From Dehalococcoidia bacterium (GTDB taxonomy: Bacteria; Chloroflexota; Dehalococcoidia; Lucifugimonadales; Lucifugimonadaceae), in contig JAJEAU010000015.1 of NCBI GenBank assembly GCA_022824185.1, forward strand, positions 92,268-156,267: 64,000 nucleotides of DNA, in the 5' to 3' direction. A program made the position numbers and the translations under genes. The notes under the pieces are model-generated. The model searched no databases and was not told the DNA's origin. It was given only the letters and a program-made list of their open reading frames with translations. This document shows, in pieces, positions 1 through 64,000 of this stretch; the stretch's first letter is position 1, and each line of letters begins with the position of its first letter.

Positions 1-1
1 C

Positions 2-475
2 GTCGCCATCACCCACGCAAACGCCAAGTCATACTTCGACCACCGCCGCAACAAAACCGACAAAGCAATCAAAACGATGGCCGATAAAGGCGGCGTAATC
101 GGAGCAACCTGCATCCAAGGCTTCCTCCGAAACACCTACGACTCCACGATCGACGACTATCTCGACGCAATCGACCACCTAGTCGACATGGTTGGCGTCG
201 ACCACGTCGGCATCGGCACCGATCACACCCAAGACCAGCCAGAAGAGTTCTGGAAATACATCGGCGGTCAACAAGGCACCAAATACCCGTCAAGCTTCAC
301 CGGCCACAGCGGTATGCCGCTGGCTTGGGAGGATCAGTACCCGGTGGGGCTGAAGACGCCCGATCAGTTGCCGGTTATGTCTGAAGCGCTGTTGAACCGC
401 GGCTATTCGGACGATGACGTGATCAAGATCCTCGGCGGGAACTGGCTACGGTTGTTTGGAGAGGTTTGGAGGTAA
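2..475 (+). CDS. Membrane dipeptidase-type peptidase M19, C-terminal part
   Basis: This is the 3' end of a zinc dipeptidase of the renal dipeptidase family (M19), which hydrolyses dipeptides with a TIM-barrel fold. The frame is open from the left edge, so the N-terminal half lies outside the window. The visible part begins with an ITHANAKSY stretch, matching the family's histidine zinc ligand followed by SNAR. It continues with DHRRNKTD, GGVIG and the VGIGTDH segment, where the family usually has GxGSDFDG. The C-terminus, ILGGNWLRLF, is the typical end of the family (GGNxLRVF). The ORF-track start at 77 is an internal methionine. It converges on the AlbA_2 gene with a 15-nt gap and no obvious terminator. 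Confidence 0.85.
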   Translation, partial: VAITHANAKSYFDHRRNKTDKAIKTMADKGGVIGATCIQGFLRNTYDSTIDDYLDAIDHLVDMVGVDHVGIGTDHTQDQPEEFWKYIGGQQGTKYPSSFTGHSGMPLAWEDQYPVGLKTPDQLPVMSEALLNRGYSDDDVIKILGGNWLRLFGEVWR

Positions 476-490
476 TGAACGCCCGAAACT

Positions 491-2182
491 CTATTCGGCT
501 ATTACATAGTGCGCACCACGCGCCCGTCCCCTGAGTTCTACCAATCCTTCGTCTCGCATCTCACGCATCAGTGCGACTGTTTGGTTGCGGCCGTATCCGG
601 TAATCTCCCTCACTACCGAGTTTGTGATCGACCCGCGTTCGGTAATCGTTTGAAGCACGAGGACCCGCGCTCTGCGAGCGTCGATTATGCCCGCCGACTC
701 ATCAGGTTCGATCCTGCCCCAACTTGCAAACTGTCGACCCAAACTGTAAGCAGATCCCTGCCCCCTGCCTCGAACCTCCAATAAACCGAGCGCGTTCAAC
801 GCGGCCAGACGCTCAGCGGCATCCGTTTCATCCACCTGCAAGAGTTCGGCGGCAGACCAACGATTCAATTCCACGCGCGTCATCAAGGATCGCATGATCA
901 TCAGATCTTCGAGCTCCAGTCTTTCACCGCTCAAACCTTGTTCAGCTACGAAGCGCGCGAATCCTTGATGCACAACGGTAGGCAGTGTCAGCTTTACAGT
1001 AGCGATGTCCGCTTCGTACCGCGGCAACCCCTTGCCTCCTCGAAGAGTTTCTTCGAAGATTCGATCGACCCCTAGACCCATACGGTTCACGAGGCCGATT
1101 TTCTGCAATGCGTCCGCCAAAAGATGGTTTCGGCGAACTGGTCGATGGCGCAACACGTTTTGTGGCGAGACGTCGCCGACGAAGCCGCCCGGGTTGCTCA
1201 GTTCGACGCGATCGTGGTACAGATTCAAGTGCACAGAATCGCCGAGGAAATAGTCGCGATGCACCAGAGCATTTAGAACAGCCTCCCGAATCACCAACCA
1301 GCTCAGATCAGGGATTTCAAAGTGATGGAATCCCAAAACCTCGATCGTCGTTAAACGCACGTTGGCATCAACAATTCTTCGGACTTCGTCCAGCGTTTTC
1401 AGCATGGGTTCTCGCAGGTCTCTACGGAAGTCGTACTTTGTGGGTTCTTGAAACCTTGCGACGATCAACTCGTGTTGCGGAATGGATCGAATTATGGCTG
1501 ATTTACGCCCCAACAGAAGAACGGCGGCCATGGTGATGCGCCGACCTTCCACTAAACCGAGTGCTTCGAGTAGTTCTTTATCGCCAAGTCCGTTCAATTC
1601 AAAGCCGACTTCCTCCTCCCGGATGATTCCGCGCAATCGATTTATCTCGGCAGGGTCAATGGCATCGGTATCCTCGCCTGCCACAATCTCGGAGGTAGCA
1701 TCTGCAACACCTCGGCTTGCAAGCATTGGCGCGAGGCTCGATCCTGTCAAGGGTTTCGATTCTTTGCCGACACGGATCCTTGCGATGCCGTCTGTGGTGG
1801 TGACCAACTGATTGCTGCTTGGCACCCTGACGATCAAGACGCGGCCTTCGGGTTCGATGACTTCCTCGACGTCGACGGTTATATGCGGGTCGGTGCCGTC
1901 GTAAATGTCTCGCTGGATATCGCTGATTTCGATTCGATGCACTCCTACGATCGCATCTGAGCGAGTGCGCTTGCCATCAGCAACGCCGAGTACCAAGTTT
2001 CCGCCATGTGCGTTGGCAAACGCGACTGCGGACTCTCGGATCGCTCGCGACTGTCGTCGGACCTCTGATCCTTGAGCATTTCCCGATTTGAACTCTAGAT
2101 ACTCTGACTCAAGCGCGTCGGCCGGTTCGCCATCTAGACGCTTGAGCATCTCGCGAATCTCTTCTGAGGTGAGGGCTGTCAT
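491..2182 (-). CDS. AlbA_2 (Schlafen-like) domain ATPase/transcriptional regulator
   Basis: This is a 563-aa protein of the COG2865-type family, often annotated as a RecG-like or putative DNA-binding protein although it is not a helicase. The N-terminus carries an AlbA_2 domain (EYLEFKSG near residue 30, then AFANAHGGNLVLGV). The middle has the GHKL-like ATPase C_4 signature: REAVLNALVHRDY, then DRVELSNPGGF. The C-terminal 130 residues look like one or two winged helices (WSAAELLQV, ITGYGRNQTVALMREM). It stands alone with no operon partner. Its start codon is 13 nt from the first of two near-identical 42-bp palindromic repeats, which suggests autoregulation. The cellular function of this family is not settled. 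The family assignment is secure, the role is not. Confidence 0.85.
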   Translation of the reverse strand: MTALTSEEIREMLKRLDGEPADALESEYLEFKSGNAQGSEVRRQSRAIRESAVAFANAHGGNLVLGVADGKRTRSDAIVGVHRIEISDIQRDIYDGTDPHITVDVEEVIEPEGRVLIVRVPSSNQLVTTTDGIARIRVGKESKPLTGSSLAPMLASRGVADATSEIVAGEDTDAIDPAEINRLRGIIREEEVGFELNGLGDKELLEALGLVEGRRITMAAVLLLGRKSAIIRSIPQHELIVARFQEPTKYDFRRDLREPMLKTLDEVRRIVDANVRLTTIEVLGFHHFEIPDLSWLVIREAVLNALVHRDYFLGDSVHLNLYHDRVELSNPGGFVGDVSPQNVLRHRPVRRNHLLADALQKIGLVNRMGLGVDRIFEETLRGGKGLPRYEADIATVKLTLPTVVHQGFARFVAEQGLSGERLELEDLMIMRSLMTRVELNRWSAAELLQVDETDAAERLAALNALGLLEVRGRGQGSAYSLGRQFASWGRIEPDESAGIIDARRARVLVLQTITERGSITNSVVREITGYGRNQTVALMREMRDEGLVELRGRARGAHYVIAE

Positions 2183-2195
2183 CGGGTCGCAATCG

Positions 2196-2295
2196 AAAAT
2201 GATTCATTATTCATTCTTTTGATTCTAAGAATCATTCAATGCTGTTCCAACCAAAAATGATTCATTATTCATTCTTTTGATTCGGAGAATCATTC
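2196..2295. repeat. Two 42-bp direct repeats, each with palindromic ends
   Basis: Copy 1 covers 2196-2237 and copy 2 covers 2254-2295. They match at 40 of 42 positions and differ only at TA versus GG near the right end. Each copy is bounded by an inverted pair, AATGATTC and GAATCATT, separated by 23 nt that contain several more ATTC words. The copies start 58 bp apart, close to an integral number of helical turns at about 10.5 bp per turn. The first lies 13 nt upstream of the AlbA_2 gene's ATG. The layout resembles paired operators for a dimeric or cooperative regulator. Autoregulation is an inference. Confidence 0.85.
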
Positions 2296-2339
2296 TTCGC
2301 CCTGGTGCCTAGGGCTTTGACCGGATGCAACAACCAGAA

Positions 2340-2364
2340 ACGCCCCGGATCATCTCCGGGGCGT
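2340..2364 (-). terminator. Rho-independent terminator of glnA
   Basis: A GC-rich stem, ACGCCCCGG paired with CCGGGGCGT, closes a seven-nt loop. On the minus strand it is followed by TTTCTGGTTGTT. It lies 28 nt past the glnA stop codon, so it reads as the glnA terminator. Confidence 0.75.
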
Positions 2365-2392
2365 CTCTCAAACTCTCGCCTGTTGCTGACGA

Positions 2393-3811
2393 CTAAGCGT
2401 CGTAGCTGAGGTAGAACTCGTAGGGGTGCGGTCGCAGGCGAATCGCGTCGACTTCGGTTTCGCGTTTGAAGTCGATGTAGGCCTCTAGGAGGTCTTCGGT
2501 GAAGACACCGCCCTTGGTGAGGAACTCGTGGTCCTCTTCCAAGGCGTTCAATGCCTCCTCAAGGGTGCCGGGCACCATGTTCAACGACTTGGGGTCGAAG
2601 GTGTAAAGGTCACCCTCGATTGGGTCGCCAGGGCTGGCACCGGTCTCGATGCCGTCCAATCCTGCCATCAGCATCGCGGCGAACGCGAAGTATGGGTTGC
2701 ATGACGGGTCCGGAGGTCGGAACTCTACGCGCTTGGCGGCCGGGTTGTCGAAGTACATCGCGATACGGGCAGCAGCCGAGCGGTTTCGAGCGGACAACGC
2801 CAAGATGGTTGGGGCTTCGTACCCTGGAACCAATCGCTTGTAGGAGTTGCTGCTCGGAGCCACGATGGCCATCAAAGCAGCCCCGTGCTTGACCAATCCG
2901 CCGATGTAGTTGAGCGCAAGGTCGCTCAAGCCGGCGTAGCCGTCACCCGCGAAGAGCGGTTTACCGTCTTTCCAGATCGACTGGTGGGTGTGCATACCGG
3001 AACCGTTGTCCTCGAAAAGAGGCTTCGGCATAAAGGTCGCGGTCTTGCCGTGCTTGGCGGCGGTGTTCTTGACGCAGTACTTGTAAGCCATGACCTTGTC
3101 AGCGGTTTCGACTAGAGGACCAAACCGGAAGTTGATCTCGCCCTGACCGGCCGTCGCGACTTCGTGGTGATGGCGCTCGATTTCGATACCGAAGTTCGCC
3201 ATGTGATCGCACATCTCAGAGCGGATCTCTGTCTGCGTGTCGAGCGGAGGCGTGGGGAAGTATCCGTGCTTGTGTCGGATCTTGAACCCTAGGTTCGGGC
3301 CTTCTCCCGAAAGGTCAGTGGCGTTTCCGGAGTTCCAGATCGCCTCTTCAGAATCGACCTCGTAGTGGGCGGTGTTCGCCGTGAGGTTGTAGGAAACGCT
3401 GTCGAAGATGAAGAACTCGGCTTCGGGCCCCCAGTATGAGACATCGCCGATCCCGGTATCGATCAGATGCTGCTCGGCATGCTTGGCGACGTATCGAGGG
3501 CTTCGGTGGTAGTCCTCTTTCGTGATCGGGTCTTGCACATCGGCGATCACAGTTATGGTGTTCGGGATGAACGGGTCCACCGCTACGGTGTTGATGTCCG
3601 GCACCAAGAGCATGTCGGATTCGTCGATCGACTGGAATGCTCGGATGCTGGAACCGTCGAATCCGACGCCGCCAGTGAACATCGAGGCGTTCACCTCGCG
3701 TTTAGGCAATGTCATGTGTTGCCACGTCCCAGGGACGTCAACGAACTTGATGTCGATCCATTCGGAGCCGGTATCGGCCATCAACTTCAGCACATCATCG
3801 GCAGTTTGCAT
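2393..3811 (-). CDS. glnA: Type I glutamine synthetase
   Basis: The enzyme makes glutamine from glutamate, ammonia and ATP. At 472 residues it has the usual length for the dodecameric GSI class. Visible signatures include the N-terminal beta-grasp segment with FDGSSIRAFQ, the catalytic-domain GPEAEFFIFD, the ATP-binding region KPLFEDNGSGMHTHQS, and NRSAAARIAM followed by RVEFRPPDPSCNPYFAFAAML. The segment GDLYTF carries a tyrosine at the place of the adenylylated Tyr in the GSI-beta class, so control by GlnE is possible. No GlnE or PII gene is in the window. The ATG at 3811 follows a GGAG ribosome binding site. A terminator-like hairpin follows the gene. Confidence 0.97.
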   Translation of the reverse strand: MQTADDVLKLMADTGSEWIDIKFVDVPGTWQHMTLPKREVNASMFTGGVGFDGSSIRAFQSIDESDMLLVPDINTVAVDPFIPNTITVIADVQDPITKEDYHRSPRYVAKHAEQHLIDTGIGDVSYWGPEAEFFIFDSVSYNLTANTAHYEVDSEEAIWNSGNATDLSGEGPNLGFKIRHKHGYFPTPPLDTQTEIRSEMCDHMANFGIEIERHHHEVATAGQGEINFRFGPLVETADKVMAYKYCVKNTAAKHGKTATFMPKPLFEDNGSGMHTHQSIWKDGKPLFAGDGYAGLSDLALNYIGGLVKHGAALMAIVAPSSNSYKRLVPGYEAPTILALSARNRSAAARIAMYFDNPAAKRVEFRPPDPSCNPYFAFAAMLMAGLDGIETGASPGDPIEGDLYTFDPKSLNMVPGTLEEALNALEEDHEFLTKGGVFTEDLLEAYIDFKRETEVDAIRLRPHPYEFYLSYDA

Positions 3812-4011
3812 CGGTTGTTTCTCCAGTTTTCGCGGTTAATTCGGCGCTACATTACACGCCTCACATATCCACGATAAATAATTTTTGTTTCGCGATTGTT
3901 TCACTTCGCTTCGGCGGTGGTTGCAAAGACGCGTCCGACGCATCGAATATCATTTGCCAAGAATGCCCGCCGGGCTTCGATCTCGTCCCCAAATACAACC
4001 TAAAACCCGCG

Positions 4012-4422
4012 TTGAATCCTCTCCACATGCAAGCCGTCAAAATGGGCGCCGCCGCTGTCGATGATTGGCGGACGGAGAACCCCGCTGACAGGCTCGACCT
4101 TTCGGGAGCGGATCTGAGGGGGATGAACTTCAGCGGATGGAACCTCTCGCGTGTCATCCTCGACAACGCCGATCTCACAGGAGCCTGTCTGAAAGGCGCC
4201 GATCTGTCCGAAGGATGGGCTAGACGCACAAAGTTCGTCAATGCCGACTTGAGCGACGCCGCTCTGTTTCGCACCAGCTTGGCGGGCGCAGACCTCAGCG
4301 ATGCCAATTTGAGCAACACCAACATGTACCGTTGCATACTCAGAGACGCCATCTTGAATGATGGGACAAACTTCAACGGCGCGTGGATGGCCAAGGTGAT
4401 CTGGCCCGATACAAACAAGTAG
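4012..4422 (+). CDS. Pentapeptide-repeat protein
   Basis: This 136-residue protein has about 13 consecutive A(D/N)LXX-type pentapeptides from residue 25 to near the end (for example LSGADLRGMNFSGWNLSRV and NADLTGACLKGADL). Such repeats form a right-handed quadrilateral beta-helix. No gyrase-protection (Qnr/MfpA) features can be singled out. The ORF track start is TTG at 4012 without a clear Shine-Dalgarno sequence. The ATG at 4027 is an equally good start and would remove five residues. It ends 29 nt before the aldo/keto reductase and may be co-transcribed with it. Its specific function is unknown. Confidence 0.85.
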   Translation: MNPLHMQAVKMGAAAVDDWRTENPADRLDLSGADLRGMNFSGWNLSRVILDNADLTGACLKGADLSEGWARRTKFVNADLSDAALFRTSLAGADLSDANLSNTNMYRCILRDAILNDGTNFNGAWMAKVIWPDTNK

Positions 4423-4451
4423 GACCACCCAGAGCTAAGGAGAACAGTAAG

Positions 4452-5378
4452 ATGCAGATGGTCGATTTCGGAAAAACAGGGTACAAAGTCTCACGCCTTG
4501 GAGCGGGGCTCGCAGAGATCGGATCGGAACTCGACTTCGATGACGTCGAGCAAGCCGGAAACGTTCTCAACAACGCCCTCGACATGGGTATCAACTTCCT
4601 TGACACCGCAGCATGTTACGGAATATCCGAGGAACTCATCGGTCGAACGGTAGCGAACCGCCGAGACGAATACACACTCGTCACCAAAGCCGGCCACGCA
4701 CGTGGCGATGGCTTAGACGGTAGCGATTGGACTTACGAAACCGTCCGAGACTCTATTGACCGAAGTCTTCGACGCCTTAACACCGACTACGTCGATCTAG
4801 TCCAACTCCACTCTTGCGGCATCCCCGATCTAGAAAAAGGCGACATAATCCGAGGATTGGAAGACGCCCGAGACGCCGGCAAGACTCGCATGATTGGATA
4901 TTCCGGCGACAACGAAGCCGCTCACTGGGCTGTCGACTCTGGCATCTTCGACACCCTCCAGACCAGCTTCAACCCAGTCGAACAACGCGCCTACACCACA
5001 GGTCTGCTGGAAAAATGCGCAAATTCGGGCACGGGCGTAATTGTCAAGCGACCAATCGGCGGTGCCACATGGGGCATGGCCAAATCCGGCATGGACAGCT
5101 CTCGACGAAGCTACGACAACACCTACCTGGAACGCTGCGTCCGAGTTCAAGCCCAAGGCGATGTGCCTGGCGAGCCGGATGACCCGATCGTAGCGGCTAT
5201 GGGATTCACCCTTGCGCATCCGGAGATTCACGTCGCAATCATCGGCACAAAGAACCCGCGCCACATGGTCTCCAACATCGAGACGCTCGATGATGCGCTA
5301 AGCATTGACGGCACCTTCGTAGATGCCATGCATGATCGCTTCGCCGAACTCGACGACGACTGGCGGCAACTCACGTGA
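4452..5378 (+). CDS. Aldo/keto reductase
   Basis: This 308-residue NAD(P)-dependent oxidoreductase of the AKR superfamily shows the catalytic tetrad in order: Asp and Tyr in FLDTAACYG, Lys in VTKAG, and His in VQLHSCG. The start was moved from the ORF-track position (4383) to the ATG at 4452, because an AAGGAG ribosome binding site lies 9 nt upstream and similarity to the family begins there (MQMVDFGKTGYKVSRLG). The stop overlaps the GTG start of the next gene by 4 nt, so the two are translationally coupled. Next to two sugar-acid dehydratase-like genes it may oxidise an aldose or lactol. The substrate is inferred only from context. Confidence 0.92.
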   Translation: MQMVDFGKTGYKVSRLGAGLAEIGSELDFDDVEQAGNVLNNALDMGINFLDTAACYGISEELIGRTVANRRDEYTLVTKAGHARGDGLDGSDWTYETVRDSIDRSLRRLNTDYVDLVQLHSCGIPDLEKGDIIRGLEDARDAGKTRMIGYSGDNEAAHWAVDSGIFDTLQTSFNPVEQRAYTTGLLEKCANSGTGVIVKRPIGGATWGMAKSGMDSSRRSYDNTYLERCVRVQAQGDVPGEPDDPIVAAMGFTLAHPEIHVAIIGTKNPRHMVSNIETLDDALSIDGTFVDAMHDRFAELDDDWRQLT

Positions 5379-6538
5379 AGATCGAACGCATCGAGATTCA
5401 CCCCCTCGTCGGCAAACTAGATCAACCATTCGGCTGGTCGCAACGTTGGACGAACGAACGCGGAACGCAGGTCGTCCGCATATTCGCCGACAACGGCGCG
5501 TACGGATGGGGCGAGACCGGCTGCGGCCCCAACGCGCTCGCCGATGCAGCCCGAAATCTAATCGGTGAAAACCCCGAACGAATCGGTGCCATCTGGCAGT
5601 CGATCGTGAACCCAAACTACCAGAGCGGTGGATACGCTGGCCCCGCATCAAACATCGCTAGCGCCGTGGACATGGCCCTCCATGACCTGGTCGGTCGTGT
5701 CAGAGGGAAACCTGTCTACGAACTCCTCGGCGGCAAGGTGCGAGATCGGATCTGCGCCTACGCCACCGGCCTCTATTACGTCCCCTCCGATCTCGAAGAC
5801 AAAACGTGGTCCGACTTCCGAGAAGAGGCTCAAGGCTACGTCGACGATGGTTTCTCCGGCATGAAGATGAAGATTGGCGGCTTGACCCTCAGGGAAGACA
5901 TCGATCGCATCTACGCCCTCCGAGAGCAAGTCGGTGACGAAGTCCGGATCATGGTCGACGCCAACGAAGCCTACGACCCGATGACCGCTATCCAAGCCTC
6001 CTATCAGATGGCCGATGCCGACGTAACCTGGTTCGAAGAACCGTGCTCATCACGGGCCGACGAAGACAACCTCCTCGTCACTAGCCGATCCCCTGTTCCC
6101 ACGTCTGGCGGCGAATCGGCGAGCACCCGACGCGAAGTCGCCCGGATCCTGAAAAACCGCGTCTTCGACATCATCCAACCCGAGATTGTGAACGTCGGAG
6201 GCATCTCCGAGTTAAAACTCTCGGCATCGATGGCCGAGGCTTGCAACGTCCGGTTCGTGCCACACTTCTGGAACACCGCCATCAGCTTCTCGGCCATCCT
6301 TCACACCCTCGCCACGGTTGCCCAATCTCCCCCGGCACACCCCAAAGAGCCGTACGTCAACGAACCCGTCACCGAGTTTGATCAGACGCCGCACCCGATC
6401 CGCGAGAACCTGACAGACCCGATCTTCAAACAGACCGAGAGCCACGTGACGGTGCCCGATAAACCCGGACTCGGCGTCGAAGTCGATGAGGACGCGCTCG
6501 CCCACTTCCGTCAAGGTGACGCCATCATCGTCCGATAG
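5375..6538 (+). CDS. Mandelate racemase/muconate lactonizing family protein (paralogue 1)
   Basis: This 387-residue enolase-superfamily enzyme would abstract the proton alpha to a carboxylate, usually for sugar-acid dehydration or racemisation. It has the KxK base (MKMKIGG), the first metal ligand in MVDANEAYD, the second in WFEEP, the third in GGESAS, and the His general base in VPHFWN. The Asp that normally pairs with that His (QPD) is Glu here (IQPEIVNVGG). The start is GTG, overlapping the upstream stop as GTGA. Together with the next gene (about 60 percent identical by eye) it forms a tandem duplication. Galactonate, fuconate or mannonate dehydratase activities are all possible; the substrate cannot be read from sequence. 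Confidence 0.93.
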   Translation: MKIERIEIHPLVGKLDQPFGWSQRWTNERGTQVVRIFADNGAYGWGETGCGPNALADAARNLIGENPERIGAIWQSIVNPNYQSGGYAGPASNIASAVDMALHDLVGRVRGKPVYELLGGKVRDRICAYATGLYYVPSDLEDKTWSDFREEAQGYVDDGFSGMKMKIGGLTLREDIDRIYALREQVGDEVRIMVDANEAYDPMTAIQASYQMADADVTWFEEPCSSRADEDNLLVTSRSPVPTSGGESASTRREVARILKNRVFDIIQPEIVNVGGISELKLSASMAEACNVRFVPHFWNTAISFSAILHTLATVAQSPPAHPKEPYVNEPVTEFDQTPHPIRENLTDPIFKQTESHVTVPDKPGLGVEVDEDALAHFRQGDAIIVR

Positions 6539-6552
6539 GGCAATCGTTTGAC

Positions 6553-7716
6553 ATGAAAATCGAACGCATCGAACTCCACAATCTCGTAGGGAAGATCGAC
6601 GAACCCTACAAGTCGTCGATGGGCTGGAAAACGACCCGAAACACGCTCGCCGTCAAGGTCATCGCCGATGACGGCACCTATGGCTGGGGAGAAACCGGCG
6701 CCGGAGCCAATGACTTCGCCGATGTTGCCCGGGGCATCGTAGGGATGAATCCTGAGCGCTTCGGCAGCGTCTGGCAATCGATCGTCAACACTCGATACCA
6801 AGGCGGCGGGTACGCCGGTGTCGCATCCAATGTCGCGAGTGCCATCGACATCGCCCTGCACGATCTTGTCGGAAAATCTCGAGGGCTCCCGGTTTATGAG
6901 CTTCTTGGCGGAAAAGTCCGGGACAGAATCTTCACCTACGCCACCGGTCTTTTCTACACCGAGAAGGATGTCAACGATTCGACGTGGCCTGATCTCCGCG
7001 AAGAGGCACAGTCCCACGCCGAGGCCGGTTTCAAAGCGATGAAGATGAAAATCGGCGGATTGACGATGGATGAGGATGTCGATCGCGTCCACACGCTCCG
7101 GCGAACCGTGGGCGACGATATCCGTATCATGGTCGACGCCAACGAGGCATACGACGCTGGCACAGCCATCGCAATGTCACGCCGAATCGCCGACGCCAAC
7201 GTCGGTTGGTTCGAAGAACCCACGTCATCCCAAGCCCTTGACGACAACCTTCTGATAACGACGCAATCTCCTGTGCCGACCGCTGGCGGCGAGTCCGCTA
7301 GCACACGCCGAGATGTCGCACGGCTGCTTCGACGCCGCATCTTCGACATGATCCAACCCGAGATCATCTGCGTCGGCGGCATCTCAGAGCTCAAACTCTG
7401 TGCGCAGATGGCAGAAGCCTTCAACATCCAATTCGTCCCGCACTTCTTCAACACGCACATCAGCCTTGCGGCCATCCTCCACGTATTAGCGACCATCTCG
7501 CAGGCACCGCCCGCCCATCCGAAAGAACCGTTCGTCAACGAACCAGCAACGGAGTTCGACCAAACGGTCCATCCGGTGAGGAGCGCGTTAACCGATCCCT
7601 TCTTCACTCAGTCCGAAGGATGGGTGGACGTACCCGAAAAACCAGGTCTCGGCATCGAAGTCAACGAGGATGCGTTAGATCATTTCCGCGTCGGCGATGT
7701 CGTGGTCGCGGATTGA
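6553..7716 (+). CDS. Mandelate racemase/muconate lactonizing family protein (paralogue 2)
   Basis: This is the second 387-residue member of the tandem pair, starting 14 nt after the first. The same catalytic set is present: KMKIGG, MVDANEAYD, WFEEP, AGGESAS and VPHFFN. It also has Glu instead of Asp in IQPEIICVGG. The identical length and conserved N-terminus (MKIERIE) point to gene duplication. The two proteins differ in the 20-30 residue lid loop that recognises substrate (QPFGWSQRW versus EPYKSSMGW), which suggests different substrates or a heteromeric pair. The pair probably acts with the upstream aldo/keto reductase in sugar-acid breakdown. This is inference from context. Confidence 0.93.
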   Translation: MKIERIELHNLVGKIDEPYKSSMGWKTTRNTLAVKVIADDGTYGWGETGAGANDFADVARGIVGMNPERFGSVWQSIVNTRYQGGGYAGVASNVASAIDIALHDLVGKSRGLPVYELLGGKVRDRIFTYATGLFYTEKDVNDSTWPDLREEAQSHAEAGFKAMKMKIGGLTMDEDVDRVHTLRRTVGDDIRIMVDANEAYDAGTAIAMSRRIADANVGWFEEPTSSQALDDNLLITTQSPVPTAGGESASTRRDVARLLRRRIFDMIQPEIICVGGISELKLCAQMAEAFNIQFVPHFFNTHISLAAILHVLATISQAPPAHPKEPFVNEPATEFDQTVHPVRSALTDPFFTQSEGWVDVPEKPGLGIEVNEDALDHFRVGDVVVAD

Positions 7717-7774
7717 TTGCCCGATCCTGTCGTGCGACGATCGAGGGGCGGCGGCCACCGTTAGCATTTAGTTG

Positions 7775-8923
7775 ATGTCCTCCACCGCCGACGCTCCTAC
7801 GCTACCCAAACCCTCGATACTTGATCTCTCCCGTTCCGATTTAGAGCGAGAGGTCGTAGACTCGTTCGGCCAGTCTCGTTATCGGGCGAAGCAGATCTGG
7901 CAAGCGATCCATCGAGAGTGCATCGCAGATTTCGACGCTATAACCACGCTCCCAAAACCTCTCAGGAGCCAACTATCTGAGCGATTCACAGTAGATCCAC
8001 TGCAAAAGGTGATGCATCTCACTTCCGCCGATGGCTCAACCGACAAGGCGTTGTTCCGACTGCCGGATGGGGAGTTGATCGAAACCGTATTGATGCGTTA
8101 CACCGCAGATGGTCACCGAAAGGCGCGCAAAACGGTATGCGTCTCAACGCAGGCGGGATGTGCCTTGGGTTGCACATTCTGTGCAACGGGACAACAGGGA
8201 TTTCGCCGACAGCTCAGCGTAGGTGAGATCGTTGCCCAGACCATATTCATGCAGCGAATAGCCATGGCGGAAGACCGCGCTGAGGTTGAAAGCAGACAGC
8301 GCGACCTCGGCAGCATCCAAGGCGTCACCAACGTCGTCTTCATGGGAATGGGCGAACCGCTCGCCAACTATAACAATTCGATGGCCGCGATCCGCGCGAT
8401 CAACGACGCCAACGGATTGGCCGTCGGGGCCCGGCACATCACGCTGTCGACGGTCGGCCTCGCACCTCAGATCATCCAACTCGCGAGCGAAAACATCCAG
8501 ATCAATTTGGCAGTCTCCCTCCACGCCCCCGACGATGAGACTCGTTCCGAGACGATGCCCATCAACCGCCGATACCCGATTTCAGTACTTCTCGACGCTT
8601 GTCGTCGATACGTAGAGATCACAGACCGCAGGATCTTCTTCGAATATGTCCTCTTAAAAGGACAGAACGACACAGTCGGCCATGCCCGCAAACTAGGACG
8701 CCTCCTTGCAGGTCTGCTTTGCCACGTCAACCTCATCCCCGTCAACCCCACATCCGACGGCCCGTATCAACGCACAAGTCGGGACGATGCTGAGCTATTT
8801 CAGATCGAGTTGCTTCGGTTCGGCGTTCCGTCGACGGTCCGCATTGAGAAAGGTATCGACATCGATGCTGGTTGTGGGCAGTTAAGGGAACGGGCGATCG
8901 ACGCCGAAGACCTCGGTTTGTGA
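7775..8923 (+). CDS. rlmN: Dual-specificity 23S rRNA/tRNA adenine-C2 methyltransferase
   Basis: This radical-SAM methyltransferase methylates A2503 of 23S rRNA and A37 of some tRNAs. The [4Fe-4S] motif CALGCTFC is preceded by STQAG and followed by ATGQQGF, as in RlmN. MGMGEPLANY, SLHAPDDE and the C-terminal catalytic cysteine in IDAGCGQLR are all present. The ORF track starts at TTG 7772. The ATG at 7775 is preferred and gives 382 residues. It is 58 nt beyond the enolase-superfamily pair, so it is probably a separate or loosely linked transcription unit. Confidence 0.95.
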   Translation: MSSTADAPTLPKPSILDLSRSDLEREVVDSFGQSRYRAKQIWQAIHRECIADFDAITTLPKPLRSQLSERFTVDPLQKVMHLTSADGSTDKALFRLPDGELIETVLMRYTADGHRKARKTVCVSTQAGCALGCTFCATGQQGFRRQLSVGEIVAQTIFMQRIAMAEDRAEVESRQRDLGSIQGVTNVVFMGMGEPLANYNNSMAAIRAINDANGLAVGARHITLSTVGLAPQIIQLASENIQINLAVSLHAPDDETRSETMPINRRYPISVLLDACRRYVEITDRRIFFEYVLLKGQNDTVGHARKLGRLLAGLLCHVNLIPVNPTSDGPYQRTSRDDAELFQIELLRFGVPSTVRIEKGIDIDAGCGQLRERAIDAEDLGL

Positions 8924-8953
8924 GTGGCCATTTCGAAACGTCGGTCGGCCACT
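8923..8953 (+). terminator. Hairpin after rlmN, possible terminator
   Basis: AGTGGCC pairs with GGCCACT across a 17-nt loop, starting at the last base of the rlmN stop codon and followed by TTTAA. The stem is short and the T tract weak. It lies between convergent rlmN and gcvPB. Confidence 0.35.
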
Positions 8954-9003
8954 TTAACCCCTAGACGGCCCCTAGGCGCCGCCTGTTGCCGAGAAACCGG
9001 CAG

Positions 9004-10521
9004 CTAATCGCCGTCGGGTTGCCATCGAAGGACAGGCCTTCTCGCGGCGGTGGCTTCGTCTAACCGCGAAACGGGGAGGCTATGCGGCGCGTTCAAGACG
9101 GTTTCAGGCTCGGAGGAGATTTCGTCGTCGATGGCCTGCATGACGGATATGAACCGGTCGAGTGTCTCCTTCGATTCGGTCTCGGTTGGCTCGACCATCA
9201 GGGCTTCGGGAACGATGAGTGGGAAGTACATCGTCGGCGCGTGGATGCCGTAATCCAGAAGACGTTTGGCGATGTTCAACGCCGGAACGCCCCTGTCCGC
9301 CTGTCGTTTACCGCTCAGAACAGTCTCGTGCATGCAGATGCGGTCAACAGCAAGATCAAATCGGTCCCGCAATTGCGCTTGTATGTAGTTGGCATTGATG
9401 ACGGCGTTTTCCGAAACCGAACGTAACCCGTCGCCGCCGAGGGATTGCATATACGTATACGCCCTGACCAAGATGGAGAACGAACCGTGGAAGCCGTTGA
9501 TCTTGCCGATAGATTCAATGGGCCGGTACAAGCGGTAGCGATAACCACGCGGCCCAGCATCGGAACTCCGTGCTTGAACAACGACAGGATCGGGAAGGAA
9601 CGAAGCGAGCCGTCGAGTAACCATAACGGGGCCCGCGCCAGGTCCGCCACCTCCGTGCGGCGTTGAGAACGTCTTGTGGAGGTTTGAGTGACAGATGTCA
9701 ACTCCGACGTCGCCGAGTTTTACAAGGCCGAGCAGGGCATTGAGGTTTGCCCCGTCGGCGTAGACCAATCCGCCGGCATCATGGATGATCTGGTTGATCT
9801 CGATGATGTTCGGTTCGAATAGACCGAGGGTGCTCGGAATCGTGAGCATGAAGACGCACGTTTTGTCGTCCGCCTTTTCGCGGAGATCCTCGACGTCGAC
9901 ATTGCCGAATTCGTCGGTCTTGACGACGACAACATCTAGGCCGGCCATCGCTGCTGACGCGGGATTAGTGCCATGCGCGGAATCGGGGATCAAAGCGACG
10001 TTGCGGTGTGATTCGCCACGCGCCTCAAGCGCCGCTCGTGCGATGAGAAGACCTGCGTATTCGCCTTGCGCACCGGCCAATGGGGCTAGGCTGACTGCTG
10101 GGAGTCCGGTGGCTTCGCCGAGCCATTTCTGGAGTTCGTGCATCACCTCAAGGGCGCCTTGCACTGCGACATCATCTTGAAGCGGGTGGATATTGGCGAA
10201 ACCCCCGAGCGATGCCATCTGGTCGTTCAGCTTGGGGTTGTACTTCATCGTGCACGAACCGAGCGGGTAGAAGTTCGTATCAATCGAGAAGTTGAGTCGG
10301 CTGAGCAGCGTGAAGTATCGAATCACCTCAAGCTGATCGACTTCGGGGAGCTGCAAATCACCAACATCTCTGAGGAGATCTGCGTCGGGAAGATCTGAGA
10401 CTGGAACGTCAGGCTCGGGAAGAGCAACCGCGTGGTGTCCCGGAACCGAACGGTCCATCAGGAGCCGCCTGTCTTGCATGTCGGCGATACTCGAGTTGGG
10501 GGATACAGAAGGGGCGTTCAT
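9004..10521 (-). CDS. gcvPB: Glycine dehydrogenase (decarboxylating) subunit 2
   Basis: This is the PLP-carrying half of the split P-protein of the glycine cleavage system, 505 residues. The PLP lysine lies in HSNLHKTFSTPHGGGGPG, about residue 275. Other family blocks are PLGSCTMKYNPK near the N-terminus, LAPLAGAQGEYAGL, and IPDSAHGTNPASA. Its ATG overlaps the stop of gcvPA by 4 nt, so the two subunits are translationally coupled, as expected for a heterotetrameric enzyme. It is the last gene of the gltA-midA-gcvT-gcvH-gcvPA-gcvPB operon on the minus strand. Confidence 0.97.
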   Translation of the reverse strand: MNAPSVSPNSSIADMQDRRLLMDRSVPGHHAVALPEPDVPVSDLPDADLLRDVGDLQLPEVDQLEVIRYFTLLSRLNFSIDTNFYPLGSCTMKYNPKLNDQMASLGGFANIHPLQDDVAVQGALEVMHELQKWLGEATGLPAVSLAPLAGAQGEYAGLLIARAALEARGESHRNVALIPDSAHGTNPASAAMAGLDVVVVKTDEFGNVDVEDLREKADDKTCVFMLTIPSTLGLFEPNIIEINQIIHDAGGLVYADGANLNALLGLVKLGDVGVDICHSNLHKTFSTPHGGGGPGAGPVMVTRRLASFLPDPVVVQARSSDAGPRGYRYRLYRPIESIGKINGFHGSFSILVRAYTYMQSLGGDGLRSVSENAVINANYIQAQLRDRFDLAVDRICMHETVLSGKRQADRGVPALNIAKRLLDYGIHAPTMYFPLIVPEALMVEPTETESKETLDRFISVMQAIDDEISSEPETVLNAPHSLPVSRLDEATAARRPVLRWQPDGD

Positions 10522-11870
10522 GCGGCACCTCCTTTCCCGATCTCGGCCAAGGCGTTTACAAGGCGGTCGATGTCATGCCTGGAGTTCATCTCGGTAACGC
10601 AGAAGAGCATCCCACCAGGAACAACGTCGGCGATATCGAGCCCGCCGATGATGCCGCGTTCGGCGAGTTGGCGGTTGATCTCGGATGGGCCGACAGGTCC
10701 AGTTGCGACGAACTCGTTGAAAAAGACACGGCCGTTCGGGTTCGCATCCCAACCGTCCAATCCATTGATTTGATCCGCCAGATAGTGCGCCTTGTGGTAG
10801 GACAATTCCGCTACTTTACGCAGACCAGAAGGTCCCATCGTCGCGCAGTAAACCGCCACCATCAGGCCGATTAGCTGGGTTGACGTGCAGATGTTCGATG
10901 TGGCGCGTTCTCGGCGGATATGCTGCTCACGTGTTTGGAGCGTCAGAGTGTAGCCGGTCCGACCGTTGGTGTCGGCGGTCTCGCCGATGATCCGACCGGG
11001 TAACTGGCGAATGAAGCGCTGTTTGGCGGTGAAAAGTCCGACGTACGCCCCGCCGAAGGTCAGGGGAACGCCGAGGGGTTGACCCTCCGAGGTCGCGATG
11101 TCGACATCACATTGACCGGGGGCTTTGAACATGCCAAGGGCAATCGGATAGGTGTGCATCACCGAAAGAGCACCTGCGGCGTGCGCTGCGTCCGAGATTG
11201 CCCGAGCATCCTCGATCTCGCCTAGGAAATTCGGCGATTGAAATGCGATGCAGGCCGCGTCGTCTGGGATATCGCCATCGAGTACTTTATCGAGCCCAAT
11301 CGATTCGACGGTTACCTGCTGGTATCGGGAGTAGGCATCCGCTACTTCGAACAATCGTCGATCAGCCGAATCGAGGATAAGGATGCGGTTGCGCCTAGAC
11401 ACGCGTGCTGCCATGAGACCAGCTTCGGCAAAAGCGGTCGGGCCATCGTACATGCCTGCGTTCGCGACTTCCATGCCAAAAATCTGCGCGACGGCCGATT
11501 GGAATTCAAAGCCCGTCTGGAGTGTGCCTTGAGCGCCTTCTGGTTGGTACGGTGTGTACGAGGTCACGAACTCGCCGCGTTGAAGTACAGCGCCTACGGT
11601 TGACGGGATGAAATGTCGATACGCGCCCGCGCCGAGGAACGATGGTCGGGACCCTGCGTCCTGATTGATCGCCGCGAGTGCCTGCATCCGAGCCGCGACT
11701 TCTAGTTCGGATGCCGAAGCAGGGAGATCGAGACCAGGATTACGGTGATCCTCGGGAATATCGGTGATCAAGGCGTCGAAGTTCTCGACGCCGATGGTTG
11801 CGAGCATCTGCTCACGCTCAGACGGCGTGTTCGGAATGAAAGGGTGTGCGGAGATTCCGTTGCTCGACAC
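10518..11870 (-). CDS. gcvPA: Glycine dehydrogenase (decarboxylating) subunit 1
   Basis: This is the N-terminal half of the split glycine decarboxylase P-protein, 450 residues. It begins with HPFIPNTPSEREQML, typical of GcvPA, and contains FLGAGAYRHFIPS, SYTPYQPEGAQGTLQ and NAGMYDGPTAFAEA. It lacks the PLP lysine, which is on GcvPB. It starts 3 nt after the gcvH stop and overlaps gcvPB by 4 nt. The two-subunit form is common in Firmicutes, archaea and Chloroflexota. Confidence 0.97.
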   Translation of the reverse strand: MSSNGISAHPFIPNTPSEREQMLATIGVENFDALITDIPEDHRNPGLDLPASASELEVAARMQALAAINQDAGSRPSFLGAGAYRHFIPSTVGAVLQRGEFVTSYTPYQPEGAQGTLQTGFEFQSAVAQIFGMEVANAGMYDGPTAFAEAGLMAARVSRRNRILILDSADRRLFEVADAYSRYQQVTVESIGLDKVLDGDIPDDAACIAFQSPNFLGEIEDARAISDAAHAAGALSVMHTYPIALGMFKAPGQCDVDIATSEGQPLGVPLTFGGAYVGLFTAKQRFIRQLPGRIIGETADTNGRTGYTLTLQTREQHIRRERATSNICTSTQLIGLMVAVYCATMGPSGLRKVAELSYHKAHYLADQINGLDGWDANPNGRVFFNEFVATGPVGPSEINRQLAERGIIGGLDIADVVPGGMLFCVTEMNSRHDIDRLVNALAEIGKGGAA

Positions 11871-11873
11871 GCG

Positions 11874-12251
11874 TTACTCCAAAATCTCTTGGTAGGCCTC
11901 GGAGTCCATCAACGCGTCGAGTTCCGCTGGATCGTCGAGTTTGACCTCCATGATCCAACCGTCGCCGTATGGGTCTGAGTTGACGAGTTCAGGGGATTGC
12001 TCGAGGTCAGAGTTGACGGCGGTCACGGTTCCGCTCACGGGGGAGAAGAGATCGCTGACGGCTTTCACCGATTCGATCTCGCCGAACTTGTCGAACTGAT
12101 CGACTTTGGAACCGACCTCGGGCAGTTCGACGAATACGACGTCCCCAAGGGTGTCCTGAGCGTAGTGCGTGACGCCTACCTCAACGACATCGCCGTCGTT
12201 TCGGCGCGCCCATTCGTGCTCATCCGAGTATTTGAGATCATCTGGATACAA
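11874..12251 (-). CDS. gcvH: Glycine cleavage system H protein
   Basis: This 125-residue lipoyl carrier shuttles the aminomethyl group between P, T and L proteins. The lipoylated lysine is in GEIESVKAVSD, about residue 64, with the usual hammerhead surroundings. The start MYPDDLKYSDEHEW fits the family. A GGAGG sequence lies about 13 nt upstream. It sits between gcvT (114-nt gap) and gcvPA (3-nt gap). No lipoate synthase/ligase or L-protein gene is in the window. Confidence 0.97.
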   Translation of the reverse strand: MYPDDLKYSDEHEWARRNDGDVVEVGVTHYAQDTLGDVVFVELPEVGSKVDQFDKFGEIESVKAVSDLFSPVSGTVTAVNSDLEQSPELVNSDPYGDGWIMEVKLDDPAELDALMDSEAYQEILE

Positions 12252-12364
12252 CGCAGTTTTCCTCCGTCGCTACCTGTTTCGATAACCGCGTTTACTCTAA
12301 CAAATCCGAGTTACCAAACGTTGAAGCCAGAAGCCGATTTTGGACGCTCGTTAAGCGGTCCGAC

Positions 12365-13465
12365 TCAATACGAGTGTGGATGAAACGGCATCGCTACGAC
12401 CTCGGCTTCGACGGTTTTGCCTCGAACGTCTATCTGAACATCAGTGCCTAGCTCTGAGTGCTCGACGCCGATGTATCCCATGGCGATAGGCGACCCCAAG
12501 GTCGGCGAATGGGTCCCCGATGTGACTATCCCGATCTCCTCACCGTCTGCATAGATCCTGTGGCCTTGCCGCGCGATGCCGCGGGACCGCATCGCAAATC
12601 CGGACATCTTGCGAGTGGTGCCATTGTCACGGATATGGCGGAGAACATCGCCAAACAGATATTCGGATCGATTCGGTTTTACAGCCCAGCGTAGACCTGC
12701 CTCGTATGGGTTGTGTTCGGCGGTGATGTCGTTGCCGTGGAGCATGAATCCAGCTTCTAATCGGAGGGCGTCGCGCGCACCCAAACCGCATGGTGTAGCC
12801 CCGGCGTCGACCAGTAACGACCAGATTTCTGGAGCGTGGGAACTATCGAACATGATCTCGAAACCGTCCTCACCCGTGTAGCCGGTCCTCGCTGCCAGAA
12901 TTCTCTCCCCATCCAACGTCGCCTCCCCGGCGTGAAAACGGACGATACTGTTGGTTTCGTCGTTGGTAAGCTCGCCTAACAACGCGACGGCCTTGGGGCC
13001 TTGAACCGCGATCATGGCGATGTCATCCGTGCTGTCGATGAACCCTACGTCACCATCTTCGCGTTCAATGAACTCATCCATCTTCTCCGACAACCATTGC
13101 TTGTCGACTTCAGCGTTTCCGGCGTTGACGACGAGGAGATATCTGTCCTTTTCGAGGTTGTAGACGATCGCATCGTCGATGATGCCGCCCTTATCGTTGC
13201 AGATGAGGTGGTACCGTCCCTGCCCGTGCGTCAATCGCGACGCTCTGACGCTTAACACCGTGTCTAGGAAACGACCGGCGTCTACACCAGAGAAGATCAG
13301 TCTCGCCATGTGCGAAACGTCGAAGATCCCGACGTCTTCGCGGACTTGAGCGACTTCGTGGAGGATGCGCGTGGGATAGCGGACTGGCATCTCCCATCCG
13401 CCGAAATCGACCATCGTGGCATTGCTGGCGACGTGCGAATCGTACAGAGGGGTTTTTCTTATCAT
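12365..13465 (-). CDS. gcvT: Glycine cleavage system aminomethyltransferase (T protein)
   Basis: This THF-dependent aminomethyltransferase, 366 residues, releases ammonia and forms 5,10-methylene-THF from the aminomethyl-H protein. It shows TPLYDSHVA at the N-terminus, MVDFGGWEMPV, FDVSHMA, the AARTGYTGEDGFEI folate-fold segment, and PCGLGARDALRLEAG. It is close behind the MidA-like gene (34-nt gap) and ahead of gcvH, so it belongs to the operon. No glycine riboswitch is seen before it; there is not enough space for one. Confidence 0.97.
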   Translation of the reverse strand: MIRKTPLYDSHVASNATMVDFGGWEMPVRYPTRILHEVAQVREDVGIFDVSHMARLIFSGVDAGRFLDTVLSVRASRLTHGQGRYHLICNDKGGIIDDAIVYNLEKDRYLLVVNAGNAEVDKQWLSEKMDEFIEREDGDVGFIDSTDDIAMIAVQGPKAVALLGELTNDETNSIVRFHAGEATLDGERILAARTGYTGEDGFEIMFDSSHAPEIWSLLVDAGATPCGLGARDALRLEAGFMLHGNDITAEHNPYEAGLRWAVKPNRSEYLFGDVLRHIRDNGTTRKMSGFAMRSRGIARQGHRIYADGEEIGIVTSGTHSPTLGSPIAMGYIGVEHSELGTDVQIDVRGKTVEAEVVAMPFHPHSY

Positions 13466-13499
13466 GTGGTCGGCCCGAAATAGGTGAGTGTGTCTACCT

Positions 13500-14660
13500 T
13501 TAATCGTATGGAAGATGCTCCAAGTGATGCCGCTTCAGGGTTGGCAACGGGAAGACTGGCGAAGTTTCCAAACCGAGCAGGTCGAAGTTCGGTGCGTTGA
13601 TCCGGTGTTGTGCAACATGGAAATTGCCCAGCCCTCGGGTGTCAGTTAAAGAGTTCAATGCGCGCAATTCCGGCATCCAGCGCCTTGCATATTGTTCACG
13701 GCTTCCCAGAGCTGTTGATCTTCTTAGATGTTCGGAGTATTGCCCTATGCCCAGATCGAATAGAAAGTCACGTTGGGTTTGAAGCGGGGCCATCTGTTCA
13801 ATACCTACGCTCTTGAGTGCGTTGTCGATTTCTGTGAAGTCGACATGAGAGGTGATGTCTTGTCGGCCGACATCCCGAAACGGGTTCTGGCCCAGGACAT
13901 GGCTTTGGTAACAGCGGAGCGAACCCTCACTTCTACCTGGGTGGTACAGAGTCTCTCGCGGATGGCCGTAGTCAATCGTCAGGATGTAACCGGATTGGAG
14001 GAATGCGCTGACGTCGTTTGCCCAGTCTCGGATGGCGAGATTCACTTCTCCTCTGTAGGTGTTTGGGAGGTATTGGGCCAATTCCCCGACTCTGTCGGTA
14101 ATGCCGCCATCGGACGGATGGCCCTCGACGAACCGGAGCGTGGAGTCGTGGTCGGCATCTACGAACAGTTCAAGCACTTCGCCGTTGCGTATTGCGAATA
14201 CATGCGTTGGAAACGCGTCAATGAGTTCGTTGCTGATGACGCAGCCAATCACCGGCGTTGGTTCTGAGAAATCGTCAACTGGACGCGTCGAGCCTCGAGG
14301 GCGAATATCTAAAGGGTGGTAGACGAGAGCGTCGGCGAAATCGTCGTGGGCGCCAGTGGAGATGGTCTCGAGGACGTCTTCAGCAAGGATGCCGTCGCCT
14401 GCACCTAGTTCGATGACGTGGAAACTATCAGGTTCGTCGAGTGCTTGCCAGGCCTTGAAAAGGTATCCGGCAATCAAGGCCCCAAATGCGGGATGCATTT
14501 GAGGAGATGTGGCGTAGTCGGTTCCCGGAGTTGTGAGCGATGAGTAGTAGCCATGCTCGCCGTAGAGGGCGATCTCCATGAAGCGAGCGAAGGTGATCGG
14601 ACCATTCGCCCGGATATCGGCTACGACGGATCGGTGTGCCGGTGTTTGCTCGTCCGGCAT
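13500..14660 (-). CDS. MidA/NDUFAF7-like SAM-dependent methyltransferase
   Basis: This 386-residue protein of the DUF185/COG1565 family is related to mitochondrial NDUFAF7, which methylates an arginine in complex I. The N-terminal ANGPITFARFMEIALYGEHGYYS block is diagnostic. The SAM-binding glycine loop is VIELGAGDGIL, and ISNELIDAFPTHVF follows. It starts 13 nt after the citrate synthase stop and is followed after 34 nt by gcvT. The substrate in bacteria without a known partner is uncertain, and no nuo genes are in the window. Confidence 0.85.
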   Translation of the reverse strand: MPDEQTPAHRSVVADIRANGPITFARFMEIALYGEHGYYSSLTTPGTDYATSPQMHPAFGALIAGYLFKAWQALDEPDSFHVIELGAGDGILAEDVLETISTGAHDDFADALVYHPLDIRPRGSTRPVDDFSEPTPVIGCVISNELIDAFPTHVFAIRNGEVLELFVDADHDSTLRFVEGHPSDGGITDRVGELAQYLPNTYRGEVNLAIRDWANDVSAFLQSGYILTIDYGHPRETLYHPGRSEGSLRCYQSHVLGQNPFRDVGRQDITSHVDFTEIDNALKSVGIEQMAPLQTQRDFLFDLGIGQYSEHLRRSTALGSREQYARRWMPELRALNSLTDTRGLGNFHVAQHRINAPNFDLLGLETSPVFPLPTLKRHHLEHLPYD

Positions 14661-14673
14661 CGTTGAGTGTGGT

Positions 14674-15822
14674 TTAGCTGCGGTCGGAGATGGCGGTGTA
14701 TTCCCGCTCGCGCTCGCCGGTGTATTTCAGCAAGGGTCGGATGAGGATGTTGCGGCGGTACTGTTCGACGACCTGGATGATCCATCCGGGGACGCGTCCA
14801 ATCGCGAAGATCGGAACGAAGAGGTCTTGCGGTATGCCGTTGAGGTAGTAGATGACTCCCGCGAAGAAGTCGACGTTTGCGTGGACGCCTCTGCGTGCGT
14901 ACGGTGACATTGCGTCTTGGACGGCTGTGAGGATCTGGTACCACTCAGGCTCGCCAATCTCCTCGCTGAGGCGGCGGACGCCCTCTTTAAGATGACGTGC
15001 CCGAGGATCTTCCGATTTGTAGACGCGGTGTCCGAAGCCCATGACCGGGATGCGGCGTCGCAGGAGGTCCCGGACGTACCCTTCGGCGTTCTCTGGCGAA
15101 CCGATCTCTCGAGCCATCTGCATGACGTTTTCGGCCGCTCCGCCGTGAGATGGACCGGAGAGAGCGCCGATGGCTGCGGTTACTGCGCTGTAGGCGTCGG
15201 CTTTGGTGCCTGCGACTACGCGGGCGGTGAAAGCGCTGGCGTTTGATCCATGGTCAGCGTGAAGAATGAGGTCTTTGTCCATCAACTCGGCGGCATCGTC
15301 GGATGGGACTTTGCCATCGAGCATGTAAAGGAAATTTGCGGCGTGGTTGAGTTCCCAGTTTGGAGCGATCGGATCCTTTCCGCGTCGGATGTTGTAGTGG
15401 GCGGTAACGATCGTGGGGACCTGAGCGGTCAATCTCATGCCCTTGCGGAATGTGGCATCGACGTCGTCCCATTCAGCGTCGGCGTCAGGATCGAAGGAGG
15501 AAAGGGCAGAGACAGCCGTTCTGAGGACGTCCATTGGGTGGGAGTCTTTGACGGCTTCGATGATCGGGAATATTTGTTCGGGGAGTTCGCGTTGGTTGCG
15601 GAGATCCTCGTTGAAGGAATCGAGTTCGGCTTGAGTCGGCAATTCGCCGTGCAGAAGGAGGTAACCGGTTTCCTCAAAATTGGAGGCGGCAGCGAGATCG
15701 TGGATGTTGTAGCCCCGGTATTCGAGGACACCCTCGCTACCGTCGATGAAGGTGGTCTCGGTGCGATCGAAGTAGATTTCTCGCAGTCCACGATTGAGCC
15801 TGATCTCGTCGTCTTGAGGCAT
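14674..15822 (-). CDS. gltA: Citrate synthase
   Basis: This enzyme condenses acetyl-CoA and oxaloacetate into citrate. Catalytic features are HADHGSNASAFTARVV, LSGPSHGGAAENV, FGHRVYKSEDPRARHL and the Asp region NVDFFAGVIYY, followed by FAIGRVPGW. The ORF track begins at a GTG at 15906, but similarity to the family starts around MPQDDEIRLNRGLREIYFDRT. The ATG at 15822 gives 382 residues, the usual length of Gram-positive/archaeal-type citrate synthases. It is the first gene of the operon that continues into midA and gcv. 2-methylcitrate synthase is a close relative and cannot be excluded. Confidence 0.93.
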   Translation of the reverse strand: MPQDDEIRLNRGLREIYFDRTETTFIDGSEGVLEYRGYNIHDLAAASNFEETGYLLLHGELPTQAELDSFNEDLRNQRELPEQIFPIIEAVKDSHPMDVLRTAVSALSSFDPDADAEWDDVDATFRKGMRLTAQVPTIVTAHYNIRRGKDPIAPNWELNHAANFLYMLDGKVPSDDAAELMDKDLILHADHGSNASAFTARVVAGTKADAYSAVTAAIGALSGPSHGGAAENVMQMAREIGSPENAEGYVRDLLRRRIPVMGFGHRVYKSEDPRARHLKEGVRRLSEEIGEPEWYQILTAVQDAMSPYARRGVHANVDFFAGVIYYLNGIPQDLFVPIFAIGRVPGWIIQVVEQYRRNILIRPLLKYTGEREREYTAISDRS

Positions 15823-15984
15823 TGAATATTTGTCCGGCTTGTTGGGTAATCTCTGGTTCCCGGTCGTCGAATTTCGATGCGGTGAAAGGACTCGCTGCAA
15901 CGTCACACACTTCCGATGGTATTCAACTTATTTTAGAGCATGGAAGGGTAGACTCCTGAACGGAGCAACATGGGCAGTTAAGTT

Positions 15985-16866
15985 GTGATCGTCGACGTTC
16001 ATTCGCATATCCCTACGCATGAGGGTGAGGTGCCATCCGAGGATGAGGTTTTTAACCCGTTGATCGGGACGGGGGTCAAGCTGGCCGGGTCGTTGGATGA
16101 GTACGTTTCGGCGATGGAGGTTGTTGACAGGGCGTTGGTGTTTGGGATCGCGCCTCGGCCAGATGGTGGCGGATCAGCCGGGTTGGATTGGGGTGCTGGT
16201 TGGGATGAGGGATTGAATCAGAACGATATCGCGGCACGGGTCGCCGCGGTCAATCCCGAGAAGTTCATTCCATTCATGTCGCTGCATCCTGAGCAGGAGG
16301 ATGTCGACGAGGAGTACGACCGCGCAACAGGCGAATTGGGTTGCCGCGGGATCAAACTAGCTTTGAGTTATCAGGCGGTTGATCCTATGAGCGATGCGGC
16401 ATTGCGGCTGTTCGGGAGATTGGAGACTGATGGCCTGCCGATCGTGTTTCACACCGGAATGTCGGTCGCTTCAGACGCGGTTTTGCGGTATGCACATCCG
16501 CTGGCGATGGACGAGGTGGCGATGCGGTTCCCTAGGTTGAAGATGGTGTTGGCGCACACTTCGCACCCCTGGTACGAGGACTGCATGGCGGTGGTACGCA
16601 AGCACCCCAACGTATGGACCGACATCTCGGGCGTGCCGTCGCGGCCTTGGATGGCTTGGCGCGCAATGCGCGTGTTCCACGAGTTCTCGGCGACGCACAA
16701 GATGCTGTTCGGATCAGATTGGACGCTGTGGACCCCGCAGGAGACGATGGATGGGTTGAGAGCGATACCGAAATTCGCGAGGGATCACAATCTGCCGCCG
16801 GTACCCGAGGATGAGATCGAAGCGATCATCAACCGAAACTCGTTGGAACTACTTGGTTTGGAGTGA
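15985..16866 (+). CDS. TIM-barrel amidohydrolase (amidohydrolase_2 family), paralogue A
   Basis: This 293-residue metal-dependent hydrolase or decarboxylase of the ACMSD/amidohydrolase_2 type starts with the metal-binding VDVHSHIP (HxH). It continues with IVFHTGMS and LAHTSHPW for later His ligands, and ends with the acidic ligand in FGSDWTLW. The start is GTG at 15985. A paralogue with the same layout (IVDVHTHLPSHPDTVPEDE) lies at 27591-28475. Known relatives act on lactones, pyrogallol-type or dicarboxylic compounds; no substrate can be assigned here. The coding strand is unusually G-rich compared with rightward genes elsewhere in the window. Confidence 0.88.
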   Translation: MIVDVHSHIPTHEGEVPSEDEVFNPLIGTGVKLAGSLDEYVSAMEVVDRALVFGIAPRPDGGGSAGLDWGAGWDEGLNQNDIAARVAAVNPEKFIPFMSLHPEQEDVDEEYDRATGELGCRGIKLALSYQAVDPMSDAALRLFGRLETDGLPIVFHTGMSVASDAVLRYAHPLAMDEVAMRFPRLKMVLAHTSHPWYEDCMAVVRKHPNVWTDISGVPSRPWMAWRAMRVFHEFSATHKMLFGSDWTLWTPQETMDGLRAIPKFARDHNLPPVPEDEIEAIINRNSLELLGLE

Positions 16867-16877
16867 TGGATCGCGGC

Positions 16878-17255
16878 TCAGGTTTGAAAACCGATATTCT
16901 GAGCAACTTCGCGTTGGCGTACGTCTAAGGTGATGAACGCGATTTGGCTGGGGTCGGGCGACGCGAACAGCGCAACGGCGACATGCCAGAGGTCTGCGCC
17001 TCTGAGATATCCGGCGCTTAGTACAAGTTCAAACTCATCGGTCAATGGTCGATTTGGGTATATCCACGTGAAATTTGCAGTCAATGATTGATCGAATGGT
17101 CTCCGTTCGCGCTCCAGCGTCGACCGGATTTCGGCCTCGACCAAATTCGACGCGATCAGGTCTGCATACTCGTCTAAGCGACGCGCAACGTCTTGATGGC
17201 CGTCTTGACCGAGTGCGATTGCAAGAATTGCCGAGGAGTCGATGTAGGCGTTCAA
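16878..17255 (-). CDS. vapC: PIN-domain ribonuclease toxin, VapC family
   Basis: This 125-residue PIN-domain protein probably cleaves RNA. The conserved acidic residues are visible: Asp in AYIDSSA, Glu in LVEAEIRS, Asp in GADLWHVA and Asp in FITLDVRQ. Its ATG overlaps the stop codon of the upstream antitoxin gene by 4 nt, the usual arrangement of VapBC-type modules, although the partner is of the Phd/YefM family. It is convergent with the amidohydrolase upstream. Confidence 0.9.
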   Translation of the reverse strand: MNAYIDSSAILAIALGQDGHQDVARRLDEYADLIASNLVEAEIRSTLERERRPFDQSLTANFTWIYPNRPLTDEFELVLSAGYLRGADLWHVAVALFASPDPSQIAFITLDVRQREVAQNIGFQT

Positions 17256-17530
17256 AATCGGTTTCGGTCTTCCAAGAACCTTTGCAGAGCCCCGGGTACG
17301 TGTTCACCCACCTTTATCGGGATTCGAGGACCTTTAGGGCGTTGTAAAGCGCCCTGGCGTTCGAGTTCGTCCAACCTTTCCTCAATGGTTTGGGGAGCTT
17401 TCTGGATGGGTCGGATTTCGGCGACGGGAGTTCCGCGATAGGACACTGTAACGGTGTCGCCCTCACGGACTCGACGGATCACTTCGGAGAATTTCGACTT
17501 GGCTTCGTATGTTGAGTATGTGGCGGGCAT
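17252..17530 (-). CDS. Phd/YefM-family antitoxin
   Basis: This 92-residue partner of the VapC toxin carries the Phd/YefM DNA-binding fold at the N-terminus (TYSTYEAKSKFSEVIRRVREG, then VTVSYRGTPVAEI). The C-terminal 45 residues, rich in charged residues, should wrap the toxin. The ATG has an AGGAACC ribosome binding site. A short palindrome, GGTCAGACC, lies 16 nt upstream and could be part of the operator through which such antitoxins repress themselves. Confidence 0.9.
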   Translation of the reverse strand: MPATYSTYEAKSKFSEVIRRVREGDTVTVSYRGTPVAEIRPIQKAPQTIEERLDELERQGALQRPKGPRIPIKVGEHVPGALQRFLEDRNRF

Positions 17531-17546
17531 GGTTCCTATGTTAGCT

Positions 17547-17555
17547 GGTCAGACC
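17547..17555. promoter_or_regulatory. Short palindrome, candidate operator of the Phd/VapC pair
   Basis: GGTC-A-GACC lies just upstream of the antitoxin start. Its position is right for an autoregulatory operator, but nine bases are too few to be convincing. Confidence 0.25.
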
Positions 17556-17681
17556 GGTCGATTGCATTTCGTCTTCGGGCGTGCGACTGCGAGGTCCGCT
17601 TTGACGCTGAGTTTTCATTCGGCAATCGAGTGACGCTTAAACTGTGCATCGTCTGATTCACTAAAAATAGGCTAGGAATCG

Positions 17682-18473
17682 ATGGGCGAACAGCTACCTC
17701 TCATATCCAATCCCGCCAAAGAGAAGCTCAAGGCAGGAGAACCGATACTTGGCGTCAATGTGTTTGAGGCGTTAACACCATCGGTGGTCAAGATTGCCGC
17801 GAACGCAGGTTTCGACATGTTGATGGTGGATGCGGAGCACGCGTTGAACGACGATGGCCGTTTGGCGATGTTCCTGACGCTGGTTCGGGACAACGGGATG
17901 GCACCGGTTGTGACGGTTATCGCGCCTGAGAGGTCGTTGGTTTCGAGGGTGTTGGATGCTGGGGCGATGGGGATCATCCTTTCGCATTCTGAGACGGCGG
18001 ATCAGATGAGGGAGTTGGTGAATTGGGTGAAGTATGCGCCGGAAGGAGCACGAGGGTTGGCGATGGGTGCGAACGCGGGGTATGACGGGTCGGATGTTGC
18101 TCGGTATTGTCGGGAAGCCAACGAGGCGATGCTGGTGCTGCCGAAGATCGAGTCGCCGCTGGGGGTGGAGAATGCGGGGGCTATGATGGATGTTGAAGGG
18201 GTGGACGCGGTAGTGTTTGGTCCGGGAGATTTATCCGCAAAGATGGGTTTTCACGGCGAGTGGGAACACCCTGAGGTTTTGGCGGCGATCAACAGCGTAG
18301 TTGATGCGGCGATTGAGCGCGGGTTGGCGGTGGAGCCGGCGATAATGCCGAGTGATGCGTCCGAATATCGGCGGGAGTTGATCCGCGGAGCGCGGATATT
18401 TGGGGCTACTCGACAGACGGAGTATGACTTGCTGAGGGGAGCATACGAAGGGGTATTGGGGGTTTATCGGTAG
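17682..18473 (+). CDS. HpcH/HpaI-family aldolase
   Basis: This 263-residue class II aldolase of the 4-hydroxy-2-oxoheptanedioate/2-dehydro-3-deoxyglucarate aldolase family splits off pyruvate from a 2-keto-4-hydroxy acid. Family blocks are GVNVFEALTPSVVKIAANAGFDMLMVDAEH, the metal-binding Glu in LPKIESPLGVEN, and FGPGDLSAKMG. An AGGAATCG ribosome binding site precedes the ATG. It is flanked by two toxin-antitoxin modules. Functionally it could take the keto-acid product of the enolase-superfamily dehydratases, though it is 10 kb away. The coding strand is very G-rich. Confidence 0.9.
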   Translation: MGEQLPLISNPAKEKLKAGEPILGVNVFEALTPSVVKIAANAGFDMLMVDAEHALNDDGRLAMFLTLVRDNGMAPVVTVIAPERSLVSRVLDAGAMGIILSHSETADQMRELVNWVKYAPEGARGLAMGANAGYDGSDVARYCREANEAMLVLPKIESPLGVENAGAMMDVEGVDAVVFGPGDLSAKMGFHGEWEHPEVLAAINSVVDAAIERGLAVEPAIMPSDASEYRRELIRGARIFGATRQTEYDLLRGAYEGVLGVYR

Positions 18474-18539
18474 GGGTGCGTATTGGGATGGGGTGGTATT
18501 GTGATGGTTAGAGGTTTGGCGTTGATTGCGCCTTGCTGG

Positions 18540-18851
18540 ATGATGACTACCAAAGCGACATTGAGCCGTGACGAGGTTGTCCGAATCCTTCGGAGCGAGA
18601 GAGAGGTCCTGAAGGAGCGGTTCGGCGTGACTGCGATGTACCTTTTTGGTTCATTTGCCCGTGATGAGGCGACGGAGGCGAGCGATGTTGATGTCTTGGT
18701 GGAGTTCGAGGGGAAACCGTCGTTGATGACCTACAGCGGAACCCAAATCCACTTAGAGGCGGTCTTCGGCCGTTCTGTGGACGTTGCGCAACTTGATGAT
18801 TTTCGTAAAGAGTTGCGTCCATACGTGGAACGGGATTTGATGGAGGTTTGA
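18540..18851 (+). CDS. mntA: MNT-type nucleotidyltransferase antitoxin (MntA-like)
   Basis: This minimal nucleotidyltransferase shows the signature LFGSFARDEATEASDVDVLVEF (GSxAR...SDxD). In HepT-MntA modules MntA neutralises the HepT ribonuclease by AMPylating it. The ORF track begins at 18483, but the tandem ATG ATG at 18540/18543 gives the normal family start (MTTKATLSRDEVVRIL) and 103 residues. The HepT gene follows directly. Confidence 0.9.
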   Translation: MMTTKATLSRDEVVRILRSEREVLKERFGVTAMYLFGSFARDEATEASDVDVLVEFEGKPSLMTYSGTQIHLEAVFGRSVDVAQLDDFRKELRPYVERDLMEV

Positions 18852-18852
18852 A

Positions 18853-19209
18853 GTGGCTGCGGGTGAGCGTGAATGGAAAATGTTCGTCGCGGATATGGTG
18901 AGATTCTACGAAAGGGTAATAGCAAATTCTTCAAACACTCAAAAGAGTTCATTTGTCGCAGATCCGATCCTATACGACGCCACGATCTGGAATATCGTAA
19001 AGATCGGCGAAGCGGCCGTTAAAGTGCCGGAAGAAGTTCGCACTCAGTTTCCGGAAATCAGATGGCAACAAATCATCGGTATGAGAAACCAATTGATCCA
19101 CGGCTACTTCAGTTCGCGCGATGACATCATATGGCAGACCATCACAAATGACATCCCAGAATTGCTCGACAACCTGAACGAGCTATCGAAACGCATCAAT
19201 GATGGGTAG
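18853..19209 (+). CDS. hepT: HepT-like (DUF86) ribonuclease toxin
   Basis: This 118-residue all-alpha HEPN protein carries the RX4-6H catalytic motif as RNQLIHGY near residue 78, the mark of HepT/DUF86 toxins. It starts at GTG 18853, 1 nt after the MntA stop. Order and spacing match known mntA-hepT modules. It is followed by a GC-rich hairpin before the convergent thrS. Confidence 0.9.
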   Translation: MAAGEREWKMFVADMVRFYERVIANSSNTQKSSFVADPILYDATIWNIVKIGEAAVKVPEEVRTQFPEIRWQQIIGMRNQLIHGYFSSRDDIIWQTITNDIPELLDNLNELSKRINDG

Positions 19210-19238
19210 GGAAAACCCGATGCTTACGGCGTGTCGGT

Positions 19239-19262
19239 GGGGCGACCATAAGGGATCGCCCC
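19239..19262. terminator. GGGGCGA/TCGCCCC hairpin between hepT and thrS
   Basis: GGGGCGA pairs with TCGCCCC across a ten-nt loop, between two convergent genes and 16 nt past the thrS stop. No long T tract is present on either strand, so the terminator function is uncertain. The sequence also resembles short dispersed palindromic repeats of the GGGGCGAYY type. Confidence 0.45.
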
Positions 19263-19278
19263 TACTACGGAGTTCCGA

Positions 19279-21072
19279 CTACAAGGTCAGGTTCTTGACC
19301 TCTTCGGTCAACTTGGCGATGATCTCCTCGACCTTGATCGCGCCTAGATTCTCGCCAGTGCGTGTTCTGAGTGCTGCCGCGTCGTCCTCGATTTCACGGT
19401 CGCCCACTACCAGCATGTAGTTGATCTTCTGCAACTGGGCGTCTCGAATCTTGGCGTTCATGCGTTCGCTGGCGTCGTTGACTTCCACTCGTAATCCGGC
19501 ATTTCTCATCTTGGATGCGACGGCGTACGCGTAGTCGTTGTGACGGTCAGCGATGGGGACCAACATGGCCTGGGTCGGTGATAACCAGAGTGGGAGGTTG
19601 CCGCCGAGATGCTCGATGAGGACGCCGATGAAGCGTTCGAGAGATCCGAGCATCGCGCGGTGGATCATGACGGGTCGCTCGCGGTCGCTTTCGGCGTTTA
19701 CGTATGTCAGGTCGAACCGTTCAGGTTGGTTGAAGTCGATCTGCACGGTGCCTAGTTGCCACTCGCGACCTAGCGCATCGGGCACGAACATGTCGATCTT
19801 AGGTCCGTAGAAAGCGCCTTCGCCTTCGGCCGTCTCAAACTCGCCACCGCGTTCCTGCAAGACCGCTTCGAGCGCCGACTCAGCGCCGTCCCACAGTTCG
19901 TCGGATCCGACTCGCTTGTCGGGCCTGAGCGAGAGGACGAAGCGCGTGGAGTCGAATCCGAAGACTTCGTAGCTTTCGTTGAGCATGTCGATAAAGCCGT
20001 TAACTTCGTCGGCGATCTGGTCTTCTCGGCAGAAGATGTGGGCGTCGTCTTGGACGAACGAGCGCACGCGGGTCAGACCGGCGGTCACGCCCGAAAGCTC
20101 GTAACGGTGGAGGCGTCCGAAGTCGGCGTAGCGGATCGGCAACTCGCGGTATGAGTGCAACGACTTCGAGTACATGACTGCGTGCGACGGGCAGTTCATG
20201 GGCTTCATGCCGTATTCCTGCTCGTCAATCTCGAGCATGTACATGTTCTCGATGTAGTTGTCGTAGTGCCCGGAAGTCTTAAAGAGATCCGTGTTGAACA
20301 TCTGCGGAGTGATCACTTCGTCGTACCCGTAGCGCTGGTACAGCCCACGGACGTAATCGACGAGCGTGTTGTATACGAATGCTCCTTTGGGTCTGAAGAA
20401 TGGGTTCGCCGGGGCTAATTGGTCGAAGAAGAATAGACCCATCTGCGCACCCAACCGCCGATGGTCGCGTTGCTGCGCCTGCTCTCGCTGCTTGAGATAG
20501 ACCCGCATCTTGTCGCGTGATTCCCAGGCCGTACCGTAGATACGCTGGAGCATCGGGTTGGCTTCGGTGCCGCGCCAGTACGCTCCCGCTGTGGAAAGGA
20601 GCTTGAAGGCTGAGATTTGACCGGTGGTATCGACGTGACCACCGCGACACAGGTCGTCGAAAGCCCCGTTGGAGTGGCTGGTGAAGGTGACCTTTTCGTC
20701 TTCGGGGATGCCGTCGATGAGTTCTTGTTTGTAGCGGTTGTCGGCAACGAGTTCGCGGGCTTCGTCCCTGGATACCTCTCGCTCTACAAATGCGGTATTG
20801 GCGCGGATCGAGGCCTGCATCTCCTTCTCAATGGCGGATAGGTCGTCGGGCGTAAAGGGCCGTTCCACATCGAAGTCGTAGTAAAAACCGTCTCGGATCG
20901 GAGGGCCGATCGTCAGTTTGGCTTCGGGGAAGAGCTTTAACACGGCCTCTGCGAGGACGTGTGCTGCGGAGTGTCGAAGGTTGTCTCGGTACTCTGCCTG
21001 TTGTTCGGGACTGAGGTCTCGGAAGCGTTTTCGCTTGGGTTTTGTCGGTACTTGTTGGTCGCTGGCTGCCAT
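19279..21072 (-). CDS. thrS: Threonyl-tRNA synthetase lacking the N-terminal TGS domain
   Basis: This class II synthetase charges tRNA-Thr. The editing domain starts at once (LRHSAAHVLAEAV, later YDFDVERPF and CRGGHVDTTG). The class II core has the zinc ligands in MNCPSHAVMY, motif 2 in FGRLHRYELSG, and motif 3 around MIHRAMLGSLERF. The anticodon-binding domain ends the protein. At 597 residues, with only about 28 residues before the editing domain, it lacks the roughly 60-residue TGS domain of the E. coli type. The promoter region is 365 nt long and contains two strong hairpins but no recognisable T-box. Confidence 0.95.
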   Translation of the reverse strand: MAASDQQVPTKPKRKRFRDLSPEQQAEYRDNLRHSAAHVLAEAVLKLFPEAKLTIGPPIRDGFYYDFDVERPFTPDDLSAIEKEMQASIRANTAFVEREVSRDEARELVADNRYKQELIDGIPEDEKVTFTSHSNGAFDDLCRGGHVDTTGQISAFKLLSTAGAYWRGTEANPMLQRIYGTAWESRDKMRVYLKQREQAQQRDHRRLGAQMGLFFFDQLAPANPFFRPKGAFVYNTLVDYVRGLYQRYGYDEVITPQMFNTDLFKTSGHYDNYIENMYMLEIDEQEYGMKPMNCPSHAVMYSKSLHSYRELPIRYADFGRLHRYELSGVTAGLTRVRSFVQDDAHIFCREDQIADEVNGFIDMLNESYEVFGFDSTRFVLSLRPDKRVGSDELWDGAESALEAVLQERGGEFETAEGEGAFYGPKIDMFVPDALGREWQLGTVQIDFNQPERFDLTYVNAESDRERPVMIHRAMLGSLERFIGVLIEHLGGNLPLWLSPTQAMLVPIADRHNDYAYAVASKMRNAGLRVEVNDASERMNAKIRDAQLQKINYMLVVGDREIEDDAAALRTRTGENLGAIKVEEIIAKLTEEVKNLTL

Positions 21073-21196
21073 GTCGCTTACCTGTCAACGGATATTGGTT
21101 TGCACGGCGACGGGCGGGCGCGTTTCATCCGCGTGGCTGAGGCACGAGTTGGATGAGTGCGAAATGATGCCCCGTCGCCGCTTGATCGAGGGATTT

Positions 21197-21268
21197 GGCG
21201 CGGGGCCTGCGAAACTAACGGGCCCGCGCCCACATAGTGAGGGTGCGACGCCGCTTGGGGTCGCCCTC
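21197..21268 (-). other. Two adjacent GC-rich hairpins in the 365-nt thrS upstream gap
   Basis: The gap 21073-21437 between thrS and the esterase gene has no supported gene. It holds an 11-bp stem with one mismatch (GGCGCGGGGCC at 21197 with GGGCCCGCGCC ending at 21230), then a second imperfect stem (GAGGGTGCGACGCC with GGGGTCGCCCTC, 21239-21268). They lie 125-196 nt upstream of the thrS ATG and could be part of its leader or extragenic palindromes. Nothing else stands out in the gap. Confidence 0.5.
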
Positions 21269-21437
21269 GCTCGATGTGGATGTTGTGAACCTGTTGTTCA
21301 TGTGGAGTGCAGCTTTTCTGGTTGCGTGCTGATGAAATTAAGTTTAATGCACGGCGTATTCAGCAAATGAACAGGTCGTTGGCAATAATGATCCGATTCT
21401 GTCAGATGCGCGAAGTCAAAGACGGTTGGCATAACTC

Positions 21438-22622
21438 ATGAAGAAGATCGAATCGAAGGTGCCGATTCGCACTGTCGTTAGTCGGTATATGCCGGCGGTT
21501 GCGGTTTGCGCCATGGCGATGATCGGCTTGGTCGCATGTGCCGACGAGAGAGTGATCGAGTTGGAGGCGACGGTCGAAACCGTCGAGAGATCGATTGACG
21601 CCCTGTCCGCTGTGAACCGTGATCTGAAGACCGAAAACGCGGAACTCCGCAAGCGGTTGGAGACCATGGACGCCATGCTCGAGCAGCGCAAGGGCATCGA
21701 TCCCAAAGGTGACACGGGCCAGACCGACAAGGCGCAATGGTTGAAAAAAGAAGGGGAGCACATAGACAGGACCGCAAGGTTGGCCGAGGAAGCGGGTGGC
21801 GTGGTCCACTACATCGAACATGCCGGTCGCGGGGATACCACCGTTTTGTTGACGCCGGAAGATTTTTTGGACGGGGAGACGCCTCTGATAGTTTCGCTGC
21901 ACGGCTTTGGGGGAAATTCCGCCGACCATGCCGAGTACTTCCCCCTGCATAAGAGAGTCAACAGCCACGGTTTCACTCTGCTAATGCCGACCGGTTCGCG
22001 TAACGCCGAGGGATATCGGTTCTGGAATCCTACCGACGAGTGTTGTCAAGGCGGCAAAAGCGGAGAGGATGACGTTGCCTATCTGACGGAACTGGTGGCA
22101 AATGCGAGCGAGATCAGGGATTTTGGGCCGATCTTTTTCTTCGGATACTCCAACGGCGGGTTCATGGCACACCACATGGCCTGCAAGGGTTTGCCCGGGC
22201 TCCGCGCCGTGGTCAGTTTGGCAGGGACGAGTTACGTAGATGAAGCAAGTTGCGAAGGCTCGTCACCCGTGTCCGTCTTACACATTCACGGAACCGATGA
22301 CGGTGTGATTAAGTTCGAAGGCGATGCAACGGAGGCGGATTCGAGGGCTGATGGCGAGTCAGCCTTTTACGTTGGTGCTCAGGAGATGGTCGCACGCTGG
22401 AGCAGAATGGCAGGTTGCGAATGGCCTGAGGATCTGGAGCCCTATGCCATGGTCGACTTGGATAGTTGGGTCGATGGTTTAGAGACAAATTTGTACAGGT
22501 TGGAATCGGGTTGCGCCGATGGGCTCAGCATCGAGTTGTGGGAAGGCGTCGGCAGCAGTCATTCGCCGGGATATGGAGAAGCCTTTATCGACGCCGTCTT
22601 AGATTGGCTGTTGGCTCAATAG
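21438..22622 (+). CDS. Lipoprotein esterase of the LpqC/PHB-depolymerase type
   Basis: This is a 394-residue secreted alpha/beta hydrolase. The N-terminus has a signal sequence and a lipobox (MIGLVACAD, Cys about 34), so it is probably anchored to the outer face of the membrane. Residues 38-75 form a heptad-like helix (ELEATVETVERSIDALSAVNRDLK), followed by a linker. The hydrolase domain has SLHGFGGN (oxyanion region), the nucleophile in GYSNGGFMAHHMA, Asp in HGTDDGV and His in SSHSPGYG. Related enzymes cleave polyhydroxybutyrate, feruloyl or acetyl esters. It is monocistronic and ends before a long perfect hairpin. Confidence 0.88.
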   Translation: MKKIESKVPIRTVVSRYMPAVAVCAMAMIGLVACADERVIELEATVETVERSIDALSAVNRDLKTENAELRKRLETMDAMLEQRKGIDPKGDTGQTDKAQWLKKEGEHIDRTARLAEEAGGVVHYIEHAGRGDTTVLLTPEDFLDGETPLIVSLHGFGGNSADHAEYFPLHKRVNSHGFTLLMPTGSRNAEGYRFWNPTDECCQGGKSGEDDVAYLTELVANASEIRDFGPIFFFGYSNGGFMAHHMACKGLPGLRAVVSLAGTSYVDEASCEGSSPVSVLHIHGTDDGVIKFEGDATEADSRADGESAFYVGAQEMVARWSRMAGCEWPEDLEPYAMVDLDSWVDGLETNLYRLESGCADGLSIELWEGVGSSHSPGYGEAFIDAVLDWLLAQ

Positions 22623-22648
22623 CGATCGATTCAACCTGCTCGCGGACT

Positions 22649-22692
22649 CGGAGATTCCGCCTACCGGGTCGACCCTGCAGGCGGAATCTCCG
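22649..22692. terminator. Perfect 14-bp hairpin between convergent genes
   Basis: CGGAGATTCCGCCT and AGGCGGAATCTCCG form a fully matched stem with a 16-nt loop. It sits between the convergent esterase and PPC-protein genes. It lacks a T tract on both strands, so it may be a bidirectional terminator or an RNA 3' end stabiliser. Confidence 0.55.
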
Positions 22693-22722
22693 CTATGTTG
22701 GCGAAAGCCTGGTTGTGATTGG

Positions 22723-25257
22723 CTACTCAAGCGAGTTTTCGAGCGGAATCTCGATCTCGCCGCTGCGGATCCAGACACCCTCAGAAATTCCGGCGGGGAC
22801 GTAGCGGATACCCGGGAGGATGACTTCGCCGCCCGTGTTCACGAAACCGAGTTCGAGCCGGCCGTCTGCTAAGCGTCGCGTTCTGATCTTGCCAATTGAA
22901 CTCTCGTCAACGAGGACGTCGCTGCTCGAATACCAAACACCAGCTGTGGCATCGGCAGACAAGAATCTGACGTCGGGCAACACCTGACCGCCACCGACAA
23001 TCTCGACGCCGTGTTCGGACCTGCCGTCATCCCAAAGCTGGACTACGATTCGCAACCTCGTGGGTTGTGGCGCAGGTTCGGTGGCGGGAGCGATCAACGA
23101 ACTGAGTTCGTCGTAGTCTGCAGGAGACAACAGGTTCACAAAGTTGTCATTGTCGTCGTCGATCGATGCGATCGAGCATAGCGCGGCGTCGATTGTCGAG
23201 CCGTACAACGGCAATGCAACTCGCAACTCAGCGTCGACGCCAACCAATTCGTCAACATTGTCGACTCCCGCTGTCGCAAGCGAACTTCTCAGGGCGGCGT
23301 CGCCCCCTCGGCACCGCGCATCGGCGGACAAGCTCTCGACCATTGCTTTGACTTCGGGATCGTTCCAGCCGCTTTCGGCAGAGCGTGCGGCAGTCACGAT
23401 TTCACCAGCAATGATTGTCGGCGCCAGGACGCTTTCGGTGTAGTTGAGCAGAGAATGGACCGCAAGGGCCTCGGAGAACCACAGTGCGTCTCCGTCTTTC
23501 CAGCTGCCATGTACCCGTTTCAGCGTATTGTCTACGGTGGCATAACGAGAAGCTGCGGCGGCGCCATTGCTGATCAGGAGATCCTCGATGGCTGCCGGAT
23601 CGATAGCCGTCCCGCTAGCTATGGAGTCGGCCAAACCGGAGTTTCCGATCGCTTCTGCGAAGTGTTCGGCGAACTCGATCGATATGGTCTGCGACGAGGG
23701 ATCGAACACGCTCACGGTCGAAACTTCCTCGACTTCAGGCAGGTCTGCGATTGCTGGTCGCTCGAAGATGCCGTCCAAGAATTCGTTGCCGACACCAACG
23801 GTGTAGATCGCCTTGGCTCGCGTGGTTGCATCGATTTCTGCATCGGCGACGGCGGAGCTCGTTACGAGCACTGTCACTTCGCCGTCATCGTCGGTTTCGG
23901 ATGAAACGGTGTAGTCCGTGTCGTCGACTGAAACGACTGTCTCATCGAAGGTTCTTCCACTCAATACGGTCAGTTCCCGCCATTGGCTGTGGAATCCGAT
24001 CTCCTCGCCGGTGCTGTCGTGAACCACGACTACCAACCAGACCCACGAGGTGCCAGAGGAACGCATCGTGATCTCAAACGGACGCACTTGGTCAGATTCG
24101 GTGCTTGTCGCGCTCGCGCTCGCATCGTTGGTGTGGTGCGCGACGCCAGCTCCCCATCCATCTTCTGGATCGATGGTCAGTTCAGTCGTGTCGTAGTTTC
24201 GCGGTGCGATCGCGTAGACATCAATCGTCCCGTCCTCTTCAGTCATTGGACCGTTGCCCACGTTGCCGATCCGGTAGTGGACGTCGAACGGCACGCCGAC
24301 GATGGCTTCGTCCGGAATGACACCCGCTTCGATCTTGAGTTGGAAACCGCTCTCCTGCCTCTCTTGTTCATCGATCAGATGAATCACGAGCTCGAAGTCG
24401 GCGGACGCGAGTTGAGCGTCGCGTTCCCAATAGGTAGTTGCCTCGACGAGATATGTGCCTGCTTCGAGGTATCGTTCAATGCGGGAATTTCGTCGTTCGC
24501 CACCGTCGTCGTTTGCGGAGATCAGGCCGCGAGTCGGCGAGATCAGTGACATTACCGAGTCTCCTTCCGTCGACCTAAGGTCCAACCGCACGCGACCACC
24601 GGTGGCGAGTTCGAACGTGTAGCCAAATGCCGGGTGTTGTACGACGAAGCGTGAGCCGCAAGTGTCGAGCGTCCATGTTCCTGTAGTTTCGAGGTCGGTT
24701 CCGAGTTCCAGTAGTCCAAGATGTTCGGGTTCGCAACCTTGAACACGGCTGATGGTGAGTTCGAAATCGGCGGGACCTTGTCGGCGCCCACCAACAGTTG
24801 TAGCTTCAATTGAGTACGCGCCCGGGATCAGATCACGTTCGATGCGAGCGTCCAGACTGCCCCCGCCGTCGTCGTTGTCCGTGATCCGGTTACCTTCGGC
24901 GTCGAGTAGATATAGGTAGGAGTCGGCGAGCTCGGATTTCAGGTCGATCCTGATCCGTCCGGCGCTTTCCAACTCGAAGTGGTAGTCGTGAGCATCGCTG
25001 TCGAGGTGGAAACTCGAATCGCAATCTTCGGTGGACCATCGGCCCTCGGCGTTTAGAGTGGCGTCCGCTGCGGAACTCAATGCCCCAAGGTCGATGGATT
25101 CGCAACCTGGAACGTCTTGGGCCGAGGTGGGAGTGCTTCCGGCCAGAAATACCACTGGAACCATCGCCAAAACAGCGATACCTGCCACCAACATAATCGG
25201 TAAATTAGGTGCTCCCGCCCACAACGCGGTGTTGCCGATACCAAATTTGAATTTCAT
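22723..25257 (-). CDS. Large exported protein with two PPC-like beta domains
   Basis: This 844-residue secreted protein begins with a membrane segment (LPIMLVAGIAVLAMVPVVFLAG) and a likely cleavage site after TSAQ. Two similar domains of about 125 residues follow (approximately 45-170 and 170-295). Both contain a YxFELxxxGRxRxDL strand pair and an NDDGG loop, as in pre-peptidase C-terminal (PPC) domains. The next region resembles CARDB (VPFDVHYRIGNVGNG). The middle shows RVHGSWKDGDALWFSEALAVHS, with no HExxH, so it is not an obvious peptidase. The end repeats a WYSS/WIRSGEI-type module twice. The start was set to the ATG at 25257 (AAAGG upstream) rather than 25344. Function unknown, probably cell-surface. 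Confidence 0.8.
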   Translation of the reverse strand: MKFKFGIGNTALWAGAPNLPIMLVAGIAVLAMVPVVFLAGSTPTSAQDVPGCESIDLGALSSAADATLNAEGRWSTEDCDSSFHLDSDAHDYHFELESAGRIRIDLKSELADSYLYLLDAEGNRITDNDDGGGSLDARIERDLIPGAYSIEATTVGGRRQGPADFELTISRVQGCEPEHLGLLELGTDLETTGTWTLDTCGSRFVVQHPAFGYTFELATGGRVRLDLRSTEGDSVMSLISPTRGLISANDDGGERRNSRIERYLEAGTYLVEATTYWERDAQLASADFELVIHLIDEQERQESGFQLKIEAGVIPDEAIVGVPFDVHYRIGNVGNGPMTEEDGTIDVYAIAPRNYDTTELTIDPEDGWGAGVAHHTNDASASATSTESDQVRPFEITMRSSGTSWVWLVVVVHDSTGEEIGFHSQWRELTVLSGRTFDETVVSVDDTDYTVSSETDDDGEVTVLVTSSAVADAEIDATTRAKAIYTVGVGNEFLDGIFERPAIADLPEVEEVSTVSVFDPSSQTISIEFAEHFAEAIGNSGLADSIASGTAIDPAAIEDLLISNGAAAASRYATVDNTLKRVHGSWKDGDALWFSEALAVHSLLNYTESVLAPTIIAGEIVTAARSAESGWNDPEVKAMVESLSADARCRGGDAALRSSLATAGVDNVDELVGVDAELRVALPLYGSTIDAALCSIASIDDDNDNFVNLLSPADYDELSSLIAPATEPAPQPTRLRIVVQLWDDGRSEHGVEIVGGGQVLPDVRFLSADATAGVWYSSSDVLVDESSIGKIRTRRLADGRLELGFVNTGGEVILPGIRYVPAGISEGVWIRSGEIEIPLENSLE

Positions 25258-25493
25258 GTTGCGATGGTGCCTTTCTGAGTGAGCAGATGCTCTTTTCGAT
25301 GTCGTCGTTGAGGTCGCCGAAACCGATCCGCGACAATATTTCATTTTCTAATCGATACGTTGTCCCGTGACTTTTGACCGCGCCGAATTCTTCCGGATTC
25401 CATATTTGGTCGGCGAGTTATGCGTTCCGCACCGGAGATCAAGACTGACGCATTTATTAAGCCTGCAACCTGATCTTGGGAACGAGCAAAAAC

Positions 25494-26654
25494 TCAAGAT
25501 TTCCTAAGTAGCGGTTGCCCTGCCCGATACGTTGCGACGCGCCACAGCCATTCGGAAGGACCGAAGAGGAATCGGCTCAGCCATGCCTGAGACCACCAAA
25601 ACTGCAGAACCCACACCGCGATCACGAATACCAGAACCGCACTCCGATTGAACCACTCGACATTCTCGAGCAGCATCGTCAACACGACGACTCCCAGCAC
25701 CGTCTGCATCAGGTAGTTCGTCAACGCCATTCTGCCAACTGCCCGAAGGCGCTCCTTAAACCAGCTGTCCGCGCCTTTGCTCCAAAGGATGATGAGGCTC
25801 ATGTAACCAAGCGACGCTGGGATCGTGCCCAAGGTGTTCGGGATCTGGCCGATAAACGCGATCTCCCTTGCGTAGTCGTTCGTCGCAGTCACGTAGACAC
25901 CCGCAGCGGCGAGCGGCAAACCGACCGCCAAACCAATGATCGCGATTGCCAGATAGGTCTTCACCGGCAGATCACCGTTAATGAACCCCGTGCGATAAAA
26001 ACCAGCACCGACAAGGATCAGACCCAATGCCCGCAGGAAGAAGCCGGACACGACGAGCCCGTCGAAATATTCCTGTTCGGTGGGAGCGATGACCACGTTC
26101 GGCTCCCAACTGCTTGACAGCGAAACGTCCGTGACGTCAGCGATGTATTGCGCAAGCACCGAAGCGCCAATCGACGACATGAAGACCACGACACCGATAG
26201 AGATTAGCGCCCAGTTCGGTAGTTTCCGCATCGCCAACAGAAACACCGAAGAGATCGCGTAGGCCATCAACACATCGCCTTCCCACAGCAATGAGTGCAG
26301 CACCCCGATCAGAAGGAGTAGCCCATTCCGCCACAAGTTCAGCCACACCGCTCGTCTGCCGCGCGCACTGGCACGATCGATGAAGAGGATCATCCCGGCA
26401 CCGAACAGCAGCGAGAACAGCCCCATGAACTTCTGATCGATAAAGACCTCGCCGAACATCCCTACGACCCAATCGAGCCACATCTCCGAACCCTTCAGGC
26501 TCAGGTTGAAGTACGATGCCGTCCCGAACTTGAACGCCACTGCGTTCATCAACAGGATGCCGAGTACGGCGATGCCTCGTATCAGATCGAGGCTTGTGAT
26601 GCGCGCGGATTCGCCAACTGGGCCTAGAGCGGTGGGTTGTGAACTCGACGCCAA
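25494..26654 (-). CDS. DUF418 family integral membrane protein
   Basis: This 386-residue multi-pass membrane protein of the YeiB/DUF418 family begins with the family's LDLIRGIAVLGILLMN segment. It has about ten hydrophobic helices, and a C-terminal DUF418 domain contains ALTNYLMQT and WVLQFWWSQAWLSRFLFGPSEWLWR. DUF418 proteins are distantly related to acyltransferase-3 and heparan-alpha-glucosaminide acetyltransferase folds and are thought to transport or modify unknown substrates. The start is TTG at 26654 with a GGTGAGGTC ribosome binding site. No operon partner. Confidence 0.88.
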   Translation of the reverse strand: MASSSQPTALGPVGESARITSLDLIRGIAVLGILLMNAVAFKFGTASYFNLSLKGSEMWLDWVVGMFGEVFIDQKFMGLFSLLFGAGMILFIDRASARGRRAVWLNLWRNGLLLLIGVLHSLLWEGDVLMAYAISSVFLLAMRKLPNWALISIGVVVFMSSIGASVLAQYIADVTDVSLSSSWEPNVVIAPTEQEYFDGLVVSGFFLRALGLILVGAGFYRTGFINGDLPVKTYLAIAIIGLAVGLPLAAAGVYVTATNDYAREIAFIGQIPNTLGTIPASLGYMSLIILWSKGADSWFKERLRAVGRMALTNYLMQTVLGVVVLTMLLENVEWFNRSAVLVFVIAVWVLQFWWSQAWLSRFLFGPSEWLWRVATYRAGQPLLRKS

Positions 26655-26746
26655 GTTTTCGACCTCACCCTGAGTTCGGTTTAGTCCGAGTGAATCGATC
26701 CCGCCACGGTACAGAGGGTCCCCTCATGGCATCGGTTGAGAAGTGG

Positions 26747-26820
26747 TGGGCGATGGAGGATTCGAACCTCCGACCTCGTCGATGTCAACGACGCGCTCTA
26801 GCCAACTGAGCTAACCGCCC
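26747..26820 (-). tRNA. tRNA-Val (GAC)
   Basis: Cloverleaf on the minus strand: acceptor GGGCGGT with ATCGCCC, D arm GCTCAGTTGGCTAGAGC, anticodon stem CGTCG/CGACG with loop TTGACAT (anticodon GAC), T arm GGAGG-TTCGAAT-CCTCC. The discriminator is A. CCA is not encoded. It is the last of three leftward tRNA genes. Confidence 0.95.
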
Positions 26821-27025
26821 TTGAGTGATGGGTTCAGATTATATATCCGGGGGCGTCAAACACCTTGTGCAATAGTGGCTACGGAGAGGCTATCGTCAGG
26901 CAGATTGAAACTCTCGCCCTGTTTGATTAGACTTGGAGTCAACTCCTCCCCCGCGTATAGATCCAATCGGCGGTGTTGATATTCGGGGGGTTTTCGTTTA
27001 ACTCGCCGACACGTAGCGCCTCGAA

Positions 27026-27310
27026 TCATTGCGCAATCAACTCCGCTGCTCGATTGCGTATCCTCGACGGTAGTCTGTCGCTGGCGATGCAGTCGATCAG
27101 CGCGTCTTTGCCCCTTCCAGCTTTGATGATCCTTCTGATGCCGTTTACTCTCGTGCTCAAGGCGACGGAATAGTCGACTCCACGATCGCTATCGATGCGT
27201 CGGGCGATAATGTCATCTGTCATGTTGCGATCGGCGACATCCGCGTAGTACTGGACGAAACATTCTTTGCCGATCGACCTCAGTTGGCGATCGAGTTGCT
27301 CATCAGTCAT
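27026..27310 (-). CDS. Small hypothetical protein between tRNA genes
   Basis: This is a 94-residue soluble, charged, probably helical protein (MTDEQLDRQLRSIGKECFVQYYADVAD at the start, RIRNRAAELIAQ at the end). I do not recognise the family. The ATG has a GGGAG sequence about 11 nt upstream and the ORF fills much of the space between tRNA-Arg and tRNA-Val on the same strand. Residues 27-65 (MTDDIIARRI...GIRRIIKAGR) might form a helix-turn-helix, but this is only an impression. The 205 nt between this gene and tRNA-Val hold nothing recognisable. Confidence 0.55.
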   Translation of the reverse strand: MTDEQLDRQLRSIGKECFVQYYADVADRNMTDDIIARRIDSDRGVDYSVALSTRVNGIRRIIKAGRGKDALIDCIASDRLPSRIRNRAAELIAQ

Positions 27311-27346
27311 GGTCCTAACTGCTCCCGAATCGATCCCAAGAAATGG

Positions 27347-27419
27347 CGCGCTTGGCGGGATTTGAACCCACGACCTCAGCCTTCGCAGGGCTGCGCTCTA
27401 TCCACTGAGCTACAAGCGC
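27347..27419 (-). tRNA. tRNA-Arg (GCG)
   Basis: Cloverleaf: acceptor GCGCTTG with CAAGCGC, D arm GCTCAGTGGATAGAGC, anticodon stem CAGCC/GGCTG with loop CTGCGAA (anticodon GCG), T arm GTGGG-TTCAAAT-CCCGC, discriminator G. Most bacteria use ACG (inosine-modified) for CGU/CGC codons, so a GCG anticodon is unusual. Confidence 0.93.
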
Positions 27420-27475
27420 GCGTTCGGTGCCTCTCCTCCACCTTCCACGACTTCGAGTCTACCCCATTGAGATGG

Positions 27476-27558
27476 TGCCGAGGGCGGGAGTCGAACCCGC
27501 ACGTCCTTGCGGACACTACGCCCTGAACGTAGCGCGTCTACCGTTTCGCCACCTCGGC
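27476..27558 (-). tRNA. tRNA-Leu (CAG)
   Basis: Class II tRNA with a long variable arm (TGTCCGCAAGGACGT): acceptor GCCGAGG with CCTCGGC, anticodon stem CTACG/CGTAG with loop TTCAGGG (anticodon CAG), T arm GCGGG-TTCGACT-CCCGC, discriminator A. It is the first of the three leftward tRNA genes. Confidence 0.95.
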
Positions 27559-27590
27559 TCACGGCACTGAACCCAATGGTAATCGACGGG

Positions 27591-28475
27591 TTAATCGACC
27601 CCTAGGATGTCAAGCGCATCCCGATTAATGATCCCCTCAATCTCGTCTTCGGGGATGACAGGCAGGTGGTGGTCCTTGGCGAATTTGCTGAGTCCGCGCA
27701 GGGCGTCGATGTTGTCCTGCGGACGCGTCACTGGCCAATCGGATGCGAAGAAGACCTTCTGGAGCGATCCCCATTCGGAGAACTTCAACATGCCCTCCCA
27801 GAACGAGTAGGGGCGGTAGAACTGCGCAGAGACGTCGGCCCAGACGTTGGGGTGCTTTCTCACGACGGACAGGCAATCGACCTGCCAAGGGTGGGCCAAG
27901 TGGGCCAAAATCATCTTCAATCTGGGGAACGCCATCGCCACCTTTTCAGTGGTCAACGGATGGGCGTACGTGAGCGGCGCTTCCGTCATCGGCGAAGTGC
28001 CTTGGTGGAAGATGATCGGGATGCCGTCGTGCTCTAGACGGGCGAACATTCGGAATGCCTCAGGCGATGTCGGGTCGAAGTCCTGATAGTTCGGGCCGAG
28101 TTTAATGCCCTTGCATCCGAGATCACCAACGCACCGGTCGTATTCGTCCTCCCAGTTTGGGTCTAGCGGGTGGATCGACATGAAAGGTATGGCTTTATTG
28201 GGGTTCTTCTTGGCAGTGATCGAGGCGATGTCGTTATGATTCAACGAAGGATCCCAACCGCCTTGGCGCAACACTCGCTCTTCCGGTCGCCACGGGCGAG
28301 GGGCAATACCAAAGATGAAGGTCTTGTCGACCGGGGACATGTCGTTGTAGTAGTCGTCGATGCTGTTGGTGAGCTGGACGGTCTGGCCGGATCGCATCGT
28401 CGACTCGGTCAGCATCTCGTCTTCAGGTACGGTGTCCGGGTGGCTGGGCAGGTGGGTGTGTACATCGACGATCAT
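27591..28475 (-). CDS. TIM-barrel amidohydrolase, paralogue B
   Basis: This 294-residue paralogue of the gene at 15985-16866 has VDVHTHLP (HxH), IIFHQGTS, LAHLAHPW, an acidic ligand in FASDWPVT, and the same C-terminal EDEIEGIINRDALDILG. Both share the unusual FIFGIAPRP and SIHPLDPN/SLHPEQED blocks and clearly derive from duplication. It probably hydrolyses or decarboxylates a small acid; the substrate is unknown. It is divergent from rmuC across a 112-nt gap and ends just before the tRNA-Leu gene. Confidence 0.88.
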   Translation of the reverse strand: MIVDVHTHLPSHPDTVPEDEMLTESTMRSGQTVQLTNSIDDYYNDMSPVDKTFIFGIAPRPWRPEERVLRQGGWDPSLNHNDIASITAKKNPNKAIPFMSIHPLDPNWEDEYDRCVGDLGCKGIKLGPNYQDFDPTSPEAFRMFARLEHDGIPIIFHQGTSPMTEAPLTYAHPLTTEKVAMAFPRLKMILAHLAHPWQVDCLSVVRKHPNVWADVSAQFYRPYSFWEGMLKFSEWGSLQKVFFASDWPVTRPQDNIDALRGLSKFAKDHHLPVIPEDEIEGIINRDALDILGVD

Positions 28476-28587
28476 GGCAGTGATTCTCGCTTTGATTCAG
28501 TTGCTGGTTTGCGACGTGTGGCTGGTAGCATCGATAAGGTTACAAGCAACATTGATCAATTGAACGATTCGGGGGAACGGATAGCAG

Positions 28588-30150
28588 ATGGACATCGTAA
28601 TCCTTGGCACTGGTCTAGCTGTAATTGCAGTTTTGGTGCTATTTTCGATCTTTCGGCAGATCCGCGGAACGTCTTCTGATGTTCAACGGGACGAAGAGGC
28701 GCTGAACCAAGCCAGATCGGACAACGCCGTCCTCGAATCCAGGCTCCAATCGACACAGGAGCAACTGAACGATACGCAGCGACAGTTGGATGTGTTGCGC
28801 GGCGTAGAAATCGAAAACACGCGATTGCACGAAGGGTTAGCGAACGAGAAGGCGGTGGCGACGCGCAATGCTGAGGTGCAGAAGGCCGCAGAGGCCAGAA
28901 GAGACGAATTACAGGCCGAGGTGCAAAAGTTAACTGCAGAAGTGCGGGGTTTGAAGACGGAACTCGGAAGCAAGGATGAATCCCTTAGAGACGAGTTGAA
29001 CGAGAACGCCGAACTTCGAAAACAGACCGCCGAACTCACCGATCAAGTCAATAAGCTGACGGCTAAAGTCTCGAACCTGAACACTCAACTCGAGAATGCC
29101 GAGGAGCGGCTAGGCGAACGCGATGTAGTTGAGAAGCGATTCTCCGACGCGTTCAAAACTCTGTCATCCGATGTGTTGAAGGCTCAAGGTGAAACGTTCA
29201 AATCCGGCGCAGACGCAACTTTGAAATCTCGACAAGAAGCTGTCGAAAAGCTGATCAAACCATTGAACGAACAGATCGTGAAACTGGAGGAAGCGCGAGC
29301 AGAGAGCACGGGTGCTTTGAGCAACGAACTCAAACGTCTTTCCGAACAGACGAACAATCTGACAACAGCCATGAGCAGGCCAGAATTCCGTGGACGTTGG
29401 GCAGAAATCCAAGTCGAACGGGTTTTGGAATTATCAGGCCTCAAGCGGGGCATCGATTACGAAACTCAATATGTGGACGATCAAGGGACTCGGCCGGACT
29501 TCGTAATTCGCATGCCTAACGAACGGATATTGGTGCTCGACTCCAAGATTTCGCTTCCTGCGTTGCAGCAGGCCGCTGGCGCAACCACCGAGAATCAACG
29601 AACGCAAGCGCTTGACGAACACGCCAGGCAAGTCAGACGGCACGCGGATCAACTCGCCACGAAAAGATACTGGGACAACCTAGAGAAATCGCCAGAATTT
29701 GTTGTGATGGTGATACCTGATTTCGCTTATCAACCAGCAGTGGAGCGCGATTCCGAATTGTTGGATCGGGCCCTTGACAAAAAAGTCATTATCGTCACGC
29801 CCCATATGCTATTCGCGCTGTTGCAAATCGTTGAGAGGAACTGGAGGGAAGAACGTAGTCGCGAAAACCTCGAAGAAGTTTTGGTTCTCGGGAAGGAACT
29901 CTACGAACGATTGGGAGTACTAGCCAACCGCATCAAGTCAATGGGCGATTCTCTCGAGACCACGCTCACGCGGTATGACGCAGTGGTCGGTTCGTGGGAT
30001 CGGCGCATCGCTCCTACGATTTCCCGATTCCAAGAACTGGATGTGAGAGTCGGTGACGATCCTCCCGAGTTAGTCCCCATCGAAGACCCAACTCCCCGAG
30101 TATTGCAGCGAGAACTCGCTTCGCCAAGCCAGAACGGCGACGCGTCCTAA
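28588..30150 (+). CDS. rmuC: DNA recombination protein RmuC
   Basis: RmuC-family proteins limit recombination between inverted repeats and are nuclease-like. This one has 520 residues: an N-terminal membrane helix (IVILGTGLAVIAVLVLFSIF), a long coiled coil (about 30-240), then the RmuC domain with FRGRWAEIQVERVLELSGL, YETQYVDDQGTRPDFVI, ILVLDSKISLPALQQ and a conserved P(D/H)xLFALLQIVERNWREE end. The length and architecture are normal. It is convergent with the SDR gene, with 3 nt between the stops. Confidence 0.93.
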   Translation: MDIVILGTGLAVIAVLVLFSIFRQIRGTSSDVQRDEEALNQARSDNAVLESRLQSTQEQLNDTQRQLDVLRGVEIENTRLHEGLANEKAVATRNAEVQKAAEARRDELQAEVQKLTAEVRGLKTELGSKDESLRDELNENAELRKQTAELTDQVNKLTAKVSNLNTQLENAEERLGERDVVEKRFSDAFKTLSSDVLKAQGETFKSGADATLKSRQEAVEKLIKPLNEQIVKLEEARAESTGALSNELKRLSEQTNNLTTAMSRPEFRGRWAEIQVERVLELSGLKRGIDYETQYVDDQGTRPDFVIRMPNERILVLDSKISLPALQQAAGATTENQRTQALDEHARQVRRHADQLATKRYWDNLEKSPEFVVMVIPDFAYQPAVERDSELLDRALDKKVIIVTPHMLFALLQIVERNWREERSRENLEEVLVLGKELYERLGVLANRIKSMGDSLETTLTRYDAVVGSWDRRIAPTISRFQELDVRVGDDPPELVPIEDPTPRVLQRELASPSQNGDAS

Positions 30151-30153
30151 CCC

Positions 30154-30960
30154 CTAAACCATCACCTGCCCGCCATCACATTGGATGGTCTGGCCGGTTA
30201 TGTTCTTCGCGTCCTCCGATGCCAAGAATGCGGCCAACGCACCGATATCCGAAGGCGTCTGAGGCCTGCCAAGAGGAATCACCTCCGCTGCTGCTTCTTC
30301 GAACACGTCCAAGTGGGCACGACCGACTACGTCCGCGTCGCCCCGTTCATCTCTCCGTTCCATCCACTCCTGGTGGAAAGCGGTCCAGATCCTACCTGGA
30401 GCAATCGCGTTGGCGTTGATGTTGTCCACCGCGAATTCCCGCGCCAATGCCTGCGTGTAGGCGATTACGGCCATCTTCGTGGTGGCGTAATAACCGGTCA
30501 CGTAACGGGCGGCTCGGGCGGCGACCGAGGATATGTTGATGATCTTGCCGTACTGCTGCTCGCGCATCTGAGGCAGGATCGCCTCGGTCACATCCGCCAA
30601 TCCCTTCACGTTCACCTTCCAAGTGAACTCCCAGTCGACATCCCGAAACTCCGTGCCCGTCGAACCTGGTGCGCCCGAGACACCGGCGTTGTTTGCCAAG
30701 ATGTCGATCCGGCCCGCCGCGTCGTAAGCCAACGCAACCGCCTCGGAGATGCTCTTCTGGTCGGTAACATCCATGTGCACAGCGTAGCCCTTGCAGCCCA
30801 TCTCTGTGACCTTCGCCACCGCTGCGGCCGCGTTCTCATCGTTCAAATCAGCGATGATGATGTTCGCCCCCTGCCCAGCCATTCGCTCGACAATCCCTAG
30901 TCCCAATCCTTGACCGCCACCGGTCACCAAAGCAGTTCGACCCGTCAAATCAGCTAGCAT
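30154..30960 (-). CDS. Short-chain dehydrogenase/reductase
   Basis: This is a 268-residue classical SDR. It has TGGGQGLGLG (cofactor loop), IIIADLND (Asp after beta-2, suggesting NAD preference), ANNAGVSG, catalytic Ser in INISSVAARAA, the YATTK catalytic pair, and a C-terminal GQTIQCDGGQVMV typical of FabG-like and sugar-alcohol dehydrogenases. The alcohol substrate is unknown. It is divergent from the NHL gene (110 nt), so the two may share a regulatory region. Confidence 0.92.
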   Translation of the reverse strand: MLADLTGRTALVTGGGQGLGLGIVERMAGQGANIIIADLNDENAAAAVAKVTEMGCKGYAVHMDVTDQKSISEAVALAYDAAGRIDILANNAGVSGAPGSTGTEFRDVDWEFTWKVNVKGLADVTEAILPQMREQQYGKIINISSVAARAARYVTGYYATTKMAVIAYTQALAREFAVDNINANAIAPGRIWTAFHQEWMERRDERGDADVVGRAHLDVFEEAAAEVIPLGRPQTPSDIGALAAFLASEDAKNITGQTIQCDGGQVMV

Positions 30961-31070
30961 GTCACAGTTTTTCCTCTTGGTTGGTGGGCTTCTAGGGTGT
31001 CAGCCCCGTTTGAGATGGTGCATAATTCTAAAACCGTTCAACCGCCCGCCTCCTCTGGAGACCCTCGCCC

Positions 31071-32084
31071 GTGTCACTCCCGCTTAATCACGTAACCAAC
31101 TACGAACCCGTCCCCGGATGGGCAAAAATCCCACACGGCATCTGGCTACGCGAAGCCACTTCTGTGACCGTCGATTCCAACGACAACGTCTACGTCTTCA
31201 ACCGCGGCAATATGCCCGTCCTGGTCTTCAATCCCGATGGAAACGTCATCAACATGTGGGGCAACGACGACCCGCAGGGGGCAGTCCGCATCACCGAAGA
31301 CCCGTATGGCAACAGTCTCCAGTTCTGGGAAGGGTGGTTCATGCGGGCCCACGGGATCACCTGCGACTTCGAAGACAACCTGTGGCTAGTCGACGACGTC
31401 GCCAATCTGATCCACAAATACACTACCCACGGCCAACATCTACTCACCATCGGCACCGGCGAGGAGGTCCCACGGCAGAGCGGCAAGATGTTCAACCGTC
31501 CCACCGACGCCGACGTCAACCCCGCAACTGGCGATGTCTTCATCTCCGACGGCTACGGAAACTCACGTGTCCACCGCATGGACGCCGAGGGCAATCACAT
31601 CATGTCATGGGGCGATCCCGGGACCGACGACGGGAAGTTCAACCTGCCCCACAACATCTCCGTCCTCGACGACGACCTGGTGATCGTCTGCGACCGTGAG
31701 AGCAGCCGGGTCCAGGTCTTCACCACAGACGGCGAATTTGTACGCCAATGGCCCGTCCACAAAGCGACCGGTATCGAGGTCATCGGCAAAGGAGCCGACG
31801 CAGTCATCTACGTAGGCGAGCAGGGGCCTGCCCCGGTCCAGCGAGGCGTCGCCGACATCGGCAACCGCGTCAGCATCTACGACTGGGAGGGCAACATGCT
31901 CGACCGCTTCGGCAACCCGCACTTCGGACAGGGTCCCGACCAGTTCCTATGGCCGCATTCGGTGGGTGTCGACTCTCGAGGCGACGTCTACGTCGCAGAA
32001 GTCGCGTTCGTCGAATGGGGGCGGCACCAAGACCCGCCCGTCGATAATCCGGCTAGTTTGCGGAAATGGCGGCGGAAGGGCTAA
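31071..32084 (+). CDS. NHL-repeat beta-propeller protein
   Basis: This 337-residue protein is made of about six NHL-type blades (for example SVTVDSNDNVYVFNRG, GITCDFEDNLWLVDD, DADVNPATGDVFISDGYGNSRVHRMD, GVDSRGDVYVAEV). It resembles the lyase-type propeller of peptidylglycine alpha-amidating enzymes that is common in environmental Chloroflexota and Acidobacteria. No signal peptide is evident. The start is GTG with GGAG 10 nt upstream. Enzymatic activity cannot be deduced; many such proteins are only scaffolds. Its last 32 nt overlap the convergent AAA+ gene. Confidence 0.85.
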   Translation: MSLPLNHVTNYEPVPGWAKIPHGIWLREATSVTVDSNDNVYVFNRGNMPVLVFNPDGNVINMWGNDDPQGAVRITEDPYGNSLQFWEGWFMRAHGITCDFEDNLWLVDDVANLIHKYTTHGQHLLTIGTGEEVPRQSGKMFNRPTDADVNPATGDVFISDGYGNSRVHRMDAEGNHIMSWGDPGTDDGKFNLPHNISVLDDDLVIVCDRESSRVQVFTTDGEFVRQWPVHKATGIEVIGKGADAVIYVGEQGPAPVQRGVADIGNRVSIYDWEGNMLDRFGNPHFGQGPDQFLWPHSVGVDSRGDVYVAEVAFVEWGRHQDPPVDNPASLRKWRRKG

Positions 32085-33288
32085 CCGGGTCGACGCCAAA
32101 TCTATCGCCGCTTTCGAAACCATCCAGCACATCCGACAACCCGTCAACTGGCGAAACCAGAGCATCCGTCCTCTGCTGCGTTGATACCCCGCCATAGACC
32201 AGCGCCTTGGACCAAATCTCTGGAACGATCTTGGCGACTCGATTCAACGCGGAGAAGTAATCAGATGCGACCGTCGCACCAGCCTTAATCTCGATCGCTG
32301 ACAAACCGTAACCGGTCTGGTACAGCACGTCGCATTCCAGCTGCTGCGAATCTCGGTAGAAAAAAAGGTTGGCTCGCTGGCCACGATTGAACCTATATTT
32401 CAGGATCTCAGCGATCACCAGATTCTCGAACAGTGCGCCACGGAGAGGATGTGTGGCTATCTGGCTTGAATTCTGGATTCCTAGCAAGTAGCTCGCCAAT
32501 CCCACATCGTGGAAATACAGCTTGGGCGATTTGACCAGACGCTTCCTGATGTTGGCGTGGTAGGGCTGGAGTTGGAACACGATGTAGCTAGTTTCCAGTA
32601 CGCTCAGCCAATGCTTCGCAGTTGTATGAGACACTCCCGCGTCGGAACCCAACGACACGAGATTGACCAGCTGGCCTACTCTTCCTGCGCAAAGACGGAC
32701 GAACCGCCGAAAACTCGACATGTTGCGAATCTCGCTTACTTGGCGGACGTCCCGCTCAACGTAAGTTTCGAAATAGTCACCGTGCGCCAGTACGGGATCC
32801 ATCCCTTGGTCCAAGATCCGAGGGTAGAAACCAGCGTGCAACATCTCATCGATGTCGTTGTTTGCACCAGCGCGCCGTCTCTCGGCCAACGACAACGGCA
32901 ACAGTTGCAGCAATGACGTACGACCCGCCAGAGATTGCGTGATCGACTCCAGCAGTTGGAACTGGGCGCTACCCGTCAATATGAACAATCCGTTCCGCCC
33001 CAACTCATCCCCCATCACCTGCAGGTACGAAAACAACATCGGGACACGTTGTATCTCGTCTAAGATTGCGCCGTTCCCGAACTGTGCGAGAAAACCGCGC
33101 GGATCCATTTCTGCAAACTCGCGATTGTCCGGCGCCTCCATGTTGACGTACTGCAGATCCGGGAATGCCGTGCGACACAGCGTCGTCTTGCCGGACTGGC
33201 GCGGGCCAGTAACGGTCACGAACGGGTACTGCTTGAACAGCGAGACGAGATGTGATGTGATGTCGCGCTTAATCATGACCTTCAGCAT
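32053..33288 (-). CDS. AAA+ ATPase with C-terminal DUF4143 (PD-(D/E)XK-like) domain
   Basis: This 411-residue protein of the COG1373 family has Walker A in GPRQSGKTTLCR (residues 28-40), Walker B in GAILDEIQRVP, sensor-like LTGSAQFQLL, and a C-terminal DUF4143 domain. That domain holds a nuclease-fold signature, LECDVLY followed by SAIEIKAG. The function of this very widespread, patchily distributed family is not established. Starts at 33288 (ATG) and 33276 (ATG, MIKRDITSHL) are both possible. It is a lone gene. The upstream region carries three copies of a 31-bp palindrome beginning 12 nt before the first ATG, pointing to tight transcriptional control. Confidence 0.88.
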   Translation of the reverse strand: MLKVMIKRDITSHLVSLFKQYPFVTVTGPRQSGKTTLCRTAFPDLQYVNMEAPDNREFAEMDPRGFLAQFGNGAILDEIQRVPMLFSYLQVMGDELGRNGLFILTGSAQFQLLESITQSLAGRTSLLQLLPLSLAERRRAGANNDIDEMLHAGFYPRILDQGMDPVLAHGDYFETYVERDVRQVSEIRNMSSFRRFVRLCAGRVGQLVNLVSLGSDAGVSHTTAKHWLSVLETSYIVFQLQPYHANIRKRLVKSPKLYFHDVGLASYLLGIQNSSQIATHPLRGALFENLVIAEILKYRFNRGQRANLFFYRDSQQLECDVLYQTGYGLSAIEIKAGATVASDYFSALNRVAKIVPEIWSKALVYGGVSTQQRTDALVSPVDGLSDVLDGFESGDRFGVDPVSPSAAISAN

Positions 33289-33300
33289 AGCCTAGATTTG

Positions 33301-33482
33301 TGCAATCTGCAAGTACTACTTTCATTTTGCATGTTTGATCACCGATAATGTACTGCATATTGCAAGTTGTATATTCAATCCGCGCAACATCACCCCAGTG
33401 ATCATCACGTGGCCAAGCGAGCGAATTACATGCATCTAGCCGATTGCCGCGTGCAATCTGAAAGTGCTACTTTCAATTTGCA
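33301..33482. repeat. Three copies of a 31-bp imperfect palindrome upstream of the AAA+/DUF4143 gene
   Basis: Copy A (33301-33331) and copy B (33452-33482) match at 28 of 31 positions. Each can pair with itself at 12 of 15 positions around a central C (pattern TGCAATCTGMAAGT-N-CTACTTTCAWTTTGCA). A weaker copy starts at 33354 (TGCATATTGCAAGT...). The block fills the gap between the AAA+ gene start and the end of the DUF2007 gene. The location fits multiple operator sites. No gene is present here. Confidence 0.85.
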
Positions 33483-33496
33483 CGGCTCTCTTTCCC

Positions 33497-33718
33497 TCAC
33501 CCCTCTTCAACACCCAAAAAACGCTCCAAAATCCCACGCGCCTCCTCAACACGCTCCTCAGGTGCCATCAACCTGACCGGCAGCGCCGAAATTCCCAGGA
33601 AAGGTATCCCGTCCGACTTCACCGCGCACGGACAGCCCTCGTTCCGAACCAACCCCGCCCAAGTCTCCGCCGTCAACTGGTCCGGCGCTGTCGCGAACTC
33701 GACCCAGCGGTCTCGCAT
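33497..33718 (-). CDS. DUF2007-like small protein
   Basis: This 73-residue protein resembles DUF2007 (putative signal-transducing, PII-like fold): WVEFATAPDQLTAETWAGLVRNEGCPC, then FLGISALPVRLMAPEERVEEARGIL. Members bind or sense unknown ligands. The ORF track begins at 33763, but the ATG at 33718, 1 nt after the dnaE stop, gives a more normal N-terminus (MRDRWVEF) and suggests translational coupling with dnaE. Confidence 0.75.
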   Translation of the reverse strand: MRDRWVEFATAPDQLTAETWAGLVRNEGCPCAVKSDGIPFLGISALPVRLMAPEERVEEARGILERFLGVEEG

Positions 33719-33719
33719 A

Positions 33720-36700
33720 TCAGGTAGATGCGCTAGCGTGCATCTCGACGTTTGCGTCGCCAACGATAGCGGCGAGTTCGGATTGCAACTCTTCTGTAGG
33801 CTCGACGCTGAAGAATGGGAAGTCCATCGAGACCGTCTTGCCCGAAATCACAACCTTGGCAAGTACCTTTCCATCGCCCTTGTGCTCGCCCAAAGTCAAG
33901 AGCACCTGATGGATCACCTCGCGTGATGGCGAAGCGTCGCCATCGCAATCGAACAACAGCGTGACTACAGGTTCATCCGGAGATTCGTGATCAATTGTTG
34001 CCATGTGACTACCGTTAGTCTGCACCTCAATCGGACGCGACGAGGTGACATCATGATACGCCGCTCCGTTCGAGTGCCCGTTGGTGGTTCCATTCGCATT
34101 GCCATTTGCCGCAGCGGCGGCCGACGGCATGTAAGCTTCCGCGTCGTTGACTGTAACCGAAACCCCGCCGTTGAACATCCTGATCGAACCAGATGCCACG
34201 GCAAACACATCCTCGAACCAGATGCCGCGTGTCCGCTCGAGCGTGTTCGACCACACAGTCAACTCGACCTCATCATCGAGCAACGCCAACTTCGCCGTCA
34301 CGAACGGATCGCCGTTCCGCGTAAACCGGTTGTCTATCGATACGATCTTCCCGACGACCTTCACACGGGCGCCTTCTCTGGACAATCTCTCATCGCTCGC
34401 AAGCTTGACGAAATCTGAACCCTCGTTCTCGATCGCGGCACGCTTTTCGATCTCTTCCTGGCTCTCTGTAATCACCAACCCGAACAGCTCCTTCTCCCAT
34501 TCGCGCTGCGTCTTCTGATCGACCCCACCATTCTCCTCAGGCGGGTTGAACTCTATGCCCCAAAAAGATTCGTTGGAGTCATCGCCACCGAACATCGAAT
34601 GCTGTCCAGACGAACGCGCCGCGCCAGTCTTCCGCATGTGAGTTATCAGTTGACCGGCGTGGTCGAGCAACTGTTGACGCGGTGCCATCGAATCGAACGC
34701 ACCCGCCATGATCAGCGACCGGAGCGAAGACTCGGGCGGCGTATTCTCGGCAAGTCGGTCGCAGAAGTCGGATACATCAGCAAACTGCCCCTTCCCATCG
34801 CCTTCGCGGATCTCCACGATCTCCGCCACCGTCGACGGTCCAACCCCACGAATCGACGAAAGCCCATAGCGAATACCCCCATGCTCCCCGACGTTCTCGT
34901 CCACCGTGAAAGAAGTCCTCGACACATTGACATCCGGCGGCAAAACCTCAATTCCCCGCTTCTTAGCCTCCGAAACGCATCGCTGGACGCGCTCCGGCGA
35001 ACCAGCAGCAGAATCGAGCATCGCAACAAAATACTCGATCGGGTAGTTCGCCTTGAAGTAAGTCGTCCAGTAAGTGATGTAGGCATACGACACCGCGTGC
35101 GCCTTGTTGAAGCCGTATCCTGCGAAGGGGAGGATATACGTAAACAGATCGCGAGCTTCCTGTTCCGAGTGCCCTTTCTTGATCGCACCCTCAACAAACT
35201 TCCGCTCCTCCTCGCGCATGATCGCTGGCACTTTCTTGCCCATCGCTTTACGCAAGATGTCCGCCTCACCCAACGTGTATCCGGCGAAGTCTTGCGCCGT
35301 CAGCATCACCTGATCCTGGTAGACGATCACTCCGTACGTCGTATCCAGGAGATGTGCGATATCAGGGTGGGGATACTCGATCGGTTGATGTCCATGCTTG
35401 CGTGCAATCAAGCTATCGATGTGCTGCATCGGCCCGGGCCGATATAGTGCGATCATCGCAGCGATGTCATCAATCGAAGTCGGTTTCAAGTCCTTGATAT
35501 ACCGCGTCATCCCGGCACCCTCGAGTTGGAACGACCCGAACGTGTCACCTTCTGCCATTAGCTTGAACGTCGCCTCATCATCCAGCGGTACCTGCTCCTC
35601 GTCGTACAGATCGATCTCCTCGCCGCGGTGCTCGGCGATGATCTTCAGGCAACGGTCGAGGACAGCCAGGTTGGTTAGCCCCAGGAAGTCCCACTTGAGC
35701 AATCCGGCGAATTCGATCGGGTACATCGAATACTGCGTCGCGGCGAGCCCGGTGTCGTTACCTTTCTGTGGACGTTGGAGCGCCGTGTATTGCACGAGCG
35801 GATCATCCGAAATCACCACCCCCGCCGCGTGCGTGCTCACATTACGAACCCGACCTTCGACACCCATCGCCTTCTCGAGGACTTCGGCAGCAACCGAATT
35901 CTGCCTGATCAGCTGCTGGAGTTCCACGCTGTCGTCTTTGACGGTTCGCAGATTGAACTCCTTAGGCGGAGCCTCATCCTCGTCATCGTTCGACATCGGC
36001 GAGTAATTCGCCACGACTCGGACGAGATTGTTGCTAGCGGCGTTGATATCCGCGTTCTCGATTGCTCCGTCTTCCATCACCCGCGCCGCATCCCGGATCG
36101 CCGCACGAGCCTTCATCGTTCCGAACGTCGTTATCTGGGCGACCCGATCCGGCCCGTACCGCTCCAAGCAATACTGGATCACCTCCCCACGACGGTCATC
36201 CGCAAACTCCATATCGATATCGGGCATCTCCCGACGTTCGACATTCAGGAACCGCTCGAAGAAAAGCCCGTAAGGCAGTGGATCAAAGTCCGTAACCTGC
36301 AGGCAGTACAACACCAGGCTCGACGCCGCCGAACCCCTCACTGTCGACAGTATCCCCTCCCGTTTGACGAACTTGAAGATGTCCCACACCACGAGGAAAT
36401 AGTCCGCAAAATCAGTCTCGGTGATGATGTAGAGCTCTTTTTCCAACCGCTCCTTCACCGCATCCGAAATCCCTCCGAAACGATCCATCGCCCCCTCGTA
36501 GCAGATCTGCCTCAGATAGTCCGCCGAGGACATCCCGTTTGGCGTCGGATACTGCGGCAACTTCGTCCGGCGTTGCGTCAGTTCGAGATTGCATCGCTCA
36601 GCGACAACCAGCGAATTCCGCAACGCTTCGGGGTGCTCAGGGAACACCTGAGTCATCTCCGCCGCCGACTTCACGTAGTAGCTGTGATCCTCCATCCTCA

Positions 36701-37424
36701 GGCGTCGCTCATCCGCCAACTTGCTCGATGTGACAATCGCCGTCAGCGTATCCTGATGCGGCGCGTCCTCCGGATAGACGTAGTGACAGTCATTCGTCAC
36801 CACCAAATCGATCCCCATCTCATCCGACAACTCGCAGACAGCCCTGTTCACCACGTCCTGACCCGGCACATTCTCGTGGTGCATCAACTCAAGGTAGTAC
36901 CGGTCCCCAAAAACCTCCTTGTACCAACCCGCCGTACCACGCGCCGCCGTCAAATCTCCGCCCGTCCTGAGCACATCACGAGCCAACTCTCCCGAAAGAC
37001 ACCCCGACAGAACAACCAACCCCTCAGAATGTTCCTCCAACAGATCCCGATCCACACGCGGCCGATAGTAAAAACCCTCCAAATGAGCCTTCGTTGCCAG
37101 CTGCAGAAGGTTTCTGTAACCCGTCAGATCCTCCGCAAGCAGCGTGATATGCGGCTGCGATCCGCCGCTAGCTCCCTCCGCCGCCGTCCGCTCATGCCTC
37201 GACCCAAAAGCGACATACCCCTCCATCCCGATGATCGGCTTTATCTCCGCCGACTTGGCTGCCTTGTAGAAATCGATCGCCGCGTAGACGTTACCGTGGT
37301 CCGTCAACGCCATCGCCGGCTGACCCAACTCCGCCGCACGCTTCACCATGTCCTCGACGTGCCCGTACCCGTCAAGCAAGGAATACTCAGAGTGGTTGTG
37401 CAGGTGAACGAACTGGTCAGACAA
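33720..37424 (-). CDS. dnaE: DNA polymerase III subunit alpha
   Basis: This replicative polymerase has 1234 residues. An N-terminal PHP domain shows HLHNHSEYSLLDG and LTDHGNVYA. The palm has the catalytic aspartates in PDIDMEFADDRRGEV, where the third acidic residue is Glu rather than the usual Asp. Other blocks are GRVRNVSTHAAGVVIS, ALYRPGPM and GYGFNKAHAVSYAYI (fingers), then a helix-hairpin-helix and an OB fold (VKVVGKIVSIDNRFTRNG). The C-terminal about 150 residues are low in conservation, with a Asn/Gly-rich linker (AAAANGNANGTTNG). It is a DnaE1-type enzyme. The 1-nt spacing to DUF2007 suggests they share a transcript. Confidence 0.97.
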   Translation of the reverse strand: MSDQFVHLHNHSEYSLLDGYGHVEDMVKRAAELGQPAMALTDHGNVYAAIDFYKAAKSAEIKPIIGMEGYVAFGSRHERTAAEGASGGSQPHITLLAEDLTGYRNLLQLATKAHLEGFYYRPRVDRDLLEEHSEGLVVLSGCLSGELARDVLRTGGDLTAARGTAGWYKEVFGDRYYLELMHHENVPGQDVVNRAVCELSDEMGIDLVVTNDCHYVYPEDAPHQDTLTAIVTSSKLADERRLRMEDHSYYVKSAAEMTQVFPEHPEALRNSLVVAERCNLELTQRRTKLPQYPTPNGMSSADYLRQICYEGAMDRFGGISDAVKERLEKELYIITETDFADYFLVVWDIFKFVKREGILSTVRGSAASSLVLYCLQVTDFDPLPYGLFFERFLNVERREMPDIDMEFADDRRGEVIQYCLERYGPDRVAQITTFGTMKARAAIRDAARVMEDGAIENADINAASNNLVRVVANYSPMSNDDEDEAPPKEFNLRTVKDDSVELQQLIRQNSVAAEVLEKAMGVEGRVRNVSTHAAGVVISDDPLVQYTALQRPQKGNDTGLAATQYSMYPIEFAGLLKWDFLGLTNLAVLDRCLKIIAEHRGEEIDLYDEEQVPLDDEATFKLMAEGDTFGSFQLEGAGMTRYIKDLKPTSIDDIAAMIALYRPGPMQHIDSLIARKHGHQPIEYPHPDIAHLLDTTYGVIVYQDQVMLTAQDFAGYTLGEADILRKAMGKKVPAIMREEERKFVEGAIKKGHSEQEARDLFTYILPFAGYGFNKAHAVSYAYITYWTTYFKANYPIEYFVAMLDSAAGSPERVQRCVSEAKKRGIEVLPPDVNVSRTSFTVDENVGEHGGIRYGLSSIRGVGPSTVAEIVEIREGDGKGQFADVSDFCDRLAENTPPESSLRSLIMAGAFDSMAPRQQLLDHAGQLITHMRKTGAARSSGQHSMFGGDDSNESFWGIEFNPPEENGGVDQKTQREWEKELFGLVITESQEEIEKRAAIENEGSDFVKLASDERLSREGARVKVVGKIVSIDNRFTRNGDPFVTAKLALLDDEVELTVWSNTLERTRGIWFEDVFAVASGSIRMFNGGVSVTVNDAEAYMPSAAAAANGNANGTTNGHSNGAAYHDVTSSRPIEVQTNGSHMATIDHESPDEPVVTLLFDCDGDASPSREVIHQVLLTLGEHKGDGKVLAKVVISGKTVSMDFPFFSVEPTEELQSELAAIVGDANVEMHASAST

Positions 37425-37571
37425 CGGTTACCTGCACCTCCGGGTGAGTTGGGAAAATCGGGCGGTCATCACCCCCAAAATCGATCAATAAAGTATAGCC
37501 CCAACCCTACTCGTACGCGTGGCACAACGTGTATCCTAGCGGCAGTGAAATCCGACCTCAGGTGAGACGAA

Positions 37572-38771
37572 ATGACGCTTCCATCTCTCGAAGAACTCGA
37601 ACTAGATCCTTACGGCGCGCTAGGCGTTCGAAAGTTCATCAACGCAACCTGCCACCACACGAACATGGGCGGTACCCTGATACCCGAAACGACGTTGAAG
37701 GCTATGCGCACCGCCGCCGAAAATTACGTCGACCTGAGGGAACTCCAAAAATCCGCCGGTCGCATCATATCCGACGTCACTCATGCTGATGACGGCTACA
37801 TCGTCTCGGGCTGCGCCGCCGGTCTTATGGTCTCCGCTGCCGCAATCATCACCGGAACCGACGAAGCACTGATCGAGCAACTCCCATACGTCCAAGGCGG
37901 GCAAGTCCCCTGCGTCGCCAAACGCTTCGCCCGAGCCAAGAACTACAAGGGCGAAGAATACGTGAACCACGGCTACGCGATGGCCGTCAAAACCGCCGGA
38001 GTCAAATTCATCGAAATCGGCGAACCCGACCCGGATGGACGACCCACCAAAGTCGTCTCAGCCGAAGAGTACGAGCAGGCCTTCATCGACAACCCCGACG
38101 CCAAAATGGTCTACTGGGTCGGATACGCACCCCCAGAAGACATCGCCCTAGAAGACGTCATCGACATCGCACACGCACACGGCGCACGCGTGATCATCGA
38201 CGCATCCAACTGCCTACCACCACGCGAAAACCTCTACCGCTTCATCGACATCGGGGCCGACGTCGTTAATTTCAGCGGCGGCAAGGGCATCCAAGGCCCT
38301 CAAGGCGCAGGCATCATCGCCGGCAGCCAAGACATCATCGACGCCATCGCCATGCAGTCCGCACCGTCACACGGCATCGGACGCGTCGCCAAAGTCTCCA
38401 AAGAAGAGGTAGTAGGCCAGATCGCGTCCTTCATCTGGTGGGTTCAACAAGACGACGAGGAGCGCATGACGGAGCACCACCGCAAGACTGGGATGCTCCA
38501 CAACAGTGTCGCTGGCCTCGCAGGGTTGTCCGACTCCTACATCGAGTTCCCCGACGAAGACAACCGCCCGATGCCGAACGTGCACGTCAAAGTCGACCCT
38601 GCGACGGGCAAAGACGCCGAATGGCTCATCGGCGAACTCCGAGACGGCGACCCTGCAATCGCCGTAGTCGGACACGCCAGAGACCCCCAAATCGTCCGCA
38701 TCGACGTCCGCCTACTTAGAGACGATGAGATCATGGAGATCTCTAGGCGCTTGCACGAAACCCTCGGATGA
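37572..38771 (+). CDS. SelA-like PLP-dependent enzyme
   Basis: This 399-residue fold-type I PLP enzyme of the DgaE/SelA group (relatives include D-glucosaminate-6-phosphate ammonia-lyase and selenocysteine synthase) shows INATCHHTNMGGTLIPE at the N-terminus, SGCAAGLMVSAAAII for phosphate binding, IIDASNCLP for the PLP-pairing Asp, and the Schiff-base lysine in NFSGGKGIQGPQGAG. The best guess is an ammonia-lyase or racemase for an amino-sugar acid. It has an AGGTGA ribosome binding site and is divergent from dnaE. Its stop overlaps the next gene's ATG by 4 nt, so the hydrolase is translated with it. Confidence 0.87.
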   Translation: MTLPSLEELELDPYGALGVRKFINATCHHTNMGGTLIPETTLKAMRTAAENYVDLRELQKSAGRIISDVTHADDGYIVSGCAAGLMVSAAAIITGTDEALIEQLPYVQGGQVPCVAKRFARAKNYKGEEYVNHGYAMAVKTAGVKFIEIGEPDPDGRPTKVVSAEEYEQAFIDNPDAKMVYWVGYAPPEDIALEDVIDIAHAHGARVIIDASNCLPPRENLYRFIDIGADVVNFSGGKGIQGPQGAGIIAGSQDIIDAIAMQSAPSHGIGRVAKVSKEEVVGQIASFIWWVQQDDEERMTEHHRKTGMLHNSVAGLAGLSDSYIEFPDEDNRPMPNVHVKVDPATGKDAEWLIGELRDGDPAIAVVGHARDPQIVRIDVRLLRDDEIMEISRRLHETLG

Positions 38772-40735
38772 TCCTGCCACATCCAGACTCCCAAGGAATG
38801 GCTAAGCCAGCCTCGGATTTCGACCCCTACGCGCACTACCAGGAGGCAATGATCCCCATGCGCGACGGAGTCCGTCTAGCTACGGACATCCACTTCCCGG
38901 TTGACGAAAACGGCGATGCCATCACCGATCCCGCGCCCGTCCTCCTCGTCCGCACCTCGTACGACAAATCCAAAGAGGAGTGGGAAACCGTTCGCGACTA
39001 CTACCCCCAGCACGGCTACGTATTCGTCAACCAAGACCTCCGCTCCCGCTTCCGCTCGGAAGGCGACGGCCGCTACTACCACACCTGCAACCCTTGGGAG
39101 GGCGAAGACGGATTCGACACCATCGAGTGGATAGCCGAACAACCCTGGTGCAACGGAAAGATCGGCACCTTAGGAAGCTCACACCGCGGAATCGTCCAGA
39201 CCGTCGCGGCTCTCCATCGACCTCCTCACCTCGTCGCCCAGTGGGTTGAACAGGCACCGACCAACATCTACGCCCACGAAGCCCGGGAGGGCGGCGCGAT
39301 GTGCTTCCACATGGCCGCGGCGATCCACAACCACGCTCTCGACTCTCACGAACTCCGCGACAACCCTGAAGGCGTCCTAGCCGTCGCCGAAACCTTCCAA
39401 AATATGCGGGAGTTCCTCTCCAACACTCCTTGGAAGCGAGGCGAAATCGCGCTGGCCGCTGCGCCGTGCATGGAAAAGACTCTCTTCAACTACTACACCA
39501 GAGGCGACTACGACGAGTGGTGGGCTAACGAGAACCTCGACCAAACGCCATACCTCGACCGCCATGCCGACATCCCCGTCATCCTCACGGGCGGATGGTG
39601 GGACCCCTTCGCCGGAGGCACCGCCGACCTCTTCGTCGACCTCACCCAACGCAACAAAAATTCTACCCACTTGGTCTTCGGACCTTGGGCACACGGCACA
39701 CAACGCACAGATGCAACCCACGAGGGCGAAGTCGATTTCGGTCCCGACGCCCGATGGGGCATGGCCAAATTCAACCCCATACGCCGCAGATGGTTCGACC
39801 GCTGGTTGAAAGACGAACAAAACGGCGTCGATGACGACGCCCCGATCCTCCTCTTCGTAATGGGCGGTGGTGAGGGCACAAAGAACGCCGACGGCCGCTT
39901 GAACCACGGCGGATACTGGCGAACCGAGCAAGAGTGGCCACTCGCCAGAACGCACTTTACCAACTTCTACCTCCACGCCGATGGCAACCTGTCCACCGAA
40001 CACCCCCAACCCGACGCAGCGTCCATCACCTACACCTTCGATCCCAACAACCCCGTCCCCACCCTCGGAGGAAGCGTCGCCGGCTTCAGCGCGATGGACA
40101 AACACGAAGAAGGCGGACCAACATTCACCGAGGCCCCGCCACCGGGACAACAGGCCGACACCATCCTTCAACACGCCTACTCCCTAGTCACTCCCGGCCC
40201 GATGCACCAAACCGAGCGCCCCGGACTCTTGGCATGCAATTCGCCATACGGACCGCTCGCCGACCGTCCAGACGTCTTGGTTTTCCAGACCCCGCCGCTA
40301 GAGCAAGACGTCGAGATAACAGGCCCAATCGAACTCAACCTCTGGGTCTCGTCAACCGCACCAGACACCGACTTCACCGCCAAACTGCTAGACATCTACC
40401 CGCCCAGCGACGACTATCCCGACGGTTTCCACATGAACCTAGTCGACTCCATCCTCCGCTGCCGCTACCGCAACTCTTGGACCGAACCCGAGCTGATGTC
40501 GCCCACGGAGAAGTACCTGATCAAAATCCCGCTTCCACCGACGAGCAACCTTTTCAAGACCGGCCACCGCATCCGTGTCGACATCTCCAGCAGCAACTTC
40601 CCACGCTTCGACATAAACCCCAACACTGGCGAACCCATGGGACGTCACACCCTGACGCAAACCGCACGAAACACGCTCTATCTCGGCAAACCTCATCTGT
40701 CGCACATTGTTCTCCCAGTCATCCCCTCTTTTTAG
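38768..40735 (+). CDS. CocE/NonD-family serine hydrolase
   Basis: This 655-residue protein of the X-Pro dipeptidyl-peptidase S15/cocaine-esterase family has MRDGVRLATDIHFP near the start, a nucleophile elbow GTLGSSHRGIVQ (family consensus GxSYxG, here with His after Ser), an alpha/beta hydrolase body with WWDPFAGG and the His region HLVFGPWAHGTQ, and a C-terminal jelly-roll domain (ITGPIELNLWVSSTAPDTDFTAKLLDI...). It is coupled by ATGA overlap to the SelA-like enzyme. Substrates in this family are amides and esters; here an N-acyl or amide derivative of the partner's substrate is possible (inference). Confidence 0.9.
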   Translation: MILPHPDSQGMAKPASDFDPYAHYQEAMIPMRDGVRLATDIHFPVDENGDAITDPAPVLLVRTSYDKSKEEWETVRDYYPQHGYVFVNQDLRSRFRSEGDGRYYHTCNPWEGEDGFDTIEWIAEQPWCNGKIGTLGSSHRGIVQTVAALHRPPHLVAQWVEQAPTNIYAHEAREGGAMCFHMAAAIHNHALDSHELRDNPEGVLAVAETFQNMREFLSNTPWKRGEIALAAAPCMEKTLFNYYTRGDYDEWWANENLDQTPYLDRHADIPVILTGGWWDPFAGGTADLFVDLTQRNKNSTHLVFGPWAHGTQRTDATHEGEVDFGPDARWGMAKFNPIRRRWFDRWLKDEQNGVDDDAPILLFVMGGGEGTKNADGRLNHGGYWRTEQEWPLARTHFTNFYLHADGNLSTEHPQPDAASITYTFDPNNPVPTLGGSVAGFSAMDKHEEGGPTFTEAPPPGQQADTILQHAYSLVTPGPMHQTERPGLLACNSPYGPLADRPDVLVFQTPPLEQDVEITGPIELNLWVSSTAPDTDFTAKLLDIYPPSDDYPDGFHMNLVDSILRCRYRNSWTEPELMSPTEKYLIKIPLPPTSNLFKTGHRIRVDISSSNFPRFDINPNTGEPMGRHTLTQTARNTLYLGKPHLSHIVLPVIPSF

Positions 40736-40891
40736 GGTTGCCACAAAACCAATTGTGCGAAGCCGAGGATGGATGAATTCACGCCGAGGCGGGATCACCC
40801 AAACCACCTTCAACCCTAAACCGTAGGGTTTTAGTAATGGTTGCTGCCCACAACGTAGCTCGCGCACCACAAGCCAAAGGACAAGAAACCA

Positions 40892-41815
40892 TTGCAGACC
40901 TCAGCACGCTGGACCGTTGCCGATATACCCGACTTAACGGGCCAAACCGCGATCGTCACAGGCGGCAACAGTGGTGTGGGCTTCGAAACCGCGATCGAAC
41001 TGGCACGGCATGGTGCGACCACCATCATCGCTTGTCGCTCAGCCTCGCGCGCCGAAGCAGCTCTAAGCAAGATCGAAGAAGCTGCCCCATCTTCTCAGAC
41101 TAGGTCTATGCTCCTAGATTTGGGTGACTTGGCCTCGGTCGACGCATTCTCGAAGAGCTTTACAACCGAATACGAAACACTGGACCTGCTGATCAACAAC
41201 GCCGGCATCATGGCGACCCCGTACCGCACCACCAAAGACGGCTTCGAATCGCAGGTCGGCACAAATCACCTCGGGCACTTCGCCCTCACCGCCAAGCTGA
41301 TGCCAGCGCTCACCGCCGCGCAATCTTCGCGTCTCGTAAACGTCAGCAGCATAGGACATCGCAGCGGCGACATGGACACCGACGATCTGCTGCTGGACCG
41401 CTCCAACTACAAGCGCTGGCGCGCCTACTACCGATCGAAGCTCGCCAACCTCCTTTTCACCTATGAAATGCATCGACGCTTGCAAACCGCGGGAATCGAA
41501 AACCTCTCGTCTCTGGCAGCCCATCCCGGAGTGGCGCGCACCAATCTCGCACAAGGAATGGGATTCATCGGCACCCTTCTCAAACCAATCGCGTTCCTCT
41601 TCATCCAGAGCGCCCAAATGGGAGCGCTGCCGATCTTGAGAGCGACCACCGATCCGAACGCCCATGGTGGCCAATACTACGGACCAGACAAACCCCACGA
41701 GCGAAGCGGCTACCCGCAAGTCGTGTCGTCATCTCCCGATTCACACAACGAGCAAGACGCGCGCCGGCTATGGGAACAATCCGAGGAACTGACTGGTATC
41801 AAGTTCACCATCTGA
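40892..41815 (+). CDS. Short-chain dehydrogenase (retinol-dehydrogenase-like)
   Basis: This 307-residue SDR has TGGNSGVGFETA for NADP binding with IIACRS after beta-2 (Arg, suggesting NADP), INNAGIMATP, GTNHLGHFALT, catalytic Ser in VNVSSIGHRSG and the YYRSK pair. The pattern is that of WWOX/retinol dehydrogenase-type SDRs. The start is TTG with AAAGGA upstream. It is 156 nt after the CocE gene, and the function is probably independent. The substrate is unknown. Confidence 0.9.
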   Translation: MQTSARWTVADIPDLTGQTAIVTGGNSGVGFETAIELARHGATTIIACRSASRAEAALSKIEEAAPSSQTRSMLLDLGDLASVDAFSKSFTTEYETLDLLINNAGIMATPYRTTKDGFESQVGTNHLGHFALTAKLMPALTAAQSSRLVNVSSIGHRSGDMDTDDLLLDRSNYKRWRAYYRSKLANLLFTYEMHRRLQTAGIENLSSLAAHPGVARTNLAQGMGFIGTLLKPIAFLFIQSAQMGALPILRATTDPNAHGGQYYGPDKPHERSGYPQVVSSSPDSHNEQDARRLWEQSEELTGIKFTI

Positions 41816-41885
41816 CCCAAGGCAAAGGCGAGATCGGAGAGGTCATTTCCCTTTCACGGAGCCCAAAACATCCACCTCTTCCCCT

Positions 41886-44417
41886 TCACGCGTAACTCGC
41901 AACCTCCCGCGGAACAACCCGTATCGCCTCCCGTTTCAACTCTCGGTGCTCCTTCATCTTCAAGTCGAAATCCCGATCCAACAACTCCTCAGCAACCCCA
42001 CGCGCCTTCCCTAGCATCTCCAGATCATCAAACCGCGCAAACCGCCAACCCGACCAACCGCTCTGCACCTCCGCCAAGTTCCGACCAGGCCCTCGTAGCT
42101 CCAAATCCTTCTGAGCCAAATCAAACCCGTCGATATTCTCGACGACCGCCTGCAGCCGGGCCTGCGCCAACTCGCCCTCAGCATCCGAGACCAAAACGCA
42201 AGTTCCGCCAAACTCTCCACGCCCGACACGCCCCCTTATCTGATGCAGCTGCGACAGTCCGAAGTGGTCCGCAGTCATGATCACCATCACAGTCGCATTC
42301 GGAATATCCACTCCAACCTCGATCACCGGCGTCGCCACCAACACATCCATCTCGCGCCCCCTGAACGACTCCATCACCGACTGCTTCTCCGCCAGACTCA
42401 TCCGTCCATGCAACAACCCAACCCTGAGATCCGCGAAAACATCCCCGTTCAACTTCTCAAACTCAACCACTGCAGAAGCACCTGACACATTCTCCGAGGG
42501 ATCGATCAACGGGCAGACCACAAACGCCTGTCGTCCCTCCCTAACCTCGCTCCGCACTTTTCCGTAAGCCTCTACAACCTCGAAAGGCGTTTGAGCCCAT
42601 ATAGTCTCGATCTTCTGCCTGCCCCGCGGCATCGCCCTTAGCGTCGACAACTCCATCTCCCCGTACATCGTCATGTGCAACGTCCGAGGTATCGGAGTAG
42701 CCGACATCGCCAGCAAATGCGGACGCGGCGACCGATTGGTCAAGACCGCCCTCTGCTCCGTCCCAAACCGCTGCTGTTCATCCACCACTACCAGCGCCAA
42801 CTCCTCAAAATCTACACCTTCCTGCAACAGGGCGTGAGTCCCAACCACAAGATCCACCTCACCGTCCGCGCACATCTTCTGCATCGTCTGCTTCTCGCGC
42901 TGAGACAGACTTCCAGTCAACAGCCCGACACGCAGATTCCGCCCCCTCTTCTCAACTCGATACAGCGGCGACTCGTAAACCGGCCCATACCCGCTCAACC
43001 CTTCCCGACACTCCAGCTGCTCCAACATGCTCAGGAAGTGCTGTTCCGCCAAAACCTCCGTCGGAGCCATCATCGCCGCCTGCATACCATTCGAACCCGA
43101 TACCGAGAGCATCGCCGCAATCGCAACCACCGTCTTACCGCTTCCCACCTCGCCCTGCAACAGCCTTGCCATGGGAAACCCTGACGCCATATCCGCCAAG
43201 ATCGTCGCAACTCCTTCACTCTGATCGCCCGTCAACTCAAACCCCAACGACGAAACGAACTCCTTCACGATCCCCCGATCCGGTGAAAGCTCCACCGCCT
43301 CTACCGTCCTCCGCCACCGAGCGCGCCGCCGTATCGCAGCGATCTGGTTATACAAAAACTCATCAAACGCGAACCGTCGTATTGCCGACCATCGTTGCAG
43401 CGTCGCCAGCGGCCGATGCATCGCCTCAAACGCATCCGTCAGTCCCATCAAACCATGCTCATCAAGAACCCACTTAGGCAGCGTCTCGTCCACCAAAGGC
43501 AACCCTTTATCCAAACACTGCATCACTGCATTCCGCACCGTGCGTTGATTCAAACCCGCACTCAACGGATACACCGGAACAATCGCCCCCGCATGAACAA
43601 ATCCCTTCTGGTTCTCCCGGCCTCCACGAGTTATGTCGTCGTACTCCGGGTTCTCCATCGTCGGACGCCCTCGAAACTCTCCGACCCTTCCGCTCACAAC
43701 GATCTGATCTCCGTGCTCCCACCTCGAAGCCATATACGGCATGTTGAACCAGGTGATCGTCAGATTGCCCGTCCCGTCCCGGATCCGAACCCGCGCCGAT
43801 CCCCTCGGACCACCAAACCGATTGAATTCCGATGTAACCACATGCCCCTCGACCGTAGCCTCCTCACCAGCCGCCAGATCCACGATATTCGACCGCATCG
43901 AGTAATCAACCATCCGCAACGGGAAGTGCCATAAAACGTCCCTCAACGTCGACAACCCCAAAGCCGCCAACGCCTTCCTGTGCGAAACATGGAGGTATCG
44001 CAACGATGCCACCGGAGCATCAAGCCCTGTCTTCGGCGCCTGCGCCGCCGAAACCCGACTGCGCGCTTTCGCCTTCGGAGGCGCGTCAACATTGGCATCC
44101 GCCATAGGCGAAATCTCTCCCGATTTCCCCTTCGACCGCCTAGCAGTCGTCCCTTCAGGTCGTCGGGAATTCGACCCATGCAACCGCCGGTACGCCGCCG
44201 CAGCCCAAGACCGTCTTTCAGCAGCCGTCATCAACGCGTACCGCCGACCATCCATCGGCGCCAATCCTCGGATCGCTCCCGCAATCCGATCAAATCGCGG
44301 CCACAACGTATCCAACCCACCACCAATCACAGCACTGTTGTCAAAGCCGTTCTTGGCCTCGACCTTAAGCACACTCACCAGAAGCTCAGTCTGGCGCTCA
44401 ACAACGGGATCAGCCAT
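41886..44417 (-). CDS. recG: ATP-dependent DNA helicase RecG
   Basis: This branch-migration helicase processes stalled forks and Holliday-like junctions. The 843-residue protein has an extra N-terminal helical region and a basic linker (RRPEGTTARRSKGKSG), then the wedge OB-fold domain (AGEEATVEGHVVTSEFNR). The helicase core follows with Walker A LLQGEVGSGKTVVA, motif II VVDEQQRFGTEQR (DEQH in most RecG proteins), SATPIPRTL, FVVCPLIDPSE, and QIRGRVGRG. The C-terminal block ends with DFDLAQKDLELRGPG. No partner genes; monocistronic, convergent with the SDR. Confidence 0.96.
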   Translation of the reverse strand: MADPVVERQTELLVSVLKVEAKNGFDNSAVIGGGLDTLWPRFDRIAGAIRGLAPMDGRRYALMTAAERRSWAAAAYRRLHGSNSRRPEGTTARRSKGKSGEISPMADANVDAPPKAKARSRVSAAQAPKTGLDAPVASLRYLHVSHRKALAALGLSTLRDVLWHFPLRMVDYSMRSNIVDLAAGEEATVEGHVVTSEFNRFGGPRGSARVRIRDGTGNLTITWFNMPYMASRWEHGDQIVVSGRVGEFRGRPTMENPEYDDITRGGRENQKGFVHAGAIVPVYPLSAGLNQRTVRNAVMQCLDKGLPLVDETLPKWVLDEHGLMGLTDAFEAMHRPLATLQRWSAIRRFAFDEFLYNQIAAIRRRARWRRTVEAVELSPDRGIVKEFVSSLGFELTGDQSEGVATILADMASGFPMARLLQGEVGSGKTVVAIAAMLSVSGSNGMQAAMMAPTEVLAEQHFLSMLEQLECREGLSGYGPVYESPLYRVEKRGRNLRVGLLTGSLSQREKQTMQKMCADGEVDLVVGTHALLQEGVDFEELALVVVDEQQRFGTEQRAVLTNRSPRPHLLAMSATPIPRTLHMTMYGEMELSTLRAMPRGRQKIETIWAQTPFEVVEAYGKVRSEVREGRQAFVVCPLIDPSENVSGASAVVEFEKLNGDVFADLRVGLLHGRMSLAEKQSVMESFRGREMDVLVATPVIEVGVDIPNATVMVIMTADHFGLSQLHQIRGRVGRGEFGGTCVLVSDAEGELAQARLQAVVENIDGFDLAQKDLELRGPGRNLAEVQSGWSGWRFARFDDLEMLGKARGVAEELLDRDFDLKMKEHRELKREAIRVVPREVASYA

Positions 44418-44499
44418 CCATCAAATTCAACGAATCTCTAACAACGACGTAAACAACCTTACGTCAGACAACGCCTACCTCCGACCAAAAGCTAACGCG

Positions 44500-44934
44500 T
44501 CAACCCGCGACCGGATGCGGATCGATGTAAACAACAGCCTCCCCGTTCATCACTTCGGCGTCCGACTGATTCGTGCACGAAACACCAAGCTTCACGATAG
44601 GTTTGTCATCCCGCACTGAAGTCACGGTGCAAGTCGCTGTGATTTCGTCAGCGATATAGACCGGATTGACGAAATTGGTCGTCAAGCCAAGGAAGATGAT
44701 CGTCGCATCCTGCCCAGCCATCTTCACCCCCAAAACGGCCGAAACCATACCCACAAGGAGAGCGCCATGCGCGATGCGTTTGCCGAACCTGGTCTGTGCG
44801 GCGTAATCGTCCTCAAGATGCAGCGGCTGGGTATCGCCGCTCAGAACCGCAAACTCACGGACAATCTCGTCGGTGATCGTACGGGTCACCGAGGCTGAGG
44901 AACCAAGGGTGAAATTGGAGGGGATGGTGGTCAT
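44500..44934 (-). CDS. MaoC-like (R)-specific enoyl-CoA hydratase
   Basis: This 144-residue hotdog-fold hydratase carries the DxxxxH catalytic motif in LSGDTQPLHLEDDYA and HGALLVGMVSAVLG, typical of single-domain MaoC/PhaJ hydratases. It would hydrate an enoyl-CoA to the (R)-3-hydroxyacyl-CoA, or serve in a related acyl-CoA pathway. It is monocistronic between recG and a toxin-antitoxin pair. Confidence 0.88.
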   Translation of the reverse strand: MTTIPSNFTLGSSASVTRTITDEIVREFAVLSGDTQPLHLEDDYAAQTRFGKRIAHGALLVGMVSAVLGVKMAGQDATIIFLGLTTNFVNPVYIADEITATCTVTSVRDDKPIVKLGVSCTNQSDAEVMNGEAVVYIDPHPVAG

Positions 44935-44986
44935 GGAGGGAGGAGTTTCTTCGGTACGAGATCATTTGGCCTGATCCGCGAGAGCA

Positions 44987-45379
44987 TCACAGCGATTCGA
45001 TCGTGACACCTTCGATCCGTTCAAAGTCCTTGCGATTGTTCGTCAATATCTTCAAGTCGTGGTGAACTGCGGTGCAACCGATCAGCAAGTCGAAATCGCC
45101 TATGGGCGTTCCTAGAGTTTGAAGGCGCGCCCGCTGCTCACCAAACAGTCGGCATATCTCTTCGTTCAGACCGATGATCGCGAAATCGCTCAAAAATTCC
45201 AATAGGACAACCTCGGCGTTGGCAGGCTCCGATGACCTGAATACGCCATGGTAAAGTTCAGCAACTGAAATCTCGCTGATGGCGATACCATCTGGCGCTC
45301 TTAGTGCCAACCGGTCCGCGACGGATCGTGACCCTCTAAGGACGTGAATCGCCCAATCGGAATCGACGAGGTATTTCAC
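44987..45379 (-). CDS. vapC: PIN-domain ribonuclease toxin, VapC family
   Basis: This is a 130-residue PIN-domain protein with acidic residues in KYLVDSDWAIH, ISEISVAELYHG, TPIGDFDLLIGCTAVHH and LTNNRKDFERI. The ORF track runs to 45472, but the real start is GTG at 45379, which overlaps the antitoxin stop by 4 nt (GTGA) and begins at the first beta-strand. It is partnered with a DUF104-type antitoxin. Confidence 0.9.
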   Translation of the reverse strand: MKYLVDSDWAIHVLRGSRSVADRLALRAPDGIAISEISVAELYHGVFRSSEPANAEVVLLEFLSDFAIIGLNEEICRLFGEQRARLQTLGTPIGDFDLLIGCTAVHHDLKILTNNRKDFERIEGVTIESL

Positions 45380-45624
45380 TTCAACTCTGGTAATGGTCGG
45401 CTGCGGGACGCCGCAGCCCGATATGCGTAGATCTCCTCGATCAATTGATCGCAGTCCACGATACCTTTCCAACCACCAAAACTCGATCGCAATCCCTCAA
45501 ATTCGGGATGCGCGTCTTCGCGCTCTGACACGTTGATGACCACTTCGGCGCCGTCGTCAAGATCAACCGGATTTGCTGGTTTAAATACGCCGTTCGAGTA
45601 TGTTGCTTTGAGGTTTTCGATCAT
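45376..45624 (-). CDS. DUF104 (AF2212-like) antitoxin
   Basis: This 82-residue protein starts with MIENLKATYSNGVFKPANPVDLDDGAEVVINV. The small beta-barrel pattern 'YENGVFKPLEPVDL' is the hallmark of DUF104 antitoxins, which pair with PIN toxins. The C-terminal half should bind VapC. It overlaps vapC by 4 nt. Confidence 0.87.
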   Translation of the reverse strand: MIENLKATYSNGVFKPANPVDLDDGAEVVINVSEREDAHPEFEGLRSSFGGWKGIVDCDQLIEEIYAYRAAASRSRPLPELK

Positions 45625-45758
45625 GGTCGGTGCGGCAACAAGTTGATGTCAATCTCGTGTCTCCAGTATACGGAGATCACCTACGGCAATTCGAGACGGA
45701 ATCTACGAGAGATAATGCGATTCAGCTCCTTCCCTAAGGGCCGCCGCGCCAGTTCATC

Positions 45759-46709
45759 CTACTGCCTCTGCGCAACATATGACCCAATAATCACCAGAAC
45801 CGCACCAGCCCACAACTCTGGCCCAATCGCCTCGCCCAGTATCAACCAAGCAAGAATCGCGGTCGTGATAGGCGATGAAAGTGAAATCAGCGTAACTCGA
45901 CTGGGCAAATAGTTGCTCAGCAACCATGTCTGAGCCAGGAACGCGAACCCTGCGATTATCACCCCCTGGTAGAACAGCGACACTCCCAGAACAAGCGTGT
46001 AACGCATCGGATCGGGTTCGAAAATCAGCGAACCGACTAGAAAAGTCGCCGATCCGAAGATGCCTTGGGCCATCAGCATCTTCAACAACGAAATGTTCTG
46101 CCCAAGCTGCGACAGATAGACCTGTCTCAACCCGAGCAAGACCGCCGAACACATGATCAACAGGTCCCCGAGCCAAGGGTTGATCGCATCGATCCCTTCC
46201 GTGCCTGCCATGACGCTACGCACGAAAACCGTCGCCGCCCCCATGTAGGCAATCATTGCACCGACAACTCGACGCTTCGAAAGCCGATCGCTAGGTATCA
46301 AAAAGTGCGAAAACACTCCTGCCCAAAGCGGGAATGTGGTGATGAATATCCCGGTGTGACCAGCCGTCGTGAAATACTGACCCAGGTTCATGAACGCCGT
46401 CTGAACGGAGAACAGAATCCCAAGAATAAAGAGCGGGAAATACTCAGTTCGCTCAACCCTGAAACTCTGGCGCGTCACGATCGCCCAGACGAGCACGACC
46501 ACCATGCCCAAGATGAAGCGCATGAAGCCGAGCCGCAACGGCGGCGAATCTTCCAAACCCGCCTTTACTGCGATCGGGAGTCCCGCCCACAGCGATGCCA
46601 GCGTGAAAGCGAGACTGCCCGCGCTCAGGTTGAGCGGCTTACGACGATCTACTGGCGCCGATCTCGAAGATTTGGTCTCGAGGGGCTCGGGTTCCGGTCG
46701 AGTGGTCAG
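45759..46709 (-). CDS. EamA/DMT-family transporter, probable CTG start
   Basis: This ten-helix drug/metabolite transporter has EamA repeats (LGFMRFILGMVVVLVWAIV, then YLSQLGQNISLLKMLMAQG, and LPSRVTLISLSSPITTAILAWLILGE). The ORF track gives a TTG start at 46556, but that omits helix 1. The frame stays open upstream and encodes LNLSAGSLAFTLASLWAGL, the expected first helix, followed by PPLRLGF. No ATG, GTG or TTG occurs there. The only well-placed codon is CTG at 46709, which overlaps the aminotransferase stop as CTGA with AGAAGG just before it. This gives 316 residues, a normal EamA length. The substrate is unknown; the genomic link suggests amino acids. Confidence 0.7.
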   Translation of the reverse strand: MTTRPEPEPLETKSSRSAPVDRRKPLNLSAGSLAFTLASLWAGLPIAVKAGLEDSPPLRLGFMRFILGMVVVLVWAIVTRQSFRVERTEYFPLFILGILFSVQTAFMNLGQYFTTAGHTGIFITTFPLWAGVFSHFLIPSDRLSKRRVVGAMIAYMGAATVFVRSVMAGTEGIDAINPWLGDLLIMCSAVLLGLRQVYLSQLGQNISLLKMLMAQGIFGSATFLVGSLIFEPDPMRYTLVLGVSLFYQGVIIAGFAFLAQTWLLSNYLPSRVTLISLSSPITTAILAWLILGEAIGPELWAGAVLVIIGSYVAQRQ

Positions 46710-47653
46710 CCTTCTAACCGTTTCAGATATTGCCCGACCCAGTCGAAGTCGACGAGGTCAACGTACGCATCCATCAAGGCCTTAGTCACCGGTCCGGGCA
46801 CATCACCATCACCGACGCTAGAGCCTTGAACAGTTCGCACGGGGCAGATGCAAAGAGATGTCGATGTCAGGAATACCTCGTCGGATGTCGTCGCATCGAA
46901 CATATCCAAGTCGGTCTCGACGACGTCGAGATCAATCTCCCCGGCAAGTTCGATCGCCGTCTCCCGAGATATACCGCCAAGGACAAACTGGGCTTTAGGG
47001 GTGTACGCCACGCCGTCCTTCACGACGAAGATGTTCGATCCGATCCCCTCGGTAAGAAATCCCCGGTTATCGAGCAGAACCGCCCACGCCTCAGCATCAA
47101 ACTCCTTGGCCTCGAGGTCGGCCATGATGAGATTCAGGTAGTTATGCGATTTGGCTCTCGGGCTTAACGATTCAGGGCTAACCCGGCGAGTCGACGGTAC
47201 CCACACGTCAATCCCGTCTCGATATAGACGCGCTCGGGGCTCCAATGGAAGCGGCGTGCACTCGATTATGACCGTCGGCCCTCCATCGGTGGCCCACATA
47301 TCTCCGCCGACGAGGTCTATCCCTCGGGAAACGCGCTGACCAACCCAATAGTCGTCGTCGTCTCCGAGGAGCTTCAAGTTCTCCTCGACCACCTGCATCG
47401 TGGCATCCCGCATCTCCTGTTTGGATATCCCGGGATCAATGCGAACGTAGGAGAGCGAGTTGTAGAAACGGTCGAGGTGTTCGTCGAGTTTGAAAATCCG
47501 GTGGCCGAATGTTCGCGTCATATCGAACACCGCATCGCCATACTTGAAGCCGCGATCCCTAAACGGGACCAACGCTTGGCTTTCTGGCACGATCTCGCCG
47601 TTAAAGTAGGCGACGCGCTCGTTCGTTCGGGTGACTTTGGCGTTAGACACCAT
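46706..47653 (-). CDS. Class IV aminotransferase (branched-chain or D-amino-acid type)
   Basis: This is a 315-residue PLP enzyme of fold type IV. The PLP lysine is in SPRAKSHNYLNLIMAD, about residue 170. The family block LLDNRGFLTEGIGSNIFVV and the C-terminal ISRETAIELAG are present. Strong similarity to IlvE-like proteins, but 4-amino-4-deoxychorismate lyase and D-amino-acid transaminases share these motifs. It is the first gene of a pair with the transporter, which begins within its stop codon. Confidence 0.88.
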   Translation of the reverse strand: MVSNAKVTRTNERVAYFNGEIVPESQALVPFRDRGFKYGDAVFDMTRTFGHRIFKLDEHLDRFYNSLSYVRIDPGISKQEMRDATMQVVEENLKLLGDDDDYWVGQRVSRGIDLVGGDMWATDGGPTVIIECTPLPLEPRARLYRDGIDVWVPSTRRVSPESLSPRAKSHNYLNLIMADLEAKEFDAEAWAVLLDNRGFLTEGIGSNIFVVKDGVAYTPKAQFVLGGISRETAIELAGEIDLDVVETDLDMFDATTSDEVFLTSTSLCICPVRTVQGSSVGDGDVPGPVTKALMDAYVDLVDFDWVGQYLKRLEG

Positions 47654-47760
47654 CGCGGCAATCCTTTGCGACTTTTCAATCGTCTAGAGTTATGTTACAG
47701 CCCGTGTGAAGCGAAGGGTCGGTTCTGCGCGTCGCGCCGCTCAGAACCGCCACTTTACGT

Positions 47761-50700
47761 ATGGAAGCACAATCTGCCCGTTCCAAGATCGACACCACGG
47801 AAGAGCTTGTGTCGGACGATTCTCCGCGAAACGTAGATGACGTTGACTCGGGTGACGAGAACGCGTTCGAGATCCCAGAGTGGAATCCCCAAATCACGAT
47901 CCGATTAGGCCCGATAGGTGACGCCACCGAGGACGCCAAGGCGAGCGAGGACCACCCCCAGACGCCCGTCAACGACGGATCAAAAAATCGCGCGGCAAAA
48001 CCCAAGCGCATCGATCTTATAAACGTCCTGCTCGCGTTGATCCTGATACTGTCGCTAGGGTTGCGGGTCATCGGCACCGATTGGGACCAGGGCGGGTTGT
48101 ACCACCCGGACGAGCGAGACTTTTTGGGCCGTGCGGAGCGCCTGGACTTCGGGCAGTTGACCGAACCGGGCCTTCTGACCGTCGAATCGCGCCTCAACCC
48201 CCAGTGGTTCAACTACGGCAGTCTGCCCCTGTACGCGTTGGCTGGTGTCAGGGCATTGTCGCTGCCCTTTACGGACAGCGATTGGAACCTGTTCGACCTC
48301 CGATTCCCCGGTAGGAACCTTGCGGCGTTGGCCGACACGGTCACGGTTCTGTTCGTTTTCCTATTGGCTACGCGATTGGTCGGCGATCGACGCGCCGGAT
48401 TGATCGCCGCGTTGATCGCCGCGTTGGCGGTGATCCACATCCAAAACGCACACTACACCGCTGTCGACGCGCCGATGACGATGTTCATTATCGCCACTAT
48501 CTACTTCTCGGTGAGGATGCTGCAGGAACGGCAGCAGAAAGATGCGATGCTAGCCGGAGCGATGCTGGGTTTCGCGATCGCAACAAAGGTTACCGCCGCA
48601 CCAGTCGCCGTCGTCGTGGCCACAGCACACGTCCTCATGCTCGTCGGCCCAAGCATCATCGCGGGCAAGGCGAGGGAGGTCACTCCTGATGATGTGAAAT
48701 CAGTCTTGAGATTCGGCGTGTTGTCGGGAGCCACAGCCGTGATCGCCCTATTGATCACCCAGCCGTACATGGTGATCGACTGGGACACCTATTTCGGACA
48801 TATCTACAGGCAGTCGGAAATGGTGCGCCGAATAGTCGATTTTCCCTTCACGCGGCAGTACATCGACACGCCAGCGTATTGGTACCAGATCCGACAGCTC
48901 TCCACTTGGGGTTTAGGCATTTCGTTGGGGATCGCCGTCTGGTTAGGCTTGATCTGGGCGTTGGCGCGGACTGTTTGGAAGCGAGACTTGGCGTTTCTGG
49001 TGGTCCTATCGTTCTTGCTGCCTTATCTGCTGTTAAACGGACAGCTCGAGGTCAAGTTCCTGCGCTACATGCTCCCGGCGACGCCATTGTTGATCGTTTT
49101 CACAGGGTGCGCGATCTGGTGGGTCTACAGTTGGGTATTCCCAAGAATCCGCTGGCTGGCCAGGATTCCGATCTATGCGGCAGGCGCGGTGGCGTTCCTG
49201 CTGCTGGCCCACTACACCATCGCGTATCTGAACGTCTTCACGGGACCCCATCCTGCTCAAGAAGTCTCAAGCTATCTGAGGCAAAACGCCGAGGCCGGGA
49301 CGATGGTCATACAGGAGCACTGGGAAGAAGGTATCCCAAACATCCCCTCGTTCAACATGCACCAAAAGTTGAATATGTACGAGAACGACACCAATTCGAA
49401 GTTCTCATCCGTGGCAAGGTTGATGTCTGAAGCGGACTACTTTGTGCTCTTCAGCAATCGTCTAGCGGCTACGATTCCACGATTGCCCGAAAGATACCCA
49501 GTCTCATCTCGGTTCTACGAGATGCTCTTCAACGGAGAACTCGGATACGAGGTTGTCTACTCCTCCGTCAGGGTCCCGGAATTCCTAGGCATCGTCTACT
49601 GGGACGATCCCTATGCCCGAGTGCCCTTCGATGTCCCAGAAGGCTACGAAAAACCCCGAGGGTCTCTTTACAACTGGGACTGGTTCGGATGGGCGGACGA
49701 GAGTTTCACCGTTTACGAACACCCCCACGCAATCGTCTTCAAAAACGTCGAGGAGCTGAGCCAGATCAGACTCCTCGGCAGAATCTACGAGGACGGTCGC
49801 CCCGATGACTTGAACCGAGTCTTGACCGAAAGCGTCGGCCTGGTCTATGACGACACCCAACTGAACACTCAGCAATCAGGCGGAAGTTGGGACGGCGTCT
49901 ATTTCCTGCGAAACCTGCCCAACGAGTACGCGTGGCTCGTCTGGCTGTTGGCAGTTCAATTGATCGCGCTGGCGGCGTGGCCCTTGACCTACATGGTTTT
50001 CAGACCATTGACCGACAGAGGGTATCTCTTCAGCAAACCACTGGGACTGTTGATCGTGGCAACCATCGCTTGGTTGCTCGCGAGCTTCGGAATCTTGGGT
50101 TTCAGCGCTCTCAGCGTCGCCGTCTCGATTTTGGCGTTGGCGTTGGTCTCGTTGGTCGTGTTGTCTCGGATAGGGGAGGAAATCTGGTACTTCGTCAAGG
50201 CCAATCTGAAAACCATCGCGATCGCAGAGGCCATCTTTTTGGTCGCGTTCCTCGCCTTCCTCGCCATACGGTTGGCAAACCCAGATCTATGGCACGCGTG
50301 GCGAGGCGGCGAAAAACCGATGGACTTCGCGTACCTCAACGCGATCACACGATCCACGATCATGCCGCCCTACGATCCATGGTTCGCAGGCGGGTACCTC
50401 AACTACTACTACTACGGCCAGTTCATCATCGCATCGTTGATACGGATCACGGGCATCGTCCCGACCGTCGCGTACAACTTGGCGGTGCCATTGATCTTTG
50501 CGCTGTCGGCGACGACGATCTACTCGGTCGGTTACAACCTGATTGCGATGGCGATGCGATCCCGAGGCGAGATCCGGTTGGGCAAGGTCCCGATCCTGTT
50601 CGGATTGTTGGCTGCCGCATTGGCAGTACTAGCGGCGAATATCGACGGGCTCGCTCAGGTCCTAAGCGGGTTATACGAGTCGTACATCCAAGGCGGCGAA

Positions 50701-52257
50701 TTCCCGCGGTTCGACTACTGGCGGAGTACCCGCGTCTTCGAGCATGGAACCGGCGGTAACGAAATCACCGAGTTCCCATTCTTCACATTCCTCTACGCCG
50801 ACCTTCATGCTCACATGATCGCGATTCCGTTCGCAGTCTTGGCGTTGGGACTGTCGGTCGTCGCATTCCTCAGAGTCGGCATGGTGCGGTTGTCGAGGTT
50901 TGAGACACTGCTGTCGCTGGTGATACTCGGTGTTTCCGTCGGTTCCTTGCGATTGATCAACTCATGGGACTATCCGACCCAGCTAATCTTGGCAGCCGGA
51001 TTCATTTTCGCCGGGGAGTTCTTGTACGGGCACAAAGGCAAGATCGTCGGCTTTGGACAGGCGCTGGTAAAGATCGCGCTCGTCGGCATCGTCGGCTACG
51101 TCGTCTACTTGCCATTCCACTCAAACTTCGAGCTGTTCAACAGTGGAGTCCAACCAAGTCAGTTCCAGACGGCCTTTTGGCGCTTCTTATTGATACACGC
51201 TCTCTTCGTATTCGCAGTCGGCTCTTGGTTAGTGATCGAGTGGCAACGCGGCACATTCAGATACGGCGAGATCATCGGCAAGTTCCGCGATGACTACGGA
51301 TACCCGAACTGGGCATCGTCGGTGATCGTCGGAGCATTCGTGCTGGTCTGGTTGGCCATGGTCGTCTCCTACCCGCACTACATCACCGTGGTTGCAACCC
51401 TCACAGCATCGCTGATTCTCGGCCTCACCGGCTTGATGGCGTATCTGAGACGACATCCAGGTCAGCGATACATCATCATCACGGTGGCATTGGTAATCAT
51501 GTCGTTGCTCATGATTGCCGGCGTCGACGTCGTCACAGTCACAAACGACATCGGACGCCAGAACACGATCTTCAAGTTCTACATCCAAGCATGGTGGCTC
51601 CTGGCGATAGCGTCCACCTACGCGATCTGGCGCATCTGGGACGTCGGCGCCTTCGTCGTCAAACAGTGGACCGCGGTAAAGGCCGCCTGGGTGGGCACCT
51701 TCGCCCTCTTGATGGTAGGCGTCTTCATCTATCCCGTCATGGCAACCGACGTCAGGTTGGACGACCGATTCAACGACATCGGTCCCGGCGTCGATGGTGA
51801 GGCCTACATGGACACCGCTGTCTACTCGCGCAGAGGCATCGAGTTGGAGTTCGCGACCGACCGCCACGGCATCGAGTGGTTGCGCGAAAACGTCCAAGGC
51901 TCACCCGTCGTAGTTGAAGCCCAGTGGGACCTCTACACCTGGGCCAACAGAATCTCGATCTACACTGGCATGCCCACAGTCCTCGGCTGGGACTGGCACC
52001 AAACCCAGCAACGGCACGATTATCGCTGGGAGGTTCAACGTCGCCGCCAAGCCATCAACGACTTCTACACAACGAGAAACATCGAAGATGCGCGCGGCTT
52101 TTTAGATGAATTCAACGTCAAATACGTATACGTCGGCGAGTTGGAACGCGGAGCCTATCCGACGAGCGGCATCGCTAAATTCGATAACATGCCAGAACTC
52201 AACCTTCACCCAGTCTTCGAGAGGGGACCGGTCAAAATTTACGAATACCGCGGATGA
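47761..52257 (+). CDS. Giant membrane protein: GT-C-like glycosyltransferase fused to DUF2298
   Basis: This is a 1498-residue protein with more than 20 membrane helices. After an acidic cytoplasmic N-terminus (1-85), residues about 90-560 resemble PMT/GT39-type glycosyltransferases: LYHPDERDFLGRAERL carries the acidic pair in the first outer loop, followed by multiple helices and an extracytoplasmic region. The second half is a DUF2298 protein: NPDLWHAWRGGEKPMDFAYLNAI, GGYLNYYYYGQFIIASL, YADLHAHMIAIPFAVL, and the soluble C-terminus with FNVKYVYVGELERGAY. DUF2298 proteins are largely confined to Chloroflexota and a few other phyla. It probably transfers sugars from a lipid carrier to surface molecules. 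It starts without a clear Shine-Dalgarno. Confidence 0.88.
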   Translation: MEAQSARSKIDTTEELVSDDSPRNVDDVDSGDENAFEIPEWNPQITIRLGPIGDATEDAKASEDHPQTPVNDGSKNRAAKPKRIDLINVLLALILILSLGLRVIGTDWDQGGLYHPDERDFLGRAERLDFGQLTEPGLLTVESRLNPQWFNYGSLPLYALAGVRALSLPFTDSDWNLFDLRFPGRNLAALADTVTVLFVFLLATRLVGDRRAGLIAALIAALAVIHIQNAHYTAVDAPMTMFIIATIYFSVRMLQERQQKDAMLAGAMLGFAIATKVTAAPVAVVVATAHVLMLVGPSIIAGKAREVTPDDVKSVLRFGVLSGATAVIALLITQPYMVIDWDTYFGHIYRQSEMVRRIVDFPFTRQYIDTPAYWYQIRQLSTWGLGISLGIAVWLGLIWALARTVWKRDLAFLVVLSFLLPYLLLNGQLEVKFLRYMLPATPLLIVFTGCAIWWVYSWVFPRIRWLARIPIYAAGAVAFLLLAHYTIAYLNVFTGPHPAQEVSSYLRQNAEAGTMVIQEHWEEGIPNIPSFNMHQKLNMYENDTNSKFSSVARLMSEADYFVLFSNRLAATIPRLPERYPVSSRFYEMLFNGELGYEVVYSSVRVPEFLGIVYWDDPYARVPFDVPEGYEKPRGSLYNWDWFGWADESFTVYEHPHAIVFKNVEELSQIRLLGRIYEDGRPDDLNRVLTESVGLVYDDTQLNTQQSGGSWDGVYFLRNLPNEYAWLVWLLAVQLIALAAWPLTYMVFRPLTDRGYLFSKPLGLLIVATIAWLLASFGILGFSALSVAVSILALALVSLVVLSRIGEEIWYFVKANLKTIAIAEAIFLVAFLAFLAIRLANPDLWHAWRGGEKPMDFAYLNAITRSTIMPPYDPWFAGGYLNYYYYGQFIIASLIRITGIVPTVAYNLAVPLIFALSATTIYSVGYNLIAMAMRSRGEIRLGKVPILFGLLAAALAVLAANIDGLAQVLSGLYESYIQGGEFPRFDYWRSTRVFEHGTGGNEITEFPFFTFLYADLHAHMIAIPFAVLALGLSVVAFLRVGMVRLSRFETLLSLVILGVSVGSLRLINSWDYPTQLILAAGFIFAGEFLYGHKGKIVGFGQALVKIALVGIVGYVVYLPFHSNFELFNSGVQPSQFQTAFWRFLLIHALFVFAVGSWLVIEWQRGTFRYGEIIGKFRDDYGYPNWASSVIVGAFVLVWLAMVVSYPHYITVVATLTASLILGLTGLMAYLRRHPGQRYIIITVALVIMSLLMIAGVDVVTVTNDIGRQNTIFKFYIQAWWLLAIASTYAIWRIWDVGAFVVKQWTAVKAAWVGTFALLMVGVFIYPVMATDVRLDDRFNDIGPGVDGEAYMDTAVYSRRGIELEFATDRHGIEWLRENVQGSPVVVEAQWDLYTWANRISIYTGMPTVLGWDWHQTQQRHDYRWEVQRRRQAINDFYTTRNIEDARGFLDEFNVKYVYVGELERGAYPTSGIAKFDNMPELNLHPVFERGPVKIYEYRG

Positions 52258-52279
52258 GGTTGGTACGATTTAGGTAGCG

Positions 52280-53020
52280 ATGGCCCCTCAAATCTCAGAT
52301 ACCGTTTCGGACGCCTTCAAAGCAGCAGTCGATTTCGTATTGCCCTTGATCTGCGTCCATTGCGGGGACGAAGGCTCGCTGTTGTGCGTCGCCTGCATAT
52401 CCAATGCCCCCAATGTGCCTCGCGATGCCTGCGTGAAATGCGCCGAACCGACCCGAGAGTTTCTGAGGATGTGCGGGAGTTGCGTCGCATTACCGCCGCC
52501 TTTGGATCGACTGATCACAAGATTCCGATACGGCGGTCCGGTCCGCGACGCCGTACACGCATTGAAATACCGGGGCATCACGGCAATCGCCCCAGCGATG
52601 GCAGAGGAGATGTCTCGAAACACATTCTTCACGCGGACGAATATCGATTGTGTCGTCCCAGTGCCGATGCACCGGGACCGACTAAACGAACGTGGCTACA
52701 ACCAAGCGGCAATTCTGGCCCAAAAGTTAGCTGAAAGCCAAGATTTCCCGTACATCGAAGACGCGTTGACCAAGGTGCGCTCAACGGTCTCACAGGTCGA
52801 GCTCACCAAGCACGAACGAGCGTTATCTCTCCGCAACGCATTCGAAGCCAAATACGATTTCGGTGGCGCCCACGTATTACTTATTGACGATGTCTGCACC
52901 ACCGGCAACACCCTCATGAACTGCGCCGCGACATTGAAGCGAGCCGGAGCGCGACGAGTATCAGCCGTCGTGTTCGCCAAGGAGATGCTTGCGGAAGGTC
53001 CCGAGATTCCGGCAATATGA
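52280..53020 (+). CDS. comF: ComF-family phosphoribosyltransferase-like protein
   Basis: This 246-residue protein has an N-terminal zinc-ribbon pair (CVHCGDEGSLLCVAC, CVKCAEP, CGSC) and a phosphoribosyltransferase fold with the PRPP motif in LLIDDVCTTGNTLMNCA. VVPVPMHRDRLNERGYNQA is the family's central block. ComF takes part in DNA uptake or processing after uptake in competent bacteria; no other competence genes are here. Its stop overlaps the HAD gene's start by 4 nt. Confidence 0.93.
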   Translation: MAPQISDTVSDAFKAAVDFVLPLICVHCGDEGSLLCVACISNAPNVPRDACVKCAEPTREFLRMCGSCVALPPPLDRLITRFRYGGPVRDAVHALKYRGITAIAPAMAEEMSRNTFFTRTNIDCVVPVPMHRDRLNERGYNQAAILAQKLAESQDFPYIEDALTKVRSTVSQVELTKHERALSLRNAFEAKYDFGGAHVLLIDDVCTTGNTLMNCAATLKRAGARRVSAVVFAKEMLAEGPEIPAI

Positions 53021-53733
53021 TACGCAATATCAAAACCGTGTTGTTTGACGTCTACGGGACTCTGGCCACCTGGTACCCGGATCGCTACGTACTGCACGCG
53101 AACGCAGCAGGCAAGTTCGGAATCGAGGTAACCAAATCAGGTATCGACGCCGGTTACGCCGTCGCCGAGGCATATATGACGCGCCAGAACTCCGATACAC
53201 CCATCCGACTCATGTCGTTCGACGAGCGCAACCAGTTCTTCGCCCGGTTCGAGCAGATGGTCCTCGCAGGATGCGGCATCGAGGTCGACATCGATCTGGC
53301 GAACCGCATCTGGCAAGAGGTGGCGAAACAGGAATACGAGATGGTCCTCTTCGACGACGTCCTAGGCAACCTTGACGCCTTGCGCGAACGCGGCTACATC
53401 GTCGGGATCGTCTCCAACGTTCCCAGCGCGGGCGACCAACTCGCCGATGAACTGGGATTATCCAGCAGCATCGACTTCGCAGTCACGAGCAGCGAAGTCG
53501 GAGTTGAAAAACCAAATCGCCGCATTTTCGACGAAGCACTGCGCCGCGCTGACGACACACCGCCGGGCAAAGCAGTAATGGTCGGCGACCAAATCGATTC
53601 CGACGTCAAAGGCGCAGTAGGAGCTGGAATCCAACCAATCCTCCTCGACCGAAACGACAATCACATTGACTTCTTGGAACACCCCCGCATCAAGTGCCTC
53701 GAACAGCTTCAAGAGCTGCTGGCGCACAATTGA
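53017..53733 (+). CDS. HAD-superfamily hydrolase (haloacid-dehalogenase type)
   Basis: This 238-residue hydrolase has the nucleophile motif LFDVYGTLATW, motif II VGIVSNVPS, motif III Lys in GVEKPNRRIF, and motif IV MVGDQIDSDVKGAVGAGI. A phosphatase or dehalogenase; the substrate is unknown, although the DVYGTL form is typical of dehalogenase-like and phosphoglycolate-phosphatase-like members. It overlaps comF by 4 nt (ATGA) and is followed by a methyltransferase after 44 nt, so the three are probably one operon. Confidence 0.9.
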   Translation: MIRNIKTVLFDVYGTLATWYPDRYVLHANAAGKFGIEVTKSGIDAGYAVAEAYMTRQNSDTPIRLMSFDERNQFFARFEQMVLAGCGIEVDIDLANRIWQEVAKQEYEMVLFDDVLGNLDALRERGYIVGIVSNVPSAGDQLADELGLSSSIDFAVTSSEVGVEKPNRRIFDEALRRADDTPPGKAVMVGDQIDSDVKGAVGAGIQPILLDRNDNHIDFLEHPRIKCLEQLQELLAHN

Positions 53734-53777
53734 CAGGGAGTTTTCCAACCTACCCTAGACAGCGAACCCAGAAACAC

Positions 53778-54449
53778 ATGACGATGAACAAAACCCAACG
53801 CCTGCAACGCTGGTACGACGACAACGCCACCGCCGACAGTCTCCTATTCGGCGAGTTCATGCACCTCGGCGCAAACCAGACGATCTTGAAAGTAGGACTG
53901 CACGGAATCGAACCTGGCCAAAGCTCTGTAGTGCTCGACATGGCCTGCGCCGTCGGTGGAAACGCTCGTTGGTTGGCATCGCTCTACGGTTGCACCGTCT
54001 ATGGCAACGACATTGACGAAGACGCAATCGCCACTGCAAATGATCTGGCGCAAATCGAAAACGTCTCCGACCAATGCAACTTCATCGTCGCCCCGGTCGA
54101 GCAAACCGGACTAGAACCAAACTCCGTGGATTTGGTGGTCTCCACCGACGTCTACGACATCGAAGAAGTCGCCAGGGTCCTAAAACCCGGCGGCCGTTTC
54201 CTCCTAAGCGCCCTCTTCAGACTTGACGCCCCCGATCCCGACGAAATCGCCACCAAACACGGCCTCGCAATCGAACTGAGGCGCGATGTCACCGAACTCG
54301 CCCAGACATTTCTCCACTCAAAAGAGGAAGAAGCAAGGCTCCTCCAAAAATCCGGCATCATCTCAGACCGCCAACTGATACAAGTTATCAACGACGCGTT
54401 GAGGCGACGAGGCGGCCACCATCTGCTAGTTAGGTGGCGAAAAGAGTAG
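53778..54449 (+). CDS. Class I SAM-dependent methyltransferase
   Basis: This 223-residue enzyme has the SAM-binding motif VLDMACAVGGNARWLASLYGC, followed by VYGNDIDEDAI (post-I acidic residue) and a VDLVVSTDVYDIEEVARVLKPGGRFLL stretch for motifs II-III. The start was moved from 53694 to the ATG at 53778, removing a 28-residue segment that overlaps the HAD gene. The methyl acceptor is unknown. Confidence 0.87.
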   Translation: MTMNKTQRLQRWYDDNATADSLLFGEFMHLGANQTILKVGLHGIEPGQSSVVLDMACAVGGNARWLASLYGCTVYGNDIDEDAIATANDLAQIENVSDQCNFIVAPVEQTGLEPNSVDLVVSTDVYDIEEVARVLKPGGRFLLSALFRLDAPDPDEIATKHGLAIELRRDVTELAQTFLHSKEEEARLLQKSGIISDRQLIQVINDALRRRGGHHLLVRWRKE

Positions 54450-54491
54450 CAATTGAAGGTAAGCGCTACGCAGACCAGAAACTTGGTGAAC

Positions 54492-54511
54492 GGGGCCCTT
54501 TGGGCCGCCCC
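54492..54511 (-). terminator. GC-rich hairpin between the methyltransferase and argC
   Basis: GGGGCCC-TTT-GGGCCGCCCC forms a tight stem with a small bulge, directly after the argC stop codon. The minus-strand 3' side has only a weak T tract (GTTCACCAAGTTTCTGG). It may end transcription from both sides. Confidence 0.5.
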
Positions 54512-55537
54512 CTACGGATAAATCGCCAACCCCTCCAAACCCGTAGCCTCCGGCAACCCAAGCATCAGATTCATATTCTGAACTCCCGCCCCTGCGGCTC
54601 CCTTCACCAGATTGTCCAGCGCTGTCACCACGATCAACCGGCCACTGTACGCATCTACATTCACGTTGATCAGAATGTGATTCGAACCCCAAGTCTCCTT
54701 GGTCGATGGCGCCGAACCGACAACCCGCACAAACGGCTCGTCAGCATAGAACTCCCGATATAGATCCGTAGTCTCCTGCTGACTGATCCCGTTCGTCAGT
54801 GTGGCGTAGTGCGTGCCCAAAATTCCCCGTGTCATCGGTGCCAGATGCGGCACGAACGTCACCTTGACCTCGCCGTGCCTCGAGAGGTTGCTCAACTCCT
54901 GCGACATCTCGGGCATGTGACGGTGACCGCTGAGACCGTACGCCGACATGCTGTCGTTGATCTCGTTGAAGTTGTAGAGCACATCACCTTTGCGACCTGC
55001 ACCAGAAACACCAGATTTCGAATCGCTGATCACGTCGGTCTCAACGATGTCGGCGTCGAATGCCGGAGCAAGCCCCAGAATCGTACCCGTCGGATAGCAA
55101 CCAGGATTGGCAATCAAACGACTGCGCTTGACATCTTCGCGGTGCAACTCGGGAAGCCCATAAACCGCGTTCTCGATGTATTCAGGACACGGATGAGCCG
55201 TCTTGTACCACGTCTCAAAGACATTCACGTCCTTCAAACGAAAGTCGGCGCTGATGTCGACGCACCTAACATCCTCTTCGATGAACGGGCTGAGCGCCTC
55301 GGCACTCGCCGCATGGGGCAGCGCTGAGAAGACAAAATCGACCGAATCATCCAACGACGGCGATATCTCCATATCGGCATCCAGCAGATGCGGGAACACC
55401 TCGCTCAACTGCTTCCCCGCCGCACTGCGACCGGTGACCTGCGCTATCTCAACATCGGGATGTCGGTGCAGGATGCGCGCCAGTTCGGAACCGGCATATC
55501 CGGTTACGTTGATGATGCCGACACGCGTCTTGGACAT
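54512..55537 (-). CDS. argC: N-acetyl-gamma-glutamyl-phosphate reductase
   Basis: This NADPH-dependent reductase makes N-acetylglutamate semialdehyde, the third step of arginine synthesis; 341 residues. It has NVTGYAGSELARIL at the N-terminus (nucleotide binding), the catalytic Cys in NPGCYPTGTILG, and HRHMPE and VPHLAPMTRGI. No other arg genes are adjacent. LysW-dependent (LysY) homologues share these motifs, but the length and pattern fit ArgC. Confidence 0.94.
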   Translation of the reverse strand: MSKTRVGIINVTGYAGSELARILHRHPDVEIAQVTGRSAAGKQLSEVFPHLLDADMEISPSLDDSVDFVFSALPHAASAEALSPFIEEDVRCVDISADFRLKDVNVFETWYKTAHPCPEYIENAVYGLPELHREDVKRSRLIANPGCYPTGTILGLAPAFDADIVETDVISDSKSGVSGAGRKGDVLYNFNEINDSMSAYGLSGHRHMPEMSQELSNLSRHGEVKVTFVPHLAPMTRGILGTHYATLTNGISQQETTDLYREFYADEPFVRVVGSAPSTKETWGSNHILINVNVDAYSGRLIVVTALDNLVKGAAGAGVQNMNLMLGLPEATGLEGLAIYP

Positions 55538-55588
55538 CGGAAAGCCTCTCTCGCAGTTGAGATTTTGTGATTAGGGACTCTTCAGATT

Positions 55589-55987
55589 CTATTCCGCAGG
55601 CCGTCTCCGCTGCTTCACATACTCAACCACAGCATGGATCCCATCCGGCGGCGCGCCTAATTCGATCGCACGCCTGATGTCCTCCTCGGCCAACTCATCC
55701 TGAAAAAGTGCCGTCCGAGCCACTGCACGATTGCCCAGTGCGTCGGAACTGTCAGGGTTCAACTCGACCGCCCGATCAAGATTGACCACCGCCTGCTCAA
55801 AGAAGCCGATGCTCAGATAAGCGGTGCCCAAATTGAACTGAATTGTCGCGTTGTCGGGATCCAACCAAGCCGCCTCCTCGAAGTCCCTCGCCGCCGCGTC
55901 CGGCTGACCCAACTGAGCCGATTTCAGACCACGAGCGAAAAACTCGTCTGCCGTAGTAGGTTCGGGGGTTGCAGCTTCGTCAGCCAT
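55589..55987 (-). CDS. TPR-repeat protein
   Basis: This 132-residue protein has three to four tetratricopeptide repeats (ADEFFARGLKSAQLGQPDAAARDFEEAAWLDPDN, ATIQFNLGTAYLSIGFFEQAVVNLDRAVELNPDS, SDALGNRAVARTAL...). TPR proteins mediate protein-protein contacts; no partner can be named. The ATG at 55987 is preferred over 55993. It is leftward and separated from argC by 51 nt, so it may precede argC in a transcript. Confidence 0.88.
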   Translation of the reverse strand: MADEAATPEPTTADEFFARGLKSAQLGQPDAAARDFEEAAWLDPDNATIQFNLGTAYLSIGFFEQAVVNLDRAVELNPDSSDALGNRAVARTALFQDELAEEDIRRAIELGAPPDGIHAVVEYVKQRRRPAE

Positions 55988-56045
55988 GAACATAAGCCGA
56001 TGATTACACTTTCATCGACGCAGATTCAAGGATAAGCCTCCACCC

Positions 56046-56954
56046 ATGAAAATCGCACTCATTGGCCAATCGGCGTTCGGCAAAGCCGTCCTCGAAGCGC
56101 TCGCAGCCCGCGCCGAACACGAAATCGTCGGCATATTCGCCGCTCCCGACCGCAGCCGAAGCCGAGAACCACTCGCAACGGCGGCCGAAGACATGAATTT
56201 CCCCGTCTGGCAATTCAAGCGGATGCGAGACCAAGAATGCATCGACGTCTTCCAGTCCCTCAACGCCGACCTTTGCGTCATGGCATACGTCACCGACATC
56301 GTCCCAAACGAAATAATCAACTCCCCAACCCAAGGCACGATCCAATACCACCCATCGCTGCTCCCTCTCCATCGAGGGCCAAGCTCCATCAACTGGGCAA
56401 TCATCCAAGGCGACACCGAAACAGGACTCTCCATCTTCTGGCCCGACGAAGGCTTGGACACCGGACCCATCCTCCTCCAGAAAAAGGTCGATATCGCCTC
56501 CGAAGACTCCGTCGGTTCCCTCTACTTCAACCACCTGTTCCCGATGGGCGTCGAAGCAATCATCGAGTCTGTCGACCTAGTCGCGGCCAGCAACGCACCC
56601 AAAACCATCCAAGACGAATCAGCCGCAACCTACGAGGGATGGTGCGGCGCAAAGGAAGCCCACATCGATTGGTCGAAAGGCGCCACCGAAGTCCACAACC
56701 TCATACGCGGCTGCGACCCACAACCAGGAGCTTGGTCGACACTCAACGACCAAAAAGTCGCCTTCTTCGGCAGCAAAATCGCTTCTCTCGACAAATCCGA
56801 CACCCAGCCCGGCACAATCTCCGACATCGACGACGCCGGTATGACCATCGCATGTGGAGTAGGTTCCGTGAAAATCCGGCGCGGACGCATCGAGCGAGGC
56901 CCCAAATCAAACGCCGCCGATCTTGGCCTGTCCCTCGGAAACCGCTTCAGCTAA
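56046..56954 (+). CDS. Formyltransferase-fold protein like the hydrolase domain of 10-formyl-THF dehydrogenase
   Basis: This 302-residue protein has the Fmt/PurN-like folate-binding fold. The block HPSLLPLHRGPSSINWAIIQGD, followed by LSIFWPDEGLDTGPILLQKK, is closer by eye to the N-terminal hydrolase domain of ALDH1L1 than to bacterial Fmt or PurN. The C-terminal OB-like domain continues (ATYEGWCGAKEAHIDW, IHN-type motif VHNLIRG, PGAWS). The catalytic Asn-His-Asp set is not fully conventional. There is no ACP-like or aldehyde dehydrogenase domain after it. It might hydrolyse 10-formyl-THF or formylate a small molecule. It is convergent with the hydrolase, the ends overlapping by 8 nt. Confidence 0.85.
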   Translation: MKIALIGQSAFGKAVLEALAARAEHEIVGIFAAPDRSRSREPLATAAEDMNFPVWQFKRMRDQECIDVFQSLNADLCVMAYVTDIVPNEIINSPTQGTIQYHPSLLPLHRGPSSINWAIIQGDTETGLSIFWPDEGLDTGPILLQKKVDIASEDSVGSLYFNHLFPMGVEAIIESVDLVAASNAPKTIQDESAATYEGWCGAKEAHIDWSKGATEVHNLIRGCDPQPGAWSTLNDQKVAFFGSKIASLDKSDTQPGTISDIDDAGMTIACGVGSVKIRRGRIERGPKSNAADLGLSLGNRFS

Positions 56955-57879
56955 CCCCAAACCAATCCACAACCAGCTCCGTCACCCGCTCTCCTGCCTC
57001 CAACTGCACAACGTGACCGCAGTCCTCGATCACTTCGAGACGCGCATCTGGTATCGTCGCAACGGCCTTCCGACTATGACGCGTCGGCACAATCAGGTCC
57101 GAATCCCCCCAGATCAACAACACCGACGCCCGAATTTTCGAAAGATCATCGTCTTCCAAAATCTCACGCTGCCCCCAAAAGCCCGCAAAACTCCGCAATC
57201 CCTCATGAAACGACGCCGTCGCACCATTCCTGCAACCCACCTGGAAGTGCATCTCCTTGAACGCCTCGCGCTCATCCGACGGTCCTGATTTCTGCGCCTC
57301 GAACCGATCAAAGAAGAAGTAGCGATCGCTGCGCGACCCGTATCGCACCAACGGCCGCATTATCGGCACCGACGCCAACCTCAGCAACCAGTTGAGACCA
57401 CGTCCAAACCCTGGCGACGACATCAACACCGCACGCCGAAACCTCTCTGGCTCTCTGATCAGAGCACCTAAAGACCCAACCGCACCCATCGAGTGACCCG
57501 CGATATCAGCCTCTTCGATCTCCAACTGATCCATCACGCCCAAAATCACGTCTGCAATCTGCTCCCTGGGCGCATAGATCCGCGCCGGCATGTCCGACAG
57601 CCCAAACATCGGCACATCAGGCACGATCACTCTGTGGTCTTCGGCCAAAGCCGCGATCTGTCGATGCCATGCCGGTCCCCCACTACCTGCGCCGTGCACC
57701 AGCAACACCGGCGGACCATCCCCAAACTCCATCACATGCACCCGCTCAAACTCGCCTGCCGTGACATACCGCCCCTCGTACCGCAAGCCGGAAAACGACA
57801 TCAACCGATCCCCAGCATCTCGGATCCCGGCCAGACTCGCATCCCAAGCCTTCGATGATTCTTCAACGGTGATTCCCAA
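56947..57879 (-). CDS. Alpha/beta hydrolase
   Basis: This 310-residue hydrolase has LLVHGAGSGGPAWH, the nucleophile elbow IAGHSMGAVGSLG, Asp in LLIWGDSDLIVPT, and His in EDCGHVVQLEAGE. A cap region lies between. Sequence-based substrate assignment is not possible; epoxide hydrolase and meta-cleavage product hydrolase families share these motifs. Monocistronic, diverging from mutS2. Confidence 0.88.
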   Translation of the reverse strand: MGITVEESSKAWDASLAGIRDAGDRLMSFSGLRYEGRYVTAGEFERVHVMEFGDGPPVLLVHGAGSGGPAWHRQIAALAEDHRVIVPDVPMFGLSDMPARIYAPREQIADVILGVMDQLEIEEADIAGHSMGAVGSLGALIREPERFRRAVLMSSPGFGRGLNWLLRLASVPIMRPLVRYGSRSDRYFFFDRFEAQKSGPSDEREAFKEMHFQVGCRNGATASFHEGLRSFAGFWGQREILEDDDLSKIRASVLLIWGDSDLIVPTRHSRKAVATIPDARLEVIEDCGHVVQLEAGERVTELVVDWFGVS

Positions 57880-57940
57880 AACGCAACTACCTGACCAACA
57901 ACTCTGACGATAGATACGCCAAGTCTAGAATTGGGGTTGC

Positions 57941-60424
57941 ATGTCATTATCTCCCAAAGAAACGCCAATCAATCCCGTGCCGGATCAACACGATGCACCC
58001 CCACCTGACGCTCGCGACGCCATGCTCCTCGAGGCCGAAGAGCTGCTGGAATTCGACCGCGTCCGAGAGATGTTGGCCCATGAAGCGCGCTTCTTCATGT
58101 CGCGCGAAATCATCCGGGATTCTCGCCCGGCACGTCACCCCGAGGACGTCGCTAGACTCCAAGACGAAACATCCGAAGCGACCCACCTCCTCAACACAAA
58201 AGGCGACATCGGACTCGCCGGAATGCGAGACCCGCGCGAACCCCTGCGCCGCGCCATGCTCGGAGGCGTCCTCAGCGGCTCGGAACTCCTCATCCTATGC
58301 AGCATCTACCAGTCGATGTGGATCGCTAGAAACACCGTCTTCGCCATCGAAGACGACGTCCCGATACTCGCTGACGTGGCTTCTCTCATCCACGACCTCA
58401 GACCCATCCGAGCAGAAATCGTAAAGGCCCTATCTGACTCCGGCGACATCCTAGATTCAGCCACACCACGACTAGCACAACTACGCGAACGTTCCCGCAA
58501 CGCTTACCAGAGAGCCATGCGGATGATGGAGCGAATCGTCGCGCGAGACAACTCCCGCTCTTCCCTCCAGTCCAACGTCATCGCCTCACGCAACGACCGC
58601 CTCGTCTTGGAGGTCAAATCCTCAGAACGCAGCTCGCTGCCGGGGATAATCCACGACATTTCCGCCAGCGGACAGACCGCCTTCATCGAACCCTTCCAAG
58701 TCGTCGGCGCGACCAACGAATGGCGGCAAATGGCACTCGAAGCCGAGAAGGAAGAAGAACGCCTGCTCCGCAAATTCTCCCGCGCCATCGCCGCGCAAGG
58801 CGAGGACGCGATGGCTTCCATGCAAGCCGCCGCAACCCTCGACGCAATCGTAGCCAGAGGCCGTTTGTCGTTAAAAATAGCTGGAATACGACCTATCTCA
58901 TCTTCTGAATCCGAGGCTCAAGATCTAAACCGTCTGTTCCTAATCGAAGCAAGGCACCCCTTGCTTGGCGAAGATGCAGTCCCAATCACCATAAACCTCG
59001 ATTCCAAACGCCGCGGCCTAGTCATAACCGGCCCAAACACCGGCGGAAAGACCGTCGCCATCAAAACCCTCGGCCTCATGGCCCTGATGCACCAAACCGG
59101 CATCCGAATACCCGCACGCGAATCCTCGGAACTCCCCGTATTCGACGGCATCTACGCTGACATCGGAGACGCCCAGAGCATCGATCGCTCGGTCTCCACC
59201 TTTTCTTCTCACATGGAACGTGTGATCAACATCATCGACCGCGCATCAAACCACTCCCTAGTACTACTCGACGAACTTGGCACCGGTACCGACCCCGAAG
59301 AAGGCTCCGCGCTCGCCCGCGCAATCCTCGATTCACTCGTCCAACGCGGCGCTTGGACATGCATCACAACCCATCACCGTCAGGTCTCTGAACACGCGGC
59401 AAGACACGAGAATCTCAACAACGCATCGGTCGAACTCGACCCTGAAACCATGCTCCCAAACTACCGCGTGATCATGGACCTCCCCGGCCAGAGTTACGCC
59501 ATGCAAGTCGCCCAAAGACTTGGCCTCGAACAACCAATCCTCGACCACGCCGAAACCCTCCTGGACCCCCTGAGATCCCAGACTGAATCCTTGCTGAAAT
59601 CCCTCCAACGCGAACGCGACGCAGTCCGAGAAATCCAGGAACAAATCGCCATCGACCGCGCAGAAGCCGAAAAACTCCGAGCCCAAGCCGAGGCCAATCT
59701 CGCAACATCCGAAACCGAGCGAGACAAGTCGATCGAGCAGACCCGCGACCAGCTTAAACAAGAGGCCCAACGCGTCCGCCGACAGCTCCGACGCTTAATG
59801 CGCGAAGCCGAACGCAACCAAGGATGGCAGGAAGCCCGGCAATCCGCCTCCGAAATCGTCACCAATGTAAACCGCGCCGACTGGATGAGTGAAGACGGCA
59901 CCGACGCCAAACCATCCCGCCGCCAACGCCCTAATCAACCACCCGCTGACGAATCCCCACAGTTCTCCGTCGGTGACACCGTCCGCGTTGAAAGCCTAGG
60001 CCTATCTGGCGAAATCGTCGAGATCGACCGCGACAACCGCGCAGTCATTCTAGCCGGAACCATGCGATTCCAAGCGCGTCCCCACATGATGACACTAGTC
60101 AAACAAGCCTCGGCTCAACCTGACACCGACACCTTCCAACCCCGACGTGACGGAACCCCCAGAATCAGTTCCGTTGCCGACGCGGCCGGAGATCTCGACG
60201 TCCGCGGCTCCCGCGTCCACATGGTCGAGTCCATGATCCCTCAGTTCATCGACCGCGCCTTCATGCAAGGCCTCACCAGCGTCCGCATCATCCACGGCGA
60301 AGGCACCGGCGCACTCCGCCAAGCCGTCCGAGACATCCTAGCCCGAGAACCACACGTCGAAACCTTCCAGCCAGCGCCAAGAAACGCCGGAGGCAACGGC
60401 GTCACCATCGCCATGCTCGGATAA
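57941..60424 (+). CDS. mutS2: Endonuclease MutS2
   Basis: This 827-residue MutS-family ATPase lacks the mismatch-recognition domain. The core has ISASGQTAFIEPF, Walker A TGPNTGGKTVAIKT, Walker B LVLLDELGTGTDPEEGSA and an extended coiled coil (600-680). A KOW-like beta segment (SVGDTVRVESLGLSGEIVEID) precedes the C-terminal Smr nuclease domain (DLDVRGSRVHMVE, then IHGEGTGALRQAV). It acts on ribosome collisions in Bacillus and restrains recombination elsewhere. It is divergent from the hydrolase gene. Confidence 0.96.
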   Translation: MSLSPKETPINPVPDQHDAPPPDARDAMLLEAEELLEFDRVREMLAHEARFFMSREIIRDSRPARHPEDVARLQDETSEATHLLNTKGDIGLAGMRDPREPLRRAMLGGVLSGSELLILCSIYQSMWIARNTVFAIEDDVPILADVASLIHDLRPIRAEIVKALSDSGDILDSATPRLAQLRERSRNAYQRAMRMMERIVARDNSRSSLQSNVIASRNDRLVLEVKSSERSSLPGIIHDISASGQTAFIEPFQVVGATNEWRQMALEAEKEEERLLRKFSRAIAAQGEDAMASMQAAATLDAIVARGRLSLKIAGIRPISSSESEAQDLNRLFLIEARHPLLGEDAVPITINLDSKRRGLVITGPNTGGKTVAIKTLGLMALMHQTGIRIPARESSELPVFDGIYADIGDAQSIDRSVSTFSSHMERVINIIDRASNHSLVLLDELGTGTDPEEGSALARAILDSLVQRGAWTCITTHHRQVSEHAARHENLNNASVELDPETMLPNYRVIMDLPGQSYAMQVAQRLGLEQPILDHAETLLDPLRSQTESLLKSLQRERDAVREIQEQIAIDRAEAEKLRAQAEANLATSETERDKSIEQTRDQLKQEAQRVRRQLRRLMREAERNQGWQEARQSASEIVTNVNRADWMSEDGTDAKPSRRQRPNQPPADESPQFSVGDTVRVESLGLSGEIVEIDRDNRAVILAGTMRFQARPHMMTLVKQASAQPDTDTFQPRRDGTPRISSVADAAGDLDVRGSRVHMVESMIPQFIDRAFMQGLTSVRIIHGEGTGALRQAVRDILAREPHVETFQPAPRNAGGNGVTIAMLG

Positions 60425-60490
60425 TTCGACACCCTTGACCAACGCCTCCCCATCAAAACTCCGTCCCAACACATCAAGCAAAACCAGCCC

Positions 60491-60511
60491 CCCTTCGCAA
60501 AGCGAAAAGGG
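60491..60511. terminator. Hairpin between mutS2 and the methyltransferase gene
   Basis: CCCTTCGC-AAA-GCG-AA-AAGGG forms a stem with a two-nt bulge, in the gap between the two convergent genes. No long T tract; possible weak bidirectional terminator. Confidence 0.35.
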
Positions 60512-60554
60512 CGCGAAGACGACGCCTGACGATTAACCATTTATTCTCATCCCC

Positions 60555-63404
60555 TCACAACCTCACATTACAAACCACCGGCTCTGAAGCCAACAACACC
60601 CGCAACCCCCGCAAATCCGGCAATCCCAGAATCTCCGACACCCCCTCATCCAACGCCGACCGCGCAGCACAATCCGCCATCCCCGGCAACCGTTCAAATT
60701 CCGCATCCGCCAACTCATCGAAAAGGTCTGACAACCCGCTGAGTTGCGACGTAGTAATCTGACTAGGATCCAATACAGGCAGGATTCTAAGTTCTGATTT
60801 CTTGAACTTAACCCAAGGTCCCCGTGTGGTCGTACGGATTCCGAGCAACGCAAGAATTCCCAAGCTCGAGTTCATCCATACCGCGACCGCCTTTTCATGA
60901 TCAGGGTCGTTAAGTCTTAACGGCCACCATACGTTTGACAGAACATTCTCGGAAGAGCGCATCGTCACAACCCTTACGGTTTCTAACCAAATACGTTCGC
61001 AAATCAAAATCCGTCCAGCCTTCGGCCACAGAGTATCAATCGGTTTTAGCCGTCTACCCGGTCGAGGTGACGCCAAAGGTGCGAGATATTTGTCCGGGAT
61101 TGTTGAAATAGTGCGGCGTACATCCGTGTTGTGGTTTTCGACCATACGGTAAGCAGTTACAGTATTTGTAGGTTCGAAGCCGTCACGAACGTCTCGAATG
61201 TCCGGACCAATCTCACTTATCTGATCCAAACGACACATCGGCACACTGCCAACCGAAGCTTCGCCAGGCACCCAAACCTCGCCATCTTCCAAAAGCCTCA
61301 ACGCGCTTCGCACAACATCAGCCCGAGCGAACTGTACACCCGACCACTGCTTACCCTTGAGCTTCGATTCCGGAACCGAAAACACCTCGCCTACATGCTG
61401 GGCATCAACCTCTAGCAGGGCAGTGCCCGTATCCTCAATCCTCGCCGGCTCAGTTGTGTTGATCGCTTCAGCTACACGATGGGCGTCTAATATCCCTTTG
61501 GGGTTCTCCCAAAGGTTGACGAATGTGGTCCGATGTTCCTCTCCATCCCCGTTATCAGGACGCCGAGTCGCGATCAATAACGCTTCGGACAATTCCGTGC
61601 TGTCCGAAAAGTTCCAACGCGAAGGATCATGCGACGCCACTACCACGTCCAACATATAGTCGTTCTCTATCAACGCCCGCGTCTGCGACCACGAAGGACC
61701 TGTGCAAACTGTCAACGGCAAAACCAACGCCAAACGCCCTTCGCCAGGCCGCAATTTCGGCGATGCTGCCGCTACGAACGCAGCACCAAGCCCCGCGGTC
61801 GACGACGCCTGCATCGACCGCAAGCGACGCGACAACTCCCGTTGAAGCCTCGTTCTTTCCGCTCTCGGTAAACTCCCAAATAGTAGGTTCCCGCCAACTG
61901 ACCTAGTAAACGGCGGATTCATTATCGCCAGATCCAACTCCGGCAGTCTCGCCGTTTCTCCTTCTTTTACCCCGCGCGAGCCTCTCCCAGATACTCGCCT
62001 AGCATCTCGCGTCGTGATGCCAGTCTGTTCAGGCGACATTGCATACTGCACAGCAGCTTCGTTTGAGTTCAGGAACTCTAACGACCCCAGCAGGACATTC
62101 GAACCCTCGACCCCAAGTGCCATCTCGTAAAGCCTCATGTGCTCGAATTTGATGTCAGGGTTGAGCATTGCAAGGCTCGTCGCTGCGAAATGCACCGCCG
62201 ATAGCTGTACGTCGTAGCCGTACAAAGCTCTTTCAACCATCTCTTTGTGAAGAGCCGCAGCTTCAGTTCCTCCCGCATCCGTGTGTTTCCGCTCCACCTC
62301 GGCAGCCACTGCCATCAGCAACGTCCCAGTGCCGCACGCTAGATCCGCGATATTGAGTGATGCCGGATACTCGTGGTCGGACCAGTCGACACCCTCAGGC
62401 CAGTCATCGAATACCAATCTTGACAGCATTGTCGCCGCGGGAACAGATGTATAGTACGCCCCAGTGAACTTGGCATCCGTTAGGAGCGTGTGAAACAACC
62501 GCCCTGCAAGATCATGCCCTTCTAGGGTCCGCGTGTCCTTTACAGCCTTTACCAAAGGTTCGATGACCGGAAGTTGCACTTCTGGAGGACCGTCCTTGAG
62601 CACATCCACGATGTTCCCGGCCAACTCAAAAACTGGCACGTAGTCGATTTTGTCCATGACGTAGGTCCACGCGTCGTGCAACCCGTCGAGGTCTTTTCTC
62701 AATGCTTCGTTTACGGTGGCTACATCATCGTCTACCGCAGCGAGACGATCTTGAAACGCCAACGCGTTGAAAAGCACCAGACACCCGATACGTAGAGCTG
62801 CCGCGCGATCCTTTTCCTTGTCAGATTTGGCGATAATATCCGAAGTCCGCCGCGCGATTCTGGCGTGTCCAGCAATCTTCTGAGCCGACTCTTCAAGCGC
62901 GTAACCCACGACACCGGCCGCAGCCTGAACACGGTCAACACCCTCAATCTCCAATGGAAGAACTCGCAAGTGATCCGCGAGGTCAACAACAGACCCGGTC
63001 CGTACACGATGCTCGTTTTCTACATCCCCGCGAACCCCGTGTAGCCACCATTCAATGTCACCGGCATTCTCCAAACACGAAAACACGTCTGCTGCTTGAC
63101 GAAACTCCTCGGGATATACAACGCCCAATATCCCTAACTCATCTGGAAAAGCATCCAATCTCTCGTTTAGCTGTGACTCCAAATCATTGCGCGAACCGCC
63201 GTACTTGCATTCCATCAAAACGTTGTCGCCGGTTCTCAACTCAACACGAATGTCCGGGACACCTTGCCGACTACGTCGCTCAGCGCGTGCGTCGATTCCG
63301 CGATCCTTCAGCATGCGAGCCAAGGCGACGTTAAACGCCTCCTCGCGATTAGTTTCCGATCTGTCTCTTCTAGGCATGTCCAGCTGTGGCACTTCCCGCC
63401 CCAT
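60555..63404 (-). CDS. Single-chain restriction-modification-like N6-adenine DNA methyltransferase with N-terminal nuclease domain
   Basis: This 949-residue protein combines three parts. Residues 1-140 carry a PD-(D/E)XK nuclease signature (GVPDIRVELR...NVLMECKYGG). Residues about 330-600 form the methyltransferase with motif I LNIADLACGTGTLLMAV and motif IV LAIMNPPFTR. The C-terminal third is a probable target-recognition domain. This is the layout of type IIG/IIL enzymes or an orphan methyltransferase. No separate specificity, restriction, BREX or DISARM gene accompanies it. An ATG at 63377 (MPRRDRSE) is an alternative start. It may be a solo defence gene; nuclease activity is inferred only from the motif. 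Confidence 0.85.
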   Translation of the reverse strand: MGREVPQLDMPRRDRSETNREEAFNVALARMLKDRGIDARAERRSRQGVPDIRVELRTGDNVLMECKYGGSRNDLESQLNERLDAFPDELGILGVVYPEEFRQAADVFSCLENAGDIEWWLHGVRGDVENEHRVRTGSVVDLADHLRVLPLEIEGVDRVQAAAGVVGYALEESAQKIAGHARIARRTSDIIAKSDKEKDRAAALRIGCLVLFNALAFQDRLAAVDDDVATVNEALRKDLDGLHDAWTYVMDKIDYVPVFELAGNIVDVLKDGPPEVQLPVIEPLVKAVKDTRTLEGHDLAGRLFHTLLTDAKFTGAYYTSVPAATMLSRLVFDDWPEGVDWSDHEYPASLNIADLACGTGTLLMAVAAEVERKHTDAGGTEAAALHKEMVERALYGYDVQLSAVHFAATSLAMLNPDIKFEHMRLYEMALGVEGSNVLLGSLEFLNSNEAAVQYAMSPEQTGITTRDARRVSGRGSRGVKEGETARLPELDLAIMNPPFTRSVGGNLLFGSLPRAERTRLQRELSRRLRSMQASSTAGLGAAFVAAASPKLRPGEGRLALVLPLTVCTGPSWSQTRALIENDYMLDVVVASHDPSRWNFSDSTELSEALLIATRRPDNGDGEEHRTTFVNLWENPKGILDAHRVAEAINTTEPARIEDTGTALLEVDAQHVGEVFSVPESKLKGKQWSGVQFARADVVRSALRLLEDGEVWVPGEASVGSVPMCRLDQISEIGPDIRDVRDGFEPTNTVTAYRMVENHNTDVRRTISTIPDKYLAPLASPRPGRRLKPIDTLWPKAGRILICERIWLETVRVVTMRSSENVLSNVWWPLRLNDPDHEKAVAVWMNSSLGILALLGIRTTTRGPWVKFKKSELRILPVLDPSQITTSQLSGLSDLFDELADAEFERLPGMADCAARSALDEGVSEILGLPDLRGLRVLLASEPVVCNVRL

Positions 63405-63429
63405 CAGGGCTAAAATCCGTAATTGAATT

Positions 63430-63712
63430 CACTACATCGAAACATGATTCTACGCTGAAGCCCCGTTACCTTTTCCCCAAATGGCAGAGATATCCCCACC
63501 ACCTCCACAACCCAGCGCAATTCAAACAACACACAAATCCAAAACCCCGAAAATCATCCCAGAATCCTCAAACCCAGACCAACACGACTTCCAAAAATCA
63601 ACACGAACCCAACGAATCCCGCAACTCACATCCATACAACAAACGAATCAAAACCATCTAACCCCACATACACAACGAATCCCGCAAATTCCCAACAACA
63701 TCCCAAAACAAC
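63430..63712. other. A/C-rich intergenic stretch without genes
   Basis: About 280 nt on the plus strand are strongly enriched in A and C with very little G (CCAAAAC, AACCCAAC, ACACAAC words), unlike the flanking genes. No repeats with regular spacing, no reading frame with coding character and no ribosome binding site are visible. The small ORFs in the track here are low-complexity. Confidence 0.7.
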
Positions 63713-63743
63713 TTGACAACCACCACAACCGTGCTGTTACACT
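63713..63743 (+). promoter_or_regulatory. Strong sigma-70-type promoter
   Basis: TTGACA at 63713 matches the consensus -35 exactly. TACACT at 63738 (preceded by TG one base earlier, an extended -10) lies after a 19-nt spacer, slightly long. Transcription would start near 63750 and run into the right-edge leader. Confidence 0.6.
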
Positions 63744-63749
63744 GAGAAT

Positions 63750-63956
63750 CAGTCAGATCGAGATATGACATGCGTCGTGGCGACGGTCGCGGCAACCCCA
63801 GCCCTCGAGGCCATCGGGATCGTGTTGGAAGTCGGAAGAAACCCGCAACGCGGGAGGAGGACCAGCTTCCTTGGCGTCACCCCGCAGCTCCTGACGAGCG
63901 AGCTGAAAGGCCTTGCTGAGACGCCTCAGTCGAAAGACTGTGGAGGGATCCGACAT
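63750..63956 (+). ncRNA. Structured 5' leader RNA upstream of the edge gene (candidate)
   Basis: About 205 nt separate the promoter from the ATG at 63957. Two hairpins are evident: CCCGC-AAC-GCGGG at 63842-63854, and CCTCAGTC-GAAA-GACTgtgGAGG at 63924-63946, closed by a GNRA tetraloop. The GGAGG of the downstream ribosome binding site is the 3' arm of the second stem, so translation would be blocked when it forms. It does not match riboswitch classes I know. A small ORF starting at ATG 63770 codes about 50 Arg-rich residues. A competing view is that the coding frame starts at 63765. Confidence 0.45.
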
Positions 63957-64000
63957 ATGAAGCGTGCCCGGGACTGGTTCACGGACGCGGCCGACGGTTA
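63957..64000 (+). CDS. 5' end of an unidentified gene leaving the window
   Basis: ATG at 63957 with GGAGGG 9 nt upstream begins MKRARDWFTDAADG and stays open to the window edge. The same frame is also open back to an ATG at 63765, so an N-terminal extension of 64 residues is possible, but it looks low in protein character. Too little is visible to identify the product. Confidence 0.45.
   Translation, partial: MKRARDWFTDAADG

Follow-up and report, generated by a model that had tools for sequence, protein, structure and literature searches.

A duplicated 39-bp bipartite element as the likely self-repression operator of a solitary Schlafen-type gene in a Dehalococcoidia genome

The window analyzed here, a 64,000-nucleotide stretch of the genome of a marine Dehalococcoidia bacterium of the SAR202 group, carries a gene for a protein that combines a Schlafen-AlbA_2 domain, a GHKL ATPase and tandem winged helices, with a duplicated palindromic element directly upstream of it (Table 1). 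As originally predicted, the gene has no partner: it stands alone between glnA, on the same strand, and a convergent dipeptidase gene. The glnA of the window (2393-3811) is 73 to 78% identical to the glnA of six other members of the genus, which share 88 to 98% identity among themselves, whereas the adjoining dipeptidase is 92 to 96% identical to those of genus members; from this difference, a replacement of the window's glnA by a foreign copy appears possible. Elsewhere in the window, two tandem paralogues of 387 aa (5375-6538 and 6553-7716) have the look of the enolase superfamily (mandelate racemase-like).

Table 1. Features of the locus, of the orphan units in related genomes and of the wider gene family
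Feature	Position	Strand	Remarks
Schlafen-AlbA_2/GHKL ATPase/tandem winged-helix protein, 563 aa	491..2182	-	
AlbA_2 (Schlafen) domain, residues 25-145	1748..2110	-	Catalytic triad of Schlafen proteins aligned to E25, E30 and D69
HATPase_c_4 (GHKL-type ATPase) domain, residues 314-400	983..1243	-	Pfam
First winged helix, residues 424-481, ArsR-like	740..913	-	
Second winged helix, residues 502-561	500..679	-	
Candidate proximal operator unit, coding-strand sequence AATGATTCTTAGAATCAAAAGAATGAATAATGAATCATT	2198..2236	-	Spans the predicted -10 box and start region
Candidate distal operator unit, AATGATTCTCCGAATCAAAAGAATGAATAATGAATCATT	2256..2294	-	End falls just upstream of the predicted -35
Inner dyad TGATTC-N3-GAATCA, proximal unit	2220..2234	.	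Second copy 2278-2292
Inner 18-bp dyad AATGA-N8-TCATT, proximal unit	2198..2215	.	Second copy 2256-2273
Predicted promoter TTGGAA-N17-TAGAAT	2222..2250	-	-35 at 2250-2245, -10 at 2227-2222
Terminator-like hairpin of glnA	2336..2368	-	Sets glnA apart from the operator region
Orphan unit, G001	G001:C67:8857-8895 (L107)		Between glnA and dipeptidase
Orphan unit, G003	G003:C2:694-732 (L108)		Between glnA and dipeptidase
Carriers of the second dyad, upstream of the AlbA_2 gene	L036, L038, L039, L043, L049, L057, L052, L059, L077		

The identification of the product as an AlbA_2 ATPase is borne out by Pfam, in which the AlbA_2 model scores 72 bits (cut-off, 25.3) and the HATPase_c_4 model 63.8 bits (cut-off, 26). 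Residues E25, E30 and D69 align with active-site residues of SLFN11 and SLFN13, the catalytic triad of the latter being E205/E210/D248 (PMC5862951); among 22 homologues, E25 is invariant, and E30 and D69 are kept in at least 90%. For the C terminus, where a winged helix had been proposed, the AF2 model (mean pLDDT, 86.8) does present this fold, in two consecutive copies rather than one. The first resembles ArsR-type folds (Foldseek being among the comparisons), and the second is scored in an orthologue (genome G005, see below) by HTH models of the IclR, TrmB and MarR types. With its AlbA_2 domain, E-E-D triad, HATPase_c_4 domain and winged helix, the protein has the features of the Schlafen-AlbA_2/GHKL/wHTH (COG2865-like) proteins. 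Two more AlbA_2/HATPase paralogues, of 25 to 29% identity and without the element described here, are encoded in the same genome (G000:C22:14063-15178 and G000:C10:41858-42988).

The repeat upstream of the gene consists of two copies of 48 nt each (2190-2237 and 2248-2295; 92% identity), in which we could delimit a conserved core of 39 bp, with the structure AATGATTC-N23-GAATCATT, matching at 37 positions and differing at 2. The duplication is genuine, since the window contains exactly two occurrences of a 28-mer taken from the repeat, against none expected from shuffling. The two 39-bp units are separated by a 19-bp spacer and start 58 bp apart, as the original prediction had it; this distance had been described as close to a whole number of helical turns, which is wrong, since 58 bp corresponds to 5.5 turns at 10.5 bp per turn, a half-integral value. 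The 39-bp core lies 15 nt from the ATG (2182), and the 13 nt given previously is correct for the 42-bp version of the element. The description of the element as palindromic holds for the outer 8-bp arms of each unit and is refined by the two internal dyads, TGATTC-N3-GAATCA and AATGA-N8-TCATT. Within each unit the centers of the two inner dyads are about 20 bp apart, and those of the outer arms 31 bp apart, which corresponds to about three helical turns and would place the arms on one face of the DNA.

In the 2.54-Mb genome, no further locus with the repeat was found beyond the glnA-dipeptidase junction. Furthermore, a scan of 250 genomes of the order for AATGATTC-N23-GAATCATT returned six sites, in five genomes of the window's genus, all of them at the same junction. 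A dispersed palindromic repeat of the REP or MITE kind was ruled out, since both scans give one locus only, and so was a CRISPR array, given that there are only two repeats around a short spacer and that no neighboring cas gene was recognized. As to the inner dyads, exact TGATTC-N3-GAATCA occurs at two sites of the genome, both in the two units, while a regulon defined by AATGA-N8-TCATT was discarded, its two extra exact sites, in a PIN-domain coding sequence and between convergent gene ends, being judged due to chance. The comparison of the promoter DNA with phage gave no match.

The genus was represented by seven Dehalococcoidia/SAR202 genomes, G000 (the window genome) to G006. Orthologues of the AlbA_2 gene are present at the glnA-dipeptidase junction of G004 (locus L026; 70% identity) and of G005 (55% identity), and in both the repeat precedes the gene; thus, the element accompanies the orthologues and is not dispersed through the order, as the original prediction would have it. 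G004 has two units, 58 bp apart as in the window, and G005 has three, namely, one A-type unit adjoining glnA and two B-type units adjoining the AlbA_2 gene. When G000 is compared with G004, 72 of 78 positions (92%) are identical in the units and 78 of 137 (57%) in the remaining intergenic sequence (Fisher p = 1.3e-8). Gemmatimonadota also have orthologues, with about 53% identity, and one of these (L029) carries ATTCATTATAATGAATGATGGTTC. This sequence is identical at 22 of 24 positions to the core of G005 unit 3 in reversed orientation; in the roughly 0.9 Mb of loci compared, no match to that unit from outside the genus was better. Viral contigs contained no relative when the three SAR202 orthologues were used as queries and five distant homologues when a broad alignment was used; in plasmids there were distant homologues only, with identity of at most 30% among the best matches.

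The position of the predicted promoter is also shared. In G004, its hexamers, their spacing and the distance to the ATG are identical to those of the window, and in five close orthologues (G000, G004, G005, L028 and L029) the predicted -10 box, located at -45, -45, -41, -42 and -42, respectively, and always with a 17-bp spacer, falls within the candidate operator. In particular, the predicted -10 boxes of the two Gemmatimonadota orthologues among these lie inside the palindromes TTCATTAAAATGAA and TTCATTATAATGAA themselves. It could be argued that the direct repeats, which number two or three and immediately precede the gene of a putative RNase, encode an antitoxic RNA that neutralizes the Schlafen-like RNase, as in type III toxin-antitoxin systems, but this is very unlikely, because the best-conserved core across phyla is a DNA palindrome with the predicted -10 box, found in the opposite orientation in L029, the interval between repeats and gene is devoid of a terminator, RNA folding is no better than that of shuffles (z, -1.3), and neither an Rfam match above threshold nor a ToxN-type match (Pfam, PADLOC) was obtained.

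The state of the junction varies within the genus: unit and gene are both missing in G002 and G006, G001 and G003 have one unit and no AlbA_2 gene, and G000, G004 and G005 have the gene with two, two and three units, respectively. Since no AlbA_2 homologue was found in either of the draft genomes G001 and G003, the element is not confined to genomes that carry the gene, although its orphan copies occupy the same junction. The orphan unit of G001 is identical to unit 1 of G005, while its flanks have diverged. Most simply, the orphan units are leftovers of gene loss; the intact unit of G001 amid diverged flanks implies that this loss was very recent or that the unit has another role, and an old loss leaves it unexplained.

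The comparison of G004 with G005 points to an exchange of alleles at this site. The two genomes share 96.5% DNA identity in glnA and 91% in the dipeptidase gene, against 66% in the AlbA_2 gene; the identity extends across unit 1 and TTTTTCGTT, then breaks and returns, at 93%, in the final 75 bp of the gene. From these two boundaries, it is most likely that a foreign AlbA_2 allele, accompanied by the operators belonging to it, entered an A-type frame in G005, and that unit 1 is a remnant of this frame. On this sequence evidence, candidate operator and coding sequence are exchanged together. The break directly past unit 1 and the turnover of the junction, with unit and gene both absent, the unit alone or both present, would also suit a mobile palindromic element, or an integration or recombination site that receives Schlafen genes, with any regulation being incidental. 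We regard such an origin as highly improbable, given that there is no site elsewhere in 250 genomes of the order, that the 3' side of the gene has no unit and that no neighboring integrase or transposase was recognized; moreover, the second break is located within the coding sequence, which is what ordinary homologous recombination would produce, and the occurrence of the predicted -10 box within the operator in five orthologues would be left unexplained.

The orphan units bear on a further explanation, according to which the units are operators of an unlinked, genus-wide regulator (e.g., of the MarR, Fur or ArsR type) that controls the AlbA_2 gene and still binds the orphans of G001 and G003. 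The two genomes that have a unit but no gene, with one of these units in perfect condition, agree with this explanation, which we nevertheless consider improbable: that neither the window genome nor the 250 scanned genomes of the order contain a further site would be odd for such a regulator, the operator type switches with the allele of the gene, and a matching operator accompanies the orthologue from Gemmatimonadota. Taken at the level of sequence, the element is conserved, specific to the locus, placed over the predicted -10 box, linked to the allele and absent elsewhere in the order. We therefore favor, as likely, the hypothesis that the 39-bp units are the operator through which the protein, by means of its own tandem winged helices, represses its own gene. 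The conservation of the unit and its replacement together with the gene in relatives are what suggest a self-repression switch, and the autoregulated single-gene regulon put forward originally gains support from an operator that tracks the allele and contains the predicted -10 box in five orthologues.

A comparable arrangement was noticed in a second clade of the family (Chloroflexota and Actinomycetota), where the gene is preceded by a dyad unrelated in sequence, of the AGTTTAGC-N23-GCTAAACT type, with the consensus AGTTT(T)AG-...-CT(A)AAACT and spans of 36 to 40 bp, mostly exactly 39. Exact 8-bp arms with a span of 39 occur in 10 of 79 upstream regions with both clades pooled, against a mean of 0.2 and a maximum of 1 in shuffles, a post hoc statistic whose carriers are confined to the two clades; in the same 79 regions, none was found with the even spans 38, 40 and 42. 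On the tree, the dyad label needs five changes and falls in two separate clades. Outside these, the 39-bp span test was negative for further Chloroflexota members (L159 to L172), and no such dyad was present in L159, L162 and L164 to L172, which belong to other clades, so this form of autoregulation would not be family-wide: the 39-bp geometry recurs, yet it is not universal. A dyad test with spacers of up to 10 bp, by which long-span dyads are missed, gave an unconvincing result, with p <= 0.05 in only 7 of 35 homologues. The AGTTTAGC pattern had two sites in 400 genomes and no copy in viral contigs. The site in G573 was rejected as an independent example because its sequence is the L057 locus, and the other (L188, G678:C379:1066-1104) is unrelated, being a perfect palindrome of nested structure, AGTTTAGCACTAAACT-N7-AGTTTAGTGCTAAACT, that directly precedes a MarR-like gene and is probably the own operator of that regulator.

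With respect to function, the gene of the window lies between glnA and the dipeptidase gene, outside any defense island. In the second clade, L036 and L057 adjoin hsdS and hsdR of type I restriction-modification systems, and L032, which is closer to the window's clade, is found among Cmr6, an IIG-like methylase and a PLD helicase. From these neighborhoods of relatives (type I restriction-modification, CRISPR/IIG), a defense role of the window gene appears likely. The turnover of the locus likewise resembles that of a defense gene, in that alleles appear to have been replaced, the gene to have been lost with an orphan operator left behind, and the locus to have passed from one phylum to another. 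PMC12839542 describes widespread BREX-linked effectors in which a Schlafen RNase is joined to a minimal histidine kinase and a wHTH, and cites a preprint by Taboada et al. on anti-phage Schlafens. The purpose of the gene, given as unknown in the original prediction, can thus be narrowed to that of a Schlafen-type, probably defensive effector. At the far end of the window, a 949-aa ORF on the minus strand (60555-63404), with an NPPF motif and a nuclease-like N terminus, looks like a stand-alone methylase-restriction enzyme of the IIG/Eco57I type.

In the mechanism that we envisage, a dimer of the protein, with four winged helices in total, would bind each unit through the outer arms and the inner dyads. 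Occupation of the proximal unit would block the start region along with the predicted -10 box, and repression would be reinforced from the distal unit, which ends a short distance upstream of the predicted -35 box; in this way, the protein may hold itself at a low level. Its N-terminal Schlafen domain, in which the triad is intact, probably acts as an RNase effector and its GHKL ATPase as the sensor, with infection or stress leading to release from the DNA, to activation of the RNase or to both. It is possible to hypothesize, as a tentative proposal to which we attach a low probability, a one-protein immune switch in which one polypeptide unites Schlafen RNase, GHKL sensor and repressor of its own gene, the same ATPase-driven change leads both to release from the DNA and to activation of the RNase, and operator and allele are exchanged between strains as a cassette at a fixed chromosomal site. 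AlbA_2/GHKL/wHTH proteins are widespread; their annotation often reads transcriptional regulator or RecG-like helicase, and they have lately been described as RNase effectors tied to phage defense. The locus supplies a concrete candidate DNA target for them, with sequence, register, predicted promoter overlap and natural allele pairs, which lets self-repression, and the coupling of derepression to effector activation, be tested directly.

Among known structures, the best Foldseek match and nearest solved structure is PDB 3LMM (DIP2311 of Corynebacterium diphtheriae, an uncharacterized structural genomics target), a full-length homologue (profile positions 42-557; E = 1.9e-49) with about 20% identity to the window protein. 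Regulators of the ArsR/SmtB and MarR types are autorepressing winged-helix proteins with operators over their own promoters. The palindromic operator proposed here, over the predicted -10 box of its own gene, and the ArsR-like fold of the first winged helix recall these regulators; what sets the present case apart is the fusion of the DNA-binding part with a putative RNase and a GHKL ATPase, as well as the length (39 bp) and bipartite structure of the operator. For the mammalian RNases SLFN11 and SLFN13 we know of no role as transcriptional self-repressors. They share the AlbA_2 domain with the aligned catalytic E, E and D (PMC5862951), but they are without the GHKL or bacterial wHTH part. The closest likeness in domain order (Schlafen AlbA_2, GHKL ATPase, wHTH), in the conserved E-E-D triad and in the defense neighborhoods of relatives is to the BREX-associated Schlafen fusions as presented in the parts of PMC12839542 considered, in which there is no mention of self-repression. 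Compared with these fusions, as far as those parts describe them, the gene of the window stands alone between metabolic genes, encodes two wHTHs and has a dedicated, duplicated 39-bp candidate operator. The protein is best seen as a Schlafen-type effector that probably represses its own gene through the winged helices fused to it, by way of a bipartite operator reserved for this gene.
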